From Streptomyces tsukubensis (GTDB taxonomy: Bacteria; Actinomycetota; Actinomycetes; Streptomycetales; Streptomycetaceae): DNA of 64,000 nt. The position numbers and the translations under genes were made by a program. The notes under the pieces were generated by a model. The model saw only the letters and a list, made by a program, of their open reading frames with translations. It made no database searches and was not told the origin of the DNA. Positions 1 to 64,000 of the stretch are shown in pieces (positions within the stretch are counted from its first letter, which is position 1; each line of letters opens with the position of its first letter). The stretch covers positions 6,470,501 to 6,534,500 of the forward strand of contig NZ_CP020700.1 of NCBI RefSeq assembly GCF_003932715.1. The letters are read 5' to 3'.

Positions 1-738
1 GGCCCGGACGAAGGCGTCGAAGATGCGCTGCTGGGCTGGGTCGTCGTGCGCCGTGTCCTCCGGATGCCACTGAACCGCGGTCAGCCAGTCCTGCGCACCG
101 ACGAGTTCCAGCGCTTCCGCCGTGCCGTCCGCGGCCCGTGCCGTGACCCGCAGTCCGTCGCCGAGCAGATCGACCCGTTGCCGGTGGTGGCAGGAGGCCC
201 GCACCGTCTCGTTTCCGGCGATCCGCGCTATCCGGGAACCGGGGCGCAGGGTGACCGGGTGGAGCAGCTGCCGGTGGCCGGATTCCGTGCCGGGCGCGTC
301 CTCTTGAAGGGTGCCGCCGAGCACGGTGTTCACGATGTGGAGCCCGCGGCAGACCGCCAGGATCGGCAGCCCGGTGCGCAGCGCCTGACGGGCCAGTTCG
401 AGATCGAAGCCGTCCTGCTCGGCGTCGTCCCCGGTGGAGCCCGCCGCCCCGTGGTTCGGGGAATCGTCGTGGAGCGTGCCGTTCCCGGTGTAGCGGTGCG
501 GTGCGAAGTCCCCGCCGCCGGGCAGCAGGACCCCGTCGAAACGGGCGAGCCGGGCCGCCACATCGTCCGCGTAGGCGATTCCGCCCGGTGCGTACGGATG
601 GAGGGTGACGGGCTCACCGCCCGCCCGCCACACCGCGTCCACGAGCGGGCGGGCACTGACCACGGCGGTGTCCGGAAGGACCGGAGCCGACGGGGAGAAG
701 CGGGCGGGGACGGCGATGAGGGGTCTGGGCAGGGTCAC
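1..738 (-). CDS. Class I glutamine amidotransferase, PuuD-like gamma-glutamyl-GABA hydrolase family (3' end outside window)
   Basis: The minus-strand frame is open from about 890 to the left edge, so the C-terminus is missing. It encodes a glutaminase-fold enzyme: the nucleophile Cys lies in ILAVCRGLH and the His-Glu pair in TAVQWHPED. Those motifs belong to the peptidase C26 / gamma-glutamyl-gamma-aminobutyrate hydrolase group, which cleaves gamma-glutamyl amides in polyamine or ethanolamine catabolism. No ATG fits; I chose the GTG at 738 because the reading MTLPRPLIAVPARFSP starts the fold sensibly, but no clear ribosome binding site precedes it. The true substrate cannot be told from sequence. 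Confidence 0.75.
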   Translation of the reverse strand, partial: MTLPRPLIAVPARFSPSAPVLPDTAVVSARPLVDAVWRAGGEPVTLHPYAPGGIAYADDVAARLARFDGVLLPGGGDFAPHRYTGNGTLHDDSPNHGAAGSTGDDAEQDGFDLELARQALRTGLPILAVCRGLHIVNTVLGGTLQEDAPGTESGHRQLLHPVTLRPGSRIARIAGNETVRASCHHRQRVDLLGDGLRVTARAADGTAEALELVGAQDWLTAVQWHPEDTAHDDPAQQRIFDAFVRA

Positions 739-1438
739 GGGCGGATCCAGGGGCTCGGTGCGGGGCCGGGCCGTCTCCGGACGGCCGCGCCGGCCCTCGG
801 TGGGAAGGGCTGTGGTGAACGACCGGTTTGAGGGGGGCGTGGTTGCGCCGGGGGAGCGGAATGATTCCGGACTCCTGCGCGGAAGGGGTGGTCACGCGTT
901 TCCGGCCGGTCGGCGGCGGCCGGGGTACGGAGCCCCGGGACGGTTGTCCGTACCGGGCGACATGGCACGGGGCGAGGCCGGCCGGGGCCTTCCTGACGGC
1001 CGCGCCGCTGTCCCCCGGTCCTTTCCGGGCCGGGTACCGCGGGAGGCGAGCGTACGGAGGCCGAACGCCCGGTCCTGGCGGGGCCGGTGGGCGGGAAGGG
1101 GCCCGGCCGGACCGGAGCGCATGCGGTCGGTACGGGCCACCGTCGGCGGCTGTGCGGGACGGACCGTCCCGCACAGCCGCCGACGGTGGCGGGTCGTAGT
1201 CCGCCGGTTCCGGTCGGCGGATCACGACACTGTCGGGTTTGCTCAGTCGGGCGCAGATCGGCTCATGTCTGCTCTGAACGCATCAGGTTGCACCAGGTTG
1301 CATTAGTGGGGCGTGTTCGGATCGGATCGGATCCGGGGCGATCGGTTCCGACCAATGCTGTGCGGCTCTGTTCGCTTCGACGGTCTCTTGTGCCGTCACT
1401 GCGGTCGGTACGGGGTCGCTGCGGGTGTTCCGGAAAGG
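739..1438. other. 700-bp gene-free stretch between the ParB-like gene and the amidotransferase
   Basis: No frame on either strand here looks like a real protein; the open frames have proline/arginine-rich antisense-type composition. The stretch holds a perfect 27-bp inverted repeat at 1136-1190, a GATCG-type tandem run near 1320-1345, and a repeated CAGGTTGCA element near 1283-1302. It probably contains the end of the ParB-like transcript and the promoter of the downstream amidotransferase, but I cannot place a convincing -10/-35 pair. Confidence 0.6.
1136..1190. terminator. Perfect 27-bp inverted repeat, probable terminator of the ParB-like gene
   Basis: Arms 1136-1162 and 1164-1190 are exact reverse complements around a single central A at 1163. 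No T-run follows, as is common for GC-rich actinobacterial terminators. It lies about 250 bp beyond the stop of the ParB-like gene and 400 bp before the amidotransferase start. A cruciform or protein-binding role is possible. Confidence 0.55.
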
Positions 1439-2377
1439 TCAGACCTGGCGGGGTGCGGCCAGCCGCCGTGCCGCCCTGGCCTCCTTCTCCGCCTCCTGCC
1501 ACAGCCGCTGGAGCATGCGCCGCCGCTCCGAGGGGCGCATCCGGGCGATCGCGATCTCCGCGCAGGCCACACCGTCGGCCCAGGGCATCGTCACGATCCC
1601 GCGCTGGCGCGGAATTCCGGCCATGGTCCCCGGTGCGGCGTGCACCCGGGCCGGATGCCGGTGGTCGGACGTCCGCGCGCCCCGCGCCTCGGTGTTCCGC
1701 GAAGCCGAGGCCGCCGCCCTGGCGTCCGCCCGCTGCTTCTGCTGCTGCGGAGTCAGCCGGGAGAGATTGCGCACATGGACGACCTTGCGCCGGCCCGCCA
1801 GCAGGTCCGCCTGGAGTTCCGGGCCGAGTTCGAGGACGGAGAGCTTGGAGGAGATCGTCGACTGGGCGATGCCCAGCCGCTTGGCGGCCTTGTTCTGGGA
1901 GCCGTAGAACTCCACCAGCTTCTTCAGGGCGTACGCCTGTTCCAGCGGGTTCATATCGTCCCGGTGGACGTTGGCGACGAACGCCGCCTCCAGGAGGGAG
2001 CGGTCGGTCGAGACGAGGGCGTCGTCCACACTGACGCGGACGCTGGCCAGCCCCGCCTTGCGCGCTGCCTCCAGCCGGCGGTGGCCGTCGACGACGATGT
2101 AGCGGGCGCCCGGGTCCAGTTCGGCGGCACGGGACGGTCGTTCCCGGACGTACGCCTCGACCGAGGCCACCGTGATGGCGTTGACGAGGCCGATCTCCCG
2201 GATGCTGGTGGTCAGCGGTTCGAGGTCGCGCAGGGCCTCCCGAGGGTTGTCGGGATTCCGGCCGATGGAGCCGAGAGTCAGCTCCGACGGCTGCCCGTCT
2301 TCGGTGTCCTGGTCCGTGGCACTCTGGGATCGTGTCTGGTGCGTCCTGTCGGTCTCGATGAACATATCGGAAGACAT
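1439..2377 (-). CDS. ParB/StrR-like DNA-binding regulator
   Basis: A 312-aa protein with the ParB N-terminal fold around residues 30-150 (motifs NPDNPREAL, VVDGHRRLEAARKAG) and a helix-turn-helix near residues 160-185 (NKAAKRLGIAQSTISSKLSVL). The C-terminal third is Arg/Ala-rich. The same architecture occurs in plasmid/chromosome ParB proteins and in pathway activators of the StrR type. Its position divergent from a SARP, with no ParA partner in sight, favours a transcriptional regulator. ATG 2377 has an AAAGGG-type Shine-Dalgarno about ten bases upstream. The two genes share a 152-bp intergenic region. Confidence 0.75.
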   Translation of the reverse strand: MSSDMFIETDRTHQTRSQSATDQDTEDGQPSELTLGSIGRNPDNPREALRDLEPLTTSIREIGLVNAITVASVEAYVRERPSRAAELDPGARYIVVDGHRRLEAARKAGLASVRVSVDDALVSTDRSLLEAAFVANVHRDDMNPLEQAYALKKLVEFYGSQNKAAKRLGIAQSTISSKLSVLELGPELQADLLAGRRKVVHVRNLSRLTPQQQKQRADARAAASASRNTEARGARTSDHRHPARVHAAPGTMAGIPRQRGIVTMPWADGVACAEIAIARMRPSERRRMLQRLWQEAEKEARAARRLAAPRQV

Positions 2378-2469
2378 GCAGGTGAGCCCTTTCCTCTTAC
2401 GTGCCGCCCGGGTTCCCCGTGTTCAAGCCCGAGCAGACGTCAAATGTGCCAGGCCGCACCGGCCAGAGC

Positions 2470-2500
2470 TTGGCCAACTGATTGCCAAACGCTTGCCACG
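2470..2500 (+). promoter_or_regulatory. Direct repeats with about 11-bp period upstream of the SARP gene
   Basis: TTGGCCAA at 2470, TTGCCAAA at 2482 and TTGCCACG at 2493 recur at 12- and 11-bp steps, so they sit on one face of the helix. SARP proteins are known to bind heptameric direct repeats with 11-bp spacing. The array ends about 30 bp before the SARP start codon and lies in the shared region with the ParB-like gene, so it could serve autoregulation or control of both genes. Confidence 0.45.
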
Positions 2501-2529
2501 GAGCGGGGTGATTGCGGAGGATTCACGAC

Positions 2530-5500
2530 ATGACCGATGGGGGAATGCGGTTCCGGATCCTCGGCGGCCTGGAATGGACCGTCGACGGCGCATCGTTGCG
2601 TATCGGGCGGCGCCGTGAACGGCTGCTGCTCGGCCTGCTGCTGCTCGATGTCGGACGGGTGGTTCCGGCGAACCGGCTGATCAGTCTGCTCTGGGACGAG
2701 GGGCAGTCCCCGTCGAGCGCCCGGGGCAGCCTTCAGGTCCATGTCTCACGCCTCCGCGGCCGGTTCACGGCCGAGGACGCCGAGCACTACGGCTTCGCGC
2801 TGGTGAAATCGGGCGACGGCTATCTGATCGAAGGCGATCCCAGCGCCGTCGACCTGCACCGCTTCCGCTCCCTGCTGCTCCGCGCCGAACGCGCCGACAA
2901 CCTCGACGAGCGGCTGAAGCTGCTGGACGCGGCCCTGGCCGACTGGGGCGGACCGGTGCTGGCCGGCACCGCGCCCGAGGGGCTGGTGCGCCGGCTGGGC
3001 GCCGGTTTCGAGGATTCGTACATCTCCGCGGTCACCCAGCGCGCGGAGACCCGGCTGCTGCTGGGCCGCCGCGAACTGGTGCTGGAGGACCTGGCGCGGG
3101 CCACGGCGGAGCATCCGCACCACGAGCGCCTTGCCATGCTGAGGATGATCGCGCTGTACCGCGCGGACCACCGCGGCGAGGCGCTGGAGGTCTACAACGA
3201 GACCCGCACCCGGCTTGCCGAGGACCTCGGTCTGGACCCGGGCGCCGACCTCCGGCATGTACAGAACATGATCCTGCGGGCCGATCCCCTGCTGCTGGAC
3301 GATGCGGTCGTGCCCCGTACCGAACGTGCCCGGGGCGATGTCTCCGGCCGTGCGGGGTGGTTCCTGGGCGCGGTGCCCAATCCGCGCGCCGGCGGCGCCG
3401 GTGAGCGCGTACCCGGTGACAGGCCCGGGAGCCCGCAGCTCCGGTCCGGCGGCGGTACGGGCGCGCGCGGGGGAGCGGAATCTCCCGCGGGCTCATGGCG
3501 GGAGCGCGGACCGCATACGGGCGGCGGCGGAGACACCGGCGGGCGCGCGGGCGCGGACGAGGGCGCCCGCCCCGGGCCCGAGGGCGACGGCGCACGCGGC
3601 CGCCCCGCCGACCGCCGGAGCGGCGCCGGGCCCGACCACGGACACGCCTCCCTCCGTACGTCCGGTCACGGTCACGGCCTTGCCGACGGCCAGGGGCCCG
3701 TTCCGGGCCACGGCCACGACCACGCGCGCTCCCACGACGACTATGCGGCGGGGCGCGTACGCCCCGAGGCCGAATCGGTCCAGCGCCAGTCCCGGACCGG
3801 GGCGTTCATCGGCCGGGCCAAGGAACTGGCCCTGATGGGGCGGCTGGTCGAGGAGGCCAGCGGCGGTTCCGGAGTGCTGATGATCGTGGGCCCCGCGGGC
3901 AGTGGCAAAACCGCCCTGGCGCTCCACTGGTGCCGCAGCTCGCGGGAGACCTTCCCCGACGGCCAGCTCTTCCTCGACCTGCGCGGCCACAGCGACGAGA
4001 GCCCGATGCGCCCCAAGGAGGCGCTGTCCGGCCTGCTCCGCGCCCTGGGCATCCCGTACCAGAACATTCCGCATGAACTAGCCGAAATGGCGGAGCTGTA
4101 CCAGAGCACCCTCGCCGACCGGCGCGTCCTCATCGTTCTCGACAATGCGGAATCGGCGGATCAGGTACGGCAACTGCTGCCGTACGACACCGGATGCCTC
4201 GCGCTGGTCACCAGCCGCAACCGGCTGGGGTCGCTGATCGTGACGCACGGCGCGTCCATGCTGCCGCTCCAGCCACTGGCGTCCGAGGAGGCCAAGGCGC
4301 TGGTGCGCAGTGTGGTCGGGGCGCGCCGGGCCGAGGCGGAGCCCGAGGCGCTCGGAGACCTGGTCGCGATCTGCGGGCGCAGTCCGCTCGCGCTGCGGAT
4401 CGCCGCCGCCAATCTGGCCCTGCACCCCGACAGCCTGATCGCCCACCACGTACGGGAGCTGCGGTCCGGGAATCCTCTGGAGACGCTGGCGGTGGCGGGC
4501 GATCCGGACGCGGCGGTGCGCCGGACGTTCGAACTGTCCTACCGGCGGCTCGACCCGGACGCACGGGACGCGTTCCGGCTGCTGGGGATCCTGCCGGGGC
4601 CGGTGACGACGGTTCCGGCCGTCGCGGCGCTCCTCGGCCGCTCCGTCGCGGCCGCGAGCGGACTTCTCGACCGGCTGTTCGCGGAGCATCTGGTCGAGCG
4701 GATCGGCCGGGACCGGCTGCGGCTGCACGATCTGATCTGGTGGTACGCACGCCTCCTGGTGGAAGCGGGGGATCCCATTCCCGTTCAGCGGGAGGCCCGT
4801 CGTCGGCTGCTGCGCTGGTACGCGGTCTCCGCCGACTCCGCGGCCCGCTGCCTGTATCCGCAGATGCTGCGCCTGGAAGTGGCCCCGGTGGGAGCGGACG
4901 CCCGTACCGCCACCTTCGACGACCCGCAGCGCGCCGCCGACTGGTTCGACGCGGAGCACGCGGACCTGGTGCGGCTGATCGAAGCCGAGGCGCCGGGAGA
5001 CGGCGGTACGGCAGCACAGACGGCAGCAAAGACCGCCGGAGACGGTGCCTCCGATTCCGGTCCGGACTCCAGCGTGTGGATCATTGCCGACATCCTCCGG
5101 GGCTACTTCTGGCTCCGCCGGCACACCGACTCCTGGGCGGCGGTCGCCACGGTCGCCCTGCGGACCGCGCACGAGGCCGGGGACTTCCGCGGTCAGGCCG
5201 CGGCCCATCAGAGCCTGGGGCTGGTCAGCTTCACCCGCGGGGACCTGGAACTGAGCCGTAATCACTTCGAACAGGCCATCGAGTTGGCCCGGCGGGCCGA
5301 CTGGGGTGTGGCCGAGTCCGTCGCGCTGTCCAACCTCGCGGGCGTCTCGGGCGATCTGGGCCTGCTCAGCCAGGCCGCCGAGTACTACGGCCAGTCGATC
5401 GCGATCGACCGCAAGCTCCGCCGCAGCCCCTCCCAGCCGTTCCTCGGGCTCGGTGAAGTGCTGCACAGCATGGGACGGTTGCGGGAGGCGGAGCGGCTGT

Positions 5501-6222
5501 GCCGCCGCGCCCTCGCGCTCTCCCACAAGATCGGGGCACCCGACAGCCCCTCGCGGATCAGCTGCACCCTGGCGACGATCTCCCTCGACCTGGGTCTGCT
5601 GGTGACGGCGCAGGAACTGGCCATGACCTCCCGCAGGGGCTTCCAGGCCATCGGGAACCTCCCCGGCGAGGCCGAGGTGCTCAGTGTGCTCGCCATGATC
5701 GGAGCGGAGGCGGGCGACGGACAGGGCGCGCTGCGGGCCGCACTGACGGCGTGCCGGCTCAGCCGGCGCTCGGGGCGGCCGCGGCTGCGGCTCGACGCGA
5801 TGATCGCGATGGGGCACGCCCGCTACCAGCTCGGCCAGTACGACCGGGCCTTCGAGCACTTCCGGATCGCCCGGGAGGCGGCCGAGGACATCGGCTACCT
5901 CAAGGGGCGCACGATGGCCCTGCTCGGGCTCGGGGTGTGCGCGGCGCGCATTCACCGGCCGCTGGAGGCCCTCGGGTACGCGGCGTCGGCCCTCAGCCTT
6001 GCCAAGGAGTCCCAGCTCCGGCTCCAGGAAGGGCAGGCGCAGGCGGTGATCGCCCTTTCGCAGGCCGCGTGCGGGGACCCCGTATCGGCGGCGCGGGCGG
6101 GGCGACTGGCCGAGGACATCTACGCGGCAACGGGCTACCGGCCCCTGCATTCGCCGTTCGGGCGCCCGATGGAAGGGCTTCCTTCGGAGGACGAGTTCCC
6201 GGAGCTGTGCCTGCCGAGCTGA
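2530..6222 (+). CDS. AfsR-type SARP transcriptional regulator with NB-ARC ATPase and TPR domains
   Basis: This 1230-aa protein has an OmpR-like winged helix (residues about 1-100), a bacterial transcriptional activation domain (about 100-255), a STAND/NB-ARC ATPase with Walker A GPAGSGKT near residue 454 followed by VLIVLDNAES, and C-terminal tetratricopeptide repeats (about 830-1200). AfsR itself is about 990 aa; the extra length is mainly a Gly/Arg/His-rich linker between BTAD and ATPase (nt 3300-3780). ATG 2530 is preceded by GGAGG at 2516-2520; an in-frame TTG at 2512 is less likely. Such proteins activate secondary metabolism or development, but no biosynthetic cluster adjoins it, so it may be pleiotropic. 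Confidence 0.88.
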   Translation: MTDGGMRFRILGGLEWTVDGASLRIGRRRERLLLGLLLLDVGRVVPANRLISLLWDEGQSPSSARGSLQVHVSRLRGRFTAEDAEHYGFALVKSGDGYLIEGDPSAVDLHRFRSLLLRAERADNLDERLKLLDAALADWGGPVLAGTAPEGLVRRLGAGFEDSYISAVTQRAETRLLLGRRELVLEDLARATAEHPHHERLAMLRMIALYRADHRGEALEVYNETRTRLAEDLGLDPGADLRHVQNMILRADPLLLDDAVVPRTERARGDVSGRAGWFLGAVPNPRAGGAGERVPGDRPGSPQLRSGGGTGARGGAESPAGSWRERGPHTGGGGDTGGRAGADEGARPGPEGDGARGRPADRRSGAGPDHGHASLRTSGHGHGLADGQGPVPGHGHDHARSHDDYAAGRVRPEAESVQRQSRTGAFIGRAKELALMGRLVEEASGGSGVLMIVGPAGSGKTALALHWCRSSRETFPDGQLFLDLRGHSDESPMRPKEALSGLLRALGIPYQNIPHELAEMAELYQSTLADRRVLIVLDNAESADQVRQLLPYDTGCLALVTSRNRLGSLIVTHGASMLPLQPLASEEAKALVRSVVGARRAEAEPEALGDLVAICGRSPLALRIAAANLALHPDSLIAHHVRELRSGNPLETLAVAGDPDAAVRRTFELSYRRLDPDARDAFRLLGILPGPVTTVPAVAALLGRSVAAASGLLDRLFAEHLVERIGRDRLRLHDLIWWYARLLVEAGDPIPVQREARRRLLRWYAVSADSAARCLYPQMLRLEVAPVGADARTATFDDPQRAADWFDAEHADLVRLIEAEAPGDGGTAAQTAAKTAGDGASDSGPDSSVWIIADILRGYFWLRRHTDSWAAVATVALRTAHEAGDFRGQAAAHQSLGLVSFTRGDLELSRNHFEQAIELARRADWGVAESVALSNLAGVSGDLGLLSQAAEYYGQSIAIDRKLRRSPSQPFLGLGEVLHSMGRLREAERLCRRALALSHKIGAPDSPSRISCTLATISLDLGLLVTAQELAMTSRRGFQAIGNLPGEAEVLSVLAMIGAEAGDGQGALRAALTACRLSRRSGRPRLRLDAMIAMGHARYQLGQYDRAFEHFRIAREAAEDIGYLKGRTMALLGLGVCAARIHRPLEALGYAASALSLAKESQLRLQEGQAQAVIALSQAACGDPVSAARAGRLAEDIYAATGYRPLHSPFGRPMEGLPSEDEFPELCLPS

Positions 6223-6454
6223 GCGCGCGGCCCTGGACAGTGCCCTGGTCAGGGCCGCTGTCAGTCCCGCCGCCAGTGCCGTTGTCAGTGCCGTTGGATA
6301 CGGTTTCCGAAGCCGGGACGGATCCGGCGGGGCGGCGCGGGGTTGCGCCGGGGGCGGACGGCGGAGCCCGAGCCGTTCGGCCGACGGTGAAAGGTGCGTG
6401 GCCCATCCGTGTCGCTGTTTGGGCCGAACGGGTGAGGGGCGGGAGGATGGGGTC

Positions 6455-6874
6455 ATGAGCAGGTACGAAAGGTATGACGTCACGGACGAGCAGTGGGAGG
6501 GCCTCGCGCAGGTCGTCCCCTTGCGCGGCCGTGACGAATGGCCGTCACGGGTCGACCACCGAACCGTCCCCCAGGACTATGCGGCCGCGCGTCAGCGCCG
6601 GTTCATCGTGCTGCGGGTGCAGATCTTCGCGGACGCGCGGGAGGTCGCGGAGTATCTGGTCGGCGGGATCCCGGTACTCCTCGACCTCACGGGCGCGGAC
6701 ACGGACGTGGCGAAGCGGATTCTCGACTTCAGCAGTGGTGTCGTCTTCGGACTCGAATGCGGGATGCACCGGGTCGACCGGAACGTGTTCCTCCTGGCCC
6801 CGGCCGGTACCGAGGTCGACGGCATCACCGAGGCCGCGACCGGCACGTTCACGACCACGCGGCCCCGCGCCTGA
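6455..6874 (+). CDS. SepF-like cell division protein
   Basis: A 139-aa protein with the SepF/DUF552 core: a short N-terminal stretch, then about residues 45-125 reading RRFIVLRVQIFADAREVAEYL and LLDLTGADTDVAKRILDFSSGVVFGL, the beta-alpha pattern of SepF. SepF links FtsZ to the membrane; Streptomyces carry extra paralogues (SflA/SflB type) besides the one in the division cluster, and no ftsZ is near, so this is likely a paralogue. ATG 6455 has GGGAGGA ahead of it. The 232 bp after the SARP gene contain only repeated CAGTGCC motifs and no recognisable gene. Confidence 0.78.
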   Translation: MSRYERYDVTDEQWEGLAQVVPLRGRDEWPSRVDHRTVPQDYAAARQRRFIVLRVQIFADAREVAEYLVGGIPVLLDLTGADTDVAKRILDFSSGVVFGLECGMHRVDRNVFLLAPAGTEVDGITEAATGTFTTTRPRA

Positions 6875-6967
6875 CCCCCGGCTCCGCTGCCGGGCCTGCT
6901 GCCGGGCCTTCCGGGGGCCGTGCTGCGTCACCGGCTCCCGGTACCGGCGGTCCGGGGGCGGTCAGTT

Positions 6968-7012
6968 CCGGTGTCCCTGGTGTGCCTGGTGTGCCTGGTG
7001 TGCGTGGTGTTC
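6968..7012. repeat. Five 9-bp tandem units (CTGGTGTGC type)
   Basis: Units starting at 6968, 6977, 6986, 6995 and 7004 are near-identical 9-mers; the three central ones are exact. They lie in the 245-bp spacer between the SepF-like and AAA ATPase genes. Similar CACC-rich 9-bp arrays occur at the hen1-pnkp junction. Confidence 0.7.
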
Positions 7013-7119
7013 TCGGGTTGGCCGCGATGACGGGGCGTGCGGGCCCGGGTCGCCCGTTCGTAGGAAGGCAGCGGCGGCGGAACGGTTCGGCGCGCGGGGT
7101 GCTGCGTACCGTCCGGCGC

Positions 7120-8382
7120 ATGAACGACAACGGTCCGCTCGTCACCGAGCCGCGCTCCGCTTCCGGCCCCGGCACGTCCCCCTCCCGATCCGCCGCCGGA
7201 TCCGCACCCCACGGCGGTCACGCGGCACCCGCCGCCGTGGCGGCCCCGTCCCCACCGGTAGCCACCGCGGTCCGTCCGACCGTCACCGAGGTACGGCTCT
7301 CCGCCTTCCGGACCCATCGCAGCGCCGTCTTCCGGCTGGCCCCGCTGACGTTGATCGCCGGGGCTAGCGGCAGCGGGAAAACGAGTGTCTTACAGGCGTA
7401 CGAGGCTTTGGGCGGTCTGGCCGGTGGTGCCCCGCTCGGTGAGGTCTTCGCCGATCCGGAGTCTTGTGTTCCGGAGTGGGCGGAGGCGGATGCGCAGGGC
7501 CGCCGTGGCTTCCGCATCGGCTGTACGGTCGACGGCCCTGCAGGTGCCGTACGGCTGGATGTGGCCGTCCAGGCCGAACCCCGGCTGAGGATCGTCGGAG
7601 AGCGGCTGACCTGCGGTGGGAGGGTGCTGCTCAGGACGGCGCTGCGGGATCCCGAGCGGTCGGCGGTCCAGGCCGAGTGGCTGACCGCGGGGTCCGTGCC
7701 GGTGACCCGGGCGCCGCTGCCCGACGACCGGCTGGGCACCGCGCTGCTGCCGCTGCGGGTCGCGGGCAAGACGGAGGGGCAGTTGCTGGTGCTCGCCGCC
7801 GCGGAACAGGCCGTGGTGGCGCTGCGGTCGGTCTTCGCCTGCGACCCGAGGCCGTGGGGAATGCGGCGTCCGGTGGCGGCGGACGACGGCCGGCTCCGGC
7901 GGAACTGCGAGAACCTGGCCGGGGTGCTCCACCGCACCCGGGATCAGTGCGCGAGGCGGTATGCGAGGCTGACCGCCGCGGCCCGCGCCGGCTGCCGGGG
8001 AGAAGTCGCCGGACTGGCGGTGGAGCAGCTGCCCGACGGGATGCTGCGGGCGCTGCTGGACCGGGGTCCGGGGAGGGCCGCGACGCCGGTGGAGCGGCTC
8101 GGCGAGGGTGAACTGAGGTTTCTCGCCCTGGCGCTGGTGCTGCTCACGGGGCCCGGGGTGCTGGCCGTGGACCGGGCCGCGGAGATCCCCGACGCGTACC
8201 AGTCCCTGACCGTCCTCGCGGATGGCTTCGACCGCGCGCTGGACGCGGGGCAGGCCAGGGAACTGGTGTCGCTGGCCGCCGAGACGGCGGCGCGCGGGCA
8301 TGTGCGTCTGGTGGGGGCGGTCTGCGACGCCTCGTTCGCGCGCGGGGTCGAGGGCGTGTCGGTGGTAGATCTGGTGCCGTGA
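7120..8382 (+). CDS. AAA family ATPase (RecF/SMC-like P-loop protein) with a TTA codon
   Basis: A 420-aa protein. After a Pro/Ala-rich N-terminus (residues 1-55), VTEVRLSAFRTHRSAVFRL leads into Walker A GASGSGKT at residues 81-88. An ABC-like signature, LGEGELRFLALALVLL, sits near residue 330, followed by a Walker B-like strand (GVLAVDR) in which the usual Glu after Asp is Arg. That arrangement fits AAA_21/RecF-like ATPases. Leu91, just after the P-loop, is encoded by TTA (7390-7392), so translation should require the rare bldA leucyl tRNA. The stop overlaps the MazG-like start (GTGA), indicating coupling. ATG 7120 is the best start, although its ribosome binding site is weak. Confidence 0.75.
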   Translation: MNDNGPLVTEPRSASGPGTSPSRSAAGSAPHGGHAAPAAVAAPSPPVATAVRPTVTEVRLSAFRTHRSAVFRLAPLTLIAGASGSGKTSVLQAYEALGGLAGGAPLGEVFADPESCVPEWAEADAQGRRGFRIGCTVDGPAGAVRLDVAVQAEPRLRIVGERLTCGGRVLLRTALRDPERSAVQAEWLTAGSVPVTRAPLPDDRLGTALLPLRVAGKTEGQLLVLAAAEQAVVALRSVFACDPRPWGMRRPVAADDGRLRRNCENLAGVLHRTRDQCARRYARLTAAARAGCRGEVAGLAVEQLPDGMLRALLDRGPGRAATPVERLGEGELRFLALALVLLTGPGVLAVDRAAEIPDAYQSLTVLADGFDRALDAGQARELVSLAAETAARGHVRLVGAVCDASFARGVEGVSVVDLVP

Positions 8383-8798
8383 CAACACGGAGCAGCGGTA
8401 CGGATGACGGTGACGGCGGCGGGGCCGGGGGCGGGGGCGCGGAGGGTGCCGGTGGTACGGAGGGCGGGGAGCGGGCCGGTGGGCTCGACGTCGCGGGGCT
8501 CCAGCGCCGCTTGGTGGAGTTCGCCGAGGCGCGGGACTGGGGTCCGTACCACACGCCGAAGAACCTCGCCGTGGCGCTGAGCGTGGAGGCGGCCGAACTG
8601 GTCGAAATCTTCCAGTGGCTGACGCCGGAACAGTCGGCGGCGGTCATGGAGGACGACGGGACGGCGCACCGGGTGCGGGACGAGGTGGCCGATGTGCTGG
8701 CGTACCTCCTCCAGTTCTGTGCGGTGGTCGGGGTCGATCCGCTGGCGGCGCTCTCGGACAAGATCGACCGCAACGAGTCGCGCTTTCCCCGGAGGTGA
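8379..8798 (+). CDS. MazG-like nucleotide pyrophosphohydrolase
   Basis: A 139-aa protein with a Gly-rich N-terminus of about 35 residues, then a single MazG-like domain. The metal-binding pairs are visible: EAAELVEIFQW (ExxE) and DEVADVLAYL (ExxD). Small enzymes of this RS21-C6/iMazG type hydrolyse (d)NTPs, often modified or non-canonical ones, to the monophosphate plus pyrophosphate. The GTG start lies in a GTGA overlap with the upstream AAA ATPase, so the two are translationally coupled and may act together. Confidence 0.82.
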   Translation: MTTRSSGTDDGDGGGAGGGGAEGAGGTEGGERAGGLDVAGLQRRLVEFAEARDWGPYHTPKNLAVALSVEAAELVEIFQWLTPEQSAAVMEDDGTAHRVRDEVADVLAYLLQFCAVVGVDPLAALSDKIDRNESRFPRR

Positions 8799-8830
8799 TG
8801 GGGTGGTCGCCCGGGCAGGGCCTGGTGCGG

Positions 8831-8864
8831 CGGACCGGCGCCCATATCCCCGGGCGCCGGTCCG
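8831..8864 (+). terminator. Hairpin terminator after the MazG-like gene
   Basis: Perfect 13-bp arms at 8831-8843 and 8852-8864 enclose an 8-nt loop, starting 33 bp after the MazG-like stop. No U-tract follows. Confidence 0.7.
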
Positions 8865-9118
8865 GGGGCGGCGCGCCCGATGCTCGACTGTCCGGGATTG
8901 CCGGGGTTTTGGGAGTTTTCGGGGGGTGTTGAGAGTGGTGAGGGCTCTGGTGTCGACCTGTTTGGATCATGGTTTTGTCACTCTCCGGAGTTATCGAGTT
9001 GTTCACATCCGACTTCCTGTCCATAGATTTCCGATTTCCTCTGGCTTTTTGACTCAAAGCCCTTCACGCTGGGTAATGAATCAGTGGGCAGACAGTCGTA
9101 CGATCGGGGGCGGCGTAC
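8865..9118 (+). promoter_or_regulatory. AT-richer promoter region upstream of the DUF6099-like gene
   Basis: The 320-bp gap between the MazG-like gene and the next gene ends in an unusually AT-rich stretch (about 8935-9080). A candidate -35 TTGACT at 9049-9054 is followed after 17 bp by GGTAAT at 9072-9077. The ATG at 9119 is preceded by a GGGGG run eight bases upstream. No gene is seen in the gap. Confidence 0.45.
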
Positions 9119-10099
9119 ATGGACGCGGAACGACTCATCGACCTGAGTCGACACGCCCTTGCGCGAAGCAGGGCGGTTGCGGAGGTAGTGGCCGAGGCAG
9201 GGCAGGCACAGCTGCTTGCGCAGGCCGTCGGCGGACAGTTGGTGGCCTTCGGCCCGCCCGAGCTCAGCCGGGACGCGCGCGGCCTCGCCGAGACCGGCGG
9301 CCCCGGGGACCGGGACGGTACGGGCGCGGCGGAGGTGATGAGGGCCGGGAGCAGAGCCGCCCGCCTCACGGGGATCGACGATCCCCGTGAGGCGCTGATC
9401 GCGCTGGGAGCGCTCCTCGCCGATGTGGGCATCGCCCTCGTCGGGGTGGCCTGCGCCACCGACGAGGAGGGTTTGTACTGGCACTGCGTCGAGGCGATGG
9501 ACGCCGCCGACGAAGCCGGTGACCGGGTCCGGGCCATGCTGCGCAGACTCTCGGCCGCGGATCTGGCCGGACGGGATCTGCGCAGGCCTCCGGGCGTGGT
9601 CGGGGAGCGGGCGGGCCCCTGGGACGGCGGGCCGCTCGCCGGAGCGAACGGCCCTGCCGGACCGTCGGGCGACGGCAGGGTCCGGGAGCGGAGCGTCGAG
9701 CGGGGAGCCGGAGGGACAGCACGGAGCGGTGCGCTGCCGGTGGAGTCCGAGCGGCGCAACGGCCCGGCCGTTCGGGACGGCTGCGGGCATGCCTCCGGCG
9801 CGATCGGTCAGGCCCCGGCCCGGCCCGCGCCCGTCTCCCCGTCCGTCTCCGGAGCCGATTCGGTGCTGCGCACTGCTGCCCGCCCCGCGCCCGTACCGCC
9901 GTCCACCGCTCCGTCCCGGACGGACGGGCCGGTTTCGTGCCATGTGCCGCTGCCGCCCCGGGCCGGCCGGCGCGGCGGACCCCAGGCTCCGCGCCCGAGG
10001 ACGGCCGGGTATCCGGACGGACCGTCCGACGGAGCGCCGGACCACGGAGGCGCGCCGGCCGTCCCGGACACGGCCGACTCGGCGGCGGGTTCCCCGTGA
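9119..10099 (+). CDS. Hypothetical actinobacterial protein (possibly DUF6099 family)
   Basis: A 326-aa protein that is helical and Ala-rich in its first 160 residues (MDAERLIDLSRHALARSRA..., LIALGALLADVGIALVGVACATDEEGLYWHCVEAMDAADEAGDRVRAML) and disordered, Pro/Gly/Arg-rich afterwards. I see no catalytic motif, signal peptide or membrane helix. The N-terminal part resembles a Streptomyces-restricted family I recall as DUF6099; this is from memory. It has its own promoter region and a 268-bp gap behind it. Function unknown. Confidence 0.6.
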   Translation: MDAERLIDLSRHALARSRAVAEVVAEAGQAQLLAQAVGGQLVAFGPPELSRDARGLAETGGPGDRDGTGAAEVMRAGSRAARLTGIDDPREALIALGALLADVGIALVGVACATDEEGLYWHCVEAMDAADEAGDRVRAMLRRLSAADLAGRDLRRPPGVVGERAGPWDGGPLAGANGPAGPSGDGRVRERSVERGAGGTARSGALPVESERRNGPAVRDGCGHASGAIGQAPARPAPVSPSVSGADSVLRTAARPAPVPPSTAPSRTDGPVSCHVPLPPRAGRRGGPQAPRPRTAGYPDGPSDGAPDHGGAPAVPDTADSAAGSP

Positions 10100-10367
10100 C
10101 CGGTCGCCGGAACTGCGACGGGTCCCACGGCCGGTCACGGCGGAGCGCCGAGCGGCGCGGTCTGCCGGGCGGGGCCGTGAATCCGGACGTCGAGGGGCGC
10201 AGGCTCGCCGGACGGGCCGTGCCGGACGGGCCGTCCCGTACCGCGGACCGACGGCCCGGAGCGGGTGCCGGGGCCCACCCGACCGGTGGGTTTCATCCCG
10301 CCGCACGGGCGGGCCGCGGGTGAGGGCGGCGGGCTGCGCAGACCCGACGGGGTGCAGGATGGAGGGT

Positions 10368-11291
10368 ATGGAACTCCGCATCTTCACCGAACCCCAGCAG
10401 GGCGCGAGCTACGACACGCTGCTGACCGTCGCCAAGGCCACCGAGGACCTCGGCTTCGACGCCTTTTTCCGCTCCGACCACTATCTCGCCATGGGGTCCG
10501 CCGACGGGCTGCCCGGCCCGACCGACGCCTGGATCACCCTGGCCGGGCTCGCCCGGGAGACCAGCCGGATCCGGCTCGGGACGCTGATGACGGCCGGGAC
10601 GTTCCGGCTCCCCGGAGTCCTCGCCATCCAGGTCGCGCAGGTGGACCGGATGTCGGGCGGCCGGGTCGAACTGGGACTGGGCGCCGGCTGGTTCGAGGAG
10701 GAGCACAAGGCGTACGGCATCCCCTTCCCCAAGGAGAAGTTCGCCCGGCTGGAGGAGCAGCTGGCCATCGTCACCGGGCTGTGGGACACCCCGGTCGGCG
10801 ACACCTTCTCGTACGACGGCACGCACTACCGGCTCACCGACTCGCCCGCGCTCCCCAAGCCCGTGAACGGCCGGGTGCCGGTGCTGATCGGCGGTCACGG
10901 GGCCACCCGCACCCCCCGCCTGGCCGCGCGGTACGCGGACGAGTTCAACATCCCCTTCGCCTCCGTGGAGGACACCGAGCGGCAGTTCGGGCGGGTCAGG
11001 GCCGCCGCCGAGGCCCAGGGGCGCGGTCCCGACGAGCTCGTGTACTCGAATGCCCTGGTGGTCTGCGTCGGCCGGAACGACGCCGAGGTGGCGCGACGGG
11101 CCGCGGCGATCGGCCGGGAAGTGGACGAGCTGAAGACCAACGGGCTGGCGGGTTCGCCCGCCGAGGTCGTCGACAAGATCGGACAGTACGCCGCCGTCGG
11201 CTCCTCCCGGATCTACCTCCAGATCCTCGACCTGTCCGACCTCGACCATCTGGAACTGATCTCTGCCGAGGTCCAGTCCCGACTGGGCTGA
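10368..11291 (+). CDS. Luciferase-like, F420-dependent oxidoreductase
   Basis: A 307-aa TIM-barrel protein of the luciferase-like family. It starts MELRIFTEPQQGASYDTLLTV and shows FFRSDHYLAM, the substrate-side segment RIRLGTLMTAGTFRLPGVLA, and SGGRVELGLGAGWFEEEH, all typical of F420-binding LLM oxidoreductases in actinomycetes. Substrate unknown. Two ATGs are possible (10359 and 10368); I prefer 10368 by family start, though GGAGGG is very close to it. The next gene begins four bases after the stop, suggesting an operon with the homocysteine methyltransferase. Confidence 0.85.
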   Translation: MELRIFTEPQQGASYDTLLTVAKATEDLGFDAFFRSDHYLAMGSADGLPGPTDAWITLAGLARETSRIRLGTLMTAGTFRLPGVLAIQVAQVDRMSGGRVELGLGAGWFEEEHKAYGIPFPKEKFARLEEQLAIVTGLWDTPVGDTFSYDGTHYRLTDSPALPKPVNGRVPVLIGGHGATRTPRLAARYADEFNIPFASVEDTERQFGRVRAAAEAQGRGPDELVYSNALVVCVGRNDAEVARRAAAIGREVDELKTNGLAGSPAEVVDKIGQYAAVGSSRIYLQILDLSDLDHLELISAEVQSRLG

Positions 11292-11295
11292 GCCC

Positions 11296-12234
<939 letters not shown>

Positions 12235-12350
12235 ACTCCGCCCCCGGACCCGAGGCGAGGGGGGCGAGAAGGGGCGGCAGGCGCCGCCCCTCCCCGGAGC
12301 GGGGCAATATTCCCGGCAACCGCAGTCCCGAACCCTCCATAATCGGTCAG

Positions 12351-13949
12351 GTGTTCTTGACGATCCGAACGACCGGTACCACCGAACGTCCCGCCACCGA
12401 CCTGGGCTTTCTGCTGCACAAGCACCCCGGCAAGGCGCAGTCGTTCTCCACCTCGCACGGGCGGGCGCACGTCTTCTATCCCGAGGCGTCCGCCGAGTGC
12501 TGCACGGCCGCACTGCTTCTGGAGGTCGATCCGGTGGCGCTGGTGCGGCGCAGCAAGGAGAAGGGGCGCGGCGGCGCGCCCGATGCCGCCCTGGCGCAGT
12601 ACGTCAACGACCGCCCCTACGCTGCCTCCTCCCTGCTGGCCGTGGCGATGAGCACGGTCTTCAGGAGTGCCTTGCGCGGACAGTGCGCTGCCCTCCCGGA
12701 GCGGGCAGAGACCCCGATGCCGCTCCGTATCGAGGTGCCGGCCCTCCCCGCCCGCGGCGGCCCCGAACTGGTCGCCAAGCTCTTCGGACCGCTGGGCTGG
12801 ACCCGGGTCGAGGCCCGCCCGGTGGCGCTGGACGAACAGTTCCCCGAATGGGGCGACTCGCGTTACGTACAGCTGGTCCTGGAGGGCGAACTGCGGCTCT
12901 CCGACGCGCTGCGGCAGCTGTACGTCCTGCTCCCGGTCCTCGACGACGCCAAGCACTACTGGGTCGCACCGGACGAGGTCGACAAACTGATCCGGGCCGG
13001 CGAGGGGTGGCTCGCCGACCACCCCGAACGCGCGCTCATCACCAACCGCTATCTCTCCCGCCGCTGGAGCCTGACCCGGCAGGCCGCGGAACGGCTGGAA
13101 CTCGTCCGGCTGGCCGAGGCCGAGCACCTCGACGTCGAGGACGTCGACAACGCCGTGGACGAGACCACCGACACCGAGGAACGGCCCGTTCCGCTCGCCG
13201 AACAGCGGCGGGAGGCGATCGTGGCGGCACTGCGAGCCGCGGGCGCGAGCCGTGTCCTCGACCTGGGCTGCGGACAGGGCCGGCTGGTGCAGGCGCTCCT
13301 CAAGGACGTCCGCTTCACCGAGATCGTCGGCGTCGACGTCTCCGTACGGGCCCTGACGGTCGCGGCACGCCGCCTCAAACTGGACCGCATGGGCGAACGG
13401 CAGGCCGGCCGGGTGACCCTCCTCCAGGGGGCGCTCACCTACACCGACACCCGGCTCAAGGGCTACGACGCCGCTGTGCTCAGCGAGGTCGTCGAGCATC
13501 TCGACCTGCCGCGGCTGCCCGCGCTGGTGTACGCGGTCTTCCGCTCGGCCCGGCCCGCCACCGTCGTCGTGACCACGCCGAACGTCGAGTACAACGTCCG
13601 CTGGGAGACCCTGCCCGCCGGACACGTACGCCATGGGGACCACCGCTTCGAATGGACCCGGGAGGAGTTCCGGGCCTGGGCGGACGAGGTCTGCGTACGG
13701 CACGGCTACACCGTGGCGTACCTGCCGGTGGGAACCGACGACCCCGAGGTGGGCCCGCCGACCCAGATGGCGGTCTTCACCCGTACCGACGAGGACGGCA
13801 CCCCCGGCCGCGGCAACGGCCGCACCGGGAACACCCGTACCGAGAACGTTCCTGTCGAAAGCACCCACGACACCCACGACACCCGCGACACCCGCGACAC
13901 CGGCCGTACCGGAGACGACGGCAGCGAGAAGGAGGCGAAGGCCGCATGA
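12351..13949 (+). CDS. hen1: Hen1, 3'-terminal RNA ribose 2'-O-methyltransferase
   Basis: A 532-aa bacterial Hen1. The N-terminal half (about residues 1-240) is the Hen1 domain that activates the Pnkp ligase. The C-terminal half is a SAM methyltransferase with LDLGCGQGRL near residue 303 and the metal-binding motif EVVEHLDLPRLPA near residue 379. It 2'-O-methylates the 3' end at an RNA break before Pnkp seals it, so the repaired RNA resists recutting. The C-terminus carries a His-Asp-Thr tandem repeat. I use GTG 12351; TTG 12357 is an alternative. The stop overlaps the pnkp start (ATGA), which fits a stoichiometric Pnkp-Hen1 complex. Confidence 0.92.
   Translation: MFLTIRTTGTTERPATDLGFLLHKHPGKAQSFSTSHGRAHVFYPEASAECCTAALLLEVDPVALVRRSKEKGRGGAPDAALAQYVNDRPYAASSLLAVAMSTVFRSALRGQCAALPERAETPMPLRIEVPALPARGGPELVAKLFGPLGWTRVEARPVALDEQFPEWGDSRYVQLVLEGELRLSDALRQLYVLLPVLDDAKHYWVAPDEVDKLIRAGEGWLADHPERALITNRYLSRRWSLTRQAAERLELVRLAEAEHLDVEDVDNAVDETTDTEERPVPLAEQRREAIVAALRAAGASRVLDLGCGQGRLVQALLKDVRFTEIVGVDVSVRALTVAARRLKLDRMGERQAGRVTLLQGALTYTDTRLKGYDAAVLSEVVEHLDLPRLPALVYAVFRSARPATVVVTTPNVEYNVRWETLPAGHVRHGDHRFEWTREEFRAWADEVCVRHGYTVAYLPVGTDDPEVGPPTQMAVFTRTDEDGTPGRGNGRTGNTRTENVPVESTHDTHDTRDTRDTGRTGDDGSEKEAKAA
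13864..13899 (+). repeat. Four 9-bp units encoding His-Asp-Thr/Arg-Asp-Thr in hen1
   Basis: Four consecutive 9-mers of CCC(A/G)CGACA type encode the HDT/RDT tail just before the end of Hen1. Each unit is three codons long, so slippage would change linker length without breaking the frame. Confidence 0.8.
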
Positions 13950-16585
13950 CCACCCCGCACAAGACCGGCACCACGGGCACCACCGGCACCACGGGCGTCG
14001 CGGCCCCCGTGGAGACCGCGCCCGGTACGCCGGCGGCACGCCGTCTCCCGGTCACCGACCTCTCCCTGGTCGTCCTCATCGGCGCCAGCGGCTCCGGCAA
14101 GTCCTCCTTCGCCCGCCGCCACTTCAAGCCCACCGAGATCATCTCCTCGGACTTCTGCCGCGGCCTGGTCGCCGACGACGAGAACGACCAGTCGGCCAGC
14201 GGCGACGCCTTCGACGTCCTCCACTACATCGCGGGCAAGCGGCTTGCCGCCGGGCGGCTCACCGTCGTCGACGCCACCAACGTGCAGACCGAGAGCCGCA
14301 AGCAGTTGGTGAGGCTGGCGCGCGAACACGACGTCCTGCCCATCGCCGTCGTGCTCGACCTGCCCGAGGAGGTCTGCGCCGAGCGGAACGCCCTCCGCCC
14401 CGACCGGGCCGGAATGCCCCGCCGGGTCATCAAACGCCACCGCGCCGAGCTGCGCCGCTCCCTGCGCGGTCTGGAACGCGAGGGCTTCCGCAAGGTGCAC
14501 GTCCTGCGCAGCACCACCGAGGTCGACGCGGCCGAGATCGTCATCGAGCGCCGCTTCAACGACCTCCGGCACCTCACCGGCCCCTTCGACATCATCGGTG
14601 ACATCCACGGATGCAGCTCCGAGCTGGACACCCTGCTCGCGAAGCTCGGATACGAGAACGGCGCCCACCCGGACGGGCGGACCGCCGTCTTCGTCGGAGA
14701 CCTGGTCGACCGCGGACCGGACAGCCCCGGCGTCCTGCGGCGGGTGATGTCCATGGTCGGCTCCGGCAACGCGCTCTGCGTCCCCGGGAACCACGAGAAC
14801 AAGCTCGGGCGTTACCTCAAGGGACGGAACGTCCAGCACACCCACGGACTCGCCGAGACCATCGCCCAGCTGGAGCAGGAGGACCGGAAGGACCCCGCCT
14901 TCCGGGAGCAGGTGCGGGTCTTCATCGAAGGCCTGATCAGCCACTATGTGCTCGACGGCGGCGCTCTCGTCGTCTGCCACGCCGGACTGCCGGAGAAGTA
15001 CCACGGCCGCACCTCCGGCCGGGTCCGCTCGCACGCCCTCTACGGGGACACCACGGGCGAGACCGACGAGTTCGGCCTGCCCGTCCGCTACCCGTGGGCG
15101 GAGGACTACCGCGGCCGGGCCGCCGTCGTCTACGGCCACACCCCCGTGCCCAACACCTCGTGGATCAACAACACCATCTGCCTCGACACCGGTGTGGTCT
15201 TCGGCGGGAAGATGACCGCGCTGCGCTGGCCCGAGCGCGAACTCGTCGACGTACCCGCCGAACAGGTCTGGTACGAGCCGGTCAAACCGCTCCTCACCGA
15301 GGCGCCCGGCGCCCGCGAGGGACGGCCGCTCGACCTCGCCGACGTCCAGGGCAGGCGGGTCGTCGAGACCACCCATCTCGCCCGGATCGGCGTCCGCGAG
15401 GAGAACGCGGCGGCCGCCCTGGAAGTGATGAGCCGGTTCGCCGTCGACCCCCGGCTGCTCACCTATCTCCCGCCGACCATGGCGCCGACCGCGACCTCGA
15501 AGGAGGACGGCTATCTGGAGCATCCGGCCGAGGCGTTCGCGCAGTACCGCGACGACGGCGTCGCACGGGTCGTCTGCGAGGAGAAGCACATGGGCTCCCG
15601 GGCCGTCGCCCTGGTCTGCCGGTCCGCAGCGACCGCGCACGACCGCTTCGGCGTCGGCACCCCGGACGGCACCGACGGCCCGACCGGTGCGCTCTACACC
15701 CGTACCGGCCGGCCCTTCTTCGCCGACGAGGCCTTCACCGAACAGATCATCGGACGGCTCCGCGAAGCCGTGACGGCTGCCGGCCTCTGGGACGAACTGA
15801 ACACCGACTGGCTGCTGCTGGACGCCGAGCTGATGCCGTGGTCACTGAAGGCATCCGGCCTGCTGCGCGGGCAGTACGCGGCCGTGGGCGCCGCGGCGGG
15901 AGCCGTCTTCCCACAGGCCACAGCCGCGCTGGAGGCGGCCGTGGCCCGGGGCGTCGACGTGGGCGGGCTGCTCGCGGCCCAGCGGGAACGAGCCGTCGAC
16001 GCGGCCGCCTTCACCGAGGCCTACCGCCGCTACTGCTGGACGACGGACGGTCTGGAAGGCGTGCGGTTCGCACCGTTCCAGATCCTCGCCGTCCAGGGCC
16101 GCTCCCTGGCGGACGTCCCCCACGACGAACAGCTCGCCCTGCTCGACCGGCTGGTGGCACACGACCCGACCGGGCTCGTCCGGACCACCCGGCGGCTGAT
16201 CGTCGACACCGGCGACGAGGAATCCGTCCGCGCCGGAACCGACTGGTGGCTGGCGATGACCGAGGAGGGCGGCGAGGGCATGGTGGTCAAGCCGCTCCGA
16301 CCGCTCGCACGCACTCCGAAGGGCGCCCTGGTCCAGCCCGGGATCAAGGTCCGGGGCCGGGAGTACCTCCGGATCATCTACGGACCGGAGTACACCCGTC
16401 CGGTCCACCTCGAACAGTTGCGGAAGCGCTTCCTCAACCACAAGCGGTCGCTCGCCCTGCGCGAGTACGCCCTCGGCCTGGAAGCGCTGGACCGGCTCGC
16501 CGCCGGGGAGCCGCTGTGGCGGATCCACGAGGCGGTCTTCGCGGTGCTGGCCCTGGAGTCGGAGCCCGTCGACCCCAGGCTCTGA
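13946..16585 (+). CDS. pnkp: Polynucleotide kinase-phosphatase-ligase (Pnkp), RNA repair enzyme
   Basis: The 879-aa length matches the known bacterial Pnkp (about 870 aa). Three modules are visible. A 5'-kinase P-loop GASGSGKSS lies near residue 46. A metallophosphatase follows, with GDIHGCSSELD (about 218), FVGDLVDRGPDS (about 248) and GNHENK (about 282). The C-terminal adenylyltransferase has its nucleophile Lys in EEKHMGSR near residue 547. Together they heal 5'-OH and 2',3'-cyclic phosphate ends and, with Hen1, ligate broken RNA such as tRNA cut by ribotoxins. ATG 13946 has GGAGG ten bases upstream and overlaps the hen1 stop. The N-terminus has a Thr-Gly repeat. Confidence 0.95.
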   Translation: MTTPHKTGTTGTTGTTGVAAPVETAPGTPAARRLPVTDLSLVVLIGASGSGKSSFARRHFKPTEIISSDFCRGLVADDENDQSASGDAFDVLHYIAGKRLAAGRLTVVDATNVQTESRKQLVRLAREHDVLPIAVVLDLPEEVCAERNALRPDRAGMPRRVIKRHRAELRRSLRGLEREGFRKVHVLRSTTEVDAAEIVIERRFNDLRHLTGPFDIIGDIHGCSSELDTLLAKLGYENGAHPDGRTAVFVGDLVDRGPDSPGVLRRVMSMVGSGNALCVPGNHENKLGRYLKGRNVQHTHGLAETIAQLEQEDRKDPAFREQVRVFIEGLISHYVLDGGALVVCHAGLPEKYHGRTSGRVRSHALYGDTTGETDEFGLPVRYPWAEDYRGRAAVVYGHTPVPNTSWINNTICLDTGVVFGGKMTALRWPERELVDVPAEQVWYEPVKPLLTEAPGAREGRPLDLADVQGRRVVETTHLARIGVREENAAAALEVMSRFAVDPRLLTYLPPTMAPTATSKEDGYLEHPAEAFAQYRDDGVARVVCEEKHMGSRAVALVCRSAATAHDRFGVGTPDGTDGPTGALYTRTGRPFFADEAFTEQIIGRLREAVTAAGLWDELNTDWLLLDAELMPWSLKASGLLRGQYAAVGAAAGAVFPQATAALEAAVARGVDVGGLLAAQRERAVDAAAFTEAYRRYCWTTDGLEGVRFAPFQILAVQGRSLADVPHDEQLALLDRLVAHDPTGLVRTTRRLIVDTGDEESVRAGTDWWLAMTEEGGEGMVVKPLRPLARTPKGALVQPGIKVRGREYLRIIYGPEYTRPVHLEQLRKRFLNHKRSLALREYALGLEALDRLAAGEPLWRIHEAVFAVLALESEPVDPRL
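13967..13993 (+). repeat. Three 9-bp units (GGCACCAC type) at the pnkp 5' end
   Basis: Three 9-mers starting at 13967, 13976 and 13985 encode the Gly-Thr-Thr run at Pnkp residues 8-16, only 70 bp after the HDT array in hen1. Both are in frame. Confidence 0.75.
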
Positions 16586-16732
16586 CCCCACTGCCGTCCG
16601 AGTCCGGTGCGGTGCGTGAGATGCGCACCGCACCGCCGTCCCGGGCCGCCCCGGGCCGCCGGGCCCGGACGGTCGTACGGCGGTGCCGGTGTCCACCGGG
16701 TGAACGGCCGCGCGGGCGGTGAGGATAGGGAC

Positions 16733-17965
16733 ATGGGATTCCAAGTCGACTCCGAGACCGGGCGGCTGCGCCGGGTCGTACTGCACCGGCCCGATCTGGA
16801 GCTGAAGAGGCTCACACCCGGAAACAAGGACGCACTGCTTTTCGACGACGTGCTCTGGGTCCGCCGGGCCCGGGCCGAACACGACGGATTCGCGGACGTC
16901 CTGCGCGACCGCGGCGTCGAGGTCCACCTCTTCGGGGATCTGCTGCGCGAGTCGCTGGAGATCCCCGAGGCGCGGGCACTCGTCCTCGACCGGGTCTTCG
17001 ACGAGAAGGAGTACGGGCCGCTCGCCACCGGCCATCTGCGCGCCGCCTTCGACGAGATGACCACCACGGACCTGGTGGCGGCCCTGGTCGGCGGGATGAC
17101 CAAGCGGGAGTTCCTCGCCGGGCACCCCGAGCCCACCTCCGTACGGTTCCACGCGATGGAACTGGACGACTTCCTGCTCGACCCGCTGCCCAACCACATC
17201 TTCACCCGCGACACCTCGGCCTGGATCTACGACGGCGTCTCCATCAACGCCATGCGCTGGCCCGCGCGGCAGCGCGAAACCGTCCACTTCGAGGCGATCT
17301 ACACCCATCATCCGCTCTTCACCGGGCCGCAGGCCGGACCCTTCCACCACTGGTCACACGGACAGGCCGACTACCCCTCCACCATCGAGGGCGGGGACGT
17401 CCTCGTCATCGGGAACGGCGCCGTCCTCATCGGAATGAGCGAGCGGACCACCCCCCAAGCGGTGGAAATGCTGGCCAAAGGGCTGTTCGCGGCCGGCTCG
17501 GCCCGGACCATCGTGGCCCTGGACATGCCGAAACGCCGGGCCTTCATGCATCTCGACACCGTCATGACCATGGTCGACGGCGACACCTTCACCCAGTACG
17601 CGGGACTCGGCATGCTCCGCTCGTACACGATCGAACCCGCGGAGGGCCCGCAGGCCCTGCGCGTCAGCGACCATCCGCCCGAGCAGATGCACAGCGCCAT
17701 CGCCGCCGCGCTCGGGTTGAAGGAGATCAGGGTCCTGACCCCCACCCAGGACGTCCACGCCGCCGCCCGCGAACAGTGGGACGACGGCTGCAACGTGCTG
17801 GCCGTCGAGCCCGGGGTGGTGGTCGCCTACGAACGCAACGCGACCACCAACACCCATCTGCGGAAACAGGGCATCGAGGTGATCGAGATCCCGGGCAGCG
17901 AACTGGGGCGGGGGAGGGGAGGGCCCCGGTGCATGAGCTGCCCCGTCGAGCGCGATGCCGTCTGA
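16733..17965 (+). CDS. arcA: Arginine deiminase
   Basis: A 410-aa arginine deiminase converting arginine to citrulline plus ammonia. The guanidino-modifying enzyme signatures are present: [30 protein letters not shown] and the C-terminal catalytic Cys in GGPRCMSC (about residue 400). ATG 16733 is preceded by GAGGATAGGG. The gene is 208 bp upstream of ornithine carbamoyltransferase in the same direction, which gives the first two steps of the arginine deiminase pathway; no carbamate kinase is seen in this window. Confidence 0.93.
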
Positions 17966-18106
17966 CGCCCGGCCCGGAGCCCCGTACTGCTCCCTGTCCC
18001 TCCCCTTCCACCCCGCCCCTTTTTTCCCTCCGCCCCCGCCATCCGGTCCGCTCGGTCGCGGATCCCGTGCCGCCGGGGGTTTGTCCGCACCGGTCGGCGG
18101 ACATTC

Positions 18107-18120
18107 TGTATAGTGATGCA
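18107..18120 (+). promoter_or_regulatory. Candidate ARG box overlapping a -10-like TATAGT upstream of ornithine carbamoyltransferase
   Basis: TGTATAGTGATGCA is an imperfect dyad resembling ArgR half-sites of the TGCAT type. It contains TATAGT (18109-18114), a good actinobacterial -10, about 55 bp before the start codon. A second GTATAC element follows at about 18128. I cannot confirm ArgR binding from sequence. Confidence 0.35.
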
Positions 18121-18173
18121 GGTGGACGTATACACTTCCATGACCACTACCGCGACCGAACCAGGAGCACGCG

Positions 18174-19187
18174 ATGGCGATACACCTCGAAGGCCGCCAC
18201 TTCCTCAAGGAGCTGGACTTCTCCGCCGAGGAGTTCCGAGGACTCGTCGACCTGGCGGCACGGCTGAAGGCGGCCAAGCGGTCCGGCGGTGAGCAGCAGT
18301 TCCTGCGCGGGAAGAACATCGCCCTGATCTTCGAGAAGCCTTCGACGCGGACCCGCTGTGCCTTCGAGGTGGCCGCAGCCGACCAGGGTGCCTCCACGAC
18401 CTACATCGACCCGGCCGGATCGCATATCGGGCGCAAGGAGACCGCGGAGGACACCGCCCGGGTGCTCGGCCGGATGTTCGATGCCATCGAGTTCCGCGGC
18501 GACGCGCAGTCGACCGTCGAAGAGCTGGCGGAGCACTCCGGCGTCCCCGTCTACAACGGCCTCACCGACGACTGGCACCCCACCCAGATGCTCGCCGATG
18601 TGCTCACCATGACCGAGCACAGCGACAAGCCGCTGGAGGAGATCGCCTTCGCCTACCTCGGCGACGCCCGCTTCAATATGGGCAACTCCTATCTGATCAC
18701 CGGCGCCCTGCTGGGCATGGACGTCCGGATCGTCGGCCCCCGGGCGTACTGGCCCGCCGAGGAGATCCAGCTCCGGGCCCGGGAGATCGCCGCGAGCAGC
18801 GGGGCCCGGATCACCCTCACCGAGGAGGTTGCCGAGGGCGTCCGCGGCGCGGACTTCGTCGCCACCGACGTCTGGGTGTCGATGGGCGAGCCCAAGGAGG
18901 TCTGGGACGAGCGGATCAAAGCCCTCGGGCCGTACGCGGTCACCATGGACGTCCTCCGCGCCACCGGCAATCCGGACGTGAAGTTCCTGCACTGCCTGCC
19001 CGCATTCCACGACCTCGGGACGGTGGTGGCCCGCGATATCCACGCGTCGCACGGCCTGACGGAGCTGGAAGTGACGGACGAGGTCTTCGAATCCACGCAC
19101 TCCGTCGTCTTCGACGAGGCGGAGAACCGGTTGCACACCATCAAGGCGGTGATGGTTGCGACGCTCGGATCGGGCGTCAACGGCTGA
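18174..19187 (+). CDS. Ornithine carbamoyltransferase (catabolic type by context)
   Basis: A 337-aa enzyme with all ornithine transcarbamylase signatures: carbamoyl-phosphate site STRTR at residues 57-61, HPTQ near residue 139 and the catalytic Cys in [10 protein letters not shown] (Cys274). It interconverts ornithine plus carbamoyl phosphate and citrulline plus phosphate. The position after arginine deiminase suggests the catabolic ArcB role; an anabolic ArgF role cannot be excluded. ATG 18174 has AGGAG seven bases upstream. Confidence 0.93.
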
Positions 19188-19316
19188 CCCGGCCCTGCTC
19201 GGCGCGACGGTGATGCCGGATATCGCGCGCTCGTGACGGAAGTCATGGAACGGTGATAGCTTCGGAAGGAGGCAGAGGCGGGGCAGCGGTACCCGCCGCC
19301 GGAGGAGGCCCCTTCC

Positions 19317-20144
19317 ATGAGCCCCTTTACCGGATCCGTCCAACCCACCGAGGAATGGCGCCATCTGAGGCTCTCGGTCGACGACGGCGTCGCCACGGTG
19401 ACCCTCGCCCGCCCGCAGAGGCTCAACGCCCTCACCTTCGGCGCCTATGCCGATCTGCGCGATCTCCTCGCCCAGTTGACACGGGAACGATCCGTGCGGG
19501 CACTGGTGATCGGCGGTGAGGGGCGAGGCTTCTGCTCGGGCGGCGACGTCGACGAGATCATCGGTGCCACCCTTGCCCTGGACACCGCGGAACTCCTCGA
19601 CTTCAACCGGATGACCGGCGCAACCGTACGAGCCATCCGGGAGTGCCCGTTCCCCGTGATCGCCGCCGTGCACGGAGTGGCCGCAGGGGCCGGTGCCGTC
19701 CTCGCCCTCGCCGCGGACTTCCGGATCGCCGACCCGACCGCCCGATTCTCCTTTCTCTTCACCCGGGTGGGCCTGTCCGGCGGAGACATGGGCGCCGCCT
19801 ATCTGCTGCCCCGGACCGTCGGCCTCGGCCACGCCACCAGGCTGCTGATGCTCGGAGAGCCCGTCACCGCGGCCGAAGCGGAACGGATCGGACTGATCAG
19901 CGAACTGGTCCCCGAGGGCACCGCCGGGGAACGCGCCGCCGCCCTTGCGGCCCGTCTCGCCACCGGACCGGCACTGGCCCAGGCCCAGACCAAAGCACTG
20001 CTCACGGCCGAACTCGACATGCCGCTGGCCGCCTCGGTGGAGTTGGACGCCGCCACTCAGGCCCTTCTGATGACCGGCGCGGACTATGCCGAATTCCACG
20101 CCGCCTTCACCGCGAAACGCCCACCGCAATGGCACGGACGATGA
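19317..20144 (+). CDS. Enoyl-CoA hydratase/isomerase family protein
   Basis: A 275-aa crotonase-fold protein. The oxyanion-hole segments are visible: RGFCSGGDVDEI near residue 63 and AAVHGVAAGAGAVLALAADFRIAD near residue 117. It should hydrate or isomerise an acyl-CoA intermediate. ATG 19317 follows a strong GGAGG. It is 13 bp upstream of the fused monooxygenase/Old Yellow Enzyme gene, so it probably works on the alicyclic CoA ester released by that enzyme in a beta-oxidation-like route. Confidence 0.88.
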   Translation: MSPFTGSVQPTEEWRHLRLSVDDGVATVTLARPQRLNALTFGAYADLRDLLAQLTRERSVRALVIGGEGRGFCSGGDVDEIIGATLALDTAELLDFNRMTGATVRAIRECPFPVIAAVHGVAAGAGAVLALAADFRIADPTARFSFLFTRVGLSGGDMGAAYLLPRTVGLGHATRLLMLGEPVTAAEAERIGLISELVPEGTAGERAAALAARLATGPALAQAQTKALLTAELDMPLAASVELDAATQALLMTGADYAEFHAAFTAKRPPQWHGR

Positions 20145-20157
20145 CCGGGCACTGGCC

Positions 20158-22461
20158 GTGACCGGTCGCCGGTCCCGGCCGCTGCGGATCGCCGTCATCG
20201 GTGGCGGCCCCGGCGGGCTCTACGCCGCCGCCCTGCTGAAACGCCACGATCCGCGCCGGACCGTCACCGTCTGGGAACGCCGCACACCCCGGGACACCTT
20301 CGGCTTCGGGGTCGTCCTCTCCGACGAAACGCTCGGCGCGATCGAACACGCCGACCCCGCCGTCCACCGGTCCCTCCGCCGGGAGTTCGTACGCTGGGAC
20401 ACGATCGACATCGTCCACCGCGGCCGGACCCTCACCACCGGCGGACACGGCTTCGCCGCCCTGGGACGGCAGAGACTGCTGGCCCTCCTCCACCGGCGCT
20501 GCACCGAGCTGGGCGTACGACTCCGCTTCCGTACCCCCGCACCGCCCGCCGCCGAACTCGCCGCCGGCCACGACCTCGTCGTCGCCGCCGACGGAGCGGG
20601 CAGCGGCACCAGGGAGGCGGCCCCCGGGGCATACCGGCCCACCGTCACCACCCACGACTGCCACTACCGCTGGCTGGCCGCGGACTTCGCGTTCGACGCC
20701 TTCCGCTTCGAGACCGCCGAGACCGAGTTCGGAGTGATGCAGCTCCACGGCTACCCGTACGCTCCCGACGCCTCCACCGTGGTCGTCGAAATGCGGGAGG
20801 AGGTGTGGCGGGCGGCAGGATTCCACACCGAACCGGCGGACCAGGGGCCGGCCTGGACCGTCGACCGCTGTGCCGAGATCTTCGCCGGAGCCCTCGGCGG
20901 GCGGGGGCTCCGGCACGGCGACTCCACCTGGACCGCGTTCCGTACCGTCGTCAGCGAACGCTGGACTCACGGCCGTACCGTCCTCATCGGAGACGCGGCC
21001 CATACCGCCCACTTCTCCATCGGCTCCGGCACCAAACTCGCCGTCGAGGACGCCCTCGCGCTCGCCACCGCCGTCGAGGAGCACCCGGTGCTCGACGAAG
21101 CGCTCGCCGTGTACGAGGCGGAGCGCCGACCGGTCGTCGAGTCGACGCAGCGCGCCGCACTGGCCAGCCTGCGCTGGTTCGAACAACTGGGGACGTACAC
21201 GGCACAGCCCCCTCGGCAGTTCGCCTTCAACCTGCTGACCCGCAGCCGCCGCGTCACCCACGACAATCTGAGACTGCGGGACGCGGCGTTCACCACGGCC
21301 GTCGACCGCGACTTCGGCTGCCCTCCCGGCACACCCCCGATGTTCACCCCGTTCCGGCTGCGCGGACTCACCCTGCGCAACCGGATCGTCGTCTCCCCTA
21401 TGGACATGTATACGGCGGTGGACGGCGTTCCCGGCGACTTCCACCTGGTCCACCTCGGGGCGCGGGCCCTGGGCGGAGCCGGGCTGGTGATGACCGAGAT
21501 GGTCTGTGTGAGCGCCCGGGGGAGGATCACCCCCGGCTGCGCCGGGCTGTACAGCGAAGAGCAGGCGGCGGCCTGGCGGCGGATCACCGGCTTTGTACGG
21601 GCCGCAGCGCCCGGTACGGCGATCGGCGTCCAGCTCGGCCACAGCGGACGCAAGGGTTCCACCCGGCGGATGTGGGAAGGGACCGACGAGCCCCTCCCCG
21701 ACGGCAACTGGCCCCTGGTCGCCGCGTCCGCCCTGCCGTACCGGCCGGACGGCCGGGTGCCCACGGCACTGGACCGGGTCGGCATGACCGCCGTACGGAG
21801 CGCCTTCACCGCCGCCGCGCGCCGGGCCGCCGACGCCGGGTTCGACCTCCTCGAACTGCACTGCGCACACGGCTATCTCCTCTCCGGATTCCTCTCGCCC
21901 CTCACCAACCGGCGCACCGACGGCTACGGAGGCGATCTCGCCGGACGGCTCCGCTTTCCACTGGAGGTCTTCGACGCGGTAAGGGACGTCTGGCCCGAGG
22001 AACGGCCCATGACCGTCCGGATCTCGGCGACCGACTGGGCGCCCGGAGGCACCTCGGACACGGAAGCCGTGGCGATCGCCGCGGCCTTCGCCGCTCACGG
22101 AGCCGATGCGATCGACGTCTCCACCGGACAGGTCGTAGCGGACGAGCAGCCCGAGTTCGGGCGGTCGTACCAGACTCCGTACGCGGACCGGATCCGCAAC
22201 ACCCTGGGGGTGCCCGTGATCGCCGTGGGGGCGATCTCCTCCTGGGACGACGTCAACTCACTGCTGCTCGCGGGCCGGGCCGATCTCTGCGCACTGGCCA
22301 GGCCCCATCTGTACGACCCGCACTGGACGCTGCACGCGGCGGCCGAACAGGGTTACACCGGGCCGGGCGCGCCCTGGCCCCTGCCGTACCGGGCGGGCAG
22401 CCGCAGACCGCCGACCGGGCGCACGGAGGTGCCCCGGCCGCGGCCCGGCGGCTCCGGCTGA
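20158..22461 (+). CDS. Bifunctional FAD monooxygenase / Old Yellow Enzyme-type reductase, 2-aminobenzoyl-CoA (or salicylyl-CoA) type
   Basis: A 767-aa fusion. The N-terminal half (residues 1-390) is a class A flavin monooxygenase with GGGPGG near residue 14 and the FAD motif GDAAHTAHFSIGSG near residue 279. The C-terminal half (about 395-760) is an Old Yellow Enzyme barrel starting MFTPFRLRGLTLRNRIVVSP, with active-site HCAHGYLLSGFLSP. This fusion matches 2-aminobenzoyl-CoA monooxygenase/reductase, which hydroxylates then reduces the aromatic ring of the CoA thioester; annotations also use salicylyl-CoA 5-hydroxylase/oxidoreductase. The GTG start at 20158, 13 bp after the hydratase stop, fits the FAD-domain N-terminus. 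Confidence 0.88.
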   Translation: MTGRRSRPLRIAVIGGGPGGLYAAALLKRHDPRRTVTVWERRTPRDTFGFGVVLSDETLGAIEHADPAVHRSLRREFVRWDTIDIVHRGRTLTTGGHGFAALGRQRLLALLHRRCTELGVRLRFRTPAPPAAELAAGHDLVVAADGAGSGTREAAPGAYRPTVTTHDCHYRWLAADFAFDAFRFETAETEFGVMQLHGYPYAPDASTVVVEMREEVWRAAGFHTEPADQGPAWTVDRCAEIFAGALGGRGLRHGDSTWTAFRTVVSERWTHGRTVLIGDAAHTAHFSIGSGTKLAVEDALALATAVEEHPVLDEALAVYEAERRPVVESTQRAALASLRWFEQLGTYTAQPPRQFAFNLLTRSRRVTHDNLRLRDAAFTTAVDRDFGCPPGTPPMFTPFRLRGLTLRNRIVVSPMDMYTAVDGVPGDFHLVHLGARALGGAGLVMTEMVCVSARGRITPGCAGLYSEEQAAAWRRITGFVRAAAPGTAIGVQLGHSGRKGSTRRMWEGTDEPLPDGNWPLVAASALPYRPDGRVPTALDRVGMTAVRSAFTAAARRAADAGFDLLELHCAHGYLLSGFLSPLTNRRTDGYGGDLAGRLRFPLEVFDAVRDVWPEERPMTVRISATDWAPGGTSDTEAVAIAAAFAAHGADAIDVSTGQVVADEQPEFGRSYQTPYADRIRNTLGVPVIAVGAISSWDDVNSLLLAGRADLCALARPHLYDPHWTLHAAAEQGYTGPGAPWPLPYRAGSRRPPTGRTEVPRPRPGGSG

Positions 22462-22510
22462 CGGTGACCCCGGGCGGCGGCAGCGGCAACGACGGCAGGG
22501 GATCATCCAT

Positions 22511-22556
22511 CGGTCGAACATGTTGGCGACAACTCGCCAGAAGGGTTCGAAGACCG
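22511..22556. terminator. Imperfect hairpin between convergent monooxygenase and PaaX genes
   Basis: An inner TGGCGA/TCGCCA stem with CAAC loop (22524-22539) sits inside partly complementary outer arms (CGGTC/GACCG and GAAC/GTTC). It lies in the 138 bp between two converging stops. The GGTTCGAA segment looks tRNA-like, but the arms do not fold as a tRNA. Confidence 0.45.
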
Positions 22557-22599
22557 CCCGAGCGAGGGACACTCTCCGTAGTGAGTGGCGGGACTTCCG

Positions 22600-23409
22600 T
22601 CACTCCCGGTGGACGAAGGAGGCGCCGGTTTCCCGCAGCAGATCGTGCACCTGACGGAACACCCCGGCGGAGCGGCCGCCGGGCCAGCCTTCCGGCAGGA
22701 GTTCGATCGGAAGGCCCGGATCGGTGTAGGGCAGTCGCCGCCAGGAGTCCAGGGCGAACAGGTAGTCCCGGTAGGCGTCCTCGGCCGATCCGGCCCGCCC
22801 CGACGACCACCGGCGGAGCACGGGCTCGTGGGAGTCGAGGAACTCCTCGTGCGCCTTGGCGACGGCGCCGAGGTCCCACCAGCTCGCCACGGCTTCGGAG
22901 GTCGCGGCGAAGCCGAGGTGGGTACCGCGGAACAGCTCGACGTACGGGTCGAGCTGGAGCCGGCGCAGGGTGTGCCGGGTCTCCTCGTACAGCCGGGCGG
23001 GGGCGACCCACACCCCCGGTGCGGCCGTGCCGAAGCCGAGCCGGTGGAGGCGGGAGCGGAGCAGATGGCGCTTGTGGCGTTCGGTCTCGGGCACGGAGAA
23101 GACGGCCAGGACCCAGCCGTCGGAGAGAAGGGGGGTGCGATGGTCGTAGATGCGGCGGTCGCCGTCGTCGAGAAGCTGGTGGGCGTCCTGCGACAGTGCG
23201 TAGGCCGCCGAGCCGTCCGGAGTCCGCGCGGACAGCAGCAGACCGCGCCGTTTGAGCCGCGAGACGGAGGAACGCACGGAGGGCGCGTCGACACCGAGCG
23301 CACCCATCAGTCGGATGAGCTCGGCCACCGGGAGCGGCCCCGGGCGTTCGCGCCCGTAGGCGCCGTAGAGGGTGACGATGAGCGAGCGGGGGGTGTGCTG
23401 GTCGGCCAC
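22600..23409 (-). CDS. PaaX family transcriptional repressor
   Basis: A 269-aa PaaX-like protein. An N-terminal winged helix begins RSLIVTLYGAYGRERPGPLPVAELIRLMGALG and continues SVRSSVSRLKRRGLL. The central PaaX domain reads WVLAVFSVPETERHKRHLLRSRLHRLGFG. PaaX proteins respond to aryl-CoA thioesters, phenylacetyl-CoA in the prototype, so a CoA-ester effector from this cluster is likely. The start is GTG 23409, 15 bp after the CoA ligase stop, so the two genes form one minus-strand operon. Confidence 0.9.
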   Translation of the reverse strand: MADQHTPRSLIVTLYGAYGRERPGPLPVAELIRLMGALGVDAPSVRSSVSRLKRRGLLLSARTPDGSAAYALSQDAHQLLDDGDRRIYDHRTPLLSDGWVLAVFSVPETERHKRHLLRSRLHRLGFGTAAPGVWVAPARLYEETRHTLRRLQLDPYVELFRGTHLGFAATSEAVASWWDLGAVAKAHEEFLDSHEPVLRRWSSGRAGSAEDAYRDYLFALDSWRRLPYTDPGLPIELLPEGWPGGRSAGVFRQVHDLLRETGASFVHRE

Positions 23410-23424
23410 GTGATCACTCTAGGC

Positions 23425-25041
23425 TCAGTTTCCGGCCCGCAGCCGGAAGCGCTGGAGCTTGCCGGTGGGCGTGCGGGGCAGCGCGTCGAGGAAGACGAAG
23501 GCGCGGGGGCATTTGTACGGGGAGAGTCTGGCGCGGACGGCGGCACCGAGCGCATCGGCCGTGGCGTCGCCCGGCGGGACACCGTCGCGCAGGACGACAT
23601 AGGCGACCACGATCTGGCCGCGCAGCTCGTCGTCCCGGCCGACGACGGCCGCCTCCATCACATCGGGATGGTGGAGCAGCGCCTCCTCCACCTCGGGCCC
23701 GGCGATGTTGTAGCCCGCCGAGATGATCATGTCGTCGGCGCGGGCGACATAGCGGAACCATCCGTCGGGCTGTCGGACGTAGGTGTCGCCGGTGAGGTTC
23801 CAGCCGTCCCGGACGTACTCCTGCTGACGGGGGTCGGCGAGATAGCGGCAGCCGACGGGGCCGCGGACGGCGAGCAGCCCCGGGCTGCCGTCGGGGACGG
23901 ACCGGCCTGCCGCGTCGACCACACGGGCCTGCCAGCCGGGGACGGGGAGGCCGGTGGTGCCCGGCCGGACGGCTTCGTCGGCCGCCGACAGGAAGATATG
24001 GAGCAGCTCGGTGGCGCCGATGCCGTTGATGATGCGCAGGCCCGTCCGTTCGTACCAGGCCTGCCAGGTGGCGGCGGGCAGGTTCTCTCCGGCGGAGACG
24101 CAGCGGCGCAGCGAGCGGAGGTCGCAGCCCCGGGGATCGGCCAGCATCAGGCGGTACGCGGTCGGCGCGGTGAACAGGACGGTGACCCCGTGCTCGCCGA
24201 TCGCGGGCAGCAGCTGCTCGGGGCCCGACCGCTCCAGCAGCAGGGCGCAGGCCCCCGCGCGCAGCGGGAAGACGACGAGCCCGCCGAGGCCGAAGGTGAA
24301 GCCGAGCGGAGGGCTGCCGGTGAAGAGGTCGTCGGGGGAGGGCCGGAGCACCCGGGCCGAGAAGGTGTCCGCGACGGCCAGTACATCGCGGTGGAAGTGC
24401 AGACAGCCCTTGGGCCTGCCGGTGGTGCCGGAGGTGAACGCGATCAGGGCCACGTCGTCAGCCGCGGTCGGGACCGCGGGGGCGGGGCCGGCCGGGGCCC
24501 GGGCGGCCAGCCGGAGCAGATCGTCGGAGCCGTCGCCGCCGAAGGGGGTGATCCGGAGGCCGGGCAGCCGCGCGGCGCGCAGTTCGGCGAGGGAGCGGAC
24601 ATCGCACAGGGCGTGGCTGACCCGGGCCAGTTCGCCGATGGCAGCCAGCTCTTCGGCCCGGTGCTGGGCCAGTACGGTCACCGCGATCGCGCCCGCCTTC
24701 ATGACGGCCAGCCAGCAGGCCGCGAGCCAGGGGGTGGTCGGGCCGCGCAGCAGGACACGCCCGCCGGGGACCACGCCGAGACGGCTGCCGAGGACCCGCG
24801 TGATCCGGTCGACTCGGTCGCGCAGCTCTCCGTACGACCAGGTCTCGCCGGTTGCGGTGCGGAAGGCCGGGCGGTCGGGGCCGAAGCGCTCGATGGTGCG
24901 GTCGAGGAGTTCATGGCCGCAGTTGAGCCGGTCGGGGTAGGCCAGCTCGGGCAGCTCGAAGAGGAGGTCGGGCCAGTGCTCGGCGGGCGGCAGCCGATCG
25001 CGCGCGAAGGTGTCGAGGTGGGCCGAGGGTGTCAGCTCCAT
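23425..25041 (-). CDS. Aryl-CoA ligase, probable 2-aminobenzoate-CoA ligase
   Basis: A 538-aa ANL-superfamily enzyme with the AMP-binding motif FTSGTTGRPKG near residue 205, A5 motif NGIGATE near residue 345, GDTYVRQPDGW, and the C-terminal catalytic Lys segment PRTPTGKLQRFRLR. The sequence style (HLDTFARDRLPPAEHWPDLLFELPEL at the N-terminus) is that of benzoate/2-aminobenzoate-CoA ligases. It would activate an aromatic acid to its CoA ester for the fused monooxygenase. ATG 25041 has a purine-rich GAAGGGGG upstream. It is divergent from the acyl-CoA dehydrogenase gene. Confidence 0.87.
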   Translation of the reverse strand: MELTPSAHLDTFARDRLPPAEHWPDLLFELPELAYPDRLNCGHELLDRTIERFGPDRPAFRTATGETWSYGELRDRVDRITRVLGSRLGVVPGGRVLLRGPTTPWLAACWLAVMKAGAIAVTVLAQHRAEELAAIGELARVSHALCDVRSLAELRAARLPGLRITPFGGDGSDDLLRLAARAPAGPAPAVPTAADDVALIAFTSGTTGRPKGCLHFHRDVLAVADTFSARVLRPSPDDLFTGSPPLGFTFGLGGLVVFPLRAGACALLLERSGPEQLLPAIGEHGVTVLFTAPTAYRLMLADPRGCDLRSLRRCVSAGENLPAATWQAWYERTGLRIINGIGATELLHIFLSAADEAVRPGTTGLPVPGWQARVVDAAGRSVPDGSPGLLAVRGPVGCRYLADPRQQEYVRDGWNLTGDTYVRQPDGWFRYVARADDMIISAGYNIAGPEVEEALLHHPDVMEAAVVGRDDELRGQIVVAYVVLRDGVPPGDATADALGAAVRARLSPYKCPRAFVFLDALPRTPTGKLQRFRLRAGN

Positions 25042-25095
25042 GGTGCGCCCCCTTCTCGTGGTGGGGTCGTGCAGGGAGCGTATCGTTGTGATGAC

Positions 25096-25109
25096 GACAG
25101 TCAACTGTC
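25096..25109. promoter_or_regulatory. Perfect dyad GACAGT-CA-ACTGTC in the divergent ligase/dehydrogenase promoter
   Basis: This 14-bp dyad lies between the starts of the divergent CoA-ligase and acyl-CoA dehydrogenase genes. The adjoining TTGTGATGACG (from 25086) partly resembles the E. coli PaaX site WWTRTGATTCGYGWT as I recall it. Both features suggest the operator for the local PaaX regulator. Confidence 0.45.
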
Positions 25110-25137
25110 CGCGATAGCTGAGATGTATGGGGGACGG

Positions 25138-26382
25138 ATGCCCGTATTCTCCCTTGATCCGGTACAGACCGCCTGGTGTGCCGAACTGCGTGAGCTGGCC
25201 GTCGGGACACTGCGGCCGCTGGCGGCCCGCGGTGAACCCGGCAGGGTCAACCGCCCCTTGCTGGCCGCGCTCGCCGAACGGGGACTGCTGAACAGGATGT
25301 TCACCGGACCGCCGGGCGTGTCGCCCGGAGGCTTCCCGGGAGCGGGCGGCGGCTTCGCGAACGGGGGCGGGTCGGCGGTCCCTGGGGAGGCGGGGCGGGC
25401 GCTGGAGCTGTGTCTGATGCGGGAGTCCCTGGCATACGGCTGTACCGAAGCGGAGACCGCGCTGGCGCTCCAGGGGCTGGGCGCCTGGCCGGTCGCCCGT
25501 GCGGGTACCCCGGCCCAACGGGCCCGCTGGCTGCCGGAGGTGACGGCGGGCCGGGCCGTCGCGGCCTTCGCGCTCAGCGAGCCCGGGGCCGGATCGGATG
25601 CCGCGGCCCTGGCGCTGCGGGCCGTCCCGGATCCCCGGACCGGCCGGGACGGCTGGCTGCTGACCGGCGAGAAGCAGTGGATCTCCAATGCGCCCGAGGC
25701 CGACTTCTACACCGTCTTCGCCCGGACGGCCGAGGGCATCGGCTCCCGGGGGATCACGGCCTTCCTGGTGCCCGCCGACCGGCCCGGCCTCTCCGGGAGC
25801 GCCCTGGAGATGCTGTCGCCCCACCCCGTCGGCCGTCTCGTCTTCGACGGCACCCCGGTCACTGCGGCCGATGTCGTCGGAGAGCCCGGGCGGGGGTTCC
25901 GGGTCGCGATGGACACCCTCAACCTCTTCCGCCCCAGTGTCGGTGCCTTCGCCGTCGGTATGGCGCAGGCCGCACTGGACGCGACCCTCGCTCACACCGC
26001 CGCCCGTACCGCCTTCGGCGGCCCGTTGAAGGACCTTCAGTCCGTCGCCCATCAGGTCGCCGAGATGGCCACCCGTACCGAGGCCGCCCGGCTGCTGGTG
26101 CTGAGCGCGGCCGCCGCCCATGACGCGGGGGATCCCGAGGTGCCCCGGCGCTCCGCGATGGCCAAGCTGTTCGCCACCGAGACCGCGCAGTACGTGGTGG
26201 ACACCGCCGTCCAACTGCACGGTGCACGGGCCTTGCAGCGAGGGCATCTGCTGGAACACCTCTACCGCGAAGTGCGCGCCCCGCGGATCTACGAGGGTGC
26301 CAGCGAGATCCAGCGCTCCGTCGTCGCCAAGGCGTTGTACGCCCGGGATTCGGCGGCCGGGCGGCGGGGGAGCGGGACATGA
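25138..26382 (+). CDS. Acyl-CoA dehydrogenase
   Basis: A 414-aa FAD-dependent acyl-CoA dehydrogenase. Signatures are FALSEPGAGSDAAAL near residue 145, EKQWISNAPEADFYTVFAR, the C-terminal QLHGARALQRGHLLEHLYREVRAPRIYEGASEIQ, and the flavin contact region AARTAFGGPLKDLQSVAHQVAEM. A Gly-rich insertion occurs near residue 60-80. The Glu in IYEGASE is the position of the usual alternative base. It likely oxidises the alicyclic CoA ester made after ring reduction. I prefer ATG 25138 (GGGGGA upstream) over ATG 25123. Its stop overlaps the RidA start. Confidence 0.9.
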   Translation: MPVFSLDPVQTAWCAELRELAVGTLRPLAARGEPGRVNRPLLAALAERGLLNRMFTGPPGVSPGGFPGAGGGFANGGGSAVPGEAGRALELCLMRESLAYGCTEAETALALQGLGAWPVARAGTPAQRARWLPEVTAGRAVAAFALSEPGAGSDAAALALRAVPDPRTGRDGWLLTGEKQWISNAPEADFYTVFARTAEGIGSRGITAFLVPADRPGLSGSALEMLSPHPVGRLVFDGTPVTAADVVGEPGRGFRVAMDTLNLFRPSVGAFAVGMAQAALDATLAHTAARTAFGGPLKDLQSVAHQVAEMATRTEAARLLVLSAAAAHDAGDPEVPRRSAMAKLFATETAQYVVDTAVQLHGARALQRGHLLEHLYREVRAPRIYEGASEIQRSVVAKALYARDSAAGRRGSGT

Positions 26383-26777
26383 GCGTGCACCGGACCAACC
26401 CCGACGGCCTCGCCCCCGCCTCCGGGTTCTCGCACGCCGTCACCGCCACCGGCTCCCGGCTGGTGTTCCTCGCCGGGCAGACCGCGCTCGACGCCCGGGG
26501 CACGCTGGTGGGAACGTCCCTGCCCGAGCAGTTCGAGACCGCCCTGGCGAATCTGCTCGGCGCACTCGCCGCGGCCGGAGGCGGCCCCGCCGATCTGTGC
26601 CGGGTGACCGTCTACACCACGGACGTCGGCGCCTACCGGTCCCAGGCCGCGGACCTCGGCCGGATCTGGCGACGGCTGGCGGGCCGTGACTATCCGGCGA
26701 TGGCGCTGATCGGGGTCGTACGCCTCTGGGACGAACAGGCCCTCGTCGAGCTCGACGGAACGGCGGTCCTCCCCTGA
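26379..26777 (+). CDS. RidA family (YjgF/UK114) enamine/imine deaminase
   Basis: A 132-aa RidA-fold protein with VFLAGQTALDARG near the start and the Arg-containing core ADLCRVTVYTTDV. Some family members hydrolyse reactive enamines/imines. ATG 26379 overlaps the dehydrogenase stop (ATGA), tying it to the cluster. If the substrate is 2-aminobenzoyl-CoA, the ring-reduced product is an enamine, and a RidA-type deaminase would release ammonia from it; that is an inference. Confidence 0.85.
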   Translation: MSVHRTNPDGLAPASGFSHAVTATGSRLVFLAGQTALDARGTLVGTSLPEQFETALANLLGALAAAGGGPADLCRVTVYTTDVGAYRSQAADLGRIWRRLAGRDYPAMALIGVVRLWDEQALVELDGTAVLP

Positions 26778-26936
26778 GCCCGGAGAACCGGCCCCGGTCC
26801 GGCCGGGAGGTGATCGACTGGTGGTGCCCCACGGCCGGGCTTAGGGTCGATGGGTGGACGCGGCGCACCGAACGCGCGCCGCGGGCCGCCCGGCCGTACC
26901 CTCGGCCGACCCCTCCCGGGGAGGGCACGGCACATC

Positions 26937-28664
26937 ATGAGCAGTCCCCACTCCCGAGCGCCGCGGGTCACGACCGCCGCGCCGGGCCGGACCGGCGGCG
27001 ACGGCAAAGGCATCGCCCTGCTCGTCATCGCCTCCTGCCAGTTGATGGTGGTCCTCGACATCACCATCGTGAACATCGCCCTGCCGCATATCCAGAGCGC
27101 CCTCCACTTCTCCACCACCGACCTGTCGTGGGTGGTCAGCGCCTACACGCTCACCTTCGGCGGTCTGCTTCTGCTCGGCGGGCGGACGGGCGACATCCTC
27201 GGCCGCCGGCGGATGTTCATGGTCGGCGTCGCGCTCTTCGCCGTCGCCTCCCTGCTCGGCGGACTCGCCCAGGACTCCGGTCAGCTCCTCGCCGCCCGTT
27301 CCCTCCAGGGTGTCGGCGGGGCCATCGCCTCCCCGACCGCTCTCGCCCTGATCACCACCACCTTCCGCGAGGGGCCCGAGCGGAACCGGGCGTTCGGAGT
27401 GTTCGCCGCCGTCTCGGCGGGCGGCGGGGCGATCGGGCTGCTGGCGGGCGGCATCCTCGTCGAGTGGCTCGACTGGCGCTGGGTGTTCTTCGTCAACGTT
27501 CCGATCGCCGCACTGATCCTGCTGGCCACCCGGCGCCATATCCCCGAGTCCGAACGGCATCCCGGGCATTTCGACATCGCCGGAGCGCTGACCTCGACCC
27601 TCGGCATGGTCGCCCTGGTGTACGGCTTCATCCGGGCCTCCCAGCACGGCTGGAGCGACCGGTTCACCCTGGCCTCGTTCGGTGCCGCGGTCGTACTGCT
27701 CACGGTGTTCCTGCTGGTGGAGCGGCGCTCCCGGCAGCCGATCACGCCACTGCACATGTTCGCCGAGCGCAATCGGGCCGGGTCCTACGCCATCATGCTC
27801 TGCCTGGCCGCCGCGATCTTCGGCATGTTCTTCTTCCTCACGCTCTACGTCCAGGACGTCCTCGGCTTCAGCCCCCTCACCGCGGGTCTGGCGTTCCTGC
27901 CCGTCAGCGTCCTGATCGCGGTCGGCGCCACCGTCACCTCCCGGCTGCTGCCCCGCTACGGCCCGAAACCGTTCATCGTCTGCGGCGCGCTGCTGGCCGC
28001 GGGCGGGCTGAGCTGGCTGAGCCTGATCGAAACCGACTCGACCTATGCGGGCAGCGTGCTGGGCCCGATGCTCGTCTTCAGCGCCGGGATGGGCATGCAG
28101 TTCGTCTGCCTCACCCTGACCGCGGTCTCCGGCGTCCCCCGGCGCGAGACCGGCGCGGCCTCAGGGCTGCTGAATGCTTCCCAGCAGGTGGGCGGTTCGC
28201 TGGGTCTCTCCATCCTGGTAACTGTTTTTGGGACGGCCAGTGCGGACGAAGCCCGCCGGTTGCTCCCCGCCTTTCTGGCGCAGGCGACCCCGGCCGAGCA
28301 GCTCACCTTCAGCCGGACCGGGCAACTGCCTCAGCCGTGGGGAGCGGAGGTCCTCACCCACGGGATCGCCATGGCGTTCGTCACCGCGACCGTCTTCGCC
28401 GTGATCGCCGCGGTGATCGCCGTGGTCGTCATCCGGATCCGCGCCGCCGACCTCGAACGCCTCCAGGGCAGCGGCCCCGAACCCGATCCCGAACCCGGCC
28501 CCGTTACCCCTCCCGAGCCCGGCTCCGCTCCCGGGCCGGACCCCGGCCCCGATACCGGCCCCGAACCCGGTACCGCCTCGGACCCCGAGCCCGGCTCCGA
28601 TCCCGGGCCGGACCCGAATACAGGCCCCGCCCCCGGCTCCGGCCCCGGACCCGGCAGGGTCTGA
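26937..28664 (+). CDS. MFS drug/metabolite exporter, DHA2 (14-helix) family
   Basis: A 575-aa membrane protein with the DHA2 motifs VVLDITIVNIALPHI in helix 1, GGRTGDILGRRRMFM between helices 2 and 3, and RSLQGVGGAIASPTALALI in helix 4; about 14 hydrophobic segments are visible up to residue 510. The C-terminal about 60 residues are a Pro/Gly/Asp/Glu repeat that should be cytosolic and disordered. It starts 159 bp after ridA in the same direction and may export a substrate or toxic intermediate of the aromatic pathway, but it could be independent. ATG 26937 was chosen by the family start. Confidence 0.88.
   Translation: MSSPHSRAPRVTTAAPGRTGGDGKGIALLVIASCQLMVVLDITIVNIALPHIQSALHFSTTDLSWVVSAYTLTFGGLLLLGGRTGDILGRRRMFMVGVALFAVASLLGGLAQDSGQLLAARSLQGVGGAIASPTALALITTTFREGPERNRAFGVFAAVSAGGGAIGLLAGGILVEWLDWRWVFFVNVPIAALILLATRRHIPESERHPGHFDIAGALTSTLGMVALVYGFIRASQHGWSDRFTLASFGAAVVLLTVFLLVERRSRQPITPLHMFAERNRAGSYAIMLCLAAAIFGMFFFLTLYVQDVLGFSPLTAGLAFLPVSVLIAVGATVTSRLLPRYGPKPFIVCGALLAAGGLSWLSLIETDSTYAGSVLGPMLVFSAGMGMQFVCLTLTAVSGVPRRETGAASGLLNASQQVGGSLGLSILVTVFGTASADEARRLLPAFLAQATPAEQLTFSRTGQLPQPWGAEVLTHGIAMAFVTATVFAVIAAVIAVVVIRIRAADLERLQGSGPEPDPEPGPVTPPEPGSAPGPDPGPDTGPEPGTASDPEPGSDPGPDPNTGPAPGSGPGPGRV
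28471..28655 (+). repeat. Degenerate GPEPDP/PGP repeat tail of the MFS gene
   Basis: About 185 bp of six-base-related units (CCCGAACCCG type) encode Pro-Glu-Pro, Gly-Pro-Asp-Pro and similar triplets at the C-terminus of the exporter. The pattern is a low-complexity expansion, not a domain. Confidence 0.7.
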
Positions 28665-28827
28665 AGCCTCTGGCCGACAGTCGCGCCCAAGGGCCCGGAT
28701 TCCGTGATACACGCCTCTGACCAGGCATGGAGCGAGGGTCGGCCCCCGACCTCAAGAGATCGTGCACGCGAGTTGTAGCATGCTCCGCGGCAAGCTTGCG
28801 CGGTAGTGAAGCACGGGGGGCGTGACG

Positions 28828-28929
28828 ATGGGGGACAGGGCTGCCGTACTCATGGGTACGGCTGAAGGGAACGCCCCGCCGTACACCAGCACCCCGGCCC
28901 GGGGCCACCGTACGGACGGCAGCGCATGA
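28828..28929 (+). CDS. Putative 33-aa leader peptide coupled to the DUF2617 gene
   Basis: A small frame starting at ATG 28828, eight bases after a GGGGGG run, reads MGDRAAVLMGTAEGNAPPYT and continues to a TGA that overlaps the DUF2617 ATG (ATGA at 28926-28929). A 7-bp hairpin lies inside it. The tight overlap and ribosome binding site suggest real translation and coupling. No family is recognisable, and the frame could be chance. Confidence 0.45.
   Translation: MGDRAAVLMGTAEGNAPPYTSTPARGHRTDGSA
28843..28862 (+). promoter_or_regulatory. Hairpin GCCGTAC-6nt-GTACGGC inside the leader ORF
   Basis: Perfect 7-bp arms at 28843-28849 and 28856-28862 around a 6-nt loop lie within the leader coding frame, 63 bp upstream of the DUF2617 start. 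It may act in translational coupling or attenuation. Confidence 0.4.
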
Positions 28930-29465
28930 GCGCTCGCGCCCTCGCCACCCCGTACCAGGACACCGACGCCGACCAGCTCTCCTTCGCCCTCGGCCATCCC
29001 CCGATGGCGGCCCTCGCCGTCCGTGAACTCACCATCGGCGGGCTCGCCGTCCAGCTCCGGCTGCTGGGCGCCTCGCACCAGGTCTTCGCCGGACCCGTTG
29101 CCGAGACCGTGGCATGCCTGCCCGGCGGCGCGGGGGGTCTGCCGGACACCGTCCGGGAGATCGACGGCTGGCAGTATCGTTTCCGCGCCCAGGTGCACCG
29201 CTATCCGCCCGAGGAGTTCACCCGGCGGGTGGCCCGGGTCGTGCAGTGCGCCGAAGCCCATCCCCATGCCCTGTACGGGGTCTTCCCCGGCGATCCTGAG
29301 GCGGTCACCGCCCTGACCGTCGACGCCGGAACCGGCTCCGGTACCGGCCTCGGGGGCGACGGCACCGGCGCCCCCCTGGGCACCGGGCTCAACTGGCGTA
29401 CTTGGCATACCTACCCGCAGAGCCGCCGGATCGTGGCGACGCACTCCCGGCTGGAGGCCCGATGA
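28926..29465 (+). CDS. DUF2617 family protein
   Basis: A 179-aa soluble protein. Residues 1-130 show a compact alpha/beta pattern (LSFALGHPPMAALAVRELTIGGLAVQLRLLGASHQVFAG, VREIDGWQYRFRAQVHRY) that I recognise as DUF2617, a family of unknown function common in actinomycetes. A Gly-rich insertion (about residues 138-160) precedes a C-terminal strand. It is the first full gene of an operon with DUF4247, DUF350 and an aminopropyltransferase; its stop overlaps the next start (ATGA). Confidence 0.75.
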   Translation: MSARALATPYQDTDADQLSFALGHPPMAALAVRELTIGGLAVQLRLLGASHQVFAGPVAETVACLPGGAGGLPDTVREIDGWQYRFRAQVHRYPPEEFTRRVARVVQCAEAHPHALYGVFPGDPEAVTALTVDAGTGSGTGLGGDGTGAPLGTGLNWRTWHTYPQSRRIVATHSRLEAR

Positions 29466-29887
29466 AGACCGCCCTACGCATCAGCGTGATACTCCTCGCC
29501 GCGGCAGCGCTCACCGGCTGCGCCGGCGACGACGACGACAGTTCCTACGACGCCACGCACTACAACGACGTACCGATCCAGTGGATCCGCGGAGAGTACA
29601 CCCCCAACGCCGGAGGCTACGTCGACCCCGTCGACGTACCGAACACCGTCGCCGACGAGATCCACACCAACACGGCTTCGCGCGACCGCGTCTCCGCCGA
29701 GAGCACGGTCTACCTCCGCTACGACGACGACATCGTCGCCGTCACCAAGCAGCCGCGCGGCAGCCTCATCGAGATCCAGGACTACCGCTCCGGCTACTCC
29801 CGCTGGCAGCACCATCTCCGCACCTCCTCCTGGCCCGACCCGGTGAACCAGAGCTTCCGCGGCGGGGGCCCCGGCTCCGGCAAGTGA
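29462..29887 (+). CDS. DUF4247 family lipoprotein
   Basis: A 141-aa protein with a lipoprotein signal: KTALRISVILLAAAALTGC places the lipobox Cys at about residue 20. The mature part contains VPNTVADEIHTNTASRDR and YLRYDDDIVAVTKQPRGSLIEIQDYRSGYSRW, matching DUF4247 as I recall it. It should be anchored outside the membrane. ATG 29462 overlaps the DUF2617 stop. Function unknown; context suggests it works with the membrane proteins downstream. Confidence 0.78.
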   Translation: MKTALRISVILLAAAALTGCAGDDDDSSYDATHYNDVPIQWIRGEYTPNAGGYVDPVDVPNTVADEIHTNTASRDRVSAESTVYLRYDDDIVAVTKQPRGSLIEIQDYRSGYSRWQHHLRTSSWPDPVNQSFRGGGPGSGK

Positions 29888-29997
29888 GCCCCGCCCGCGC
29901 GGCCCTTCCGCCGAGCCCGTCAGCGTGACGGTGCTGCCGAGCCCGTAACCGCGACCGTTCCCCGAGCCCGTAACGACGTCCCCCGAAAGGCACCCCC

Positions 29998-30435
29998 GTG
30001 GCAGAGATTTTCGAGTCGGCAGGCACCGCCCTGCTCTACGGACTCGTCGGCTTCGTCGTGATGGCGGCCGGTTTCATCGCCCTCGACCTGGTCACCCCCG
30101 GCAAGCTCTTCCATGTCGTGTGGTCGGAGCGCAACCGGGGTGCCGCTGTGCTGCTGGCCGGTCAGACCCTGGCGATCGGCCTGGTCATCGAGGAGTCCAT
30201 CCGGGCCAGCGAATCCGAGCAGGGCCTGGGCTACGGCCTGGTCAGCACCCTGCTGTACGGAATGGCCGGGGTGGTCGTGATGACCGTGATCTCCCTGGTC
30301 GTCGGTCTGCTGACGCCCGGCCGGCTCGGTGCCGCCGCCCTGGAGGACAACGGCGGCCGCCCCCATCCCGCCGCCTGGGTGATGGCTGCCACCTATCTCG
30401 GCGCGGCCTTCATGGTCGGCGCGGCCGTCTCCTGA
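29998..30435 (+). CDS. DUF350 family membrane protein
   Basis: A 145-aa protein with four predicted membrane helices in two pairs: LLYGLVGFVVMAAGFIALDLVTPGKL and LLYGMAGVVVMTVISLVVGLLTPGRL are internal duplicates ending in TPG(K/R)L. That internal repeat is typical of DUF350. The GTG start at 29998 is preceded by GAAAGG. It lies 110 bp after DUF4247 and 17 bp before the aminopropyltransferase gene. Confidence 0.8.
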   Translation: MAEIFESAGTALLYGLVGFVVMAAGFIALDLVTPGKLFHVVWSERNRGAAVLLAGQTLAIGLVIEESIRASESEQGLGYGLVSTLLYGMAGVVVMTVISLVVGLLTPGRLGAAALEDNGGRPHPAAWVMAATYLGAAFMVGAAVS

Positions 30436-30452
30436 CCCCGGCCGGGCCCACG

Positions 30453-32057
30453 ATGAGCACCACCACGGAGGAGCGCGCCGTACCGACTGCCACGGAGGAG
30501 CCGATGCGCATCCCCACCTCCCGGGGTGCGCGGTTCCTGCTGATGCTCGCCGTGTTCATCTGCGCGGCCTGCGGACTGATCTACGAACTCGCGCTCACCG
30601 CGCTCGGCAGCTACCTCATCGGCAACTCCGTGATGCAGACCTCCGTGGTCCTGTCCGTCATGGTCTTCGCCATGGGCATCGGCTCCCTCGCCGCCAAACC
30701 GCTCCAGAAGCGGGCGGTCGGCGGCTTCGCCCTCGTCGAGGGCGCCCTGGCGCTCGTCGGCGGACTGTCGGTACTGATCCTCTACGTCTGTTTCGCCTGG
30801 CTCCGCATCTACATGCCCGCCATGATCGTGGTGTCGTTCGTGGTGGGCCTGCTGATCGGTGCCGAGATCCCGCTGCTGATGACGCTCCTCCAGCGCATCC
30901 GCCGCCAGGAGGCGGGCAGCGCGGTCGCCGATATGTTCGCCGTCGACTACATCGGCGCCCTGGTCGGCGGGCTCGCCTTCCCCCTCCTCCTGCTCCCGGC
31001 CTTCGGCCAGCTGAAGGGTGCCCTGGTGGTGGGGGCCGTCAATGCGGTCGCCGGGGTGATCGTGGTCCTGTGGATCTTCCGGCGGGAGACCCGGCGGATC
31101 GTCAGAGCGGGCCTGCTCGCCGGGATGGCGGCCGTACTCGCCGTACTGGGCACCGTCTACGTCCTCGCCGACGAGATCGAGGTAACGGCCCGGCAGCAGC
31201 TCTACCGCGATCCCATCGTGCACGCCGAGACCACCCCGTACCAGGACATCGTCCTCACCCGGTCCACCGCGTTCACCGGCTCGCCCGATCTGCGGCTCTT
31301 CCTCAACGGCGATCTCCAGTTCTCCTCCGTCGACGAGTACCGCTACCACGAGAGCCTCGTCCACCCCGCGATGGCGGGCCGGCGGTCCTCGGTGCTGATC
31401 CTCGGCGGCGGTGACGCGCTCGCGCTGCGCGAAGTCCTCCGCTACGACGATGTGCAGCAGGTCACCCTGGTCGACCTGGACCCCGCGGTGACCGAGCTGG
31501 CCCGGACGTACGGACCCCTGCGGGAACTCAACGGCGGTGCGCTCGAAGACCCCCGGGTGACCGCCGTCAACGCCGACGCCTTCAACTGGCTGCGGGACGC
31601 CCGGCAGCGCTACGACGCGGTCCTGATCGACTTCCCTGACCCCGACACCGCGTCCCTGGCCAAGCTCTACAGCGTGGAGTTCTACCATCTCCTCGGCCGG
31701 GTGCTGAACCCCGGCGCACGCGTTCTGGTGCAGGGCGGATCACCGTTCTTCGCCCCCAAGACGTACTGGTCCATCGTCGAGACCATCACCGAGGCCGGAT
31801 ACGCGACCACCCCCTACCAGGCGGACGTGCCGAGCTTCGGCAACTGGGGTTTCGTCCTGGCCACCCGGGGCAGGGACGCCGCCGCCCCCGTCCTGCAACT
31901 TGCCTCCGACGCACCCCGACTGCGGTTCCTCGACTCCGCGGTCCTGAAGGCCTCGACCGTCTTCCCCGTCGACCGGCGGCCCCGCGAGGTACGCGCCAGC
32001 ACGCTGATGGACCCGGTGGTCCTGGAGTACACGCGCCGGGAGTGGCGGGACTACTGA
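30453..32057 (+). CDS. Membrane-fused polyamine aminopropyltransferase (spermidine synthase-like)
   Basis: A 534-aa protein. Residues 25-235 hold about seven membrane helices (LIYELALTALGSYLIGNSVMQTSVVLSVMVFAMGIGS). Residues 255-534 form a spermidine synthase-like Rossmann domain, with LFLNGDLQFSSVDEYRYHESLVHPAM, the cofactor motif LILGGGDALALREVL, the acidic LVDLDP and the active-site segment IDFPDPDT. Such proteins transfer aminopropyl groups from decarboxylated SAM to an amine; the fusion suggests a membrane-proximal substrate. ATG 30453 follows DUF350 closely, and this is the last gene of the operon. Confidence 0.85.
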   Translation: MSTTTEERAVPTATEEPMRIPTSRGARFLLMLAVFICAACGLIYELALTALGSYLIGNSVMQTSVVLSVMVFAMGIGSLAAKPLQKRAVGGFALVEGALALVGGLSVLILYVCFAWLRIYMPAMIVVSFVVGLLIGAEIPLLMTLLQRIRRQEAGSAVADMFAVDYIGALVGGLAFPLLLLPAFGQLKGALVVGAVNAVAGVIVVLWIFRRETRRIVRAGLLAGMAAVLAVLGTVYVLADEIEVTARQQLYRDPIVHAETTPYQDIVLTRSTAFTGSPDLRLFLNGDLQFSSVDEYRYHESLVHPAMAGRRSSVLILGGGDALALREVLRYDDVQQVTLVDLDPAVTELARTYGPLRELNGGALEDPRVTAVNADAFNWLRDARQRYDAVLIDFPDPDTASLAKLYSVEFYHLLGRVLNPGARVLVQGGSPFFAPKTYWSIVETITEAGYATTPYQADVPSFGNWGFVLATRGRDAAAPVLQLASDAPRLRFLDSAVLKASTVFPVDRRPREVRASTLMDPVVLEYTRREWRDY

Positions 32058-32153
32058 GCCGGACGCGACGGGTGCCGGTCGGACGAGCGTTCAACTGGTG
32101 AGGAGCGGAAGAAGTTTGCGCGGTACGTTCCCGGTGGAGCCGTAACCGCAGGC

Positions 32154-32173
32154 CTCCGGGGGTATCCCCGGAG
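32154..32173 (+). terminator. Hairpin CTCCGGGG-GTAT-CCCCGGAG after the aminopropyltransferase gene
   Basis: A perfect 8-bp stem with a 4-nt loop lies 97 bp after the aminopropyltransferase stop and 134 bp before the phospholipase start. It may be the operon terminator or part of a structured phospholipase leader; no T-run follows. Confidence 0.45.
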
Positions 32174-32306
32174 CAGCAACTTCCTTCGCGGGCCCCTGGA
32201 TCGGGCGGTCCGCGCGTTCCTCCGCCTCGCACCCCCGCATCCGGGGGCCGGGGTCCCTGTCCCGACCGCCGCGCGACCCCCGCGGCGGCTCTGCGAAAGG
32301 ACACCC

Positions 32307-32759
32307 ATGCGTCGTACGCTCTCGGCCACCCTCGCCACCGCGGCATCGGCCGTGCTGGTGGGCACCGTCATGGCGAACCCCGCCCATGCCGTTCCCGCGG
32401 ACAAGCCGCAGATCCTCTCCCAGTGGACGCAGACCAGCGCGAGCAGCTACAACTCCTGGTCGGCCGCCCGCGGCAACCAGGGCGCCTGGTCCGCGTACCG
32501 CTTCGACTGGTCCACCGACTACTGCTCCAGCTCTCCCGACAACCCCTTCGGCTTCCCCTTCCAGAACTCCTGCGCCCGCCATGACTTCGGCTACCGCAAC
32601 TACAAGGCGGCCGGCTCCTTCAGCGCCAACAAAGCCCGGCTGGACAGCGCCTTCTACGAGGACCTCAAGCGGGTGTGCGCGGGGTACGGCGGAGCGACCA
32701 AGGTGACGTGCAACAGCACGGCCTGGACGTACTACCAGGCGGTACGAGCCCTGGGCTGA
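32307..32759 (+). CDS. Secreted phospholipase A2 (prokaryotic type)
   Basis: A 150-aa protein with an N-terminal signal peptide (MRRTLSATLATAASAVLVG, cleavage after ANPAHA near residue 28). The mature enzyme shows the calcium-site segment DWSTDYCSSSPDNPFGF and the catalytic CARHDFGYRNYK, in which the His-Asp pair is characteristic of Streptomyces secreted phospholipase A2. Four cysteines can form two disulfides. It hydrolyses the sn-2 ester of phospholipids outside the cell. ATG 32307 has GAAAGGA upstream. Confidence 0.9.
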   Translation: MRRTLSATLATAASAVLVGTVMANPAHAVPADKPQILSQWTQTSASSYNSWSAARGNQGAWSAYRFDWSTDYCSSSPDNPFGFPFQNSCARHDFGYRNYKAAGSFSANKARLDSAFYEDLKRVCAGYGGATKVTCNSTAWTYYQAVRALG

Positions 32760-32782
32760 CGAGCCCCGGTGTACGTACCGGC

Positions 32783-32823
32783 GGGCCGGGTCCGCGATGC
32801 GGCGCGCGCCGCGGACCCGGCCC
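32783..32823. terminator. Bidirectional terminator between phospholipase A2 and TetR genes
   Basis: Perfect 14-bp arms at 32783-32796 and 32810-32823 enclose a GC-rich 13-nt loop that can itself pair. It lies between the converging stops of the two genes. Confidence 0.75.
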
Positions 32824-32828
32824 TTCCC

Positions 32829-33653
32829 TCAGACGTCCACCGCCCCGCCCGCCGACCGGACGTGGCTCTCCACCCCGTCCAGCAGCCGCCGGAGCCCGAA
32901 GTCCAGGCTGGGCGCGATGTCGTTGTACGCGGTGTCACCCGGCTCGAAAACCCCCGACACCACCAGCCGTGACAGGGCGGGGAACCGGCTGCCGTCCATG
33001 AGTTCCCGCATCGCGCGGGCGTAGTTCTCGCCCATCTCCTCGACGGACACACCGGTACGGTCCGGAGCCTGCGCCAGCTCCAGGGAGGTCCGGGCCAGAT
33101 CCCGGACGGCACCGGCGACGAACATCGCCAGATGCAGCATCTCGTCGTCCGCCAGGCCGATGTCCGACAGCTCCTGGAGCAGGGCTTCGAGCCACCCGAG
33201 CTGGTTGGGCCCGAGCGGCGGGGTGCTGATGGTGACGTCCAGCAGCCAGGGGTGCCGGTCGTACACCTTCAGTATCGACCGCACCCAGTGGTAGACGCCC
33301 GCCCGCCAGTCCGGTCCGTCAACCGGCCCGTCAGCCGGTCCGTCCGCGGGGATCCCCGTCTCCGCCCGGCCCGGCGGCGGACCGATCGCCCGGTCGTACA
33401 CGATGTCGACGAGCTGCTCCTTGCCGGGGACATAGCGATAGAGCGACATGGCCGTATAGCCGAGGCGCCCGGCAACCTGCTGCATCGAGATGCCGTCGAG
33501 CCCCTCCGCGTCCGCGATGGCGATGGCCGTCGAGGCGATCTTCTCCACCGAGAGCCCTCTCTTGGGACCCCGGGACGAGCGCCCGGGGTCGTCGCCCCAC
33601 AGCGCCTCCAGGGTTCTGGCCCGGCTCTCCTTGGACTTTCGACTCGTGCTCAT
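32829..33653 (-). CDS. TetR family transcriptional regulator
   Basis: A 274-aa regulator. The N-terminal helix-turn-helix is at about residues 35-80 (SVEKIASTAIAIADAEGLDGISMQQVAGRLGYTAMSLYRYVPGKEQL). The C-terminal part (DWRAGVYHWVRSILKVYDRHPWLLDV) resembles the tetracycline-repressor-type ligand domain. ATG 33653 gives a GGAGAG close upstream; the open frame extends further but enters the promoter. It is divergent from a DrrAB-like ABC exporter and probably represses it until a ligand binds. Confidence 0.88.
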   Translation of the reverse strand: MSTSRKSKESRARTLEALWGDDPGRSSRGPKRGLSVEKIASTAIAIADAEGLDGISMQQVAGRLGYTAMSLYRYVPGKEQLVDIVYDRAIGPPPGRAETGIPADGPADGPVDGPDWRAGVYHWVRSILKVYDRHPWLLDVTISTPPLGPNQLGWLEALLQELSDIGLADDEMLHLAMFVAGAVRDLARTSLELAQAPDRTGVSVEEMGENYARAMRELMDGSRFPALSRLVVSGVFEPGDTAYNDIAPSLDFGLRRLLDGVESHVRSAGGAVDV

Positions 33654-33670
33654 CGCTCTCCGTGATCGGG

Positions 33671-33731
33671 TTGACAGTGTCGGTGGAAACCCTGTATCGC
33701 TTATACCTGAGTTTACGCCATATACGGTTTC
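33671..33731. promoter_or_regulatory. Promoter and candidate TetR operator between the regulator and the ABC exporter
   Basis: TTGACA at 33671-33676 is a consensus -35 for the exporter, with TGTATC or TATCGC as -10 after 16-18 bp. Two 14-bp half-sites, 33686-33699 and 33718-33731, match in inverted orientation at 11 of 14 positions (GAAACC...TAT type). They overlap the promoter, as expected for repression by the divergent TetR. Confidence 0.5.
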
Positions 33732-33763
33732 TGATTTCTGAAACATGGGGGAGTTGTGTCGGC

Positions 33764-34696
33764 ATGGCCGTCAGTTATGCGATCGAAGTGAAGGGGCTGC
33801 GCAAATCGTTCGGCGCCGTGCCGGTCCTGACCTCGGTCGACCTGCGCGTCGAACGCGGGACGATGCTCGCGCTGCTGGGACCCAACGGTGCCGGAAAGAC
33901 CACCACGGTCCGGATCCTCACCACCCTGCTGGCAGCCGACGGCGGTACGGCGCTGGTGGAGGGCCACGATGTCGCCCGCGATCCGCGGGCCGTACGCCGG
34001 CTGATCGGAGTCACGGGTCAGGCCACCGCCGTGGACGAACTCCTCACCGGCGAGGAGAACCTGGAGATGATGGCGAGGCTCTTCGGCCTCCGGACCCGGG
34101 CCGCCCGCCGCCGCAGGGCCGAACTGCTCGCGGAGTTCGGTCTGGAGGCCGTCGCCCGGCGGCCCGTCAGGACGTACTCGGGCGGGCTGCGCCGCCGTCT
34201 CGACCTGGCGGTCGGACTGATCAACCGGCCGTCGGTGCTCTTCCTCGACGAGCCGACCACCGGTCTGGACCCCACCAGCCGGGCGACGATGTGGGAAACC
34301 GTCCGCCGACTGCTGGCCGACGGTACGACCATCCTGCTGACCACGCAGTATCTGGAGGAGGCCGACCAACTGGCCGACCGGATCGCGGTGATCGACGGCG
34401 GCCGGGTGGTAGCCGAGGGCACCGCGGCCCGGCTGAAGAGCCGGATCGGTGCCGAACGCGCGGAGCTGTCCTTCGCCGCCGCCGATCTGCCCCTGGCGCG
34501 GCGGCTGTTCGCGGGCGACTGGCGCGGCGGGGACACCCTCAGCGTCCCGGTGGACGGTGCCGCGGACGTCCGCCGACTGCTCAACAGGGCTGCGGAGAGC
34601 GGCGCCGAGGTCACCGGTCTGGCCCTGCACCGGCCCAGCCTCGACGACGTCTTCGCCGAACTGACCGGCGCGGGCGTCCCGGCGGTGCGGTCATGA
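33764..34696 (+). CDS. ABC exporter ATP-binding protein, DrrA type
   Basis: A 310-aa ATPase with Walker A GPNGAGKTT near residue 38, signature YSGGLRRRLDLAVGL, Walker B VLFLDEPTTGLDP and the H-loop region TTILLTTQYLEEADQLADRI. The C-terminal about 80 residues (LSFAAADLPLARRLF..., HRPSLDDVFAELTG) are the DrrA-type extension. It powers export of a drug or lipid-like compound with the permease downstream. ATG 33764 was chosen because MAVSYAIEVKGLRKSFG begins the domain and GGGGAG precedes it. The stop overlaps the permease start. Confidence 0.92.
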   Translation: MAVSYAIEVKGLRKSFGAVPVLTSVDLRVERGTMLALLGPNGAGKTTTVRILTTLLAADGGTALVEGHDVARDPRAVRRLIGVTGQATAVDELLTGEENLEMMARLFGLRTRAARRRRAELLAEFGLEAVARRPVRTYSGGLRRRLDLAVGLINRPSVLFLDEPTTGLDPTSRATMWETVRRLLADGTTILLTTQYLEEADQLADRIAVIDGGRVVAEGTAARLKSRIGAERAELSFAAADLPLARRLFAGDWRGGDTLSVPVDGAADVRRLLNRAAESGAEVTGLALHRPSLDDVFAELTGAGVPAVRS

Positions 34697-35499
34697 GCCG
34701 GGCCGCCGCACTTTCGTCCGATACGGGTCGCGGCGGGCCCGGGGCGGTCGTCACCGACTGTCTGGTGCTGACCCGCCGCAGCCTGCGGCATCTGACCCGG
34801 AGCCCGGACGAGATCGTCCAGGCCGTCGTACTGCCGGTGATGCTCCTGCTGCTGTTCCGCTTTCTGTTCGGCGGCGCCGTCGACACCGGCGGGCCCGGCT
34901 ATGCGAACTATCTGATCGCCGGCGTCATCGTGCTCTCCGTGGCGTTCAGCGCCTCGTCGACCGCCGTCGGAGTAGCCGACGACCTCCGCAACGGCCTGGT
35001 CGAACGGTTCCGTACGATGCCGATGTTCGGCGCGGCGGTCCTCGTCGGCCATGTCGTCTCCGCCGTACTGCGCAATGTCCTCGCCGTGGTGCTGGTGACC
35101 GGCGTCGGCCTGCTGGTCGGCTTCCGGCCCCAGGCCACCGCGGCCGAGTGGCTCACCGCCGGGGGGATCCTGCTGGTCTTCATGTTCGCCGTCGCCTGGC
35201 TGGGGGCCCTGATCGGAACGGTCTCCGCGGGAGTCGAGGCGGCGGGCGGCTATGCCATGATCCTGGTCTTCCTGCCGTACGCCAGCAGTGCACTGGTCCC
35301 GTCCGAGACCATGCCCGGGGCGCTGCGGATGTTCGTGGACCACCAGCCGTTCACCCCGGTGGTCCAGGCGGTACGCGCGCTGCTGATCGACCTTCCGGCG
35401 GGTGACGCCGTCCTGGCCGCCTTCGCCTGGTGGGTACCGATCCTGGTCCTCGCCGCCGCCTTCACCGTGCACCGCTTCGCCCGCCGGACCGGCGGGTGA
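34693..35499 (+). CDS. ABC-2 type permease, DrrB type
   Basis: A 268-aa membrane protein with six hydrophobic segments of the ABC-2 permease family. It contains LTRRSLRHLTRSPDEIVQAVVLPVMLLLLF at the start and the conserved PMFGAAVLVGHV loop region. It starts inside an ATGA overlap with the ATPase gene. It forms the membrane half of the exporter, probably for self-resistance or envelope stress. The substrate cannot be told. Confidence 0.9.
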   Translation: MSRAAALSSDTGRGGPGAVVTDCLVLTRRSLRHLTRSPDEIVQAVVLPVMLLLLFRFLFGGAVDTGGPGYANYLIAGVIVLSVAFSASSTAVGVADDLRNGLVERFRTMPMFGAAVLVGHVVSAVLRNVLAVVLVTGVGLLVGFRPQATAAEWLTAGGILLVFMFAVAWLGALIGTVSAGVEAAGGYAMILVFLPYASSALVPSETMPGALRMFVDHQPFTPVVQAVRALLIDLPAGDAVLAAFAWWVPILVLAAAFTVHRFARRTGG

Positions 35500-35555
35500 C
35501 GCCGGACCGCCGCCGCCCCCGTCACCGTCCCGGCGACCGCCACCCCTGACCGGCG

Positions 35556-35593
35556 GACGGATGCCGCCGCGGGGCGCCGCGGCGGCATCCGTC
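35556..35593 (+). terminator. Strong hairpin terminator after the DrrAB-type operon
   Basis: A 17-bp stem (35556-35572 with 35577-35593) with a GGCG tetraloop is followed by TTGTGCTG. It lies between the permease stop and the converging small secreted protein gene. Confidence 0.8.
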
Positions 35594-35622
35594 GTTGTGC
35601 TGCGTGCTGTGTGCTGTGTTTC

Positions 35623-35940
35623 TCAGCCGTTGACCCAGAGTTCGGCCCGGCCGTCACCGAGCGGACGGCACTGCGTCGACACCAAGTCGCCGACGCTGAG
35701 GGAGGCGAGGTAACAGGCCTGGTAGCTGGGGTACGTGGCGACATAGGTCCAGGCGCTCGCCGTCGCCGCCGCCGGGGCGGTACCGGGGGTGGCGGCCGAA
35801 GCGGCGGCCGGAAACGTGAGAGCGGCCGCGGCTGCGAGCACCGCTGTCGCGGCGAAGCGGCCGAGAGTGCGCGACGAGCCGACTGCGCCGACCGAGCGGA
35901 CTGCGCTGGGGGAGCGGAGGGTGCCGATTAAGGGGGACAT
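35623..35940 (-). CDS. Small secreted protein with a TTA codon
   Basis: A 105-aa protein. A signal peptide spans about residues 25-50 (LGRFAATAVLAAAAALTFPAAASA), leaving a mature part of about 55 residues with two cysteines (YQACYLASLSVGDLVSTQCRPLGDGRAELWVNG). It looks like small Streptomyces extracellular proteins; no enzymatic motif is seen. Codon 4 is TTA (35931-35929), a bldA-dependent codon, suggesting expression tied to development. ATG 35938-35940 follows GAGAGGAAAG. Function unknown. Confidence 0.72.
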   Translation of the reverse strand: MSPLIGTLRSPSAVRSVGAVGSSRTLGRFAATAVLAAAAALTFPAAASAATPGTAPAAATASAWTYVATYPSYQACYLASLSVGDLVSTQCRPLGDGRAELWVNG

Positions 35941-36300
35941 GCTTCTTTCCTCTCGACAGGGCCCTCTCGACAGGGCCCGGACCGGCCGGGACCGGCGGGA
36001 GCGGACCGGAAGACACAGTGGAAAATCGACATGTTCATGCTTGATGCGGGGGTGTCGGGTGTCAACGACGGAGTCCGGAGTGAAGGCCGGGACATCCGTT
36101 CGGGCCGGGCTCGGGGGCGGACGGTCCGGTCTCCGGCCACCACGGTTCACATGCCCCTCGGCTGCGGTAACGCGCCGGTGGCGCACAGTCCGCGGTACGG
36201 GCGGCGGGCGCCCGGCCCCGGCCGAGGCGAACACCGCGTGGGCTGTACGCAGTTGAACAACGGCCGGGCCACGACGGCCGAGTGAGGTCCCGGCGACGGC

Positions 36301-36394
36301 CCTCGCGGCCGGGCGAGACCATGGCCCGCGCCGAACAATGGCCCGCACCGCGGCAGTCCTCGCGGCCGGGCGAGAACCACGGCCCGTGCCGAAC
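36301..36394. repeat. Two copies of a roughly 36-bp direct repeat, 57 bp apart
   Basis: The sequence beginning CCTCGCGGCCGGGCGAGA at 36301 recurs at 36358 with only a few changes across about 36 bp (GGCCCG(C/T)GCCGAAC at the end). It lies in a gene-free region. Confidence 0.7.
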
Positions 36395-36483
36395 TCGGGC
36401 CCGTACCACGGCGGTCGCCACCGCCCCACCGGCGGGGGCCGTACGCCCCGGCGGGGACGCGGACCGGGCCCGGTCGTACGCAT

Positions 36484-36537
36484 GCCGCCGTACCCCCTCC
36501 GGTCTGCGCCTTTGCAGGCCGAAGGGGGTACGGCGGC
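36484..36537 (-). terminator. Long hairpin terminator of the riboflavin-related operon
   Basis: Arms 36484-36507 and 36514-36537 pair over 24 positions with two imperfect pairs; the loop is 6 nt. The hairpin lies about 90 bp beyond the PnuC-like stop in the direction of transcription. A second perfect 9-bp hairpin is at 36545-36567. Confidence 0.75.
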
Positions 36538-36628
36538 GATCGGTCGGCCGGTCTGCCCGACCGGCCGGCTGTTAAGTTTCCCGGGCTTTCGCCGGACACG
36601 GCCGGCCGATTCCTGTGCACGACCGCGA

Positions 36629-37390
36629 TCACCGGTCGTCGGCGGCCCCGGGCCCACGTGCCGATTCCGTGCCCGCCAGGGGAGCGGGCGCCCCCGCGGC
36701 CGGAGCCGCCTCGCTCCGGCTCTCCACCACGACCGCCGACTCCAGCGGCGAGGCGATCTCCTGGGCCTTGCTGCGGGACGCCCAGTCGCGGATACCGATG
36801 ACGACCATCACGAAGAAGATCGCGTACACGATTCCGGAGAAGTACAGCTCGGAGTGGATCGCGAGCGGCACCCCGACCAGGTCGACGGCCAGCCAGGCGA
36901 ACCAGAACTCCACGTACCGCCGGGCCTGGGAGTACATCGCCAGGATGGAGCCGACGAAGATCCACGCGTCGGCGAGGACCATCCACCACGGGGCCCCCGG
37001 GTAGAACGACGCGTCGGTCGCCTTCAGCAGGGAGGCGAACGCGAAGGTGCCGACGACCATGATGGTGAGCAGGACGACCCGCTCGCGCCACGACGCCCAG
37101 CGGACGTTGATCGCGCCTTCCTTCTCCCGGCTGCGGCGCCACGTCGCCCAGCCCCACGACGCCGATGCTATGATCACAACTTGCCGTGCGGCGTTGCCTC
37201 CGAGGTCGACGTTCAGACTCGCGATCAGCAGCAGCACCGATCCGAGGATCTGCACCGGCCAGGCGATCAACAGCCGCCGCAGCGCCAGCCACACCGTCGC
37301 CAGGGCCAGGATGTTGCCGAGGAAGTCGGACCAGTAGACGTCCAGGCCGAAGAAGCTGAATTGCTCGTTCAGCCACGAGAATGCACTCAT
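36629..37390 (-). CDS. PnuC family transporter, probable riboflavin importer (RibM-like)
   Basis: A 253-aa membrane protein with about seven helices. It has PnuC-type features such as ASASWGWATWRRS and PWWMVLADAWIFVGSILAMYSQARRYVEFWFAWLAVDLVGVPLAIHS. PnuC proteins carry nicotinamide riboside, but actinobacterial RibM members carry riboflavin. Position next to a riboflavin kinase and flavin enzymes favours riboflavin. An Ala/Pro/Glu-rich tail follows the last helix. ATG 37390 has AAAGG about eight bases upstream. The 116-bp gap before it holds a small hairpin (37438-37452) but no FMN riboswitch that I can recognise. Confidence 0.82.
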   Translation of the reverse strand: MSAFSWLNEQFSFFGLDVYWSDFLGNILALATVWLALRRLLIAWPVQILGSVLLLIASLNVDLGGNAARQVVIIASASWGWATWRRSREKEGAINVRWASWRERVVLLTIMVVGTFAFASLLKATDASFYPGAPWWMVLADAWIFVGSILAMYSQARRYVEFWFAWLAVDLVGVPLAIHSELYFSGIVYAIFFVMVVIGIRDWASRSKAQEIASPLESAVVVESRSEAAPAAGAPAPLAGTESARGPGAADDR

Positions 37391-37506
37391 TACTCACACC
37401 TTTGTTCGTACGGAGCAAGGCTGGGAGTGGGGGGTGTGGCCCGGAACGGGCCGTTCAGGGAGCAGGGAGTCCGGCTGTGCGCGCCGAGCCCGTGCAGAGG
37501 GACGTC

Positions 37507-37965
37507 TCAGACGGAGACGGTTTTCCGGTACGCGGCGAGTGCGCCGGTGAGGATGCGGCGCCCCCGGCCGGAGGCCAGCAGGGCCTCCGACCACAGGACG
37601 TCCCGCCGGGCGGCGCATACCAGATCGTCGGGCGACGCGAACTTCACCGTGTCCCGGATCCGTGCCACGAACCACAGTCCGACGCGCTCTCCGTAGAACT
37701 CGTCGGCCGTGTCGTGGCAGTACACCTCGACATGGACTTCCGTCGTATCGCAGAAAGTGGGGTTCGACCCGATGCTGATCGTTCCACGGTGGACGACGCC
37801 GCTCGCAAGGCGTACGACCCAGCCGCTGTAGATCGCGGGCGGTGGGATCCGCGAACCCGGATCCGCCGTGACGTTCGCGGTGGGGAATCCGAGCCCGCGG
37901 CCCCGGCCGGCACCGTGCACCACCGCACCCGTGAGGTGCACGATGCCGGTCGGGGTGTCAGCCAT
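37507..37965 (-). CDS. Stand-alone riboflavin kinase
   Basis: A 152-aa protein consisting only of the flavokinase domain: GRGRGLGFPTANV near residue 17, SIGSNPTF near residue 60, and VEVYCHDTADEFYGERVGLWFVARIRDTVKF. Most bacteria use the bifunctional RibF kinase/FAD synthetase; here the adenylyltransferase half is absent. It would convert riboflavin to FMN, the cofactor needed by the neighbouring reductase and monooxygenase. ATG 37965 lies inside the flavin reductase gene (8-nt overlap), so translation is coupled. Confidence 0.88.
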   Translation of the reverse strand: MADTPTGIVHLTGAVVHGAGRGRGLGFPTANVTADPGSRIPPPAIYSGWVVRLASGVVHRGTISIGSNPTFCDTTEVHVEVYCHDTADEFYGERVGLWFVARIRDTVKFASPDDLVCAARRDVLWSEALLASGRGRRILTGALAAYRKTVSV

Positions 37966-38494
37966 GGGGAATGAGCTCGCGGAACTGGCTGGTGTGGAAG
38001 ACGAGCGGCTCCACACCGGAGAACAGCTCGGCCGTCAGCAGCTCCATCAGCACGATCTCGTGATCGCCGCCGTCGTAGACCGCGTTCACCCGGGCCGTCA
38101 GCCAGAGCGCGGCGTCCCCGATCAGCACCGCGCCGTCGGGCGTCGACTGCCAGGAGACGCCGTCGAAGCGGTTGCCGTTCCGGGACGCCAGCCGCCGGCA
38201 CAGCGCCCCCTGACCGTGGCTGAGCACGCTCAGCCCCAGCACGGGCGCCTCCGCGAGGAGCGGCCACGTGGTCGACGTACGGGCCACGCTGACCGCGGCC
38301 ATGGGCGGTTCCAGCGAGATCGACACGAACGAGCTCGCCGCGAACCCGACCGGCTCGTTCCCGCGCAGCGCGCCGATCGCGACGACACCGGTCGGGTAGG
38401 CCCCGAACGCCTGTCGCAGCGTTGCCCCGTCCAGCTCCGCCGGCGCCGGCACCCGGGACGGGTTGTGGGCAGACGTGGCCATGTTGCTCACCAT
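37958..38494 (-). CDS. Flavin reductase (FMN-binding split-barrel)
   Basis: A 178-aa HpaC/RutF-like flavin reductase: LRQAFGAYPTGVVAIGALRGNEPVGFAASSFVSISLEPPMAAVSVART, then SHGQGALCRRLASRNGNRFDGVSW and GDHEIVLMELLTAE. It supplies reduced flavin to a partner monooxygenase, here the luciferase-like enzyme 22 bp upstream. ATG 38494 has a GAGGAGAGG just ahead. The stop overlaps the riboflavin kinase start. Confidence 0.88.
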   Translation of the reverse strand: MVSNMATSAHNPSRVPAPAELDGATLRQAFGAYPTGVVAIGALRGNEPVGFAASSFVSISLEPPMAAVSVARTSTTWPLLAEAPVLGLSVLSHGQGALCRRLASRNGNRFDGVSWQSTPDGAVLIGDAALWLTARVNAVYDGGDHEIVLMELLTAELFSGVEPLVFHTSQFRELIPHG

Positions 38495-38516
38495 CCTCTC
38501 CTCGCGCGTTCCGTAC

Positions 38517-39863
38517 TCAGTGCCGGTACCGGGCCGCCGGGTGGCTGTCCGGCAGCGCGCTGTCGGACGCCCCGGTGAGGCGCTCGCGCAGGCTCTCGCC
38601 CTCCGTGTACTCACCGCGGAAGACCCCGCGGGACCGCAGGATCGGCAGGACCGACTCGACGAAGTCCGTCGTCGAGGTGGGCTGGACCGTCGGGGAGAGC
38701 AGGAAACCGTCGAGGTCGGCGCCCTCCGCGAGCGCACAGATCTCGTCCGCGATCTCCTCCGCCGTACCGACGACCGGCCGCGCCCCGACCCCGTGGGTGT
38801 GCCAGTCGGCCAGGACATCGCCGACCGTCTTGTCCGCGAAACGGGCCACCTGGGTCTGCGACAGCTCGGTGGACAGCTCCGCCATGGGCGTCTCGGGCGC
38901 ATACGACGAGAGGTCGAGCCCGGTGAACATGGCGTAGCTGGCGACGGTCACCTCGGAACGCTGGGCGTCGAGGATCCCCTGGTAGCGACGGTGCGCATCC
39001 TGCGTCGTCGCACCGACGACACAGGAGAACGCCGACATCACCTTCACGTCGTCGGCCCGGCGGCCCGCCTTGACCGCCTCCTCACGGATGGCGGACGTGT
39101 GCCCGGCGAGCTGCGCGACCGAACCGCTGCCCACGAACATGCACTCGCCGTGCCGGCCGCCGACCCGGCGTCCGGCCGGGGACGCCCCGGCCTGGAACAG
39201 CACCGGCGTGCCCTGCGGGGAGCGCGCGGTGTTGCCGTACCCCTCCGAGCTGAAGAACGGACCCTTGTGGGTGACGAGGTGCACCTTGGACGGATCGGCG
39301 AACCGCCCCTCCTTGTCCTTCTCCAGCGCGTCCGGCTCCCAGGCGCCCTCCCAGTACTTGTAGACCAGCTCCAGGAAGTCCTCGGCCATCCGGTAGCGGT
39401 CGTCGTGCGCCACCATGTCCATACCGAAGGCCTTGACCGCGGTGTCGGCCGTGCCGGTCGTCACGATGTTCCAGCCGATCCGGCCGCCGGAGAGCTGGTC
39501 GAGCGTGGCGAGCCGGCGCGCGAAGGCGTACGGGGGCTCCACCAGCACCGAGCCCGTCATCACGAGACCCAGATTGGTCGTCGTGGACAGCAGCGCGGAC
39601 GCCACGACTATCGGGTCCAGCCGCGGCAGGTCGAGGGTCTCCTCCGTGGCGATCGCCGGGCGGGTGCCGTCGATCTCCGACCAGCCCCAGGCGTCGGCGA
39701 GGAACAGGAAGTCCAGCTTGGCGTCCTCGCAGACGGCGGCGAGGTCGCGCCAGTACTCCAGGGTGTCGAAGAGGTGCCGCCGGCTGTCGGGGTGGCGCCA
39801 GGTGGCCGTGCCGCTCGCGTTGGTCTGGGCGTTCTCGAAAACGCCGATCTTGAGGTTCCTCAT
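38517..39863 (-). CDS. Luciferase-like FMN-dependent monooxygenase, candidate riboflavin lyase (RcaE-like)
   Basis: A 448-aa NtaA/SnaA/DszA-type monooxygenase. Motifs include FLFLADAWGW, VSTTT-like segment VASALLSTTTNLGLVMTGSVLVEPPYAFARRLATLDQLSGGRIGWNIVTT, and GTPVLFQAGASPAGRR. In Microbacterium maritypicum a member of this family (RcaE) splits riboflavin into lumichrome and ribose using reduced FMN and oxygen. The neighbours here, flavin reductase, riboflavin kinase, ribokinase and a PnuC transporter, fit exactly that chemistry. Family alone would also allow sulfonate or chelate monooxygenases. ATG 39863 follows GGAGAACC. Confidence 0.8.
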   Translation of the reverse strand: MRNLKIGVFENAQTNASGTATWRHPDSRRHLFDTLEYWRDLAAVCEDAKLDFLFLADAWGWSEIDGTRPAIATEETLDLPRLDPIVVASALLSTTTNLGLVMTGSVLVEPPYAFARRLATLDQLSGGRIGWNIVTTGTADTAVKAFGMDMVAHDDRYRMAEDFLELVYKYWEGAWEPDALEKDKEGRFADPSKVHLVTHKGPFFSSEGYGNTARSPQGTPVLFQAGASPAGRRVGGRHGECMFVGSGSVAQLAGHTSAIREEAVKAGRRADDVKVMSAFSCVVGATTQDAHRRYQGILDAQRSEVTVASYAMFTGLDLSSYAPETPMAELSTELSQTQVARFADKTVGDVLADWHTHGVGARPVVGTAEEIADEICALAEGADLDGFLLSPTVQPTSTTDFVESVLPILRSRGVFRGEYTEGESLRERLTGASDSALPDSHPAARYRH

Positions 39864-39906
39864 GGGTGGTTCTCCGTAGTGCTGGTGGGTGACCCGTGGG
39901 GTGGTG

Positions 39907-40827
39907 TCAGAAAGCAGAGGTGACCGCGGGTGCGTCGAGCTGTGCCGCGTACGGCATGGAGGTCTGTGCGCCGAGGCCGGTAGTGGTGTACGAGGCCGCC
40001 CGCACGGCGCGCTCCACCGCGGCCGGCAGGTCCGTACCCCGTCCGAGGGCGTCCGCGAGGGCGCCGCAGAAGGTGTCGCCTGCACCCACGGTGTCGACGG
40101 CGTCCACCACGGGCGCGGGGATGTGCATGGTGTCCGTGCTGTGTGCCTCTTTCAGTACGGCTCCGTCCGCCCCGAGCGTCACCACGACCGCCCGGCACGG
40201 GAGCGCGGCGCGTACCAGCAGCTCCCGGGCCTCGTCGACGGTCGCGGGCGGTTCGGTCCCGAGCAGCGAGGCCAGCTCGCCGCGGTTGGGGACGAGGACG
40301 TCGACGGCGGCCAGGACCTCCGGGCCGGCCGGCCGGGCGGGCGCCGGGTTGAGGACGACGAAGCCGCCCTGGTCCCGGGCCCGCAGGACCGCGGCCGCGA
40401 CCACCTCGGGCGCGATTTCGTTCTGGACGAGGACGATCTCTCCGGGCGACCGGACGAGCCGGGCCGGCAGGTCCTGGACACCGAGTTCGGCGTTGGCCCC
40501 CGGATTCACGACGATGGTGTTCTCGCCCGCGTCGTCGACGACGACCGCGGCGATCCCGGTCGTGGTCCGCTCGTCCGGCAGTACGGCTTCGACGTCCACG
40601 CCTTCGGCCGTGAGCGCGTCGAGGATGGCGGCCGCGTCCGCACCGACCCGGGCGACGAGACGCACCCGTGATCCGAGCCGGGCGGCCGCGACGGCCTGGT
40701 TGGCACCCTTGCCGCCGACACCCTCCACGAAGCGTCGCGCGAGCACGGTCTCACCGGGGTGCGGCAGGTCCTCGACGGTCAGGACGAAGTCGCGGTTCAC
40801 CGAACCGACGACGGTGATGAGCGACAT
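39907..40827 (-). CDS. Ribokinase (PfkB family)
   Basis: A 306-aa PfkB sugar kinase with GSVNRDFVLTVEDLPHPGET, GGKGANQAVAAARLGSRV near residue 38 and the catalytic DTVGAGDTFCGAL near residue 240. These are ribokinase-type motifs. It phosphorylates ribose to ribose 5-phosphate. No ribose transporter is nearby; in this operon ribose could come from riboflavin cleavage by the next gene. ATG 40827 has AAGGAG six bases upstream. It is the first gene of the operon and is divergent from a LacI regulator. Confidence 0.9.
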   Translation of the reverse strand: MSLITVVGSVNRDFVLTVEDLPHPGETVLARRFVEGVGGKGANQAVAAARLGSRVRLVARVGADAAAILDALTAEGVDVEAVLPDERTTTGIAAVVVDDAGENTIVVNPGANAELGVQDLPARLVRSPGEIVLVQNEIAPEVVAAAVLRARDQGGFVVLNPAPARPAGPEVLAAVDVLVPNRGELASLLGTEPPATVDEARELLVRAALPCRAVVVTLGADGAVLKEAHSTDTMHIPAPVVDAVDTVGAGDTFCGALADALGRGTDLPAAVERAVRAASYTTTGLGAQTSMPYAAQLDAPAVTSAF

Positions 40828-40839
40828 TTGGACTCCTTG

Positions 40840-40853
40840 GGAGAACGATTTCC
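40840..40853. promoter_or_regulatory. LacI-type operator in front of the ribokinase-led operon
   Basis: GGAGAACGATTTCC is an imperfect dyad (10 of 14 positions) with the central CG typical of LacI-family operators. It lies just upstream of the ribokinase Shine-Dalgarno and at the expected transcription start, so binding by the divergent LacI protein would block the operon. Confidence 0.55.
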
Positions 40854-40858
40854 GACAT

Positions 40859-40885
40859 GCTGTACCAGGGTTCCCGCGCCGTCAA
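40859..40885 (-). promoter_or_regulatory. Candidate promoter of the riboflavin-related operon
   Basis: On the minus strand TTGACG (40885-40880) is followed after 15 bp by TACAGC (40864-40859), or after 17 bp by CAGCAT. Initiation would then fall within or at the edge of the LacI-type operator. Confidence 0.4.
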
Positions 40886-40956
40886 GTAGCCTCGTGCTTC
40901 CTGATCGCCCCGACGCCGTGGCGCATCCCCGCCCATCGACCGAGAAGGATCCCTAC

Positions 40957-41943
40957 GTGACAGCGCCCCGACTCATCGACGTGGCCGAGGCCGCCGGGGT
41001 CTCCCGCGCCACGGCGTCACGTGTGCTCGCAGGCACGCCGCGGAACGTCGATCCCGAACTCGCGCGCCGCGTCGAACAGGCGGCCCACCGGCTCGGCTAC
41101 CAGCCCAACCAGTCGGCACGGGCGCTTCGCACCGGCGCGACCGGCACCATCGGCGTCGTGGTCCCGACGCTGGCCAACCCGTACTTCGTCCAACTCGCCG
41201 ACGCCATCGCCCAGCAGGTGCGCGCCGCGGGCGGCACGCTCGTGGTCACCGACGCGGCGAACGACACCGCCATCGAGGCCGAGCAGATCGACACCCTGCT
41301 CAGCGGCCGGGTGGACGGCCTGTTCGTCGTGCCCGTCTCGGCCGACGCGTCCGGACCCGCGATCCGCGATGCCGCCGCCCGCCGTCCCGTCGTCCTCTTC
41401 GACCGGTGGGCGAAGGAGTCCGGTACCGTCGCCGTCACGCTCGACAACAAGTCCGCGGTACGGCTTCTGGTCGGCCATCTGGAGAGCATCGGCAGGCGCC
41501 GGATCGCCCTCGTCGCCGACCAGGCGTCCTCCTCCGGTGCCGAACGGGTCGCGGCCTTCACCGAGGCGCAGGGCCCCGACGCCACCACCATCCTGCTGCC
41601 CGGCTTCAGCACCGACGGGGGACGGGTGGCGGCGCGCCGCATCATCGAACAGCGCGACCGGGTCGACGCCGTCGTCTGCGGCGCGGACGTCCTCGCCGTC
41701 GGACTCGTGAGCGCCCTGCACCGCTCCTCGGTCGCCGTGCCCCGCCAGATCGCCGTCACCGGCTTCGACGACACCGAGATGCTGAAGCTCCTCGACCCGC
41801 CCATCACCTCCATCCGCCATCCCCTGTCGGCCATGGCCGAACGCGGTCTGACGCTGCTTCAGTCCCCGGCGCGCGAAAGGGCGGAGCGGATAGAGCGGTT
41901 CGCTCCCCGGCTCGTCGTCCGCGCCTCGACCGACGAATCCTGA
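40957..41943 (+). CDS. LacI family transcriptional regulator
   Basis: A 328-aa LacI-type repressor. The helix-turn-helix is LIDVAEAAGVSRATASRVLAGTPRNVDPELARRVEQAAHRLGYQPN, followed by a periplasmic-binding-protein-like sensor domain (TIGVVVPTLANPYFVQLADAI, VDGLFVVPVSAD, ITSIRHPLSAMAERG). GTG 40957 has AAGGA nine bases upstream. Divergence from the ribokinase operon and the operator between them suggest it senses ribose, a ribose phosphate or a flavin breakdown product. Confidence 0.9.
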   Translation: MTAPRLIDVAEAAGVSRATASRVLAGTPRNVDPELARRVEQAAHRLGYQPNQSARALRTGATGTIGVVVPTLANPYFVQLADAIAQQVRAAGGTLVVTDAANDTAIEAEQIDTLLSGRVDGLFVVPVSADASGPAIRDAAARRPVVLFDRWAKESGTVAVTLDNKSAVRLLVGHLESIGRRRIALVADQASSSGAERVAAFTEAQGPDATTILLPGFSTDGGRVAARRIIEQRDRVDAVVCGADVLAVGLVSALHRSSVAVPRQIAVTGFDDTEMLKLLDPPITSIRHPLSAMAERGLTLLQSPARERAERIERFAPRLVVRASTDES

Positions 41944-42030
41944 CAAACGCCGATGGACGCTGACGGAAACTGGCGAACGCCGACGGATACTGACGGAAAC
42001 TGACGAACGCCGACGGATACTGACGGACGG
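41941..42030. repeat. 30-bp tandem repeat between the LacI and histidine kinase genes
   Basis: Units at 41961-41990 and 41991-42020 differ at one position (TGACGGAAACTG then GCGAACGCCGACGGATAC or ACGAACGCCGACGGATAC). Partial copies flank them at 41941-41960 and 42021-42030. Within each unit there are two 15-bp half-repeats. Confidence 0.85.
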
Positions 42031-42049
42031 TCATGGCAAATTCTGACGA

Positions 42050-43819
42050 ATGGTCAGCCGGTTGACGGCCCCCGCCTCCCGCAGCCCTTTCACCGCCCCC
42101 GGCGAAAGGGGCCGGGGCCTGTGGCGCGCGCTCGCCGAAGCGTTCGGCGGCGGTCTGCTGATACTCCTCGTCCTGCTGCCCGAACCACGCCTCGGCGGCT
42201 CGCTCCCGGCACCTGCCGTGCTCCTTCTCGGCACGGTCGCCCTCACCCTGCTGGCCGTCCGCCGCCGCTACCCGGTCACCAGCCTGCTGGGCACGGCAGT
42301 CGTCCTCGGGCTGCTGCCGCCCGCCGGGCTCCCCGCCGCCGTGACCGCGTACACCACCGCGCAGCACCAGGCGTCCCCGCGGCGCCGCACCACCGCCCTG
42401 ACCGCTGCCGCCGCCCTGACGGTGCTGGCCGGCGCGGCCTCCGCCCCGTACACCGGGCTCGGCGGCCACCGGTTCGGGCTCGCCGTCGGTGCCGTACTCG
42501 CCGCCACCACCCTGATCGTGCCCGCCCTCGTCGGCACCGCGAACGGACAGCAGATCCGGCTGCTGGGGGCCCTGCGCGAACGGGCCGTCGCCGCGGAGGA
42601 GGTCCGCCGGCTCACGGACAGCGAATCCCGCATCCACGAACGCTCCCGGATCGCCGCCGAGATGCACGACCTCGTCGGCCACCGGCTCAGCCTGGTCTCC
42701 CTGCACGCGGGCGGCCTGGAGATGGCGCTCCAGAAGGAGTCCCCCGAACTGCGCGACGAAGCGGAACTGGTACGCCGCTCCGCCCGTGACGCGATGCGCG
42801 AACTCCGCGAAGTCCTCGGCGTCCTCGGGCCGTTGGGGCGGGACACCGGGCCCGGCACCCTGACCGAGGCGACGGGCACCCGCTCCGATATCGAGGCCCT
42901 GGCCGAGGAGTCCCGCCGGGGCGGTATCGCGCTCCGCCTCGCCTGGGACGGACCCGACCTCGACGGCCGTCCGGCCCGGGTCCGCCGCGCGGTGCACCGG
43001 GTGGTGCGCGAATCCCTGACCAATGTGCACCGGTACGCCCCCGAGGCACATGTCACCGTCGCGGTCACGCACACCGAGGACCTGGTGGAGATCGTCGTAC
43101 GCAACGGGCGGCCGCCCGTGACCGCGGACGCGCCGACCGGTCTGGGCACGGGACGGGGTCTCGTCGGGCTGCGGGAGCGGGTGACGCTGCTCGGCGGCGC
43201 GCTGGAAGCGGGGCCGACGCCCGGAGGAGGCTTCGCGGTCACCGCCCGTATACCGGCCCGGCCGGACCCGGAAACCGTACGCGCCGACACCGCCCCGGAC
43301 GCCCGGGGCAGCGGCCCGGACGCCTACGGCCCGGACATCGCACCCGGCACCGGCCGGGCCGCCGCCGGTGTCCACCGCAGGGCCGTGACCGCCCTCACCG
43401 CTGTCCTCGGCCTCGCGGGCGTCGGGGTGATGATGGTCCTCGGCCTGGTCCTCGTCAGCTCCGCGAGCACCGAAACCGACGGCTCCGGTCTCCCGGACCC
43501 GCCCCGGATCGGCATGTCCCGCCAGGAAGTGGAGGACCTGATGTACGGGGACTACGCGCTGGCCCGCGCGGCGGCCACGGGCCGGGAGCCGGCCCGTCCG
43601 GCACACGTGACGAGCTGTATCTATCCGGCGGAGCCGGACGACGTCTTCGTACCGGCAGCCGGGAACCCCGGCACCGGAGGGGCCGCGGCCGAGCGCGCCG
43701 TCGAGGGCCCGGGGCACTTCACGATCACCCGTTACTGTTTCCGCGACGACACATTGGCCGCGATCGACCGCTTCACCGTGCCGGTGATGCCGCAGACGCA
43801 GCCCAGGGAGTCCCCATGA
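42050..43819 (+). CDS. Sensor histidine kinase (HisKA_3) with an unusual C-terminal membrane/extracytoplasmic module
   Basis: A 589-aa kinase. Residues 25-175 hold about four membrane helices. The phosphoacceptor motif is EMHDLVGHRLSLVSLHAGGLE near residue 204, and the ATPase domain ends with GLGTGRGLVGLRERVTLLGG. Beyond residue 405 is a Pro/Gly linker, another membrane helix (about 446-470) and an extracytoplasmic domain with GMSRQEVEDLMYG near residue 486 and two cysteines (about 522 and 562). Most NarL-type kinases end after the ATPase domain. The start ATG 42050 lacks a clear ribosome binding site. The stop overlaps the response regulator start (ATGA). Confidence 0.88.
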   Translation: MVSRLTAPASRSPFTAPGERGRGLWRALAEAFGGGLLILLVLLPEPRLGGSLPAPAVLLLGTVALTLLAVRRRYPVTSLLGTAVVLGLLPPAGLPAAVTAYTTAQHQASPRRRTTALTAAAALTVLAGAASAPYTGLGGHRFGLAVGAVLAATTLIVPALVGTANGQQIRLLGALRERAVAAEEVRRLTDSESRIHERSRIAAEMHDLVGHRLSLVSLHAGGLEMALQKESPELRDEAELVRRSARDAMRELREVLGVLGPLGRDTGPGTLTEATGTRSDIEALAEESRRGGIALRLAWDGPDLDGRPARVRRAVHRVVRESLTNVHRYAPEAHVTVAVTHTEDLVEIVVRNGRPPVTADAPTGLGTGRGLVGLRERVTLLGGALEAGPTPGGGFAVTARIPARPDPETVRADTAPDARGSGPDAYGPDIAPGTGRAAAGVHRRAVTALTAVLGLAGVGVMMVLGLVLVSSASTETDGSGLPDPPRIGMSRQEVEDLMYGDYALARAAATGREPARPAHVTSCIYPAEPDDVFVPAAGNPGTGGAAAERAVEGPGHFTITRYCFRDDTLAAIDRFTVPVMPQTQPRESP

Positions 43820-44559
43820 CCGAACCCGTCCCCGCCGGGTCCCTCCCCTCCGGGTCCCTTTCCGCCGGGCCCGGCGACCGCCCCGTCCGGGTACTGCTCG
43901 CCGACGACGAGGAGCTGATCAGATACGGCGTCCGGCTGATCCTGCGCCATGCCGACGGCATCGAGGTCGTGGGCGAGGCGGTGAACGGCGAGGACGCCGT
44001 CCGGGTCGCCGCCGAGACCCGCCCCGATGTGGCGCTGGTCGACATCCGGATGCCCGTGCTCGACGGGCTCGCCGCGATCGAAGGGCTCCTGGCGCTGCGC
44101 CCGCAGCCGCGGGTCGTCATGCTCACCACCTTCGGCGACGAGGAGAACGTCACCGTCGCACTGCGGGCCGGTGCCGCCGGATTCCTCCTCAAGGACGAGG
44201 GGCCGCAGGAGCTGATCCGCGCGGTGCGGGCCGCGTCCGCGGGCGACGCGGTCCTCTCGCCCGGTGTGACCGGCACCGTCATCGAGCGCATGCTCGACGG
44301 CGACGCCGGTTCGCCGGGGGCCGGGCGGACGCCGTCCCCCGACCCGGGCACCGGCGGGCGGCTGGCGTCGCTCACCGGACGGGAACGCGAAGTCCTGACA
44401 CTGCTCGGGCAGGGCCTTGCGAATGCGGCGATCGGCCGGCAGCTGGGCATCGGTGTGGGCACGGTGAAGTCCCACGTCAGCGCGATCCTGGAGAAGACGG
44501 GCACGGACAGCCGGCTCCAGGCGGCGGTACTGGCCTACCGGACGGGGCTGGTGACCTGA
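43816..44559 (+). CDS. NarL/LuxR family response regulator
   Basis: A 247-aa regulator. The receiver domain (residues 24-145) has acidic LADDEE, phosphoacceptor Asp in LVDIRMPVLDG near residue 77, the Thr in MLTTFG and Lys in FLLKDE. The C-terminal LuxR helix-turn-helix is LTGREREVLTLLGQGLANAAIGRQLGIGVGTVKSHVSAILEK. It is coupled to the kinase by a 4-nt overlap. It probably controls the ABC exporter genes that start 185 bp downstream. Confidence 0.93.
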   Translation: MTEPVPAGSLPSGSLSAGPGDRPVRVLLADDEELIRYGVRLILRHADGIEVVGEAVNGEDAVRVAAETRPDVALVDIRMPVLDGLAAIEGLLALRPQPRVVMLTTFGDEENVTVALRAGAAGFLLKDEGPQELIRAVRAASAGDAVLSPGVTGTVIERMLDGDAGSPGAGRTPSPDPGTGGRLASLTGREREVLTLLGQGLANAAIGRQLGIGVGTVKSHVSAILEKTGTDSRLQAAVLAYRTGLVT

Positions 44560-44580
44560 GCGGCGGGCGCCGGCGCCGTC

Positions 44581-44650
44581 TCTGCCGGAAGACAGATCCC
44601 GCCGTCCGCCCCGAGGACGACGCCCGCCCCCGGACCTGTCTTCCGGCAGA
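44581..44650. promoter_or_regulatory. 15-bp perfect inverted repeat flanking a 40-bp spacer
   Basis: TCTGCCGGAAGACAG at 44581-44595 is exactly inverted at 44636-44650. It lies between the response regulator stop and the ABC ATPase start. It could be a long-loop terminator or two half-sites for the response regulator; the spacer also contains a small CGTCC/GGACG stem. Confidence 0.55.
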
Positions 44651-44744
44651 CGCCGCGTTCACACCCTGAGGCCGACGGTCCGCGGACCGGGCGCATCGAG
44701 GATGGAAGCCGTACCCCCGTCCTCCCCTCGCCGTTGGAGCCGCC

Positions 44745-45512
44745 ATGCCGATCCGGACAGCCGCGTCCCCGCCCGCCCACCGTCCGGTGGCCTCCGCCGC
44801 CGGGGCCACCGGGCTCACCAAGGTGTACGGCGAGGGCGAGACCAGGGTCGTCGCCCTGGACTCGGTCTCGGTGGAGTTCGGGCGCGGCCGGTTCACCGCC
44901 ATCATGGGCCCCTCGGGCTCCGGCAAATCGACCCTGATGCACTGCGTGGCCGGCCTGGACTCGGTCTCGGCGGGCTCCGCGCGCATCGGTGACACCGAAC
45001 TGTCCACGCTGAACGATCGGCAGCTCACCCGGGTACGGCGGGACAGCGTCGGCTTCGTCTTCCAGGCGTTCAATCTGCTGCCCACACTGACGGCGCTGGA
45101 GAACATCACCCTGCCGATGGCCGTCGCGGGCCGCCGACCGGACCGGCAGTGGCTGGACCTGGTCGTGGCGAAGGTCGGCCTCTCCGGACGCCTCGGCCAC
45201 CGCCCCGCCCAGCTCTCCGGCGGACAGCAGCAGCGCGTCGCCGTGGCCCGCGCCCTGGTCTCCCAGCCGGAGATCGTCTTCGCCGACGAGCCCACCGGCA
45301 ATCTGGACTCCCGCGCCGGAGCGGAGGTCCTCGGCTTCCTTCGCGATTCGGTACGGGACCTGGGCCAGAGCGTCGTGATGGTCACCCACGATCCGGTGGC
45401 GGCCTCCTACGCGGACCGCGTGGTCTTCCTCGCCGACGGCCGGATCACGGACGAACTGCTCAACCCGACCGCCGAACGCGTCCTCGACCAGATGGTGCAC
45501 TTCGGCGCCTGA
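44745..45512 (+). CDS. MacB/LolD-type ABC transporter ATP-binding protein
   Basis: A 255-aa ATPase with Walker A GPSGSGKST near residue 57, Q-loop VFQAFNLLPTLTALENI, signature LSGGQQQRVAVARAL, Walker B IVFADEPTGNLDS and H-loop MVTHD. These sequences are those of the MacB/LolD/FtsE branch, which works with FtsX-like permeases. ATG 44745 has GGAG upstream. It pairs with the large permease 160 bp downstream and probably exports antimicrobial peptides, lipids or lipoproteins under control of the preceding two-component system. Confidence 0.92.
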   Translation: MPIRTAASPPAHRPVASAAGATGLTKVYGEGETRVVALDSVSVEFGRGRFTAIMGPSGSGKSTLMHCVAGLDSVSAGSARIGDTELSTLNDRQLTRVRRDSVGFVFQAFNLLPTLTALENITLPMAVAGRRPDRQWLDLVVAKVGLSGRLGHRPAQLSGGQQQRVAVARALVSQPEIVFADEPTGNLDSRAGAEVLGFLRDSVRDLGQSVVMVTHDPVAASYADRVVFLADGRITDELLNPTAERVLDQMVHFGA

Positions 45513-45672
45513 GCCCGGTCCGGGCGATCTGGCCGTACCCGCGACGCCGGGTCCCCCTGGACCCGGCGGCCCGAGTGGTCCCCGCGCGCATCGCCGGAAC
45601 CACCCGATTACTTCCCCGCACCCGCACCCCCACCCCACCCCACCGCACCCGCATCCCAGAAGTGGGCCCATC

Positions 45673-48252
45673 ATGCTCCGTACCGTCCTGCGCAATGTCC
45701 TCGCGCACCGAGCCCGACTGGGCATGACCGCCCTCGCGGTGATGCTCGGCGTCGCCTTCGTCTCCGGCACGCTCGTCTTCGGTGACACCGTCGCCCAGGC
45801 ACTGCGCGGGGCCGCCGCCAGGAACCTCGACGACGTCGCCGTATCCGTACAGGCCGAATCCGTGCCCGCCCCGGACGGTACGGCGGGCAACGGCCGTTCC
45901 ACCGCGCTGACCGACGGCCTCGCCGCCCGGGTCCGCGCCGTCCCCGGTGTCCTCTCGGTACGTTCCGTCGTCAACGGCACCGCGACCCTGGCGGCCGAGG
46001 ACGGCCGGCCGCTGAACGCCGACAACAGTTGGCAGAACCTGGCGACCAACTACATACCGGACACCCGGCCCGGCGGCCGGGACAGCCGCTTCCCCCTCGA
46101 AGCGGGCCGCGGACCGGCCGCACCCGGCGAGATCGCCCTCGACCGCCGTACCGCCGAGAAAGCCGGCTACGGCATCGGAGACACCGTGCGCTTCGCCGTC
46201 GACGGCCCCACCCTCACCGCGAAGCTGGTCGGCACGGTCCGCACCGACGACCCGCGCGTGACCGCCGGCGGCACCCTCGCACTCTTCGACACCCCGACCG
46301 CGCAAGAGCTCTTCCTGCACCGGGGCCGGTTCGACGAACTGGCCGTCGCCTCGGCACCCGGTACCGACAACGAGGAACTCACCAGGACCGTCGCCGAACT
46401 GCTGCCCGCCGACACCCTCACGGTGACCAGCGGCGCCCGGCTCGCGGACGAGCAGGCGAAGCAGATCGCGGAGAACACCAAGGGGCTCACCCGCATGCTC
46501 CTGGCCTTCGCCGGGATCGCCCTGTTCGTCGGCACCTTCCTCATCGCCAACACCTTCACCATGCTGATCGCCCAGCGCAGCCGGGAGACCGCGCTGCTGC
46601 GCGCCGTGGGAGCCTCACGCCACCAGGTGGTCCGCGCGGTCCTCGTCGAAGCCGCCCTTCTCGGACTCGTCTCGTCGGCCGCCGGATTCGCCCTCGGTCT
46701 GGGGATCGCCGGCGGACTGGGCCCCTTCCTCAATGCGAGCGGAGCGGGCCTTCCCGACGGCCCCCTGGTGATCTCCACGGGCGCCTGGGGCTGGTCCCTC
46801 GCGGTCGGTGTCGGCGCCACGGTCCTCTCCGCCTGGCTGCCCGCCCGCAAGGCGGCACGGGTCGCCCCGGTCGAAGCGCTGAGCACCGTCGACCAGGCGC
46901 CTCCGAAGCCCGGCATGCTGCTCCGCAACACCTTCGGGGGGCTGATCGGCGGTACGGGAGTCCTCACCATGCTGTACGTCTCCACCCAGACCGACGGTGT
47001 CGACAGCAACCTCCTGATCGCCGCGGTGGGCACGGTGCTCACGCTGACCGGTGTGATCGTGCTGGCACCACTGCTGTCCCGGCCGCTGGTCCTGCTCGTC
47101 GGTGTGTTCGCCGCCCGGCCGTTCGGCGCCGTCGGCATGCTCGCCAGGGAGAACGCGCTGCGCAATCCGCGCCGTACCGCGGCCACCGCCTCGGCGCTGA
47201 TGATCGGACTCGCCCTGATCACCGCCCTGAACGTGGCCGGCGGCTCCACGGAGGCGGCCCTCAGGGACGCGGCCGTACGCGGACTGACCGCGGACTACAA
47301 GGTGTCGTACGCCGGATCCGGCGGCATCGACCCCGCACTCGCCGCACGGGTCGCGAAGGTGCCCGGCGTCGGCGGCACCGTGCCCGTCGCCTCCGCCGGT
47401 CTCGAAGTGCGCGGCGAGTGGAGCACCCTGACCGGCGCCGACCCGCAGCGGCTCGGCACGGTGTACGACCTGAGCTTCCGCAGCGGCTCCCTCGCGGACC
47501 TCGGCCCCGACAAGGTCGCGCTCTCCGACGAACTGGCCCGGCGGACCGGCCTGTCCACGGGCGCCGCTTTCACCGCCACCGTGGGCTACGGCACCGATCT
47601 GCAGAAGAAAACGCTGACCGTCGCCGGTGTCTACCGGCACACCCGGGCCGTCGGAGACGCCCTGGGCACCATGGGCGACGTCCTTCCGCATACCGGGGAC
47701 GGGAAACTCGACGCCGTACTGGTCAAAACGGCACCCGGCCACGGCACGAGCGGTCTCGACCAGCACATTCGCAGCTCCCTCGGCAACAGCCCCCTCCTCC
47801 AGGTGCAGAACCGGAAGGAGCTGATCGCAGCGGAGGCCGGCATCGTCGACGAGATGCTCGGCATGATGTACGGGCTGCTCGGCATGACCGTCGTCATCGG
47901 AGCCCTCGGAGTCGTCAACACCCTCGCCATGTCGGTCTTCGAACGGACCAGGGAGATCGGGCTGCTGCGCGCGATCGGCCTCGACCGCCGGGGCGTGCGG
48001 CGGATGGTCAGCCTGGAGTCGGTGGTGATCTCGGTGTTCGGCGCGGTCCTGGGCATCGCCACCGGAACCTTCCTCGCCTGGACCTGCGGCAGCCTCACGG
48101 AAACCGCGCTCCCGACCTACGAGACGGTACTGCCGTGGGCCCACCTCGCCCTGTTCCTGCTGCTCGGCCCGGCGGTCGGCGTCCTGGCGTCGATCTGGCC
48201 GGCCCGCCGGGCGACCCGATTGAACATGCTGCGGTCGATCAACGGCCGCTAG
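45673..48252 (+). CDS. FtsX-like permease of a MacB-type ABC exporter
   Basis: An 859-aa membrane protein. It begins LRNVLAHRARLGMTALAVMLGVAFVSGTLVFGDTV, has two large extracytoplasmic domains (about residues 45-260 and 520-700) and two FtsX domains: LAFAGIALFVGTFLIANTFTMLIAQRSRETALLRAVGA and a C-terminal one with LGVVNTLAMSVFERTREIGLLRAIGLDR. About ten membrane helices are visible. This two-FtsX-domain layout is common in actinobacterial ABC exporters. ATG 45673 has only a weak ribosome binding site, after a C-rich 160-bp spacer. Confidence 0.9.
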   Translation: MLRTVLRNVLAHRARLGMTALAVMLGVAFVSGTLVFGDTVAQALRGAAARNLDDVAVSVQAESVPAPDGTAGNGRSTALTDGLAARVRAVPGVLSVRSVVNGTATLAAEDGRPLNADNSWQNLATNYIPDTRPGGRDSRFPLEAGRGPAAPGEIALDRRTAEKAGYGIGDTVRFAVDGPTLTAKLVGTVRTDDPRVTAGGTLALFDTPTAQELFLHRGRFDELAVASAPGTDNEELTRTVAELLPADTLTVTSGARLADEQAKQIAENTKGLTRMLLAFAGIALFVGTFLIANTFTMLIAQRSRETALLRAVGASRHQVVRAVLVEAALLGLVSSAAGFALGLGIAGGLGPFLNASGAGLPDGPLVISTGAWGWSLAVGVGATVLSAWLPARKAARVAPVEALSTVDQAPPKPGMLLRNTFGGLIGGTGVLTMLYVSTQTDGVDSNLLIAAVGTVLTLTGVIVLAPLLSRPLVLLVGVFAARPFGAVGMLARENALRNPRRTAATASALMIGLALITALNVAGGSTEAALRDAAVRGLTADYKVSYAGSGGIDPALAARVAKVPGVGGTVPVASAGLEVRGEWSTLTGADPQRLGTVYDLSFRSGSLADLGPDKVALSDELARRTGLSTGAAFTATVGYGTDLQKKTLTVAGVYRHTRAVGDALGTMGDVLPHTGDGKLDAVLVKTAPGHGTSGLDQHIRSSLGNSPLLQVQNRKELIAAEAGIVDEMLGMMYGLLGMTVVIGALGVVNTLAMSVFERTREIGLLRAIGLDRRGVRRMVSLESVVISVFGAVLGIATGTFLAWTCGSLTETALPTYETVLPWAHLALFLLLGPAVGVLASIWPARRATRLNMLRSINGR

Positions 48253-48292
48253 CACGCCACGGCGGGACTCCTCACCGCCGCACCACCGCACC

Positions 48293-48330
48293 GCCGCTCC
48301 GACGTGCGCGTCCTGGGCGGCCGGAGCGGC
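48293..48330. terminator. Terminator between FtsX-like permease and hydrolase genes
   Basis: Perfect 9-bp arms GCCGCTCCG (48293-48301) and CGGAGCGGC (48322-48330) lie between converging stops; the loop is 20 nt. Confidence 0.6.
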
Positions 48331-48338
48331 AGCGGTTC

Positions 48339-49262
48339 TCAGAGGTACTTGTTGTAGAAGGGGATCAGGGCGTCGAGCGCGCGCCCGGTCGCCTCGGGCT
48401 TCCAGTAGAGGTCGTAGTGGGACTCGCCGGGGACGACGAGGATGTCCTTGTGCTGGGAGCGGGCGCGGTGGAAGAGGTCGAACCCGTCGCGGTAGGAGCC
48501 GAATTCGCCGGGGACACCGCCGACGACGATCTGGAGGGGCTGGGTGAGCAGCTGATCGGCCAGGTGGAAGGCGTCGTAGCCGAGCGCGGGCCCCATATGG
48601 GAGAACAGGGAGCGGGTGAGCCCGTTCGGCTGCCGGCCGCGGGAGGTGCGGTAGTACTTGGTGGCCTCGACCACGTCGAGGCCGGTGATGCCCAGCTCCG
48701 CGGCCTTCTCGGGCGAGGCGGGCAGGGCGTCGCCGACCACCGGGTCGGCTCCGCGCGCTTCGGCGGTCCGCTGCGCGGCGACGGCGTCGAGGGTGGCGAT
48801 GGCGGCGTCGGGCGACAGATCGCCCTCGCGCATCATGCGGCCGAAGTTGACGGCCGCGACCGTGCCGACGGCCTTGAAGCGGCGGTCGGTCATCGCCGCC
48901 GTGACGGCGTAGCCGCCGCCCCCGCAGATGCCCAGCACACCGATACGGTGCTCGTCGACGTACCCAAGGGTCACCAGATAGTCCACCGCGCAGCGGAAGT
49001 CCTCCACCCGCAGCCCCGGGTCCTCGACAAAACGCGGCTCTCCGCCGCTGGCGCCCTGGAAGGAGGCGTCGAAGGCGAGGACGACGTACCCCTGGGCGGC
49101 GAGACCGGCGCCGTAGACCTGGCCCGAGGTCTGCTCCTTGCAGCTGCCGATCGGGTGCGCGCTGACGACGGCCGGGTACGTCAGGGACGGATCGAACCCG
49201 TCGGGCAGGTAGAGATCTGCGGCGATATCGAGATCTTTGTTCCTGAAGGTCACGGATTCCAT
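48339..49262 (-). CDS. Alpha/beta hydrolase (dienelactone hydrolase/YcjY-like)
   Basis: A 307-aa alpha/beta hydrolase. The nucleophile elbow reads GICGGGGY, with Cys rather than Ser just before the Gly run, near residue 118; the acid/base region includes VVPGESHYDLYW, where the His should be catalytic. The start is MESVTFRNKDLDIAADLYLPDGFD. A Cys nucleophile recalls dienelactone hydrolases, while the overall sequence resembles secreted or cytosolic peptidase-like hydrolases of the YcjY/UCP031982 kind. ATG 49262 has a weak ribosome binding site. It is divergent from an XRE regulator, probably its controller. Confidence 0.8.
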   Translation of the reverse strand: MESVTFRNKDLDIAADLYLPDGFDPSLTYPAVVSAHPIGSCKEQTSGQVYGAGLAAQGYVVLAFDASFQGASGGEPRFVEDPGLRVEDFRCAVDYLVTLGYVDEHRIGVLGICGGGGYAVTAAMTDRRFKAVGTVAAVNFGRMMREGDLSPDAAIATLDAVAAQRTAEARGADPVVGDALPASPEKAAELGITGLDVVEATKYYRTSRGRQPNGLTRSLFSHMGPALGYDAFHLADQLLTQPLQIVVGGVPGEFGSYRDGFDLFHRARSQHKDILVVPGESHYDLYWKPEATGRALDALIPFYNKYL

Positions 49263-49298
49263 GGCAAAGACGTCTTTCGGTCGGCTCCGGATGCGGGA

Positions 49299-49503
49299 GG
49301 CAGATTCCTGTGATCTGCCGGTGCCTGTGCCCGCGCGCTCGGCATGAAGGGGCGCTGCTGGGCCGCCGGATCCCCGGCTCGGCTCTCCCTCACTCTCCCA
49401 CCGCCGTTCCGGCCCTGCCAGGGCGGAGCCGTTCCGGGGCATCCGGGTGAGGGGGAACAAACCTGCCCACCCGGATACGAGCCCCGCGCACCGCGGGTGC
49501 GCG
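49299..49503. promoter_or_regulatory. Three separate dyads in the divergent hydrolase/XRE promoter region
   Basis: GGCAGAT-7-ATCTGCC is at 49299-49319. ATCCGGGTG at 49441-49449 is inverted at 49468-49476 with an 18-bp spacer. CGCGCACC-GCG-GGTGCGCG is at 49485-49503, next to GACAAT at 49503-49508, a possible -10 for the XRE gene. They are candidate operators for the XRE protein. Confidence 0.5.
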
Positions 49504-49517
49504 ACAATGGACACACC

Positions 49518-50426
49518 ATGACCAGCAGGGACCGCGGCCGCAGCAACGACCTGGGTGCGTTTCTGCGGGCCCGGCGCGCAGAGGTCACGCCGGAACAGGT
49601 CGGACTGCCCGCCGTCGGGCACCCGCGCCGGGTGGCGGGCCTGCGCCGCGAAGAGGTCGCCCTGCTGGCCGCGATCAGCACCGAGTACTACACCCGACTG
49701 GAACAGGGCCGGCTGTCCGGCGCCTCCGCCGCCGTTCTGGCAGCCCTGGCCGCCGCCCTGCGCCTGGACGATGCACAGACCAGCTACCTCCACCGCCTCG
49801 CCGGCAGGACCGCCGCCCCGGCCCGGGACCGTTCCGTAGAACGCACTGCGCCCCGGGTCCCCGACCGGACCCGGCTCCTGCTGGACAACCTCCGTGACAC
49901 CCCGGCCATGGTCCTGGACCCCACCATGTCCGTACTGGCCTGGAACACCCTCGCCGCCGCCCTCTACGGCGACTTCTCCGCCCTGGCACCGGCCGAGCGG
50001 AACCTGATGCGCCTGGCCTTCCTCGATCCCCTCATGCGCGACCTGTACACGGACTGGGAGGACAGCGCACGCGCCTGCGTCGCCTATGTCCGTATGGACG
50101 CGGCCACGGAGACTGCCGGTCCCGAACTCCAGGCCCTGGTCGGTGAACTCTCCGCCCGCGACGCCGACTTCCGCCGCTGGTGGGCCGCCCATGACGTCGC
50201 CCACAAGACCTTCGGCACCAAGCGCTACCACCACCCCGTCGCGGGCGACCTCACCCTGGACTGGCAGATCCTCGCCCTCCCCGACCCGCGGCAGTTCCTG
50301 ATGGTCCTCACCGCCCCCACCGGCACGCCCTCCCACCGGGCGCTGCGTCTCCTTGCCTCCCGGGCGTCCGACCGGCCGGAACCCGACCCCGGACACCTCG
50401 CCTCCGGCCCGTCGGACACGCTGTAG
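49518..50426 (+). CDS. XRE family regulator with MmyB-like ligand domain
   Basis: A 302-aa regulator. The helix-turn-helix is at about residues 10-75 (LGAFLRARRAEVTPEQVGLP..., RRVAGLRREEVALLAAISTEYYTRLEQGR). The rest is the MmyB-like domain (MVLDPTMSVLAWNTLAAALYGDFSAL, RNLMRLAFLDPLMRDLY, TFGTKRYHHPVAGDLTLDWQIL). In this family the C-terminal domain binds a fatty acid-like ligand in a known structure. ATG 49518 lies only about ten bases after a possible -10, so the mRNA leader may be very short. It is divergent from the hydrolase gene. Confidence 0.92.
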   Translation: MTSRDRGRSNDLGAFLRARRAEVTPEQVGLPAVGHPRRVAGLRREEVALLAAISTEYYTRLEQGRLSGASAAVLAALAAALRLDDAQTSYLHRLAGRTAAPARDRSVERTAPRVPDRTRLLLDNLRDTPAMVLDPTMSVLAWNTLAAALYGDFSALAPAERNLMRLAFLDPLMRDLYTDWEDSARACVAYVRMDAATETAGPELQALVGELSARDADFRRWWAAHDVAHKTFGTKRYHHPVAGDLTLDWQILALPDPRQFLMVLTAPTGTPSHRALRLLASRASDRPEPDPGHLASGPSDTL

Positions 50427-50427
50427 A

Positions 50428-50481
50428 CCGCCGCGCCCCGTTCCGGCCCGCTGAACAGCGGGCCGGAACGGGGCGCGGCGG
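50428..50481. terminator. 26-bp perfect inverted repeat, bidirectional terminator
   Basis: Arms 50428-50453 and 50456-50481 are exact reverse complements around AA. The repeat begins two bases after the XRE stop and ends 24 bp before the converging XRE-MurA stop. Confidence 0.85.
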
Positions 50482-50505
50482 CACCATGTATCCGGTGTCC
50501 GGATG

Positions 50506-52035
50506 TCAGATGTCGCGGAAGATTTCGATCTGCGCGCCCACCGAGTTCAGGCGCTCCGCCAGCTCCTCGTAGCCGCGGTTGATGACATACACATTGCGGA
50601 GTACGGACGTGCCCTCCGCCGCCATCATCGCCAGCAGCACCACCACCGCGGGGCGCAGTGCGGGCGGGCACATCATTTCCGCCGCGCGCCAGCGGGTGGG
50701 GCCCTCGACGAGGACGCGGTGGGGGTCGAGCAGTTGGAGACGGCCGCCGAGGCGGTTGAGGTCGGTGAGGTAGATGGCCCGGTTGTCGTAGACCCAGTCG
50801 TGGATCAGGGTCTGGCCCTGGGCGGAGGCCGCGATCGCCGCGAAGAACGGGACGTTGTCGATGTTCAGGCCGGGGAACGGCATGGGGTGGATCTTGTCGA
50901 TCGGCGCCTCCAGTTTGGAGGGGCGGACCGTCAGGTCGACCAGGCGGGTGCGGCCGTTGTCCGCCGTGTACTCGGAGGAGCGGTCGTGGTCGAGACCCAT
51001 CTCCTCCAGGACCGCCAGCTCGATTTCGAGGAACTCGATGGGCACCCGGCGGATGGTCAGCTCGGACTCGGTGACCACCGCGGCGGCCAGCAGGCTCATC
51101 GCCTCGACCGGGTCCTCGGACGGGGAGTAGTCGACGTCCACGTCGATCGTCGGCACACCGTGGACGGTGAGGGTGGTGGTGCCGATGCCCTCGACCTTGA
51201 CGCCCAGCGCCTCCAGGAAGAAGCAGAGGTCCTGGACCATGTAGTTGGAGGAGGCGTTGCGGATGACGGTGACGCCGTCGTGGCGGGCGGCGGCCAGCAG
51301 CGCGTTCTCGGTCACCGTGTCGCCGCGTTCGGTCAGGACGATGGGCCGTCCGGAGGACGTCGGGCGCTCGACGCGTGCGTGGTAGAGGCCCTCGGTCGCG
51401 GTGATGTCGAGGCCGAAGCGGCGCAGCGCGATCATATGGGGTTCGATCGTCCGGGTGCCGAGGTCGCAGCCGCCCGCGTACGGCAGCCGGAAGCTGTCCA
51501 CGCGGTGCAGCAGCGGGCCGAGGAACATGATGATCGAACGGGTGCGGCGGGCGGCCTCGGCGTCGATGGCGTCCAGGTCCAGCTCGGCGGGGGGCACGAT
51601 CTCCAGGTCCATGCCCTCGTTGATCCACCGGGTACGGACGCCGATGGAGTTGAGGACCTCCAGCAGCCGGTAGACCTCTTCGATCCGGGCCACCCGGCGC
51701 AGCACCGTACGGCCCTTGTTGAGCAGGGAGCCGCAGAGCAGGGCGACACAGGCGTTCTTACTCGTCTTGACGTCGATGGCGCCGGAGAGCCGGCGGCCGC
51801 CGACGACCCGCAGATGCATGGGTCCGGCATAGCCGAGGGAGACGATTTCGCTGTCGAGGGCTTCCCCGATCCGGGCGATCATCTCAAGGCTGATGTTCTG
51901 GTTGCCGCGCTCGATGCGGTTGACCGCGCTCTGGCTGGTGCCGAGCGCCTCGGCGAGCTGGCTCTGTGTCCAGCCGCGATGCTGTCGGGCGTCACGGATG
52001 AGCCTGCCGATGCGTACGAGGTAGTCGTCTGCCAT
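50506..52035 (-). CDS. XRE helix-turn-helix fused to UDP-GlcNAc enolpyruvyl transferase (MurA-like)
   Basis: A 509-aa fusion. Residues 1-70 are an XRE DNA-binding domain (RDARQHRGWTQSQLAEALGTSQSAVNRIERGNQN). Residues about 75-505 are an EPSP synthase/MurA fold: Lys-Asn pair in KTSKNACVALL and the fosfomycin-type Cys in AGGCDLGTRTIEPH (Cys190) are kept, although the usual PGG is AGG. MurA adds enolpyruvate to UDP-GlcNAc in peptidoglycan synthesis. This second MurA of streptomycetes may be enzyme, regulator or both. ATG 52035 lacks a clear Shine-Dalgarno. An operator overlaps its promoter. Confidence 0.9.
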   Translation of the reverse strand: MADDYLVRIGRLIRDARQHRGWTQSQLAEALGTSQSAVNRIERGNQNISLEMIARIGEALDSEIVSLGYAGPMHLRVVGGRRLSGAIDVKTSKNACVALLCGSLLNKGRTVLRRVARIEEVYRLLEVLNSIGVRTRWINEGMDLEIVPPAELDLDAIDAEAARRTRSIIMFLGPLLHRVDSFRLPYAGGCDLGTRTIEPHMIALRRFGLDITATEGLYHARVERPTSSGRPIVLTERGDTVTENALLAAARHDGVTVIRNASSNYMVQDLCFFLEALGVKVEGIGTTTLTVHGVPTIDVDVDYSPSEDPVEAMSLLAAAVVTESELTIRRVPIEFLEIELAVLEEMGLDHDRSSEYTADNGRTRLVDLTVRPSKLEAPIDKIHPMPFPGLNIDNVPFFAAIAASAQGQTLIHDWVYDNRAIYLTDLNRLGGRLQLLDPHRVLVEGPTRWRAAEMMCPPALRPAVVVLLAMMAAEGTSVLRNVYVINRGYEELAERLNSVGAQIEIFRDI

Positions 52036-52045
52036 GCGGTTGAGG

Positions 52046-52065
52046 TTATCTCAGATATGAGATGA
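52046..52065. promoter_or_regulatory. Operator TTATCTC-N6-GAGATGA at the XRE-murA promoter
   Basis: The dyad TTATCTC AGATAT GAGATGA starts 11 bp upstream of the ATG. On the minus strand a consensus -35 TTGACA (52086-52081) places the -10 within this dyad, so binding would repress. The same 20-bp architecture occurs upstream of aconitase at 54087-54106. Confidence 0.65.
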
Positions 52066-52416
52066 GGCGCGCGCTGGGGGTGTCAACCGGGTGAGTCGGC
52101 GCGCCGGAACCGCCGCGGTTATGACGGTCCGTCGGCTCGGCGCCCCGGGCAAGTGGAGGGGGCCCATCCGGGTGTTGTGCCGGGTCTTCTGCCCTTTGGT
52201 CGTGGGTCCATGCCGGGTTTTCTGTGGCGTGCGTCGCAGGAGTTGGGGGGCTAATGGGGTTGTTTGTCCGAGTTGGGCAGTTCGGTGGGTGCGGTGCTCG
52301 GCGGGGTGCCGTCCGTCCGGTCCGTCCATATATATGTCCGGGTCCGTGCCGGGTCGCACCCCGAATGCGCCGTGCGAGTGGACCGCGGGAGCGCCCCCCC
52401 GTGGCGCTTCGTCGCG
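52066..52416. other. Gene-free stretch upstream of XRE-murA with lower GC
   Basis: Besides the -35 TTGACA at 52081-52086, the 381 bp between XRE-murA and the MerR gene hold G/T-rich sequence with repeated TGCCGGGT-TTTCTG-like motifs (about 52179-52226) and an AT-only run CATATATATG near 52328. I see no convincing coding frame; small peptides in the open frames look random. Confidence 0.5.
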
Positions 52417-52773
52417 CTATCCCCTCGCCGCGCCGATGACTTCGTCGAGAACGTCCCGGGACCGCATCAGCTCCCCGATCAGCCCGTCGATCCGCTGCCG
52501 CTCCTCGGTCAGCCAGACCACCAACTGGGGCGTCGCCGTCTCCGCCGGGCCGCCGTCGCTGTCCCGCATGCACGGCAGCACCCGGCCGATCATCTCGGTG
52601 TTCAGCCCGGCCGCGAGCAGCTCCTGGATATGGACGACCCGGTCGACAGCCGCCTCGGAGTAGTCCCGGTGGCCGCCGGGGGTACGGTCGGAGGCCAGCA
52701 GTCCCCGCTTCTCGTAGTAGCGCAGCGACCGTTCGCTCACGCCCGTCCGCCGGGCCAGTTCACCGATCCGCAT
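52417..52773 (-). CDS. MerR family transcriptional regulator
   Basis: A 118-aa MerR protein. The winged helix is MRIGELARRTGVSERSLRYYEKRGLLASDRTPGGHRDYSEAAVDRV, followed by a dimerisation helix (LTEERQRIDGLIGELMRSRDVLDEVI). One Cys (LPCMRDSD) is present, without the CxxC of metal sensors. It is divergent from an Old Yellow Enzyme-type reductase and probably controls it in response to electrophiles or drugs, as small MerR proteins often do. Confidence 0.9.
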   Translation of the reverse strand: MRIGELARRTGVSERSLRYYEKRGLLASDRTPGGHRDYSEAAVDRVVHIQELLAAGLNTEMIGRVLPCMRDSDGGPAETATPQLVVWLTEERQRIDGLIGELMRSRDVLDEVIGAARG

Positions 52774-52821
52774 CCCGCACCCCCCGTCTCCGGCGCCCGG
52801 ACGCCGTACCGTACCGGCGAC

Positions 52822-52853
52822 TTGAACCTGACACCCGTGTCAGATTTTACGGT
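52822..52853 (+). promoter_or_regulatory. MerR-type promoter with over-long spacer for the Old Yellow Enzyme gene
   Basis: TTGAAC (-35, 52822-52827) and TACGGT (-10, 52848-52853) are separated by 20 bp that contain the dyad CTGACAC-CC-GTGTCAG (52828-52843). Spacers of 19-20 bp with a central dyad are characteristic of MerR-activated promoters. A wider inverted repeat, CCGTACCGT at 52804 and ACGGTACGG at 52849, frames the site. Initiation would fall at or next to the ATG (52860). Confidence 0.7.
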
Positions 52854-52859
52854 ACGGGC

Positions 52860-53963
52860 ATGACGAACTCGCCCCTGTTCACGCCCTTCGCGCTCGGCTC
52901 CCTCCACCTCCCCAACCGCATCGTCATGGCCCCCATGACCCGCTTCCGGGCGGCCGAGGACGGCACCCCGCTGCCCGTCGTCGCCGACTACTACGCCCAG
53001 CGCGCGAGCGCCGGACTGCTGATCACCGAGGGCATCTGGCCGAGCCGGGCCGGGCAGGCGGGCTGGCGGATGCCCGGCCTGGAGACCGTGGAACACATCC
53101 GCGGCTGGCGCGCGGTCACCGAAGCCGTGCATGCGGCGGGCGGCCGGATCTACGCCCAGCTGATGCACGGCGGGCGGCACGGACACCCGCTGTCCCGGCT
53201 GACCGGCGATATCCCCGCGGGCCCCTCCGCCGTGCCGTTGCCGGACCCGGTCCATGTCCGCGACGGCGGCAAGGCGGATCCGCCGCTGCCCCGGGAGATG
53301 ACCGCGGACGAGATCCGGCAGGCGGTACAGGACCATGTCGCCGCCGCCGGCAACGCGATCGAAGCCGGTTTCGACGGCGTCGAACTCCACGGCGCCAACA
53401 GCTACCTCATCCACCAGTTCCTGGGCGACAACACGAATCTCCGGGACGACGCCTATGGGCGCGGCAGCGTCGCCGACCGGATCCGCTTCCCCCTGGAGGT
53501 CGTGTCCGCCGTCGCCGGCGCGATCGGCGCCGGGCGCACCGCACTGCGGCTCTCGCCCGGAAACCCGCAGGAGGGCATGGTCGAGAACGACCCGGGCCCG
53601 GTCTACCGCCCCCTCGTCACCGAGGTGAACCGGCTCGGCCTCGCCTATCTGCATCTGATCGACGACGACCGCTACCCCGCCCTCGCGGAGCTGCTGCCGC
53701 TCTGGGACGGGCCCGTGATCGCGAACATCGGCGAGAACCGCGAGCCCACCAGCAAAGAGGGCGGCGAGGCGGTCCTCTCCGATGGCGTGGCCGATCTGGT
53801 CTCGTACGGCCGCTCCTTCATCGCCAACCCCGACCTGCCGGAACGCTTCGCCACCGGTGCGCCCCTCGCCCGTGTCGACTGGCCCCACCTCTACACCCAC
53901 GGCGCCCGCGGCTACTCCGACTACCCCCGCCACGCCCCCGCCCCGACCCGGGTGGAGGTCTGA
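52860..53963 (+). CDS. Old Yellow Enzyme family alkene reductase
   Basis: A 367-aa FMN-dependent ene-reductase: LHLPNRIVMAPMTRFRA at the start, QLMHGGRHGHP, the substrate-binding HGANSYLIHQFLGDNTNLR near residue 178 and FMN-phosphate site SYGRSFIANPDLPERF. This is the XenA/NemA-like alkene reductase group, reducing alpha,beta-unsaturated carbonyls and similar electrophiles with NADPH. The start codon ATG 52860 has no ribosome binding site, and the promoter geometry predicts a leaderless transcript. Regulated by the divergent MerR gene. Confidence 0.92.
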   Translation: MTNSPLFTPFALGSLHLPNRIVMAPMTRFRAAEDGTPLPVVADYYAQRASAGLLITEGIWPSRAGQAGWRMPGLETVEHIRGWRAVTEAVHAAGGRIYAQLMHGGRHGHPLSRLTGDIPAGPSAVPLPDPVHVRDGGKADPPLPREMTADEIRQAVQDHVAAAGNAIEAGFDGVELHGANSYLIHQFLGDNTNLRDDAYGRGSVADRIRFPLEVVSAVAGAIGAGRTALRLSPGNPQEGMVENDPGPVYRPLVTEVNRLGLAYLHLIDDDRYPALAELLPLWDGPVIANIGENREPTSKEGGEAVLSDGVADLVSYGRSFIANPDLPERFATGAPLARVDWPHLYTHGARGYSDYPRHAPAPTRVEV

Positions 53964-54086
53964 GCCCGGCCCGCGCGCCGCGCCGGTACGGACCAGGCGG
54001 CCGGGCCCGTACCGGCCCATGAGTGACGGCGGACACCCCCGCCCCCGGGTGCCCGCGCATGACCGTGCCGCGGTGATGTACTAGAG

Positions 54087-54106
54087 TTATCTCGACATCG
54101 AGATAA
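54087..54106. promoter_or_regulatory. Operator TTATCTC-N6-GAGATAA upstream of aconitase
   Basis: The dyad TTATCTC GACATC GAGATAA is embedded in a perfect 24-bp inverted repeat with 11-bp arms (54085-54108). It lies about 125 bp upstream of the aconitase start and has the same half-sites and spacing as the XRE-murA operator. A MarR-family regulator (TamR) is reported to control aconitase in S. coelicolor and is one candidate. Confidence 0.65.
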
Positions 54107-54132
54107 CTGCCCGGGCGTACCGCAGCCGCCAT

Positions 54133-54151
54133 CCCGGTAAGGCTTACCTAA
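54133..54151. promoter_or_regulatory. DmdR/DtxR-type iron box upstream of aconitase
   Basis: GGTAAG-G-CTTACC (54136-54148) is a perfect dyad, extended by TAA on one side, and matches the TTAGGTTAGGCTAACCTAA iron-box pattern over most positions. A related half-site, CCTACCTTAG, follows at about 54158. This suggests iron-dependent control of aconitase, an iron-sulfur enzyme. Confidence 0.6.
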
Positions 54152-56947
<2,796 letters not shown>

Positions 56948-56963
56948 CGCGCCACCGGCACGA

Positions 56964-57002
56964 CGAGGGCCGCACTCCCCGGTTCGGGGGGTGCGGCCCT
57001 CG
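56964..57002. terminator. Terminator between aconitase and GH92 genes
   Basis: Arms 56964-56980 and 56986-57002 pair over 17 bp with one G-T mismatch and a GGTTC loop, between converging stops. Confidence 0.8.
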
Positions 57003-57015
57003 GCCGTACCGGGGT

Positions 57016-60000
57016 TCAGGCCAGCAGTTCGACCTCCGCCAGCAGCACCGGGCCGCCGCCCGCCGCCACCAGCCGGTAGCGGTCGTACGCGGCGGGCCGG
57101 GCGACCGTGAACACCCGGGTCTGCCGGTCCCAGGCGAAGGACTCACCCGACCGCCGGTCCACCTCCCGCCAGCTCTCCCCGTCCCGGGACCCCTCCAGCA
57201 CCCACCCCGACGGCGCCTTCGCCCGCTCCGCCGAGGTCAGCGTGTACTGCACGGCCCGGGTCGGCCCCGCCACCGCGAGGTCCACCGCCGAGAACTCCGC
57301 CGACGTCGCCGAGGTGTCGTCGGTCAGCGCGCCCCCGGGCCGGACCGCGTCCCGCCGCGGTACGGGCACCCGGTCGTCCGCCGTGATGGAGACCGGCGCG
57401 GCGCCCGGGCCCGTACCCCAGGACGACGGCCGCGGGCCCATCGCGAACTCCAGCGTGCCGCCCCGGGCGATCGCGGAGTGCGGCAGCGCGGTCGATGTCC
57501 ACCGCTCGCCGTTCACCTTCAGCCCCTGGACGTAGACGTTCTCCGCGCTGTTCTGCGGCGCCTTCACCACCAGCTTCCGGCCGCTCCCCAGATCCACCGT
57601 CATCCGGGTGAAGAGCGGTGAGCCGATCGCGTACTCCCCGCTGCCCATGACCAGCGGATAGAAGCCCAGAGCCGAGAAGAGCCACCACGCCGACTGCTCG
57701 CCGTTGTCCTCGTCGCCGTGGTAGCCCTGACCGATCTCGCTGCCGGTATAGAGCCGGGAGAGCACCTCCCGCACCTTCTCCTGCGTCTTCCAGGGCTGGG
57801 CCGCCGCGTTGTACAGGTACGGGACGTGGTGGGCGACCTGGTTGGAGTGCCCGTACATGCCCATCCGGACGTCCCTGGCCTCCGTCATCTCATGGATGAC
57901 CATGCCGTACGAGCCCTGGAACTCGGGCGACGCGGTCTCCGGAGTGCTGAAGTACGTGTCGAGCTTGCGCGCGAGACCCGCCCGGCCGCCGTAGAGATTG
58001 GCCAGGCCCCGGCTGTCCTGGACCGCCGTGAAGGCATAGCCCCAGCCGTTGGTCTCCGTGTAGTCGTGGCCCCAGACCCGGGGGTCGTACCGCGCGCTCG
58101 GCACCCGCCAGCCGCCCGCCGGGGTCCGGCCCTGGAAGAAACCGGCGTCCCGGTCGAAGAGGGCGGTGTAGTTGCGGGCCCGGTTGAGGAAGTACGCGGC
58201 TTCCTCCCGGTAGCGCGCCTTCCCGGTCTGCCGGTGCAGGGCCTGCGCCATCTTCGCGATGCCGTAGTCGTTGAGATGGCCCTCCAGGGACCAGGAGAGG
58301 CCCTCGTGGACGGCGGTCGAGGCATAGCCGGTGAACGGGGAGGTCTCCATGCCCTTGCGGCCCACCCCGGACATCGGCGGGACCACGGTCGCGTTCTTCA
58401 GCGCCGCCTCGTACGCGGCCGCCGCGTCGAAACCGCGCACCCCCTTGACGTACGCGTCCGCGAACGCCACGTCCGAGCTGGTGCCCGTCATCAGATCGGC
58501 ATAGCCGGGGGAGGACCAGCGGGAGATCCAGCCGCCGTCGCGGTACTGCTGGACGAAGCCGTCGACCAGCTCGCCCGCCCGCCCCGGCGCGAACAGGGAG
58601 TAAGCGGGCCAGGTGGTGCGATAGGTGTCCCAGAAACCGTTGTTGACGTACACCTTGCCGTCGGAGATCTTCGCTCCGGTACGGGTCGGGGTGTCCTCGG
58701 AGACCATCGGCGCAAACGGGCTCGCGTACTGGTAACGCGGCCGGGACCGGGTGCCCGTCTGCTCGTAACCGGAATTCGGATAGAGGTACAGCCGATAGAG
58801 GCTGGAGTAGAGCGTGACGAGCTGGTCCTCGGTGGCGCCCTCGACCTTCACCCGGCCCAGCAACCGCTCCCAGGCCTTCTTCGCCCGCTCTTTGACCTGG
58901 TCGAAGCCGGTTCCCTCGGGTATCTGGTCCGCCAGGTTCTTCTTCGCCTGGTCGATGCCGATCAGCGATGTGGCGATCCGCAGATTGACCGTACGGTCCG
59001 CTCCGGCATCGAAGCGGAAGTAGCCCCCGACGCCTTCGGCGGACGAGTCGACGACCGGCGCGTCGAAGACGCCGTAGACGAAGAGCCGGGTCGCGCCGGC
59101 CGAGAGACCGCTCTTGACGTCCGAGTAGCCGGTGAAGGAGGAAGTGCCCGGGTCGAGGGTCAGACCGCCCTGCCGGGTGATGTTGTCGAACACGATGCTG
59201 GCATCGTGCCCGGGGTAGCGGAAGCGCATCGCCGCGGCATGGTCGGTCGGCGCCAGCTCGGCCTTCAGACCGTTCTCGAAGGTGACGCCGTAGTAGTGCG
59301 GGCGGGCGGTCTCGTTCGTGTGGCGGAAGGCGAGACCGCGCTCGTCGCGGCCGGTGGGCGGGGCGCCGGCCGCCGCCGACGGCATCACCTGGAAGGTCTG
59401 CCGGTCACCCATCCAGGGGCTGGGCTGGTGGCTCGCGCTGAACGCCTTGACGACGGGCAGATTCCGCTCGTCGTTGCCGCGCTGGTACTCGTACAGCCAG
59501 CTCGTCGAGTCGGCGAGGGTGACCGGGGTCCAGAAGTTGAAGCCGTGCGGCACCGCGGTGGCGGGGAAGGTGTTCCCGCGGGAGAACCAGAAGGCGGAGT
59601 TGGTGCCGCGGGTGGTGACCGCGTAGTCCACCACGCTCTCCCGCTTCTCCGCCGGAGGCTTCGGGGCGATCCGGATATCGTCCAGCCAGCCCTGGAACTT
59701 CGCCGGACCCCGGACGGAGTCGTAACCGACCAGGATCCGGTCGACGGTCTTCCCGGCGGCGACCGTGCCGACGGCGGCGGAGACCGCGTTCCACTGGTTG
59801 ACGTAGAGCCGTTTGGCATCGCCCTGGCCCTGCGGGGTCAGCGCACCGCCGTGGGCGTCGGTCGCACCCAGTCCGCTCAGATAGGTGCCGTCGGTGAAGG
59901 CCAGATCGACGGCGACATGGGTGGCCGGATAGTTCGGATCGGTCTCCGGCATCGACGGGAAGATCCGGTACGACAGCTCGGTGTCCCGGCCGACCGGGGT

Positions 60001-60885
60001 GTGGACGTCGAAGACCTTGTTGTACGAGTACGCCCGGCCCGCGGCCTCGTGGGTGCCGGTGTAGCGCAGCGCGCGCAGCCCGGTGAAGCCCGCGTTCGGC
60101 TTGGCCGTGGGGGAGGAGCGGGGGCCGCGGTCGACCAGGGAGCGCATATCGGCGGGCGGCGGCGGGGCCGTACCGCCGTCGGAGAACTGGACGTCGGCGA
60201 GCTGGGTGAGCCCGGCGCCGTTGTTGCGGGTGATCTCCAGCCGATAGCGGGCGTACGGGACGATATCCGCCGGGTTCCCGATTTCATAGGTTCTGGTGTG
60301 AAAGCGTTCGGGGAAGGACTCGCCCTCGCGCCGGTCCAGCACCCGCCATTCCCGGCCGTCCACCGAGGCTTTGAGAGTCCAGTCCAGGGGATCGCGTTCG
60401 GGATGATCATTGGCCGAGGTCAGGGCGTACCGGGCGACGGTCACCGGGGTTTCGGTGTCGAACTCGACCCAGGAAGTGCTGGCGAATTCCAGCCATTTTG
60501 TCGTCGGCTGGAGATCGACCAGATTCTCTTTCACCTCGCCGCTGTTCGCGTTCTCCCCGCTCGCCCGGACCGTGATCACCCGGTCGGTGACATTGCCCGG
60601 GATTCCAGCGGTGAATCCGCCGTTGACACCTGATGACCGCTTCTCTCCGTCCACCCCGACTTCGACGGTATTGCGCCAGTCCGGCGGGCGCTCGTCCGTC
60701 TCGAAGGAGGAGTGGAAGGTGCGGTCGGCCGGATCCGCGGAAGCGGCCGGGGGCCGGGCGGCGGCCGGCTGGGCGGTGAGGGCCGACGCCAGGGTCAGCA
60801 GGGCGGTGGCGGCGGCGACGGCCGCCGTGCGGAGCGGTCGCCGGTGCGGTGCGGCCGGCCTGAGCCGGTGTCCGGGTCTGGCCAT
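57016..60885 (-). CDS. Secreted GH92 family alpha-mannosidase with discoidin-type domains
   Basis: A 1289-aa secreted enzyme. The signal peptide ends near residue 44 (ALTAQPAAA). An F5/8-type C-like domain (about 60-245, TTKWLEFASTSWVEFDTETPVTVARYALTSAND) is followed by a lamin-G-like region (about 245-410). The GH92 catalytic domain (about 415-1150) carries GYHGDEDNGEQSAWWLFSALGFYP near residue 1054. A second F5/8-type C domain ends the protein. GH92 enzymes are calcium-dependent exo-alpha-mannosidases acting on N-glycan or fungal mannan. ATG 60885 has GAAGGG upstream. It is divergent from the chitobiose importer. Confidence 0.92.
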   Translation of the reverse strand: MARPGHRLRPAAPHRRPLRTAAVAAATALLTLASALTAQPAAARPPAASADPADRTFHSSFETDERPPDWRNTVEVGVDGEKRSSGVNGGFTAGIPGNVTDRVITVRASGENANSGEVKENLVDLQPTTKWLEFASTSWVEFDTETPVTVARYALTSANDHPERDPLDWTLKASVDGREWRVLDRREGESFPERFHTRTYEIGNPADIVPYARYRLEITRNNGAGLTQLADVQFSDGGTAPPPPADMRSLVDRGPRSSPTAKPNAGFTGLRALRYTGTHEAAGRAYSYNKVFDVHTPVGRDTELSYRIFPSMPETDPNYPATHVAVDLAFTDGTYLSGLGATDAHGGALTPQGQGDAKRLYVNQWNAVSAAVGTVAAGKTVDRILVGYDSVRGPAKFQGWLDDIRIAPKPPAEKRESVVDYAVTTRGTNSAFWFSRGNTFPATAVPHGFNFWTPVTLADSTSWLYEYQRGNDERNLPVVKAFSASHQPSPWMGDRQTFQVMPSAAAGAPPTGRDERGLAFRHTNETARPHYYGVTFENGLKAELAPTDHAAAMRFRYPGHDASIVFDNITRQGGLTLDPGTSSFTGYSDVKSGLSAGATRLFVYGVFDAPVVDSSAEGVGGYFRFDAGADRTVNLRIATSLIGIDQAKKNLADQIPEGTGFDQVKERAKKAWERLLGRVKVEGATEDQLVTLYSSLYRLYLYPNSGYEQTGTRSRPRYQYASPFAPMVSEDTPTRTGAKISDGKVYVNNGFWDTYRTTWPAYSLFAPGRAGELVDGFVQQYRDGGWISRWSSPGYADLMTGTSSDVAFADAYVKGVRGFDAAAAYEAALKNATVVPPMSGVGRKGMETSPFTGYASTAVHEGLSWSLEGHLNDYGIAKMAQALHRQTGKARYREEAAYFLNRARNYTALFDRDAGFFQGRTPAGGWRVPSARYDPRVWGHDYTETNGWGYAFTAVQDSRGLANLYGGRAGLARKLDTYFSTPETASPEFQGSYGMVIHEMTEARDVRMGMYGHSNQVAHHVPYLYNAAAQPWKTQEKVREVLSRLYTGSEIGQGYHGDEDNGEQSAWWLFSALGFYPLVMGSGEYAIGSPLFTRMTVDLGSGRKLVVKAPQNSAENVYVQGLKVNGERWTSTALPHSAIARGGTLEFAMGPRPSSWGTGPGAAPVSITADDRVPVPRRDAVRPGGALTDDTSATSAEFSAVDLAVAGPTRAVQYTLTSAERAKAPSGWVLEGSRDGESWREVDRRSGESFAWDRQTRVFTVARPAAYDRYRLVAAGGGPVLLAEVELLA

Positions 60886-60939
60886 TCACGGGCCCTTCTT
60901 CTGGAGGAAAGCCCCTGTTCGGGCGGCGTTACCCCGATT

Positions 60940-60951
60940 GGCAACGTTGTC
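60940..60951. promoter_or_regulatory. LacI-type operator downstream of the GH92 promoter
   Basis: GGCAACGTTGTC is a 12-bp dyad (10 of 12 symmetric) with the CAACGTTG core typical of LacI-family sites. It lies about 15-25 bp after the predicted GH92 transcription start, a position suited to repression. Confidence 0.5.
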
Positions 60952-60971
60952 AGAATGCTGCGCAGGCTCCA

Positions 60972-61000
60972 GTAGGAAGGGGAGTGACCTGCGGTGTCAA
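60972..61000 (-). promoter_or_regulatory. Candidate GH92 promoter
   Basis: On the minus strand TTGACA (61000-60995) is separated by 17 bp from TCCTAC (60977-60972). The -35 is consensus and the -10 is weak. Confidence 0.4.
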
Positions 61001-61186
61001 GGGTGTTGACGCGCCATCGGACAGCTATAGCCGGGTGGTGCCCTTGGAATCAGCCATTCCGCGAAGAATGATCAGGTCATGCGCGCATCCGCATGTCAGG
61101 AGCGCGTTGGGCGAGATATCCGAACGGTCTCAACTAGGGAAAGCTTGACGGTCAACCTTGCTCTTGATCTTGCTCCCCTTGAGGGA

Positions 61187-61202
61187 AGTGGACTATACCT
61201 GT
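61187..61202. promoter_or_regulatory. DasR-responsive element (dre) overlapping the ngcE -10
   Basis: AGTGGACTATACCTGT matches the 16-bp dre consensus A(C/G)TGGTCTAGACCA(C/G)T at 13 positions. It contains TATACC (61194-61199), a possible -10 with TTGCTC at 61170-61175 as -35 (18-bp spacer). DasR represses chitin/GlcNAc uptake genes until glucosamine-6-phosphate accumulates, fitting the importer downstream. Confidence 0.65.
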
Positions 61203-61450
61203 CGGCGTCCGGGCGACATGTCGATGAGACCGCTCGGGCCAGGGGGAACAAGGCCTGTGGGCTGTCGCGTGCCGTAACGCGGCCACTGCTGCCGTGGTCT
61301 CCCGGAGAAAGGTGCACTACCCAAGCTTCACTGAGTTTCCCTGCGGGAAATCACAGCAATTCACCGCGGTGGCGGGGCCCTGCGCCGGGAGGCGACACGG
61401 ACGGGCGACTTGTTCACCGCCTGAGTCCTGATGAAGGCGAGGACTTGAGC

Positions 61451-62896
61451 ATGGGATCCACCTCCGCCAACGACAACGGGGGCCTCGGCCGCCGCAAACT
61501 GATCCAGCGCTCCGCGGCGCTCGGTCTGCTGACCGTCCCCACCGTGAGCTTTCTGTCCGGCTGCGCCAGCGGTGACGGTGACAAGAACGAAGAGGTCAAG
61601 CAGGGCACCAAGTCCGCGAAGAACCCGCTCGCGGTCAACGAGTCGGCCCCGCTCGACTTCGTTCTGTTCGACGGCGGCTTCGGCCAGCAGTACGCCAAGG
61701 ACGCCGTCAAGATCTACGAGAAGAACTTCCCCAAGGCCAAGGTGAAGTTCCATGCCACCCAGGCCATCCAGACCGAGCTCCAGCCGCGGTTCAACGGCGG
61801 CACCCCGCCGGACCTGATCGACAACTCCGGCAAAGAGCAGATGGACATGGGCGCCCTGGTCGGCCAGAACCAGCTGACCGATCTGACCGCGCTGCTGGAC
61901 GCCGCCTCCTACGACGACCCCAACAAGAAGGTCCGCGACACCCTGCGGCCGGGCATCGTCGAGATGGGCCAGTTCGAGGGCAGCCAGGTCTGGATGCTCT
62001 ACTACGCCTACACCGTGTACGGCGTGTGGTACTCGAAGAAGCTGCTGGACTCCCTTGAGGTCACCTACCCCGAGACCTGGGACCAGATGCTCGCCGTCTG
62101 TGCGAAGGCCAAGGCCAAGGGCATCGCCGCCTGGACGTACGCGGGTGTCCACCCGTACTACATCCCCTTCACCCTCTTCCCGATGATCGCCAAGCGCGGC
62201 GGTGCCGATGTGCTCAAGGCCATCGACAACCTGGAGCCGAACGCCTGGAAGCACCCGGCGGTCAAGGACTGTTTCGAGGCGTACTACGAGCTGAAGAAGA
62301 AGGGGTACGTCCTCGACGGCACCCCCGGTCTGGACCACATCCAGTCGCAGACCAAGTGGACCGAGGGCAAGGCGCTCTTCATCCCCAACGGCTCCTGGGT
62401 GGAGAACGAGGCGTCGAAGACCATGCCGAAGGACTTCGACCTCGCCGTCGGCGCCCCCACCGGCATCGACGCCAGTGACAAGATGCCCTTCGGCACCCTC
62501 TGGGCCTCCGGCGGCGAGCCGTTCATCGTCCCCTCCAAGGCGAAGAACAAGGAGGGCGGCATGGAGCAGCTCCGCATCATGCTCAGCGAGGCCTCCTCCA
62601 AGGGCTTCACCCAGTCCGTGAAGTCCCTCAGCGCCTTCAACGGCGGCACCGACGGCATCGACCTGACCCCGGGCATGAAGTCCGTCGTCGCCACCCTGGA
62701 GAAGGCGGGCACCAATGTGGTCAACCCGCGGATCGGCGACTGGTACACCGTCCTTCTGAAGGAGAAGATCGGTACTGCCGGTCTGGGCGAGATGATGGCG
62801 GGCCGGCTCACCCCCGCCGAGACCATCAAGCGCATCCAGGGCTTCGCCGACGAGACGGCGAAGGACGCCTCCATCAAGAAGTTCAAGCGCCAGTGA
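61451..62896 (+). CDS. ngcE: Sugar-binding lipoprotein of the chitobiose/GlcNAc ABC transporter (NgcE)
   Basis: A 481-aa extracellular solute-binding protein. The N-terminus has a twin-arginine-like GRRKLIQRSAALGLL and a lipobox LSGC (Cys about residue 37), so it should be a lipoprotein. The mature part (FVLFDGGFGQQYAKDAVKIYEKNFPKAKVKF, WMLYYAYTVYGVWYSKKLLDSLEVTYPETWDQ) matches Streptomyces NgcE, which binds N-acetylglucosamine and/or N,N'-diacetylchitobiose. ATG 61451 has GAGGA eight bases upstream. Permease genes follow. The nucleotide-binding partner is not here; Streptomyces importers of this type commonly share MsiK. Confidence 0.88.
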   Translation: MGSTSANDNGGLGRRKLIQRSAALGLLTVPTVSFLSGCASGDGDKNEEVKQGTKSAKNPLAVNESAPLDFVLFDGGFGQQYAKDAVKIYEKNFPKAKVKFHATQAIQTELQPRFNGGTPPDLIDNSGKEQMDMGALVGQNQLTDLTALLDAASYDDPNKKVRDTLRPGIVEMGQFEGSQVWMLYYAYTVYGVWYSKKLLDSLEVTYPETWDQMLAVCAKAKAKGIAAWTYAGVHPYYIPFTLFPMIAKRGGADVLKAIDNLEPNAWKHPAVKDCFEAYYELKKKGYVLDGTPGLDHIQSQTKWTEGKALFIPNGSWVENEASKTMPKDFDLAVGAPTGIDASDKMPFGTLWASGGEPFIVPSKAKNKEGGMEQLRIMLSEASSKGFTQSVKSLSAFNGGTDGIDLTPGMKSVVATLEKAGTNVVNPRIGDWYTVLLKEKIGTAGLGEMMAGRLTPAETIKRIQGFADETAKDASIKKFKRQ

Positions 62897-62903
62897 ACCC
62901 TGT

Positions 62904-62939
62904 CGGGGCCCCGTCCGGCCGACCGGGAACGGGGCCCCG
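62904..62939 (+). terminator. Intercistronic hairpin between ngcE and ngcF
   Basis: Perfect 11-bp arms at 62904-62914 and 62929-62939 with a 14-nt loop start eight bases after the ngcE stop. Such hairpins often give partial termination or 3'-end protection, so that more binding protein than permease is made. Confidence 0.65.
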
Positions 62940-62993
62940 GCTCTCCACACGGCACCAGCGGTGCTTTCCGCGGGAAGATCGGGGTCGGTAGGA

Positions 62994-63923
62994 ATGCAGC
63001 ACGGCAAGTACCGTTTCATCGCGGGGTTCCTGGTGGTACCCCTGGCGCTCTACGCGCTCTTCGTCATCTGGCCGTTCATCCAGGCCATCTTCTACTCGTT
63101 CACCAACTGGACGGGCCTGAGCCCCGAGTTCAAGATGATCGGCTTGGACAACTACTCCAGAATGCTGGAGGACGACGTCTTCTGGAAGGCGCTCCAGCAC
63201 AGCCTGGTCTTCGCGGTGGTCCTGCCGCTGGTGACGATCGGACTCGCGCTCTTCTTCGCCTTCATGATCAACGTCGGTGGGCGCCGGAGGAAGGGAGCCG
63301 CCGTCACGGGAGTCCGCGGCTCCGGCTTCTACAAGATCGTGTACTTCTTCCCGCAGGTGCTGTCGATCGCGATCGTGGCGCTGCTGTTCAAGTTCGCGTA
63401 CAACCCGTCGGACGGCGCCATCAACTCCGCGCTGAAGGCCGTCGGTCTCGGCAGTATCCAGCCGGAGTGGCTCGGCGACCCCGATCTGGCGCTGATCTGT
63501 GTGATGGTCGTCCTGGTCTGGTCGACCGTCGGCTTCTTCGTGGTCCTCTTCTCCGCGGGCATGGCCTCCATCCCCCGGGACTTCTACGAGGCGGCGCTGC
63601 TGGACGGCGCCAACCGCTTCACCACGTTCTTCCGGATCACCCTGCCGCTGCTCTGGGACACCGTGCAGTCGGGGTGGATCTACATGGGCATCCTCGCGCT
63701 GGGCGCGGAGTCCTTCGCGGTCGTCCACATCATGACCGTGGGCCCGAGCGGCGGCGGCCCGGACTACTCGACGATCGTCCTGCCGCTGTACGTGTACCAG
63801 AAGGCGTTCGGCCCCGGCCAGGCCGCCTACGCGACGACCATCGGTGTCGCCCTGCTCCTCGTCACGCTGCTGTTCGCGGCCGTGGTGATGCGGCTGGGCC
63901 GGCGCGAGCGGCTGGAGTTCTGA
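62994..63923 (+). CDS. ngcF: ABC transporter permease (NgcF)
   Basis: A 309-aa permease with six membrane helices, starting MQHGKYRFIAGFLVVPLALYALFVIWPF. The EAA loop that contacts the ATPase is EAALLDGANRFTTFFRITLPL near residue 200. It belongs to the MalF-type sugar permeases and partners ngcE upstream and the partial gene downstream. ATG 62994 fits the family start; an earlier GTG at 62961 would add 11 unlikely residues. Confidence 0.9.
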   Translation: MQHGKYRFIAGFLVVPLALYALFVIWPFIQAIFYSFTNWTGLSPEFKMIGLDNYSRMLEDDVFWKALQHSLVFAVVLPLVTIGLALFFAFMINVGGRRRKGAAVTGVRGSGFYKIVYFFPQVLSIAIVALLFKFAYNPSDGAINSALKAVGLGSIQPEWLGDPDLALICVMVVLVWSTVGFFVVLFSAGMASIPRDFYEAALLDGANRFTTFFRITLPLLWDTVQSGWIYMGILALGAESFAVVHIMTVGPSGGGPDYSTIVLPLYVYQKAFGPGQAAYATTIGVALLLVTLLFAAVVMRLGRRERLEF

Positions 63924-63924
63924 G

Positions 63925-64000
63925 ATGAAGACGACAGACACCATTCCCGAGGGCGTGGCGGGCGACGGTCCCGAGCCGGCTCCGGCGGCCACCGCCCCGG
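63925..64000 (+). CDS. ngcG: Second ABC permease of the system, N-terminal fragment (NgcG)
   Basis: The frame starts at ATG 63925, one base after the ngcF stop, and runs off the window after 25 codons (MKTTDTIPEGVAGDGPEPAP...). This is only the hydrophilic N-terminal tail, so identity rests on position: MalG-type partners normally follow MalF-type genes. Confidence 0.65.
   Translation, partial: MKTTDTIPEGVAGDGPEPAPAATAP

Follow-up and report, generated by a model that had tools for sequence, protein, structure and literature searches.

A probable riboflavin-catabolic operon of Streptomyces tsukubensis with a RibM-like PnuC transporter and a divergent LacI-family regulator

Vitamin catabolism has been little studied. 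The rca cluster of Microbacterium maritypicum G10 includes RcaA, RcaB, RcaD and RcaE. With rca of this strain and of Devosia riboflavina, the locus described here, part of a 64,000-nucleotide stretch of the S. tsukubensis genome (the window), has in common an RcaE relative, a flavin reductase, a riboflavin kinase and a ribokinase, all four of which are present in its operon. The pathway is a known catabolic one; what is new is that importer and regulator have been exchanged for unrelated ones. Judging by the genes present, the set most likely imports vitamin B2 (riboflavin) and removes its sugar part. We put the probability that the locus represents a second architecture of the riboflavin-catabolic (rca) operon, acting by the mechanism proposed below, at roughly 0.82. 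PMC12746152 treats it as an open question whether the role of RcaE lies in nutrition or in signalling by lumichrome.

Gene content and the RcaE-type monooxygenase

The earlier note on this DNA had described five minus-strand genes, some overlapping, that diverge from a LacI gene. A check of reading frames and Pfam domains bore this out in full: all six genes are open, in the order and on the strands described, with the following coordinates.

36629..37390, minus strand: PnuC-family protein of 253 aa, RibM/PnuX-like flavin facilitator and probable importer; PF04973 NMN_transporter, 7.5e-43
37507..37965, minus strand: stand-alone riboflavin kinase (RcaA-type), 152 aa; PF01687 Flavokinase, 1.5e-28, sole domain
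37958..38494, minus strand: flavin reductase (RcaB-type), expected FMNH2 supplier; PF01613 Flavin_Reduct, 1.4e-32 (start at 38494 read by eye; Pfam scan of 37958-38485)
38517..39863, minus strand: predicted riboflavin lyase/monooxygenase (RcaE-type), 448 aa; Bac_luciferase, 8.7e-42; PDB 5w48
39907..40827, minus strand: ribokinase (RcaD function), heading the operon; PF00294 PfkB, 2.8e-62
40833..40838, minus strand: ribosome-binding site AAGGAG, 5 bases ahead of the ribokinase ATG; sequence reading
40839..40854, no strand: probable LacI operator in a degenerate form, plus-strand sequence GGGAGAACGATTTCCG, GGGARATCGATYTCCC in relatives; conserved site
40857..40862, minus strand: candidate -10 box CAGCAT, at a spacing of 17 bases to the -35 box; position relative to the conserved -35
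40880..40885, minus strand: candidate -35 box TTGACG; conserved in 15 of 15 upstream regions
40957..41943, plus strand: LacI-family regulator (probable repressor), GTG start, divergent; PF00356 LacI, 1.4e-13, plus Peripla_BP_3

The catalytic partner genes of RcaE are co-directional with it, and the start of the riboflavin kinase gene overlaps the stop of the flavin reductase gene by 8 bases. Of 14 related loci from Streptomycetaceae and Catenulispora, 12 have matches to all six genes together, so the set is beyond chance. In one of the two incomplete loci (L011), the contig stops short of the PnuC position; L012 keeps RcaE but is without reductase, kinase and importer. The two Catenulispora loci have an altered gene order and only a weak reductase match (39%). 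The ribokinase scores 283.8 bits against NCBIfam TIGR02152 (D_ribokin_bact), slightly below the cut-off of 299.65. L003 (two frames) and plasmid L158 have a split ribokinase frame, so sugar salvage may have been lost there, or taken over by another gene.

The earlier note had proposed that the monooxygenase is RcaE-like, and had staked this on its not grouping with sulfonate and chelate monooxygenases and on its keeping RcaE active-site residues. The proposal stands: the nearest relative is riboflavin lyase rather than NtaA/DszA. The best PDB match is 5w48, ‘Riboflavin Lyase’ (E 1.6e-208, 696 bits), followed by DmoA (E 7.2e-88, 298 bits), and identity is 67% to 5w48 as compared with 35-38% to DmoA and LadA. 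In a tree, the protein was placed among RcaE of D. riboflavina and Microbacterium. It retains 49 of 49 RcaE-specific columns, which we do not equate with catalytic residues. A column counted as specific if at least 98% of 62 other RcaE-type sequences (5w48 plus those of 61 loci) conserve it and no more than 10% of 18 outgroup sequences have it. By these sequence comparisons, the monooxygenase is of the RcaE type and a predicted riboflavin lyase; the host genome has one RcaE match.

Two architectures and their distribution

At least 62 RcaE-type loci were listed, and they fall largely into two kinds. In 46 (Microbacterium, Devosia riboflavina L052, Leifsonia, Agromyces and others, a set that did not include M. 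maritypicum G10 itself), RcaE lies beside an ABC importer composed of an NMT1/THI5-like binding protein, an ATPase and a permease, all three genes being found in 46/46 and a PadR gene in 45/46. The other kind (14 loci of Streptomyces, Kitasatospora and Catenulispora) has LacI, in 12 cases with PnuC, and binding protein, permease and PadR in 0/14. The gene list and Pfam matches of the window's operon likewise include no ABC importer or PadR gene, and both importer and regulator are replaced here relative to the Microbacterium/Devosia-type loci. The enzymes are shared, the window's flavin reductase being 46-61% identical to those of ABC-type loci. A ribokinase match heads the operon in the window and in 14/14 LacI-type loci, whereas in ABC-type loci it is near RcaE in 29 of 46, in other positions. 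The suggestion in the earlier note that a dedicated importer would extend the described pathway does not hold, as Microbacterium/Devosia-type loci already have an ABC importer, together with PadR. RcaE of the LacI type forms a single clade (support 100/100). Derivation of the LacI type from the ABC type is favoured by the tree rather than firm, because its rooting is weak, with very long outgroup branches and nesting supports of 93/78 and 87/45.

Of 70 genomes from the genus to which Kitasatospora griseola (L007) belongs, 16 carry RcaE. Among 392 genomes of the window's own genus, with the best four candidates per genome scored, it was found only in the host's, so calling the operon a streptomycete system is too broad. 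The gene is plasmid-borne in one Streptomyces (two records in the plasmid search). Carriage by phage was rejected: the nine phage records matched are only distant family members, at 30-40% identity. Across 40 relatives, the histidine kinase gene flanking the operon gave a single match that reached E 1e-100 or better. A clean empty site was not found when the translated flanks (5-6 kb on each side) were compared with 15 related loci, which gave short, broken pieces among the matches listed.

Transporter, promoter and regulator

RibM and other PnuC proteins are hard to tell apart by sequence alone (PMC4418817). The window's PnuC has a mean identity of 47% to RibM of 11 rib-operon loci and of 31% to other PnuC proteins of 10 loci; it has 35 columns in common with RibM only, and 11 with other PnuC only. 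An FMN riboswitch accompanies 10/10 of the RibM loci chosen for comparison and 0/10 of those chosen for other PnuC. A search for PDB sequence matches at E up to 1 returned none for this protein. It belongs to the same PF04973 branch as RibM/PnuX of FMN-riboswitched rib operons, and is probably a RibM/PnuX-like riboflavin facilitator, in line with the earlier note's RibM-type importer. It differs from rib-operon RibM in its longer C-terminal tail (230-257 aa in operon PnuC as against 213-222 aa in total length), and in being confined, in the sets searched, to RcaE-bearing genomes. Of the 16 RcaE-bearing genomes among the 70 of the Kitasatospora group, 15 also have this PnuC, as against 0 of the 54 that lack RcaE (Fisher p 2e-14, with kinship ignored). 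The relationship to RibM and the co-inheritance with RcaE are observations; inward transport is what we infer. Control of the operon by an FMN riboswitch was ruled out, since neither the window nor any of the 7 related loci scanned (of 14) has a match that reaches the Rfam gathering score. We conclude that the PnuC of this catabolic operon is controlled differently from rib-operon RibM, and it may still act like RibM.

Ahead of the ribokinase gene, TTGACG and a palindrome stand at fixed spacing in 15/15 upstream regions, TTGACG always lying 31 bases before the operator. An operator-like site was found in 14/14 related loci (13 fit the pattern and L003 has one mismatch), and the pattern was located at rca in 8/8 scanned genomes of relatives. 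This conserved promoter-palindrome backs the earlier proposal of regulation by LacI. A generic sigma-70 scan called no promoter at the operon. Among these palindromes, the window's scores lowest, with 10 of 16 palindromic positions compared with 12-16 elsewhere, and is outscored by another 16-base dyad in the same intergenic region (score 12), so that repression in this strain may be leaky. In L003, L013 and L014, a second dyad ties with the operator candidate. At up to 2 mismatches, the host genome has 8 sites of the operator pattern including that of the operon, and a reversed-pattern control gave 0. A wider LacI regulon was considered and set aside: one of the seven other sites was checked, and it lies inside an ORF and was treated as chance. 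That site is about 4 kb from a ribokinase paralogue (45% identity). Among 8 genomes of relatives, 4 contain a single further 1-mismatch site each.

The regulator, present in 14/14 LacI-type loci, resembles RbsR of RbsR/RbsK pairs in that it is divergent from a ribokinase gene and has RbsR as its best NCBIfam profile. However, its score of 178.4 bits is well under the curated cut-off of 382, which places it outside RbsR, and no ribose ABC transporter is found in the operon. In addition, the pocket differs at one position from 9ny7, a solved ribose operon repressor: the Asn of GNDAMAVG, which we take to contact ribose, is replaced by Ala in the window and in 14/14 loci. Ribose as the ligand is uncertain for this reason.

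Proposed mechanism and alternative readings

We propose that the RibM-like facilitator would admit riboflavin without energy, that riboflavin kinase would convert part of it to FMN, and that flavin reductase would produce FMNH2. RcaE, with FMNH2 and oxygen, would cleave the ribityl chain, yielding lumichrome and ribose, and ribokinase would channel the ribose into the pentose phosphate pool; cleavage would also sustain the inward gradient. The divergent LacI would repress the operon through the palindrome just downstream of the -10 region, and its most likely inducer would be a ribose-like product or else riboflavin.

The strongest alternative, which we regard as possible though rather unlikely, is that the operon mainly makes lumichrome as an excreted signal, or clears excess riboflavin, with ribose salvage as a by-product. 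A signal role is raised in PMC12746152, which reports no strain with RcaE colocalised with lumichrome-degrading genes. The importer is similar to a class that works without energy and, according to PMC3239331, might in principle run outward as well, which would be odd for scavenging; the host seemingly can make its own riboflavin (rib operon, genes named by eye); and the split ribokinase frames of two relatives fit the same reading. However, the ribokinase match at the operon head in 14/14 loci fits carbon salvage, and none of the operon's genes was recognisable as a lumichrome exporter. A more elaborate version, which we offer as speculation, is that in Kitasatospora and some Streptomyces the operon is a switchable lumichrome factory opposed to the host's vitamin supply. 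Two RibM paralogues would be under opposite control, an FMN riboswitch serving acquisition and a LacI operator disposal; the operon's riboflavin kinase would raise FMN and shut the rib operon via its riboswitch, while RcaE would convert riboflavin that is imported or in surplus to a signal for excretion.

It is improbable that the RcaE homologue acts instead on a riboflavin analogue (roseoflavin, 8-aminoriboflavin) as part of a detoxification set. Some streptomycetes make roseoflavin, and RibM of S. davawensis imports it too (PMC3239331), but the RcaE-specific columns are retained as in the riboflavin enzyme, and ribokinase and flavin importer would be needless. The least credible reading makes the enzyme an NtaA/DmoA-family monooxygenase for sulfonates, chelates or alkanes, with coincidental neighbours: the best NCBIfam match is indeed TIGR03860, the broad NtaA/DmoA subfamily (417.9 bits, cut-off 279.7), but many RcaE-type relatives bear this name in public records, so it does not discriminate, and the identities, the tree and the conserved flavin gene neighbourhood all argue against it.

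On the preferred, riboflavin-catabolic reading, one enzyme core is paired with two unrelated importer-regulator sets. The two versions, ABC/PadR and PnuC/LacI, may accordingly answer different cues, the flavin ring and the sugar part. The columns that the window's PnuC has in common with RibM only are candidates for separating RibM-like from other PnuC proteins. For Kitasatospora/Streptomyces, a tractable group, the locus also supplies a regulator with a defined promoter-operator, and swapping or deleting a single part of the operon would be a direct test of the role of riboflavin breakdown.

Gene content of the locus and identity of the monooxygenase

The earlier note had claimed a six-gene riboflavin-catabolic (rca) set at 36629-41943. 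All six genes were found open, five of them on the minus strand, with the LacI gene divergent.

Genes of the rca locus, the first five in order of transcription
39907-40827, minus strand: ribokinase, open, transcribed first
38517-39863, minus strand: FMN monooxygenase (RcaE-type), open, transcribed second
37958-38494, minus strand: flavin reductase, open, transcribed third
37507-37965, minus strand: stand-alone riboflavin kinase, open, transcribed fourth
36629-37390, minus strand: PnuC-family transporter, open, transcribed fifth
40957-41943, plus strand: LacI-family regulator, open, divergent from the other five

The gaps between successive genes, from ribokinase to transporter, are 43, 22, minus 8 and 116 bases. 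The genome is 8.02 Mb in size; the window occupies the interval 6.47-6.53 Mb on a contig of 7.96 Mb. Directly past the operon end, 35623-35940 (minus strand) encodes a small, probably secreted protein of ~105 aa with a start that resembles a signal peptide by eye; its last 75 residues had no Pfam family match. Beyond the PnuC gene end lies a GC-rich stem-loop of 13 pairs (36541-36571, plus strand), with a T-tail on the plus strand; a stem-loop scan called one site in this region, not above shuffled sequences (mean 1.3). The genome's only further ribokinase match at E 1e-15 or better (45%; contig C1, 1821397-1822278) adjoins genes that look by eye like ADP-ribosylglycohydrolases, and a ribose operon was not recognisable around it.

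The closest solved relative of the monooxygenase is 5w48, 'Riboflavin Lyase' (E 1.6e-208, 696 bits), followed by a dimethyl-sulfide monooxygenase (298 bits); identity is 67% to 5w48, versus 35% to DmoA and 38% to LadA. A column was counted as RcaE-specific when 98% or more of 62 other RcaE-type sequences (5w48 plus 61 loci) conserved it and no more than 10% of 18 outgroup sequences shared it. The window monooxygenase retains 49 of 49. A maximum-likelihood tree, built from 68 sequences, places the enzyme inside the RcaE group, together with sequences from Devosia riboflavina and Microbacterium. Thus neither grouping elsewhere nor loss of RcaE residues, the sequence outcomes named beforehand as counting against the assignment, was found, and we conclude on sequence grounds that the enzyme is RcaE-type. 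According to PMC12746152, a five-gene set including RcaE turns riboflavin into ribose and lumichrome in M. maritypicum, with hydrogen taken from ribose C1' by a superoxide radical. In a lumichrome-producing Microbacterium, the activity appears inducible (PMC5399262).

Two architectures of RcaE loci and their distribution

A scan of bacterial genome contigs gave at least 510 confirmed relatives, of which we compared the best 80. RcaE exceeds 50% identity in 62 of these; the rest are distant family members. LacI and ribokinase genes accompany RcaE at 14 of the 62 loci (Streptomyces, Kitasatospora and Catenulispora), and 12 of the 14 match all six genes. In one of the other two, L011, the sequence stops short of the PnuC position; the other, L012 of Kitasatospora sp. 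SolWspMP-SS2h (10001-13199), has RcaE, ribokinase and LacI, with flavin reductase, riboflavin kinase and PnuC unmatched downstream. A gene that looks by eye like a ketosynthase comes next there. Among the 12, the ribokinase match is spread over two frames in L003 of Streptomyces sp. NBC_01669 (9050-9960), as it is in the plasmid locus L158 of Streptomyces sp. NBC_00841 (7050-7954), the other five genes looking open; either the gene is disrupted in these two or the split is an error of sequencing. Also among the 12, the riboflavin kinase match is split in Kitasatospora griseola (L007). Both Catenulispora loci retain the set in a changed order (kinase, PnuC and reductase after RcaE), and their flavin reductases are just 39% identical.

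An ABC importer is found at 46 of the 62 loci (NMT1/THI5-type binding protein, ATPase and permease in a Pfam scan of one locus, L022), in Microbacterium, Leifsonia, Agromyces, Salinibacterium, Nocardioides, Devosia, Maritalea and other genera. A PadR regulator accompanies it in 45 of the 46, the sequence of the missing case (L059) stopping too early; an annotated Maritalea plasmid independently shows the ABC/PadR order. In the stretches compared, binding protein, permease and PadR matched at none of the 14 LacI-type loci, and PnuC at none of the 46 ABC-type loci. Two stray matches were seen: a lone ATPase match in the LacI-type locus L004, lying on the other strand, and a weak LacI match in L045, ~5 kb away from RcaE. 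The 14 LacI-type loci and the window form one clade (support 100/100), requiring a single change on the RcaE tree; this clade is nested among ABC/PadR loci, where supports are weak (93/78, 87/45) and outgroup branches very long.

Neither gene set matched at two marine loci, L058 (788-3623) and L057 (8983-11368), whose RcaE homologues (57-59% identity) lie on Rhodobacterales MAG contigs (Planktomarina, Octadecabacter) and keep 48 and 46 of the 49 columns, respectively. Triosephosphate isomerase and HAD phosphatase genes precede the homologue in L058; in L057 just a fragment of the isomerase is present, and by eye the phosphatase gene seems to be disrupted. No further rca genes matched beside either homologue in the available DNA (3.7 kb for L058). 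These surroundings are possibly a third context. PMC12934955 describes the rca cluster as apparently confined to Actinomycetota and Devosia, with which our loci agree except for Maritalea and the two marine homologues.

At strict thresholds, RcaE was found in the window's own genome alone, both among 392 genomes of its genus and among 396 across the phylum, each a lower bound with four candidates scored per genome. Carriers of the operon named Streptomyces include L002, L003 and L060. In NBC_00841, an RcaE 91.5% identical is carried by a linear plasmid of 1.51 Mb (NZ_CP108854.1:628991-646334), which was typed as mobilizable; all six genes and the operator have matches there, and the flanks align with those of L003 over about 4.5 and 5.9 kb. 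Patchy occurrence together with plasmid carriage suggests that the operon spread horizontally in Streptomyces. Among titles and abstract openings from a literature collection with few subscription journals, we found no paper describing a LacI/PnuC-type riboflavin-lyase operon in Streptomycetaceae.

Candidate operator and LacI regulator

A site like GGGARATCGATYTCCC lies between the ribokinase and LacI genes in 14 of 14 relatives; 13 fit the pattern and L003 has one mismatch. In all 15 upstream regions, including the window's, a TTGACG box precedes this candidate operator by exactly 31 bases, and a candidate -10 box stands at a spacing of 17 bases from TTGACG. Given this fixed placement, the operator would cover the transcription start, directly ahead of the ribosome-binding site. 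A generic promoter scan called no promoter. The candidate is at its most degenerate in the window (palindromic at 10 of 16 positions), where a different stretch of that intergenic region scores 12, and rival dyads tie with the candidate in L003, L013 and L014. What singles out the operator is therefore its conservation and its spacing rather than the dyad by itself.

We scanned the genomes of eight chosen relatives, allowing no more than one mismatch. The pattern occurred at rca in all eight (seven without mismatch) and at four places elsewhere, each with one mismatch. LacI appears to repress locally, chiefly at a single target. An identical operator-like site, GGGAAATGGATTTCCC, lies away from rca in two Kitasatospora genomes (G396:C23:17150-17165 and G397:C49:17861-17876), and may be either a second LacI target or chance. 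The best curated profile for LacI is RbsR, at a score far below the cut-off. At one position that we take to be a ribose contact, LacI departs from the solved repressor of the ribose operon; our guess is that the inducer is ribose-like.

The probable importer and a proposed role for the operon

The window's genome has two PF04973 genes, the other lying in a rib operon (ribD, ribE, ribM, ribAB and ribH, read by eye) downstream of the genome's sole FMN riboswitch match. We compared 13 rca-type PnuC proteins with 11 rib-operon RibM proteins (ten chosen reference loci and the genome's own) and ten chosen loci of another PnuC; an FMN riboswitch was present at each of the ten reference RibM loci, and none was nearby at the other-PnuC loci. 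Mean identity of rca-type PnuC is 47% (44-51) to RibM versus 31% (28-35) to the other PnuC, with 35 columns common to rca-type PnuC and RibM only and 11 to rca-type and other PnuC only. The rca PnuC thus looks like a second RibM. PMC3239331 describes the RibM proteins of S. davawensis and C. glutamicum as energy-independent flavin facilitators. RibM and PnuC are hard to separate by sequence inspection, as stated in PMC4418817, and context therefore matters. Among 70 genomes of the Kitasatospora group (including LS1784, named Streptomyces), RcaE was present in 16 and rca-type PnuC (79-84% identity) in 15, all within the RcaE-positive 16; the sole exception is the genome of L012. This co-occurrence, scored per genome and not as neighbours, gives a Fisher p of 2e-14 with kinship ignored. 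Across 80 further genomes from the same genus as the window, the top match to rca-type PnuC was a short piece at 54% identity, the rest being at most 51%.

We propose that riboflavin would come in down its gradient, that riboflavin kinase would make FMN and flavin reductase FMNH2, and that RcaE would convert riboflavin to lumichrome and ribose, from which ribokinase would make ribose-5-phosphate. The purpose of the operon might be carbon or, alternatively, lumichrome as a signal. The host itself apparently also produces riboflavin, and the paralogous RibM pair would therefore be expected to respond to opposite signals, the rib operon to low FMN and rca to release of LacI. The extra riboflavin kinase would raise FMN, and the rib operon would therefore be silenced and a futile cycle avoided.
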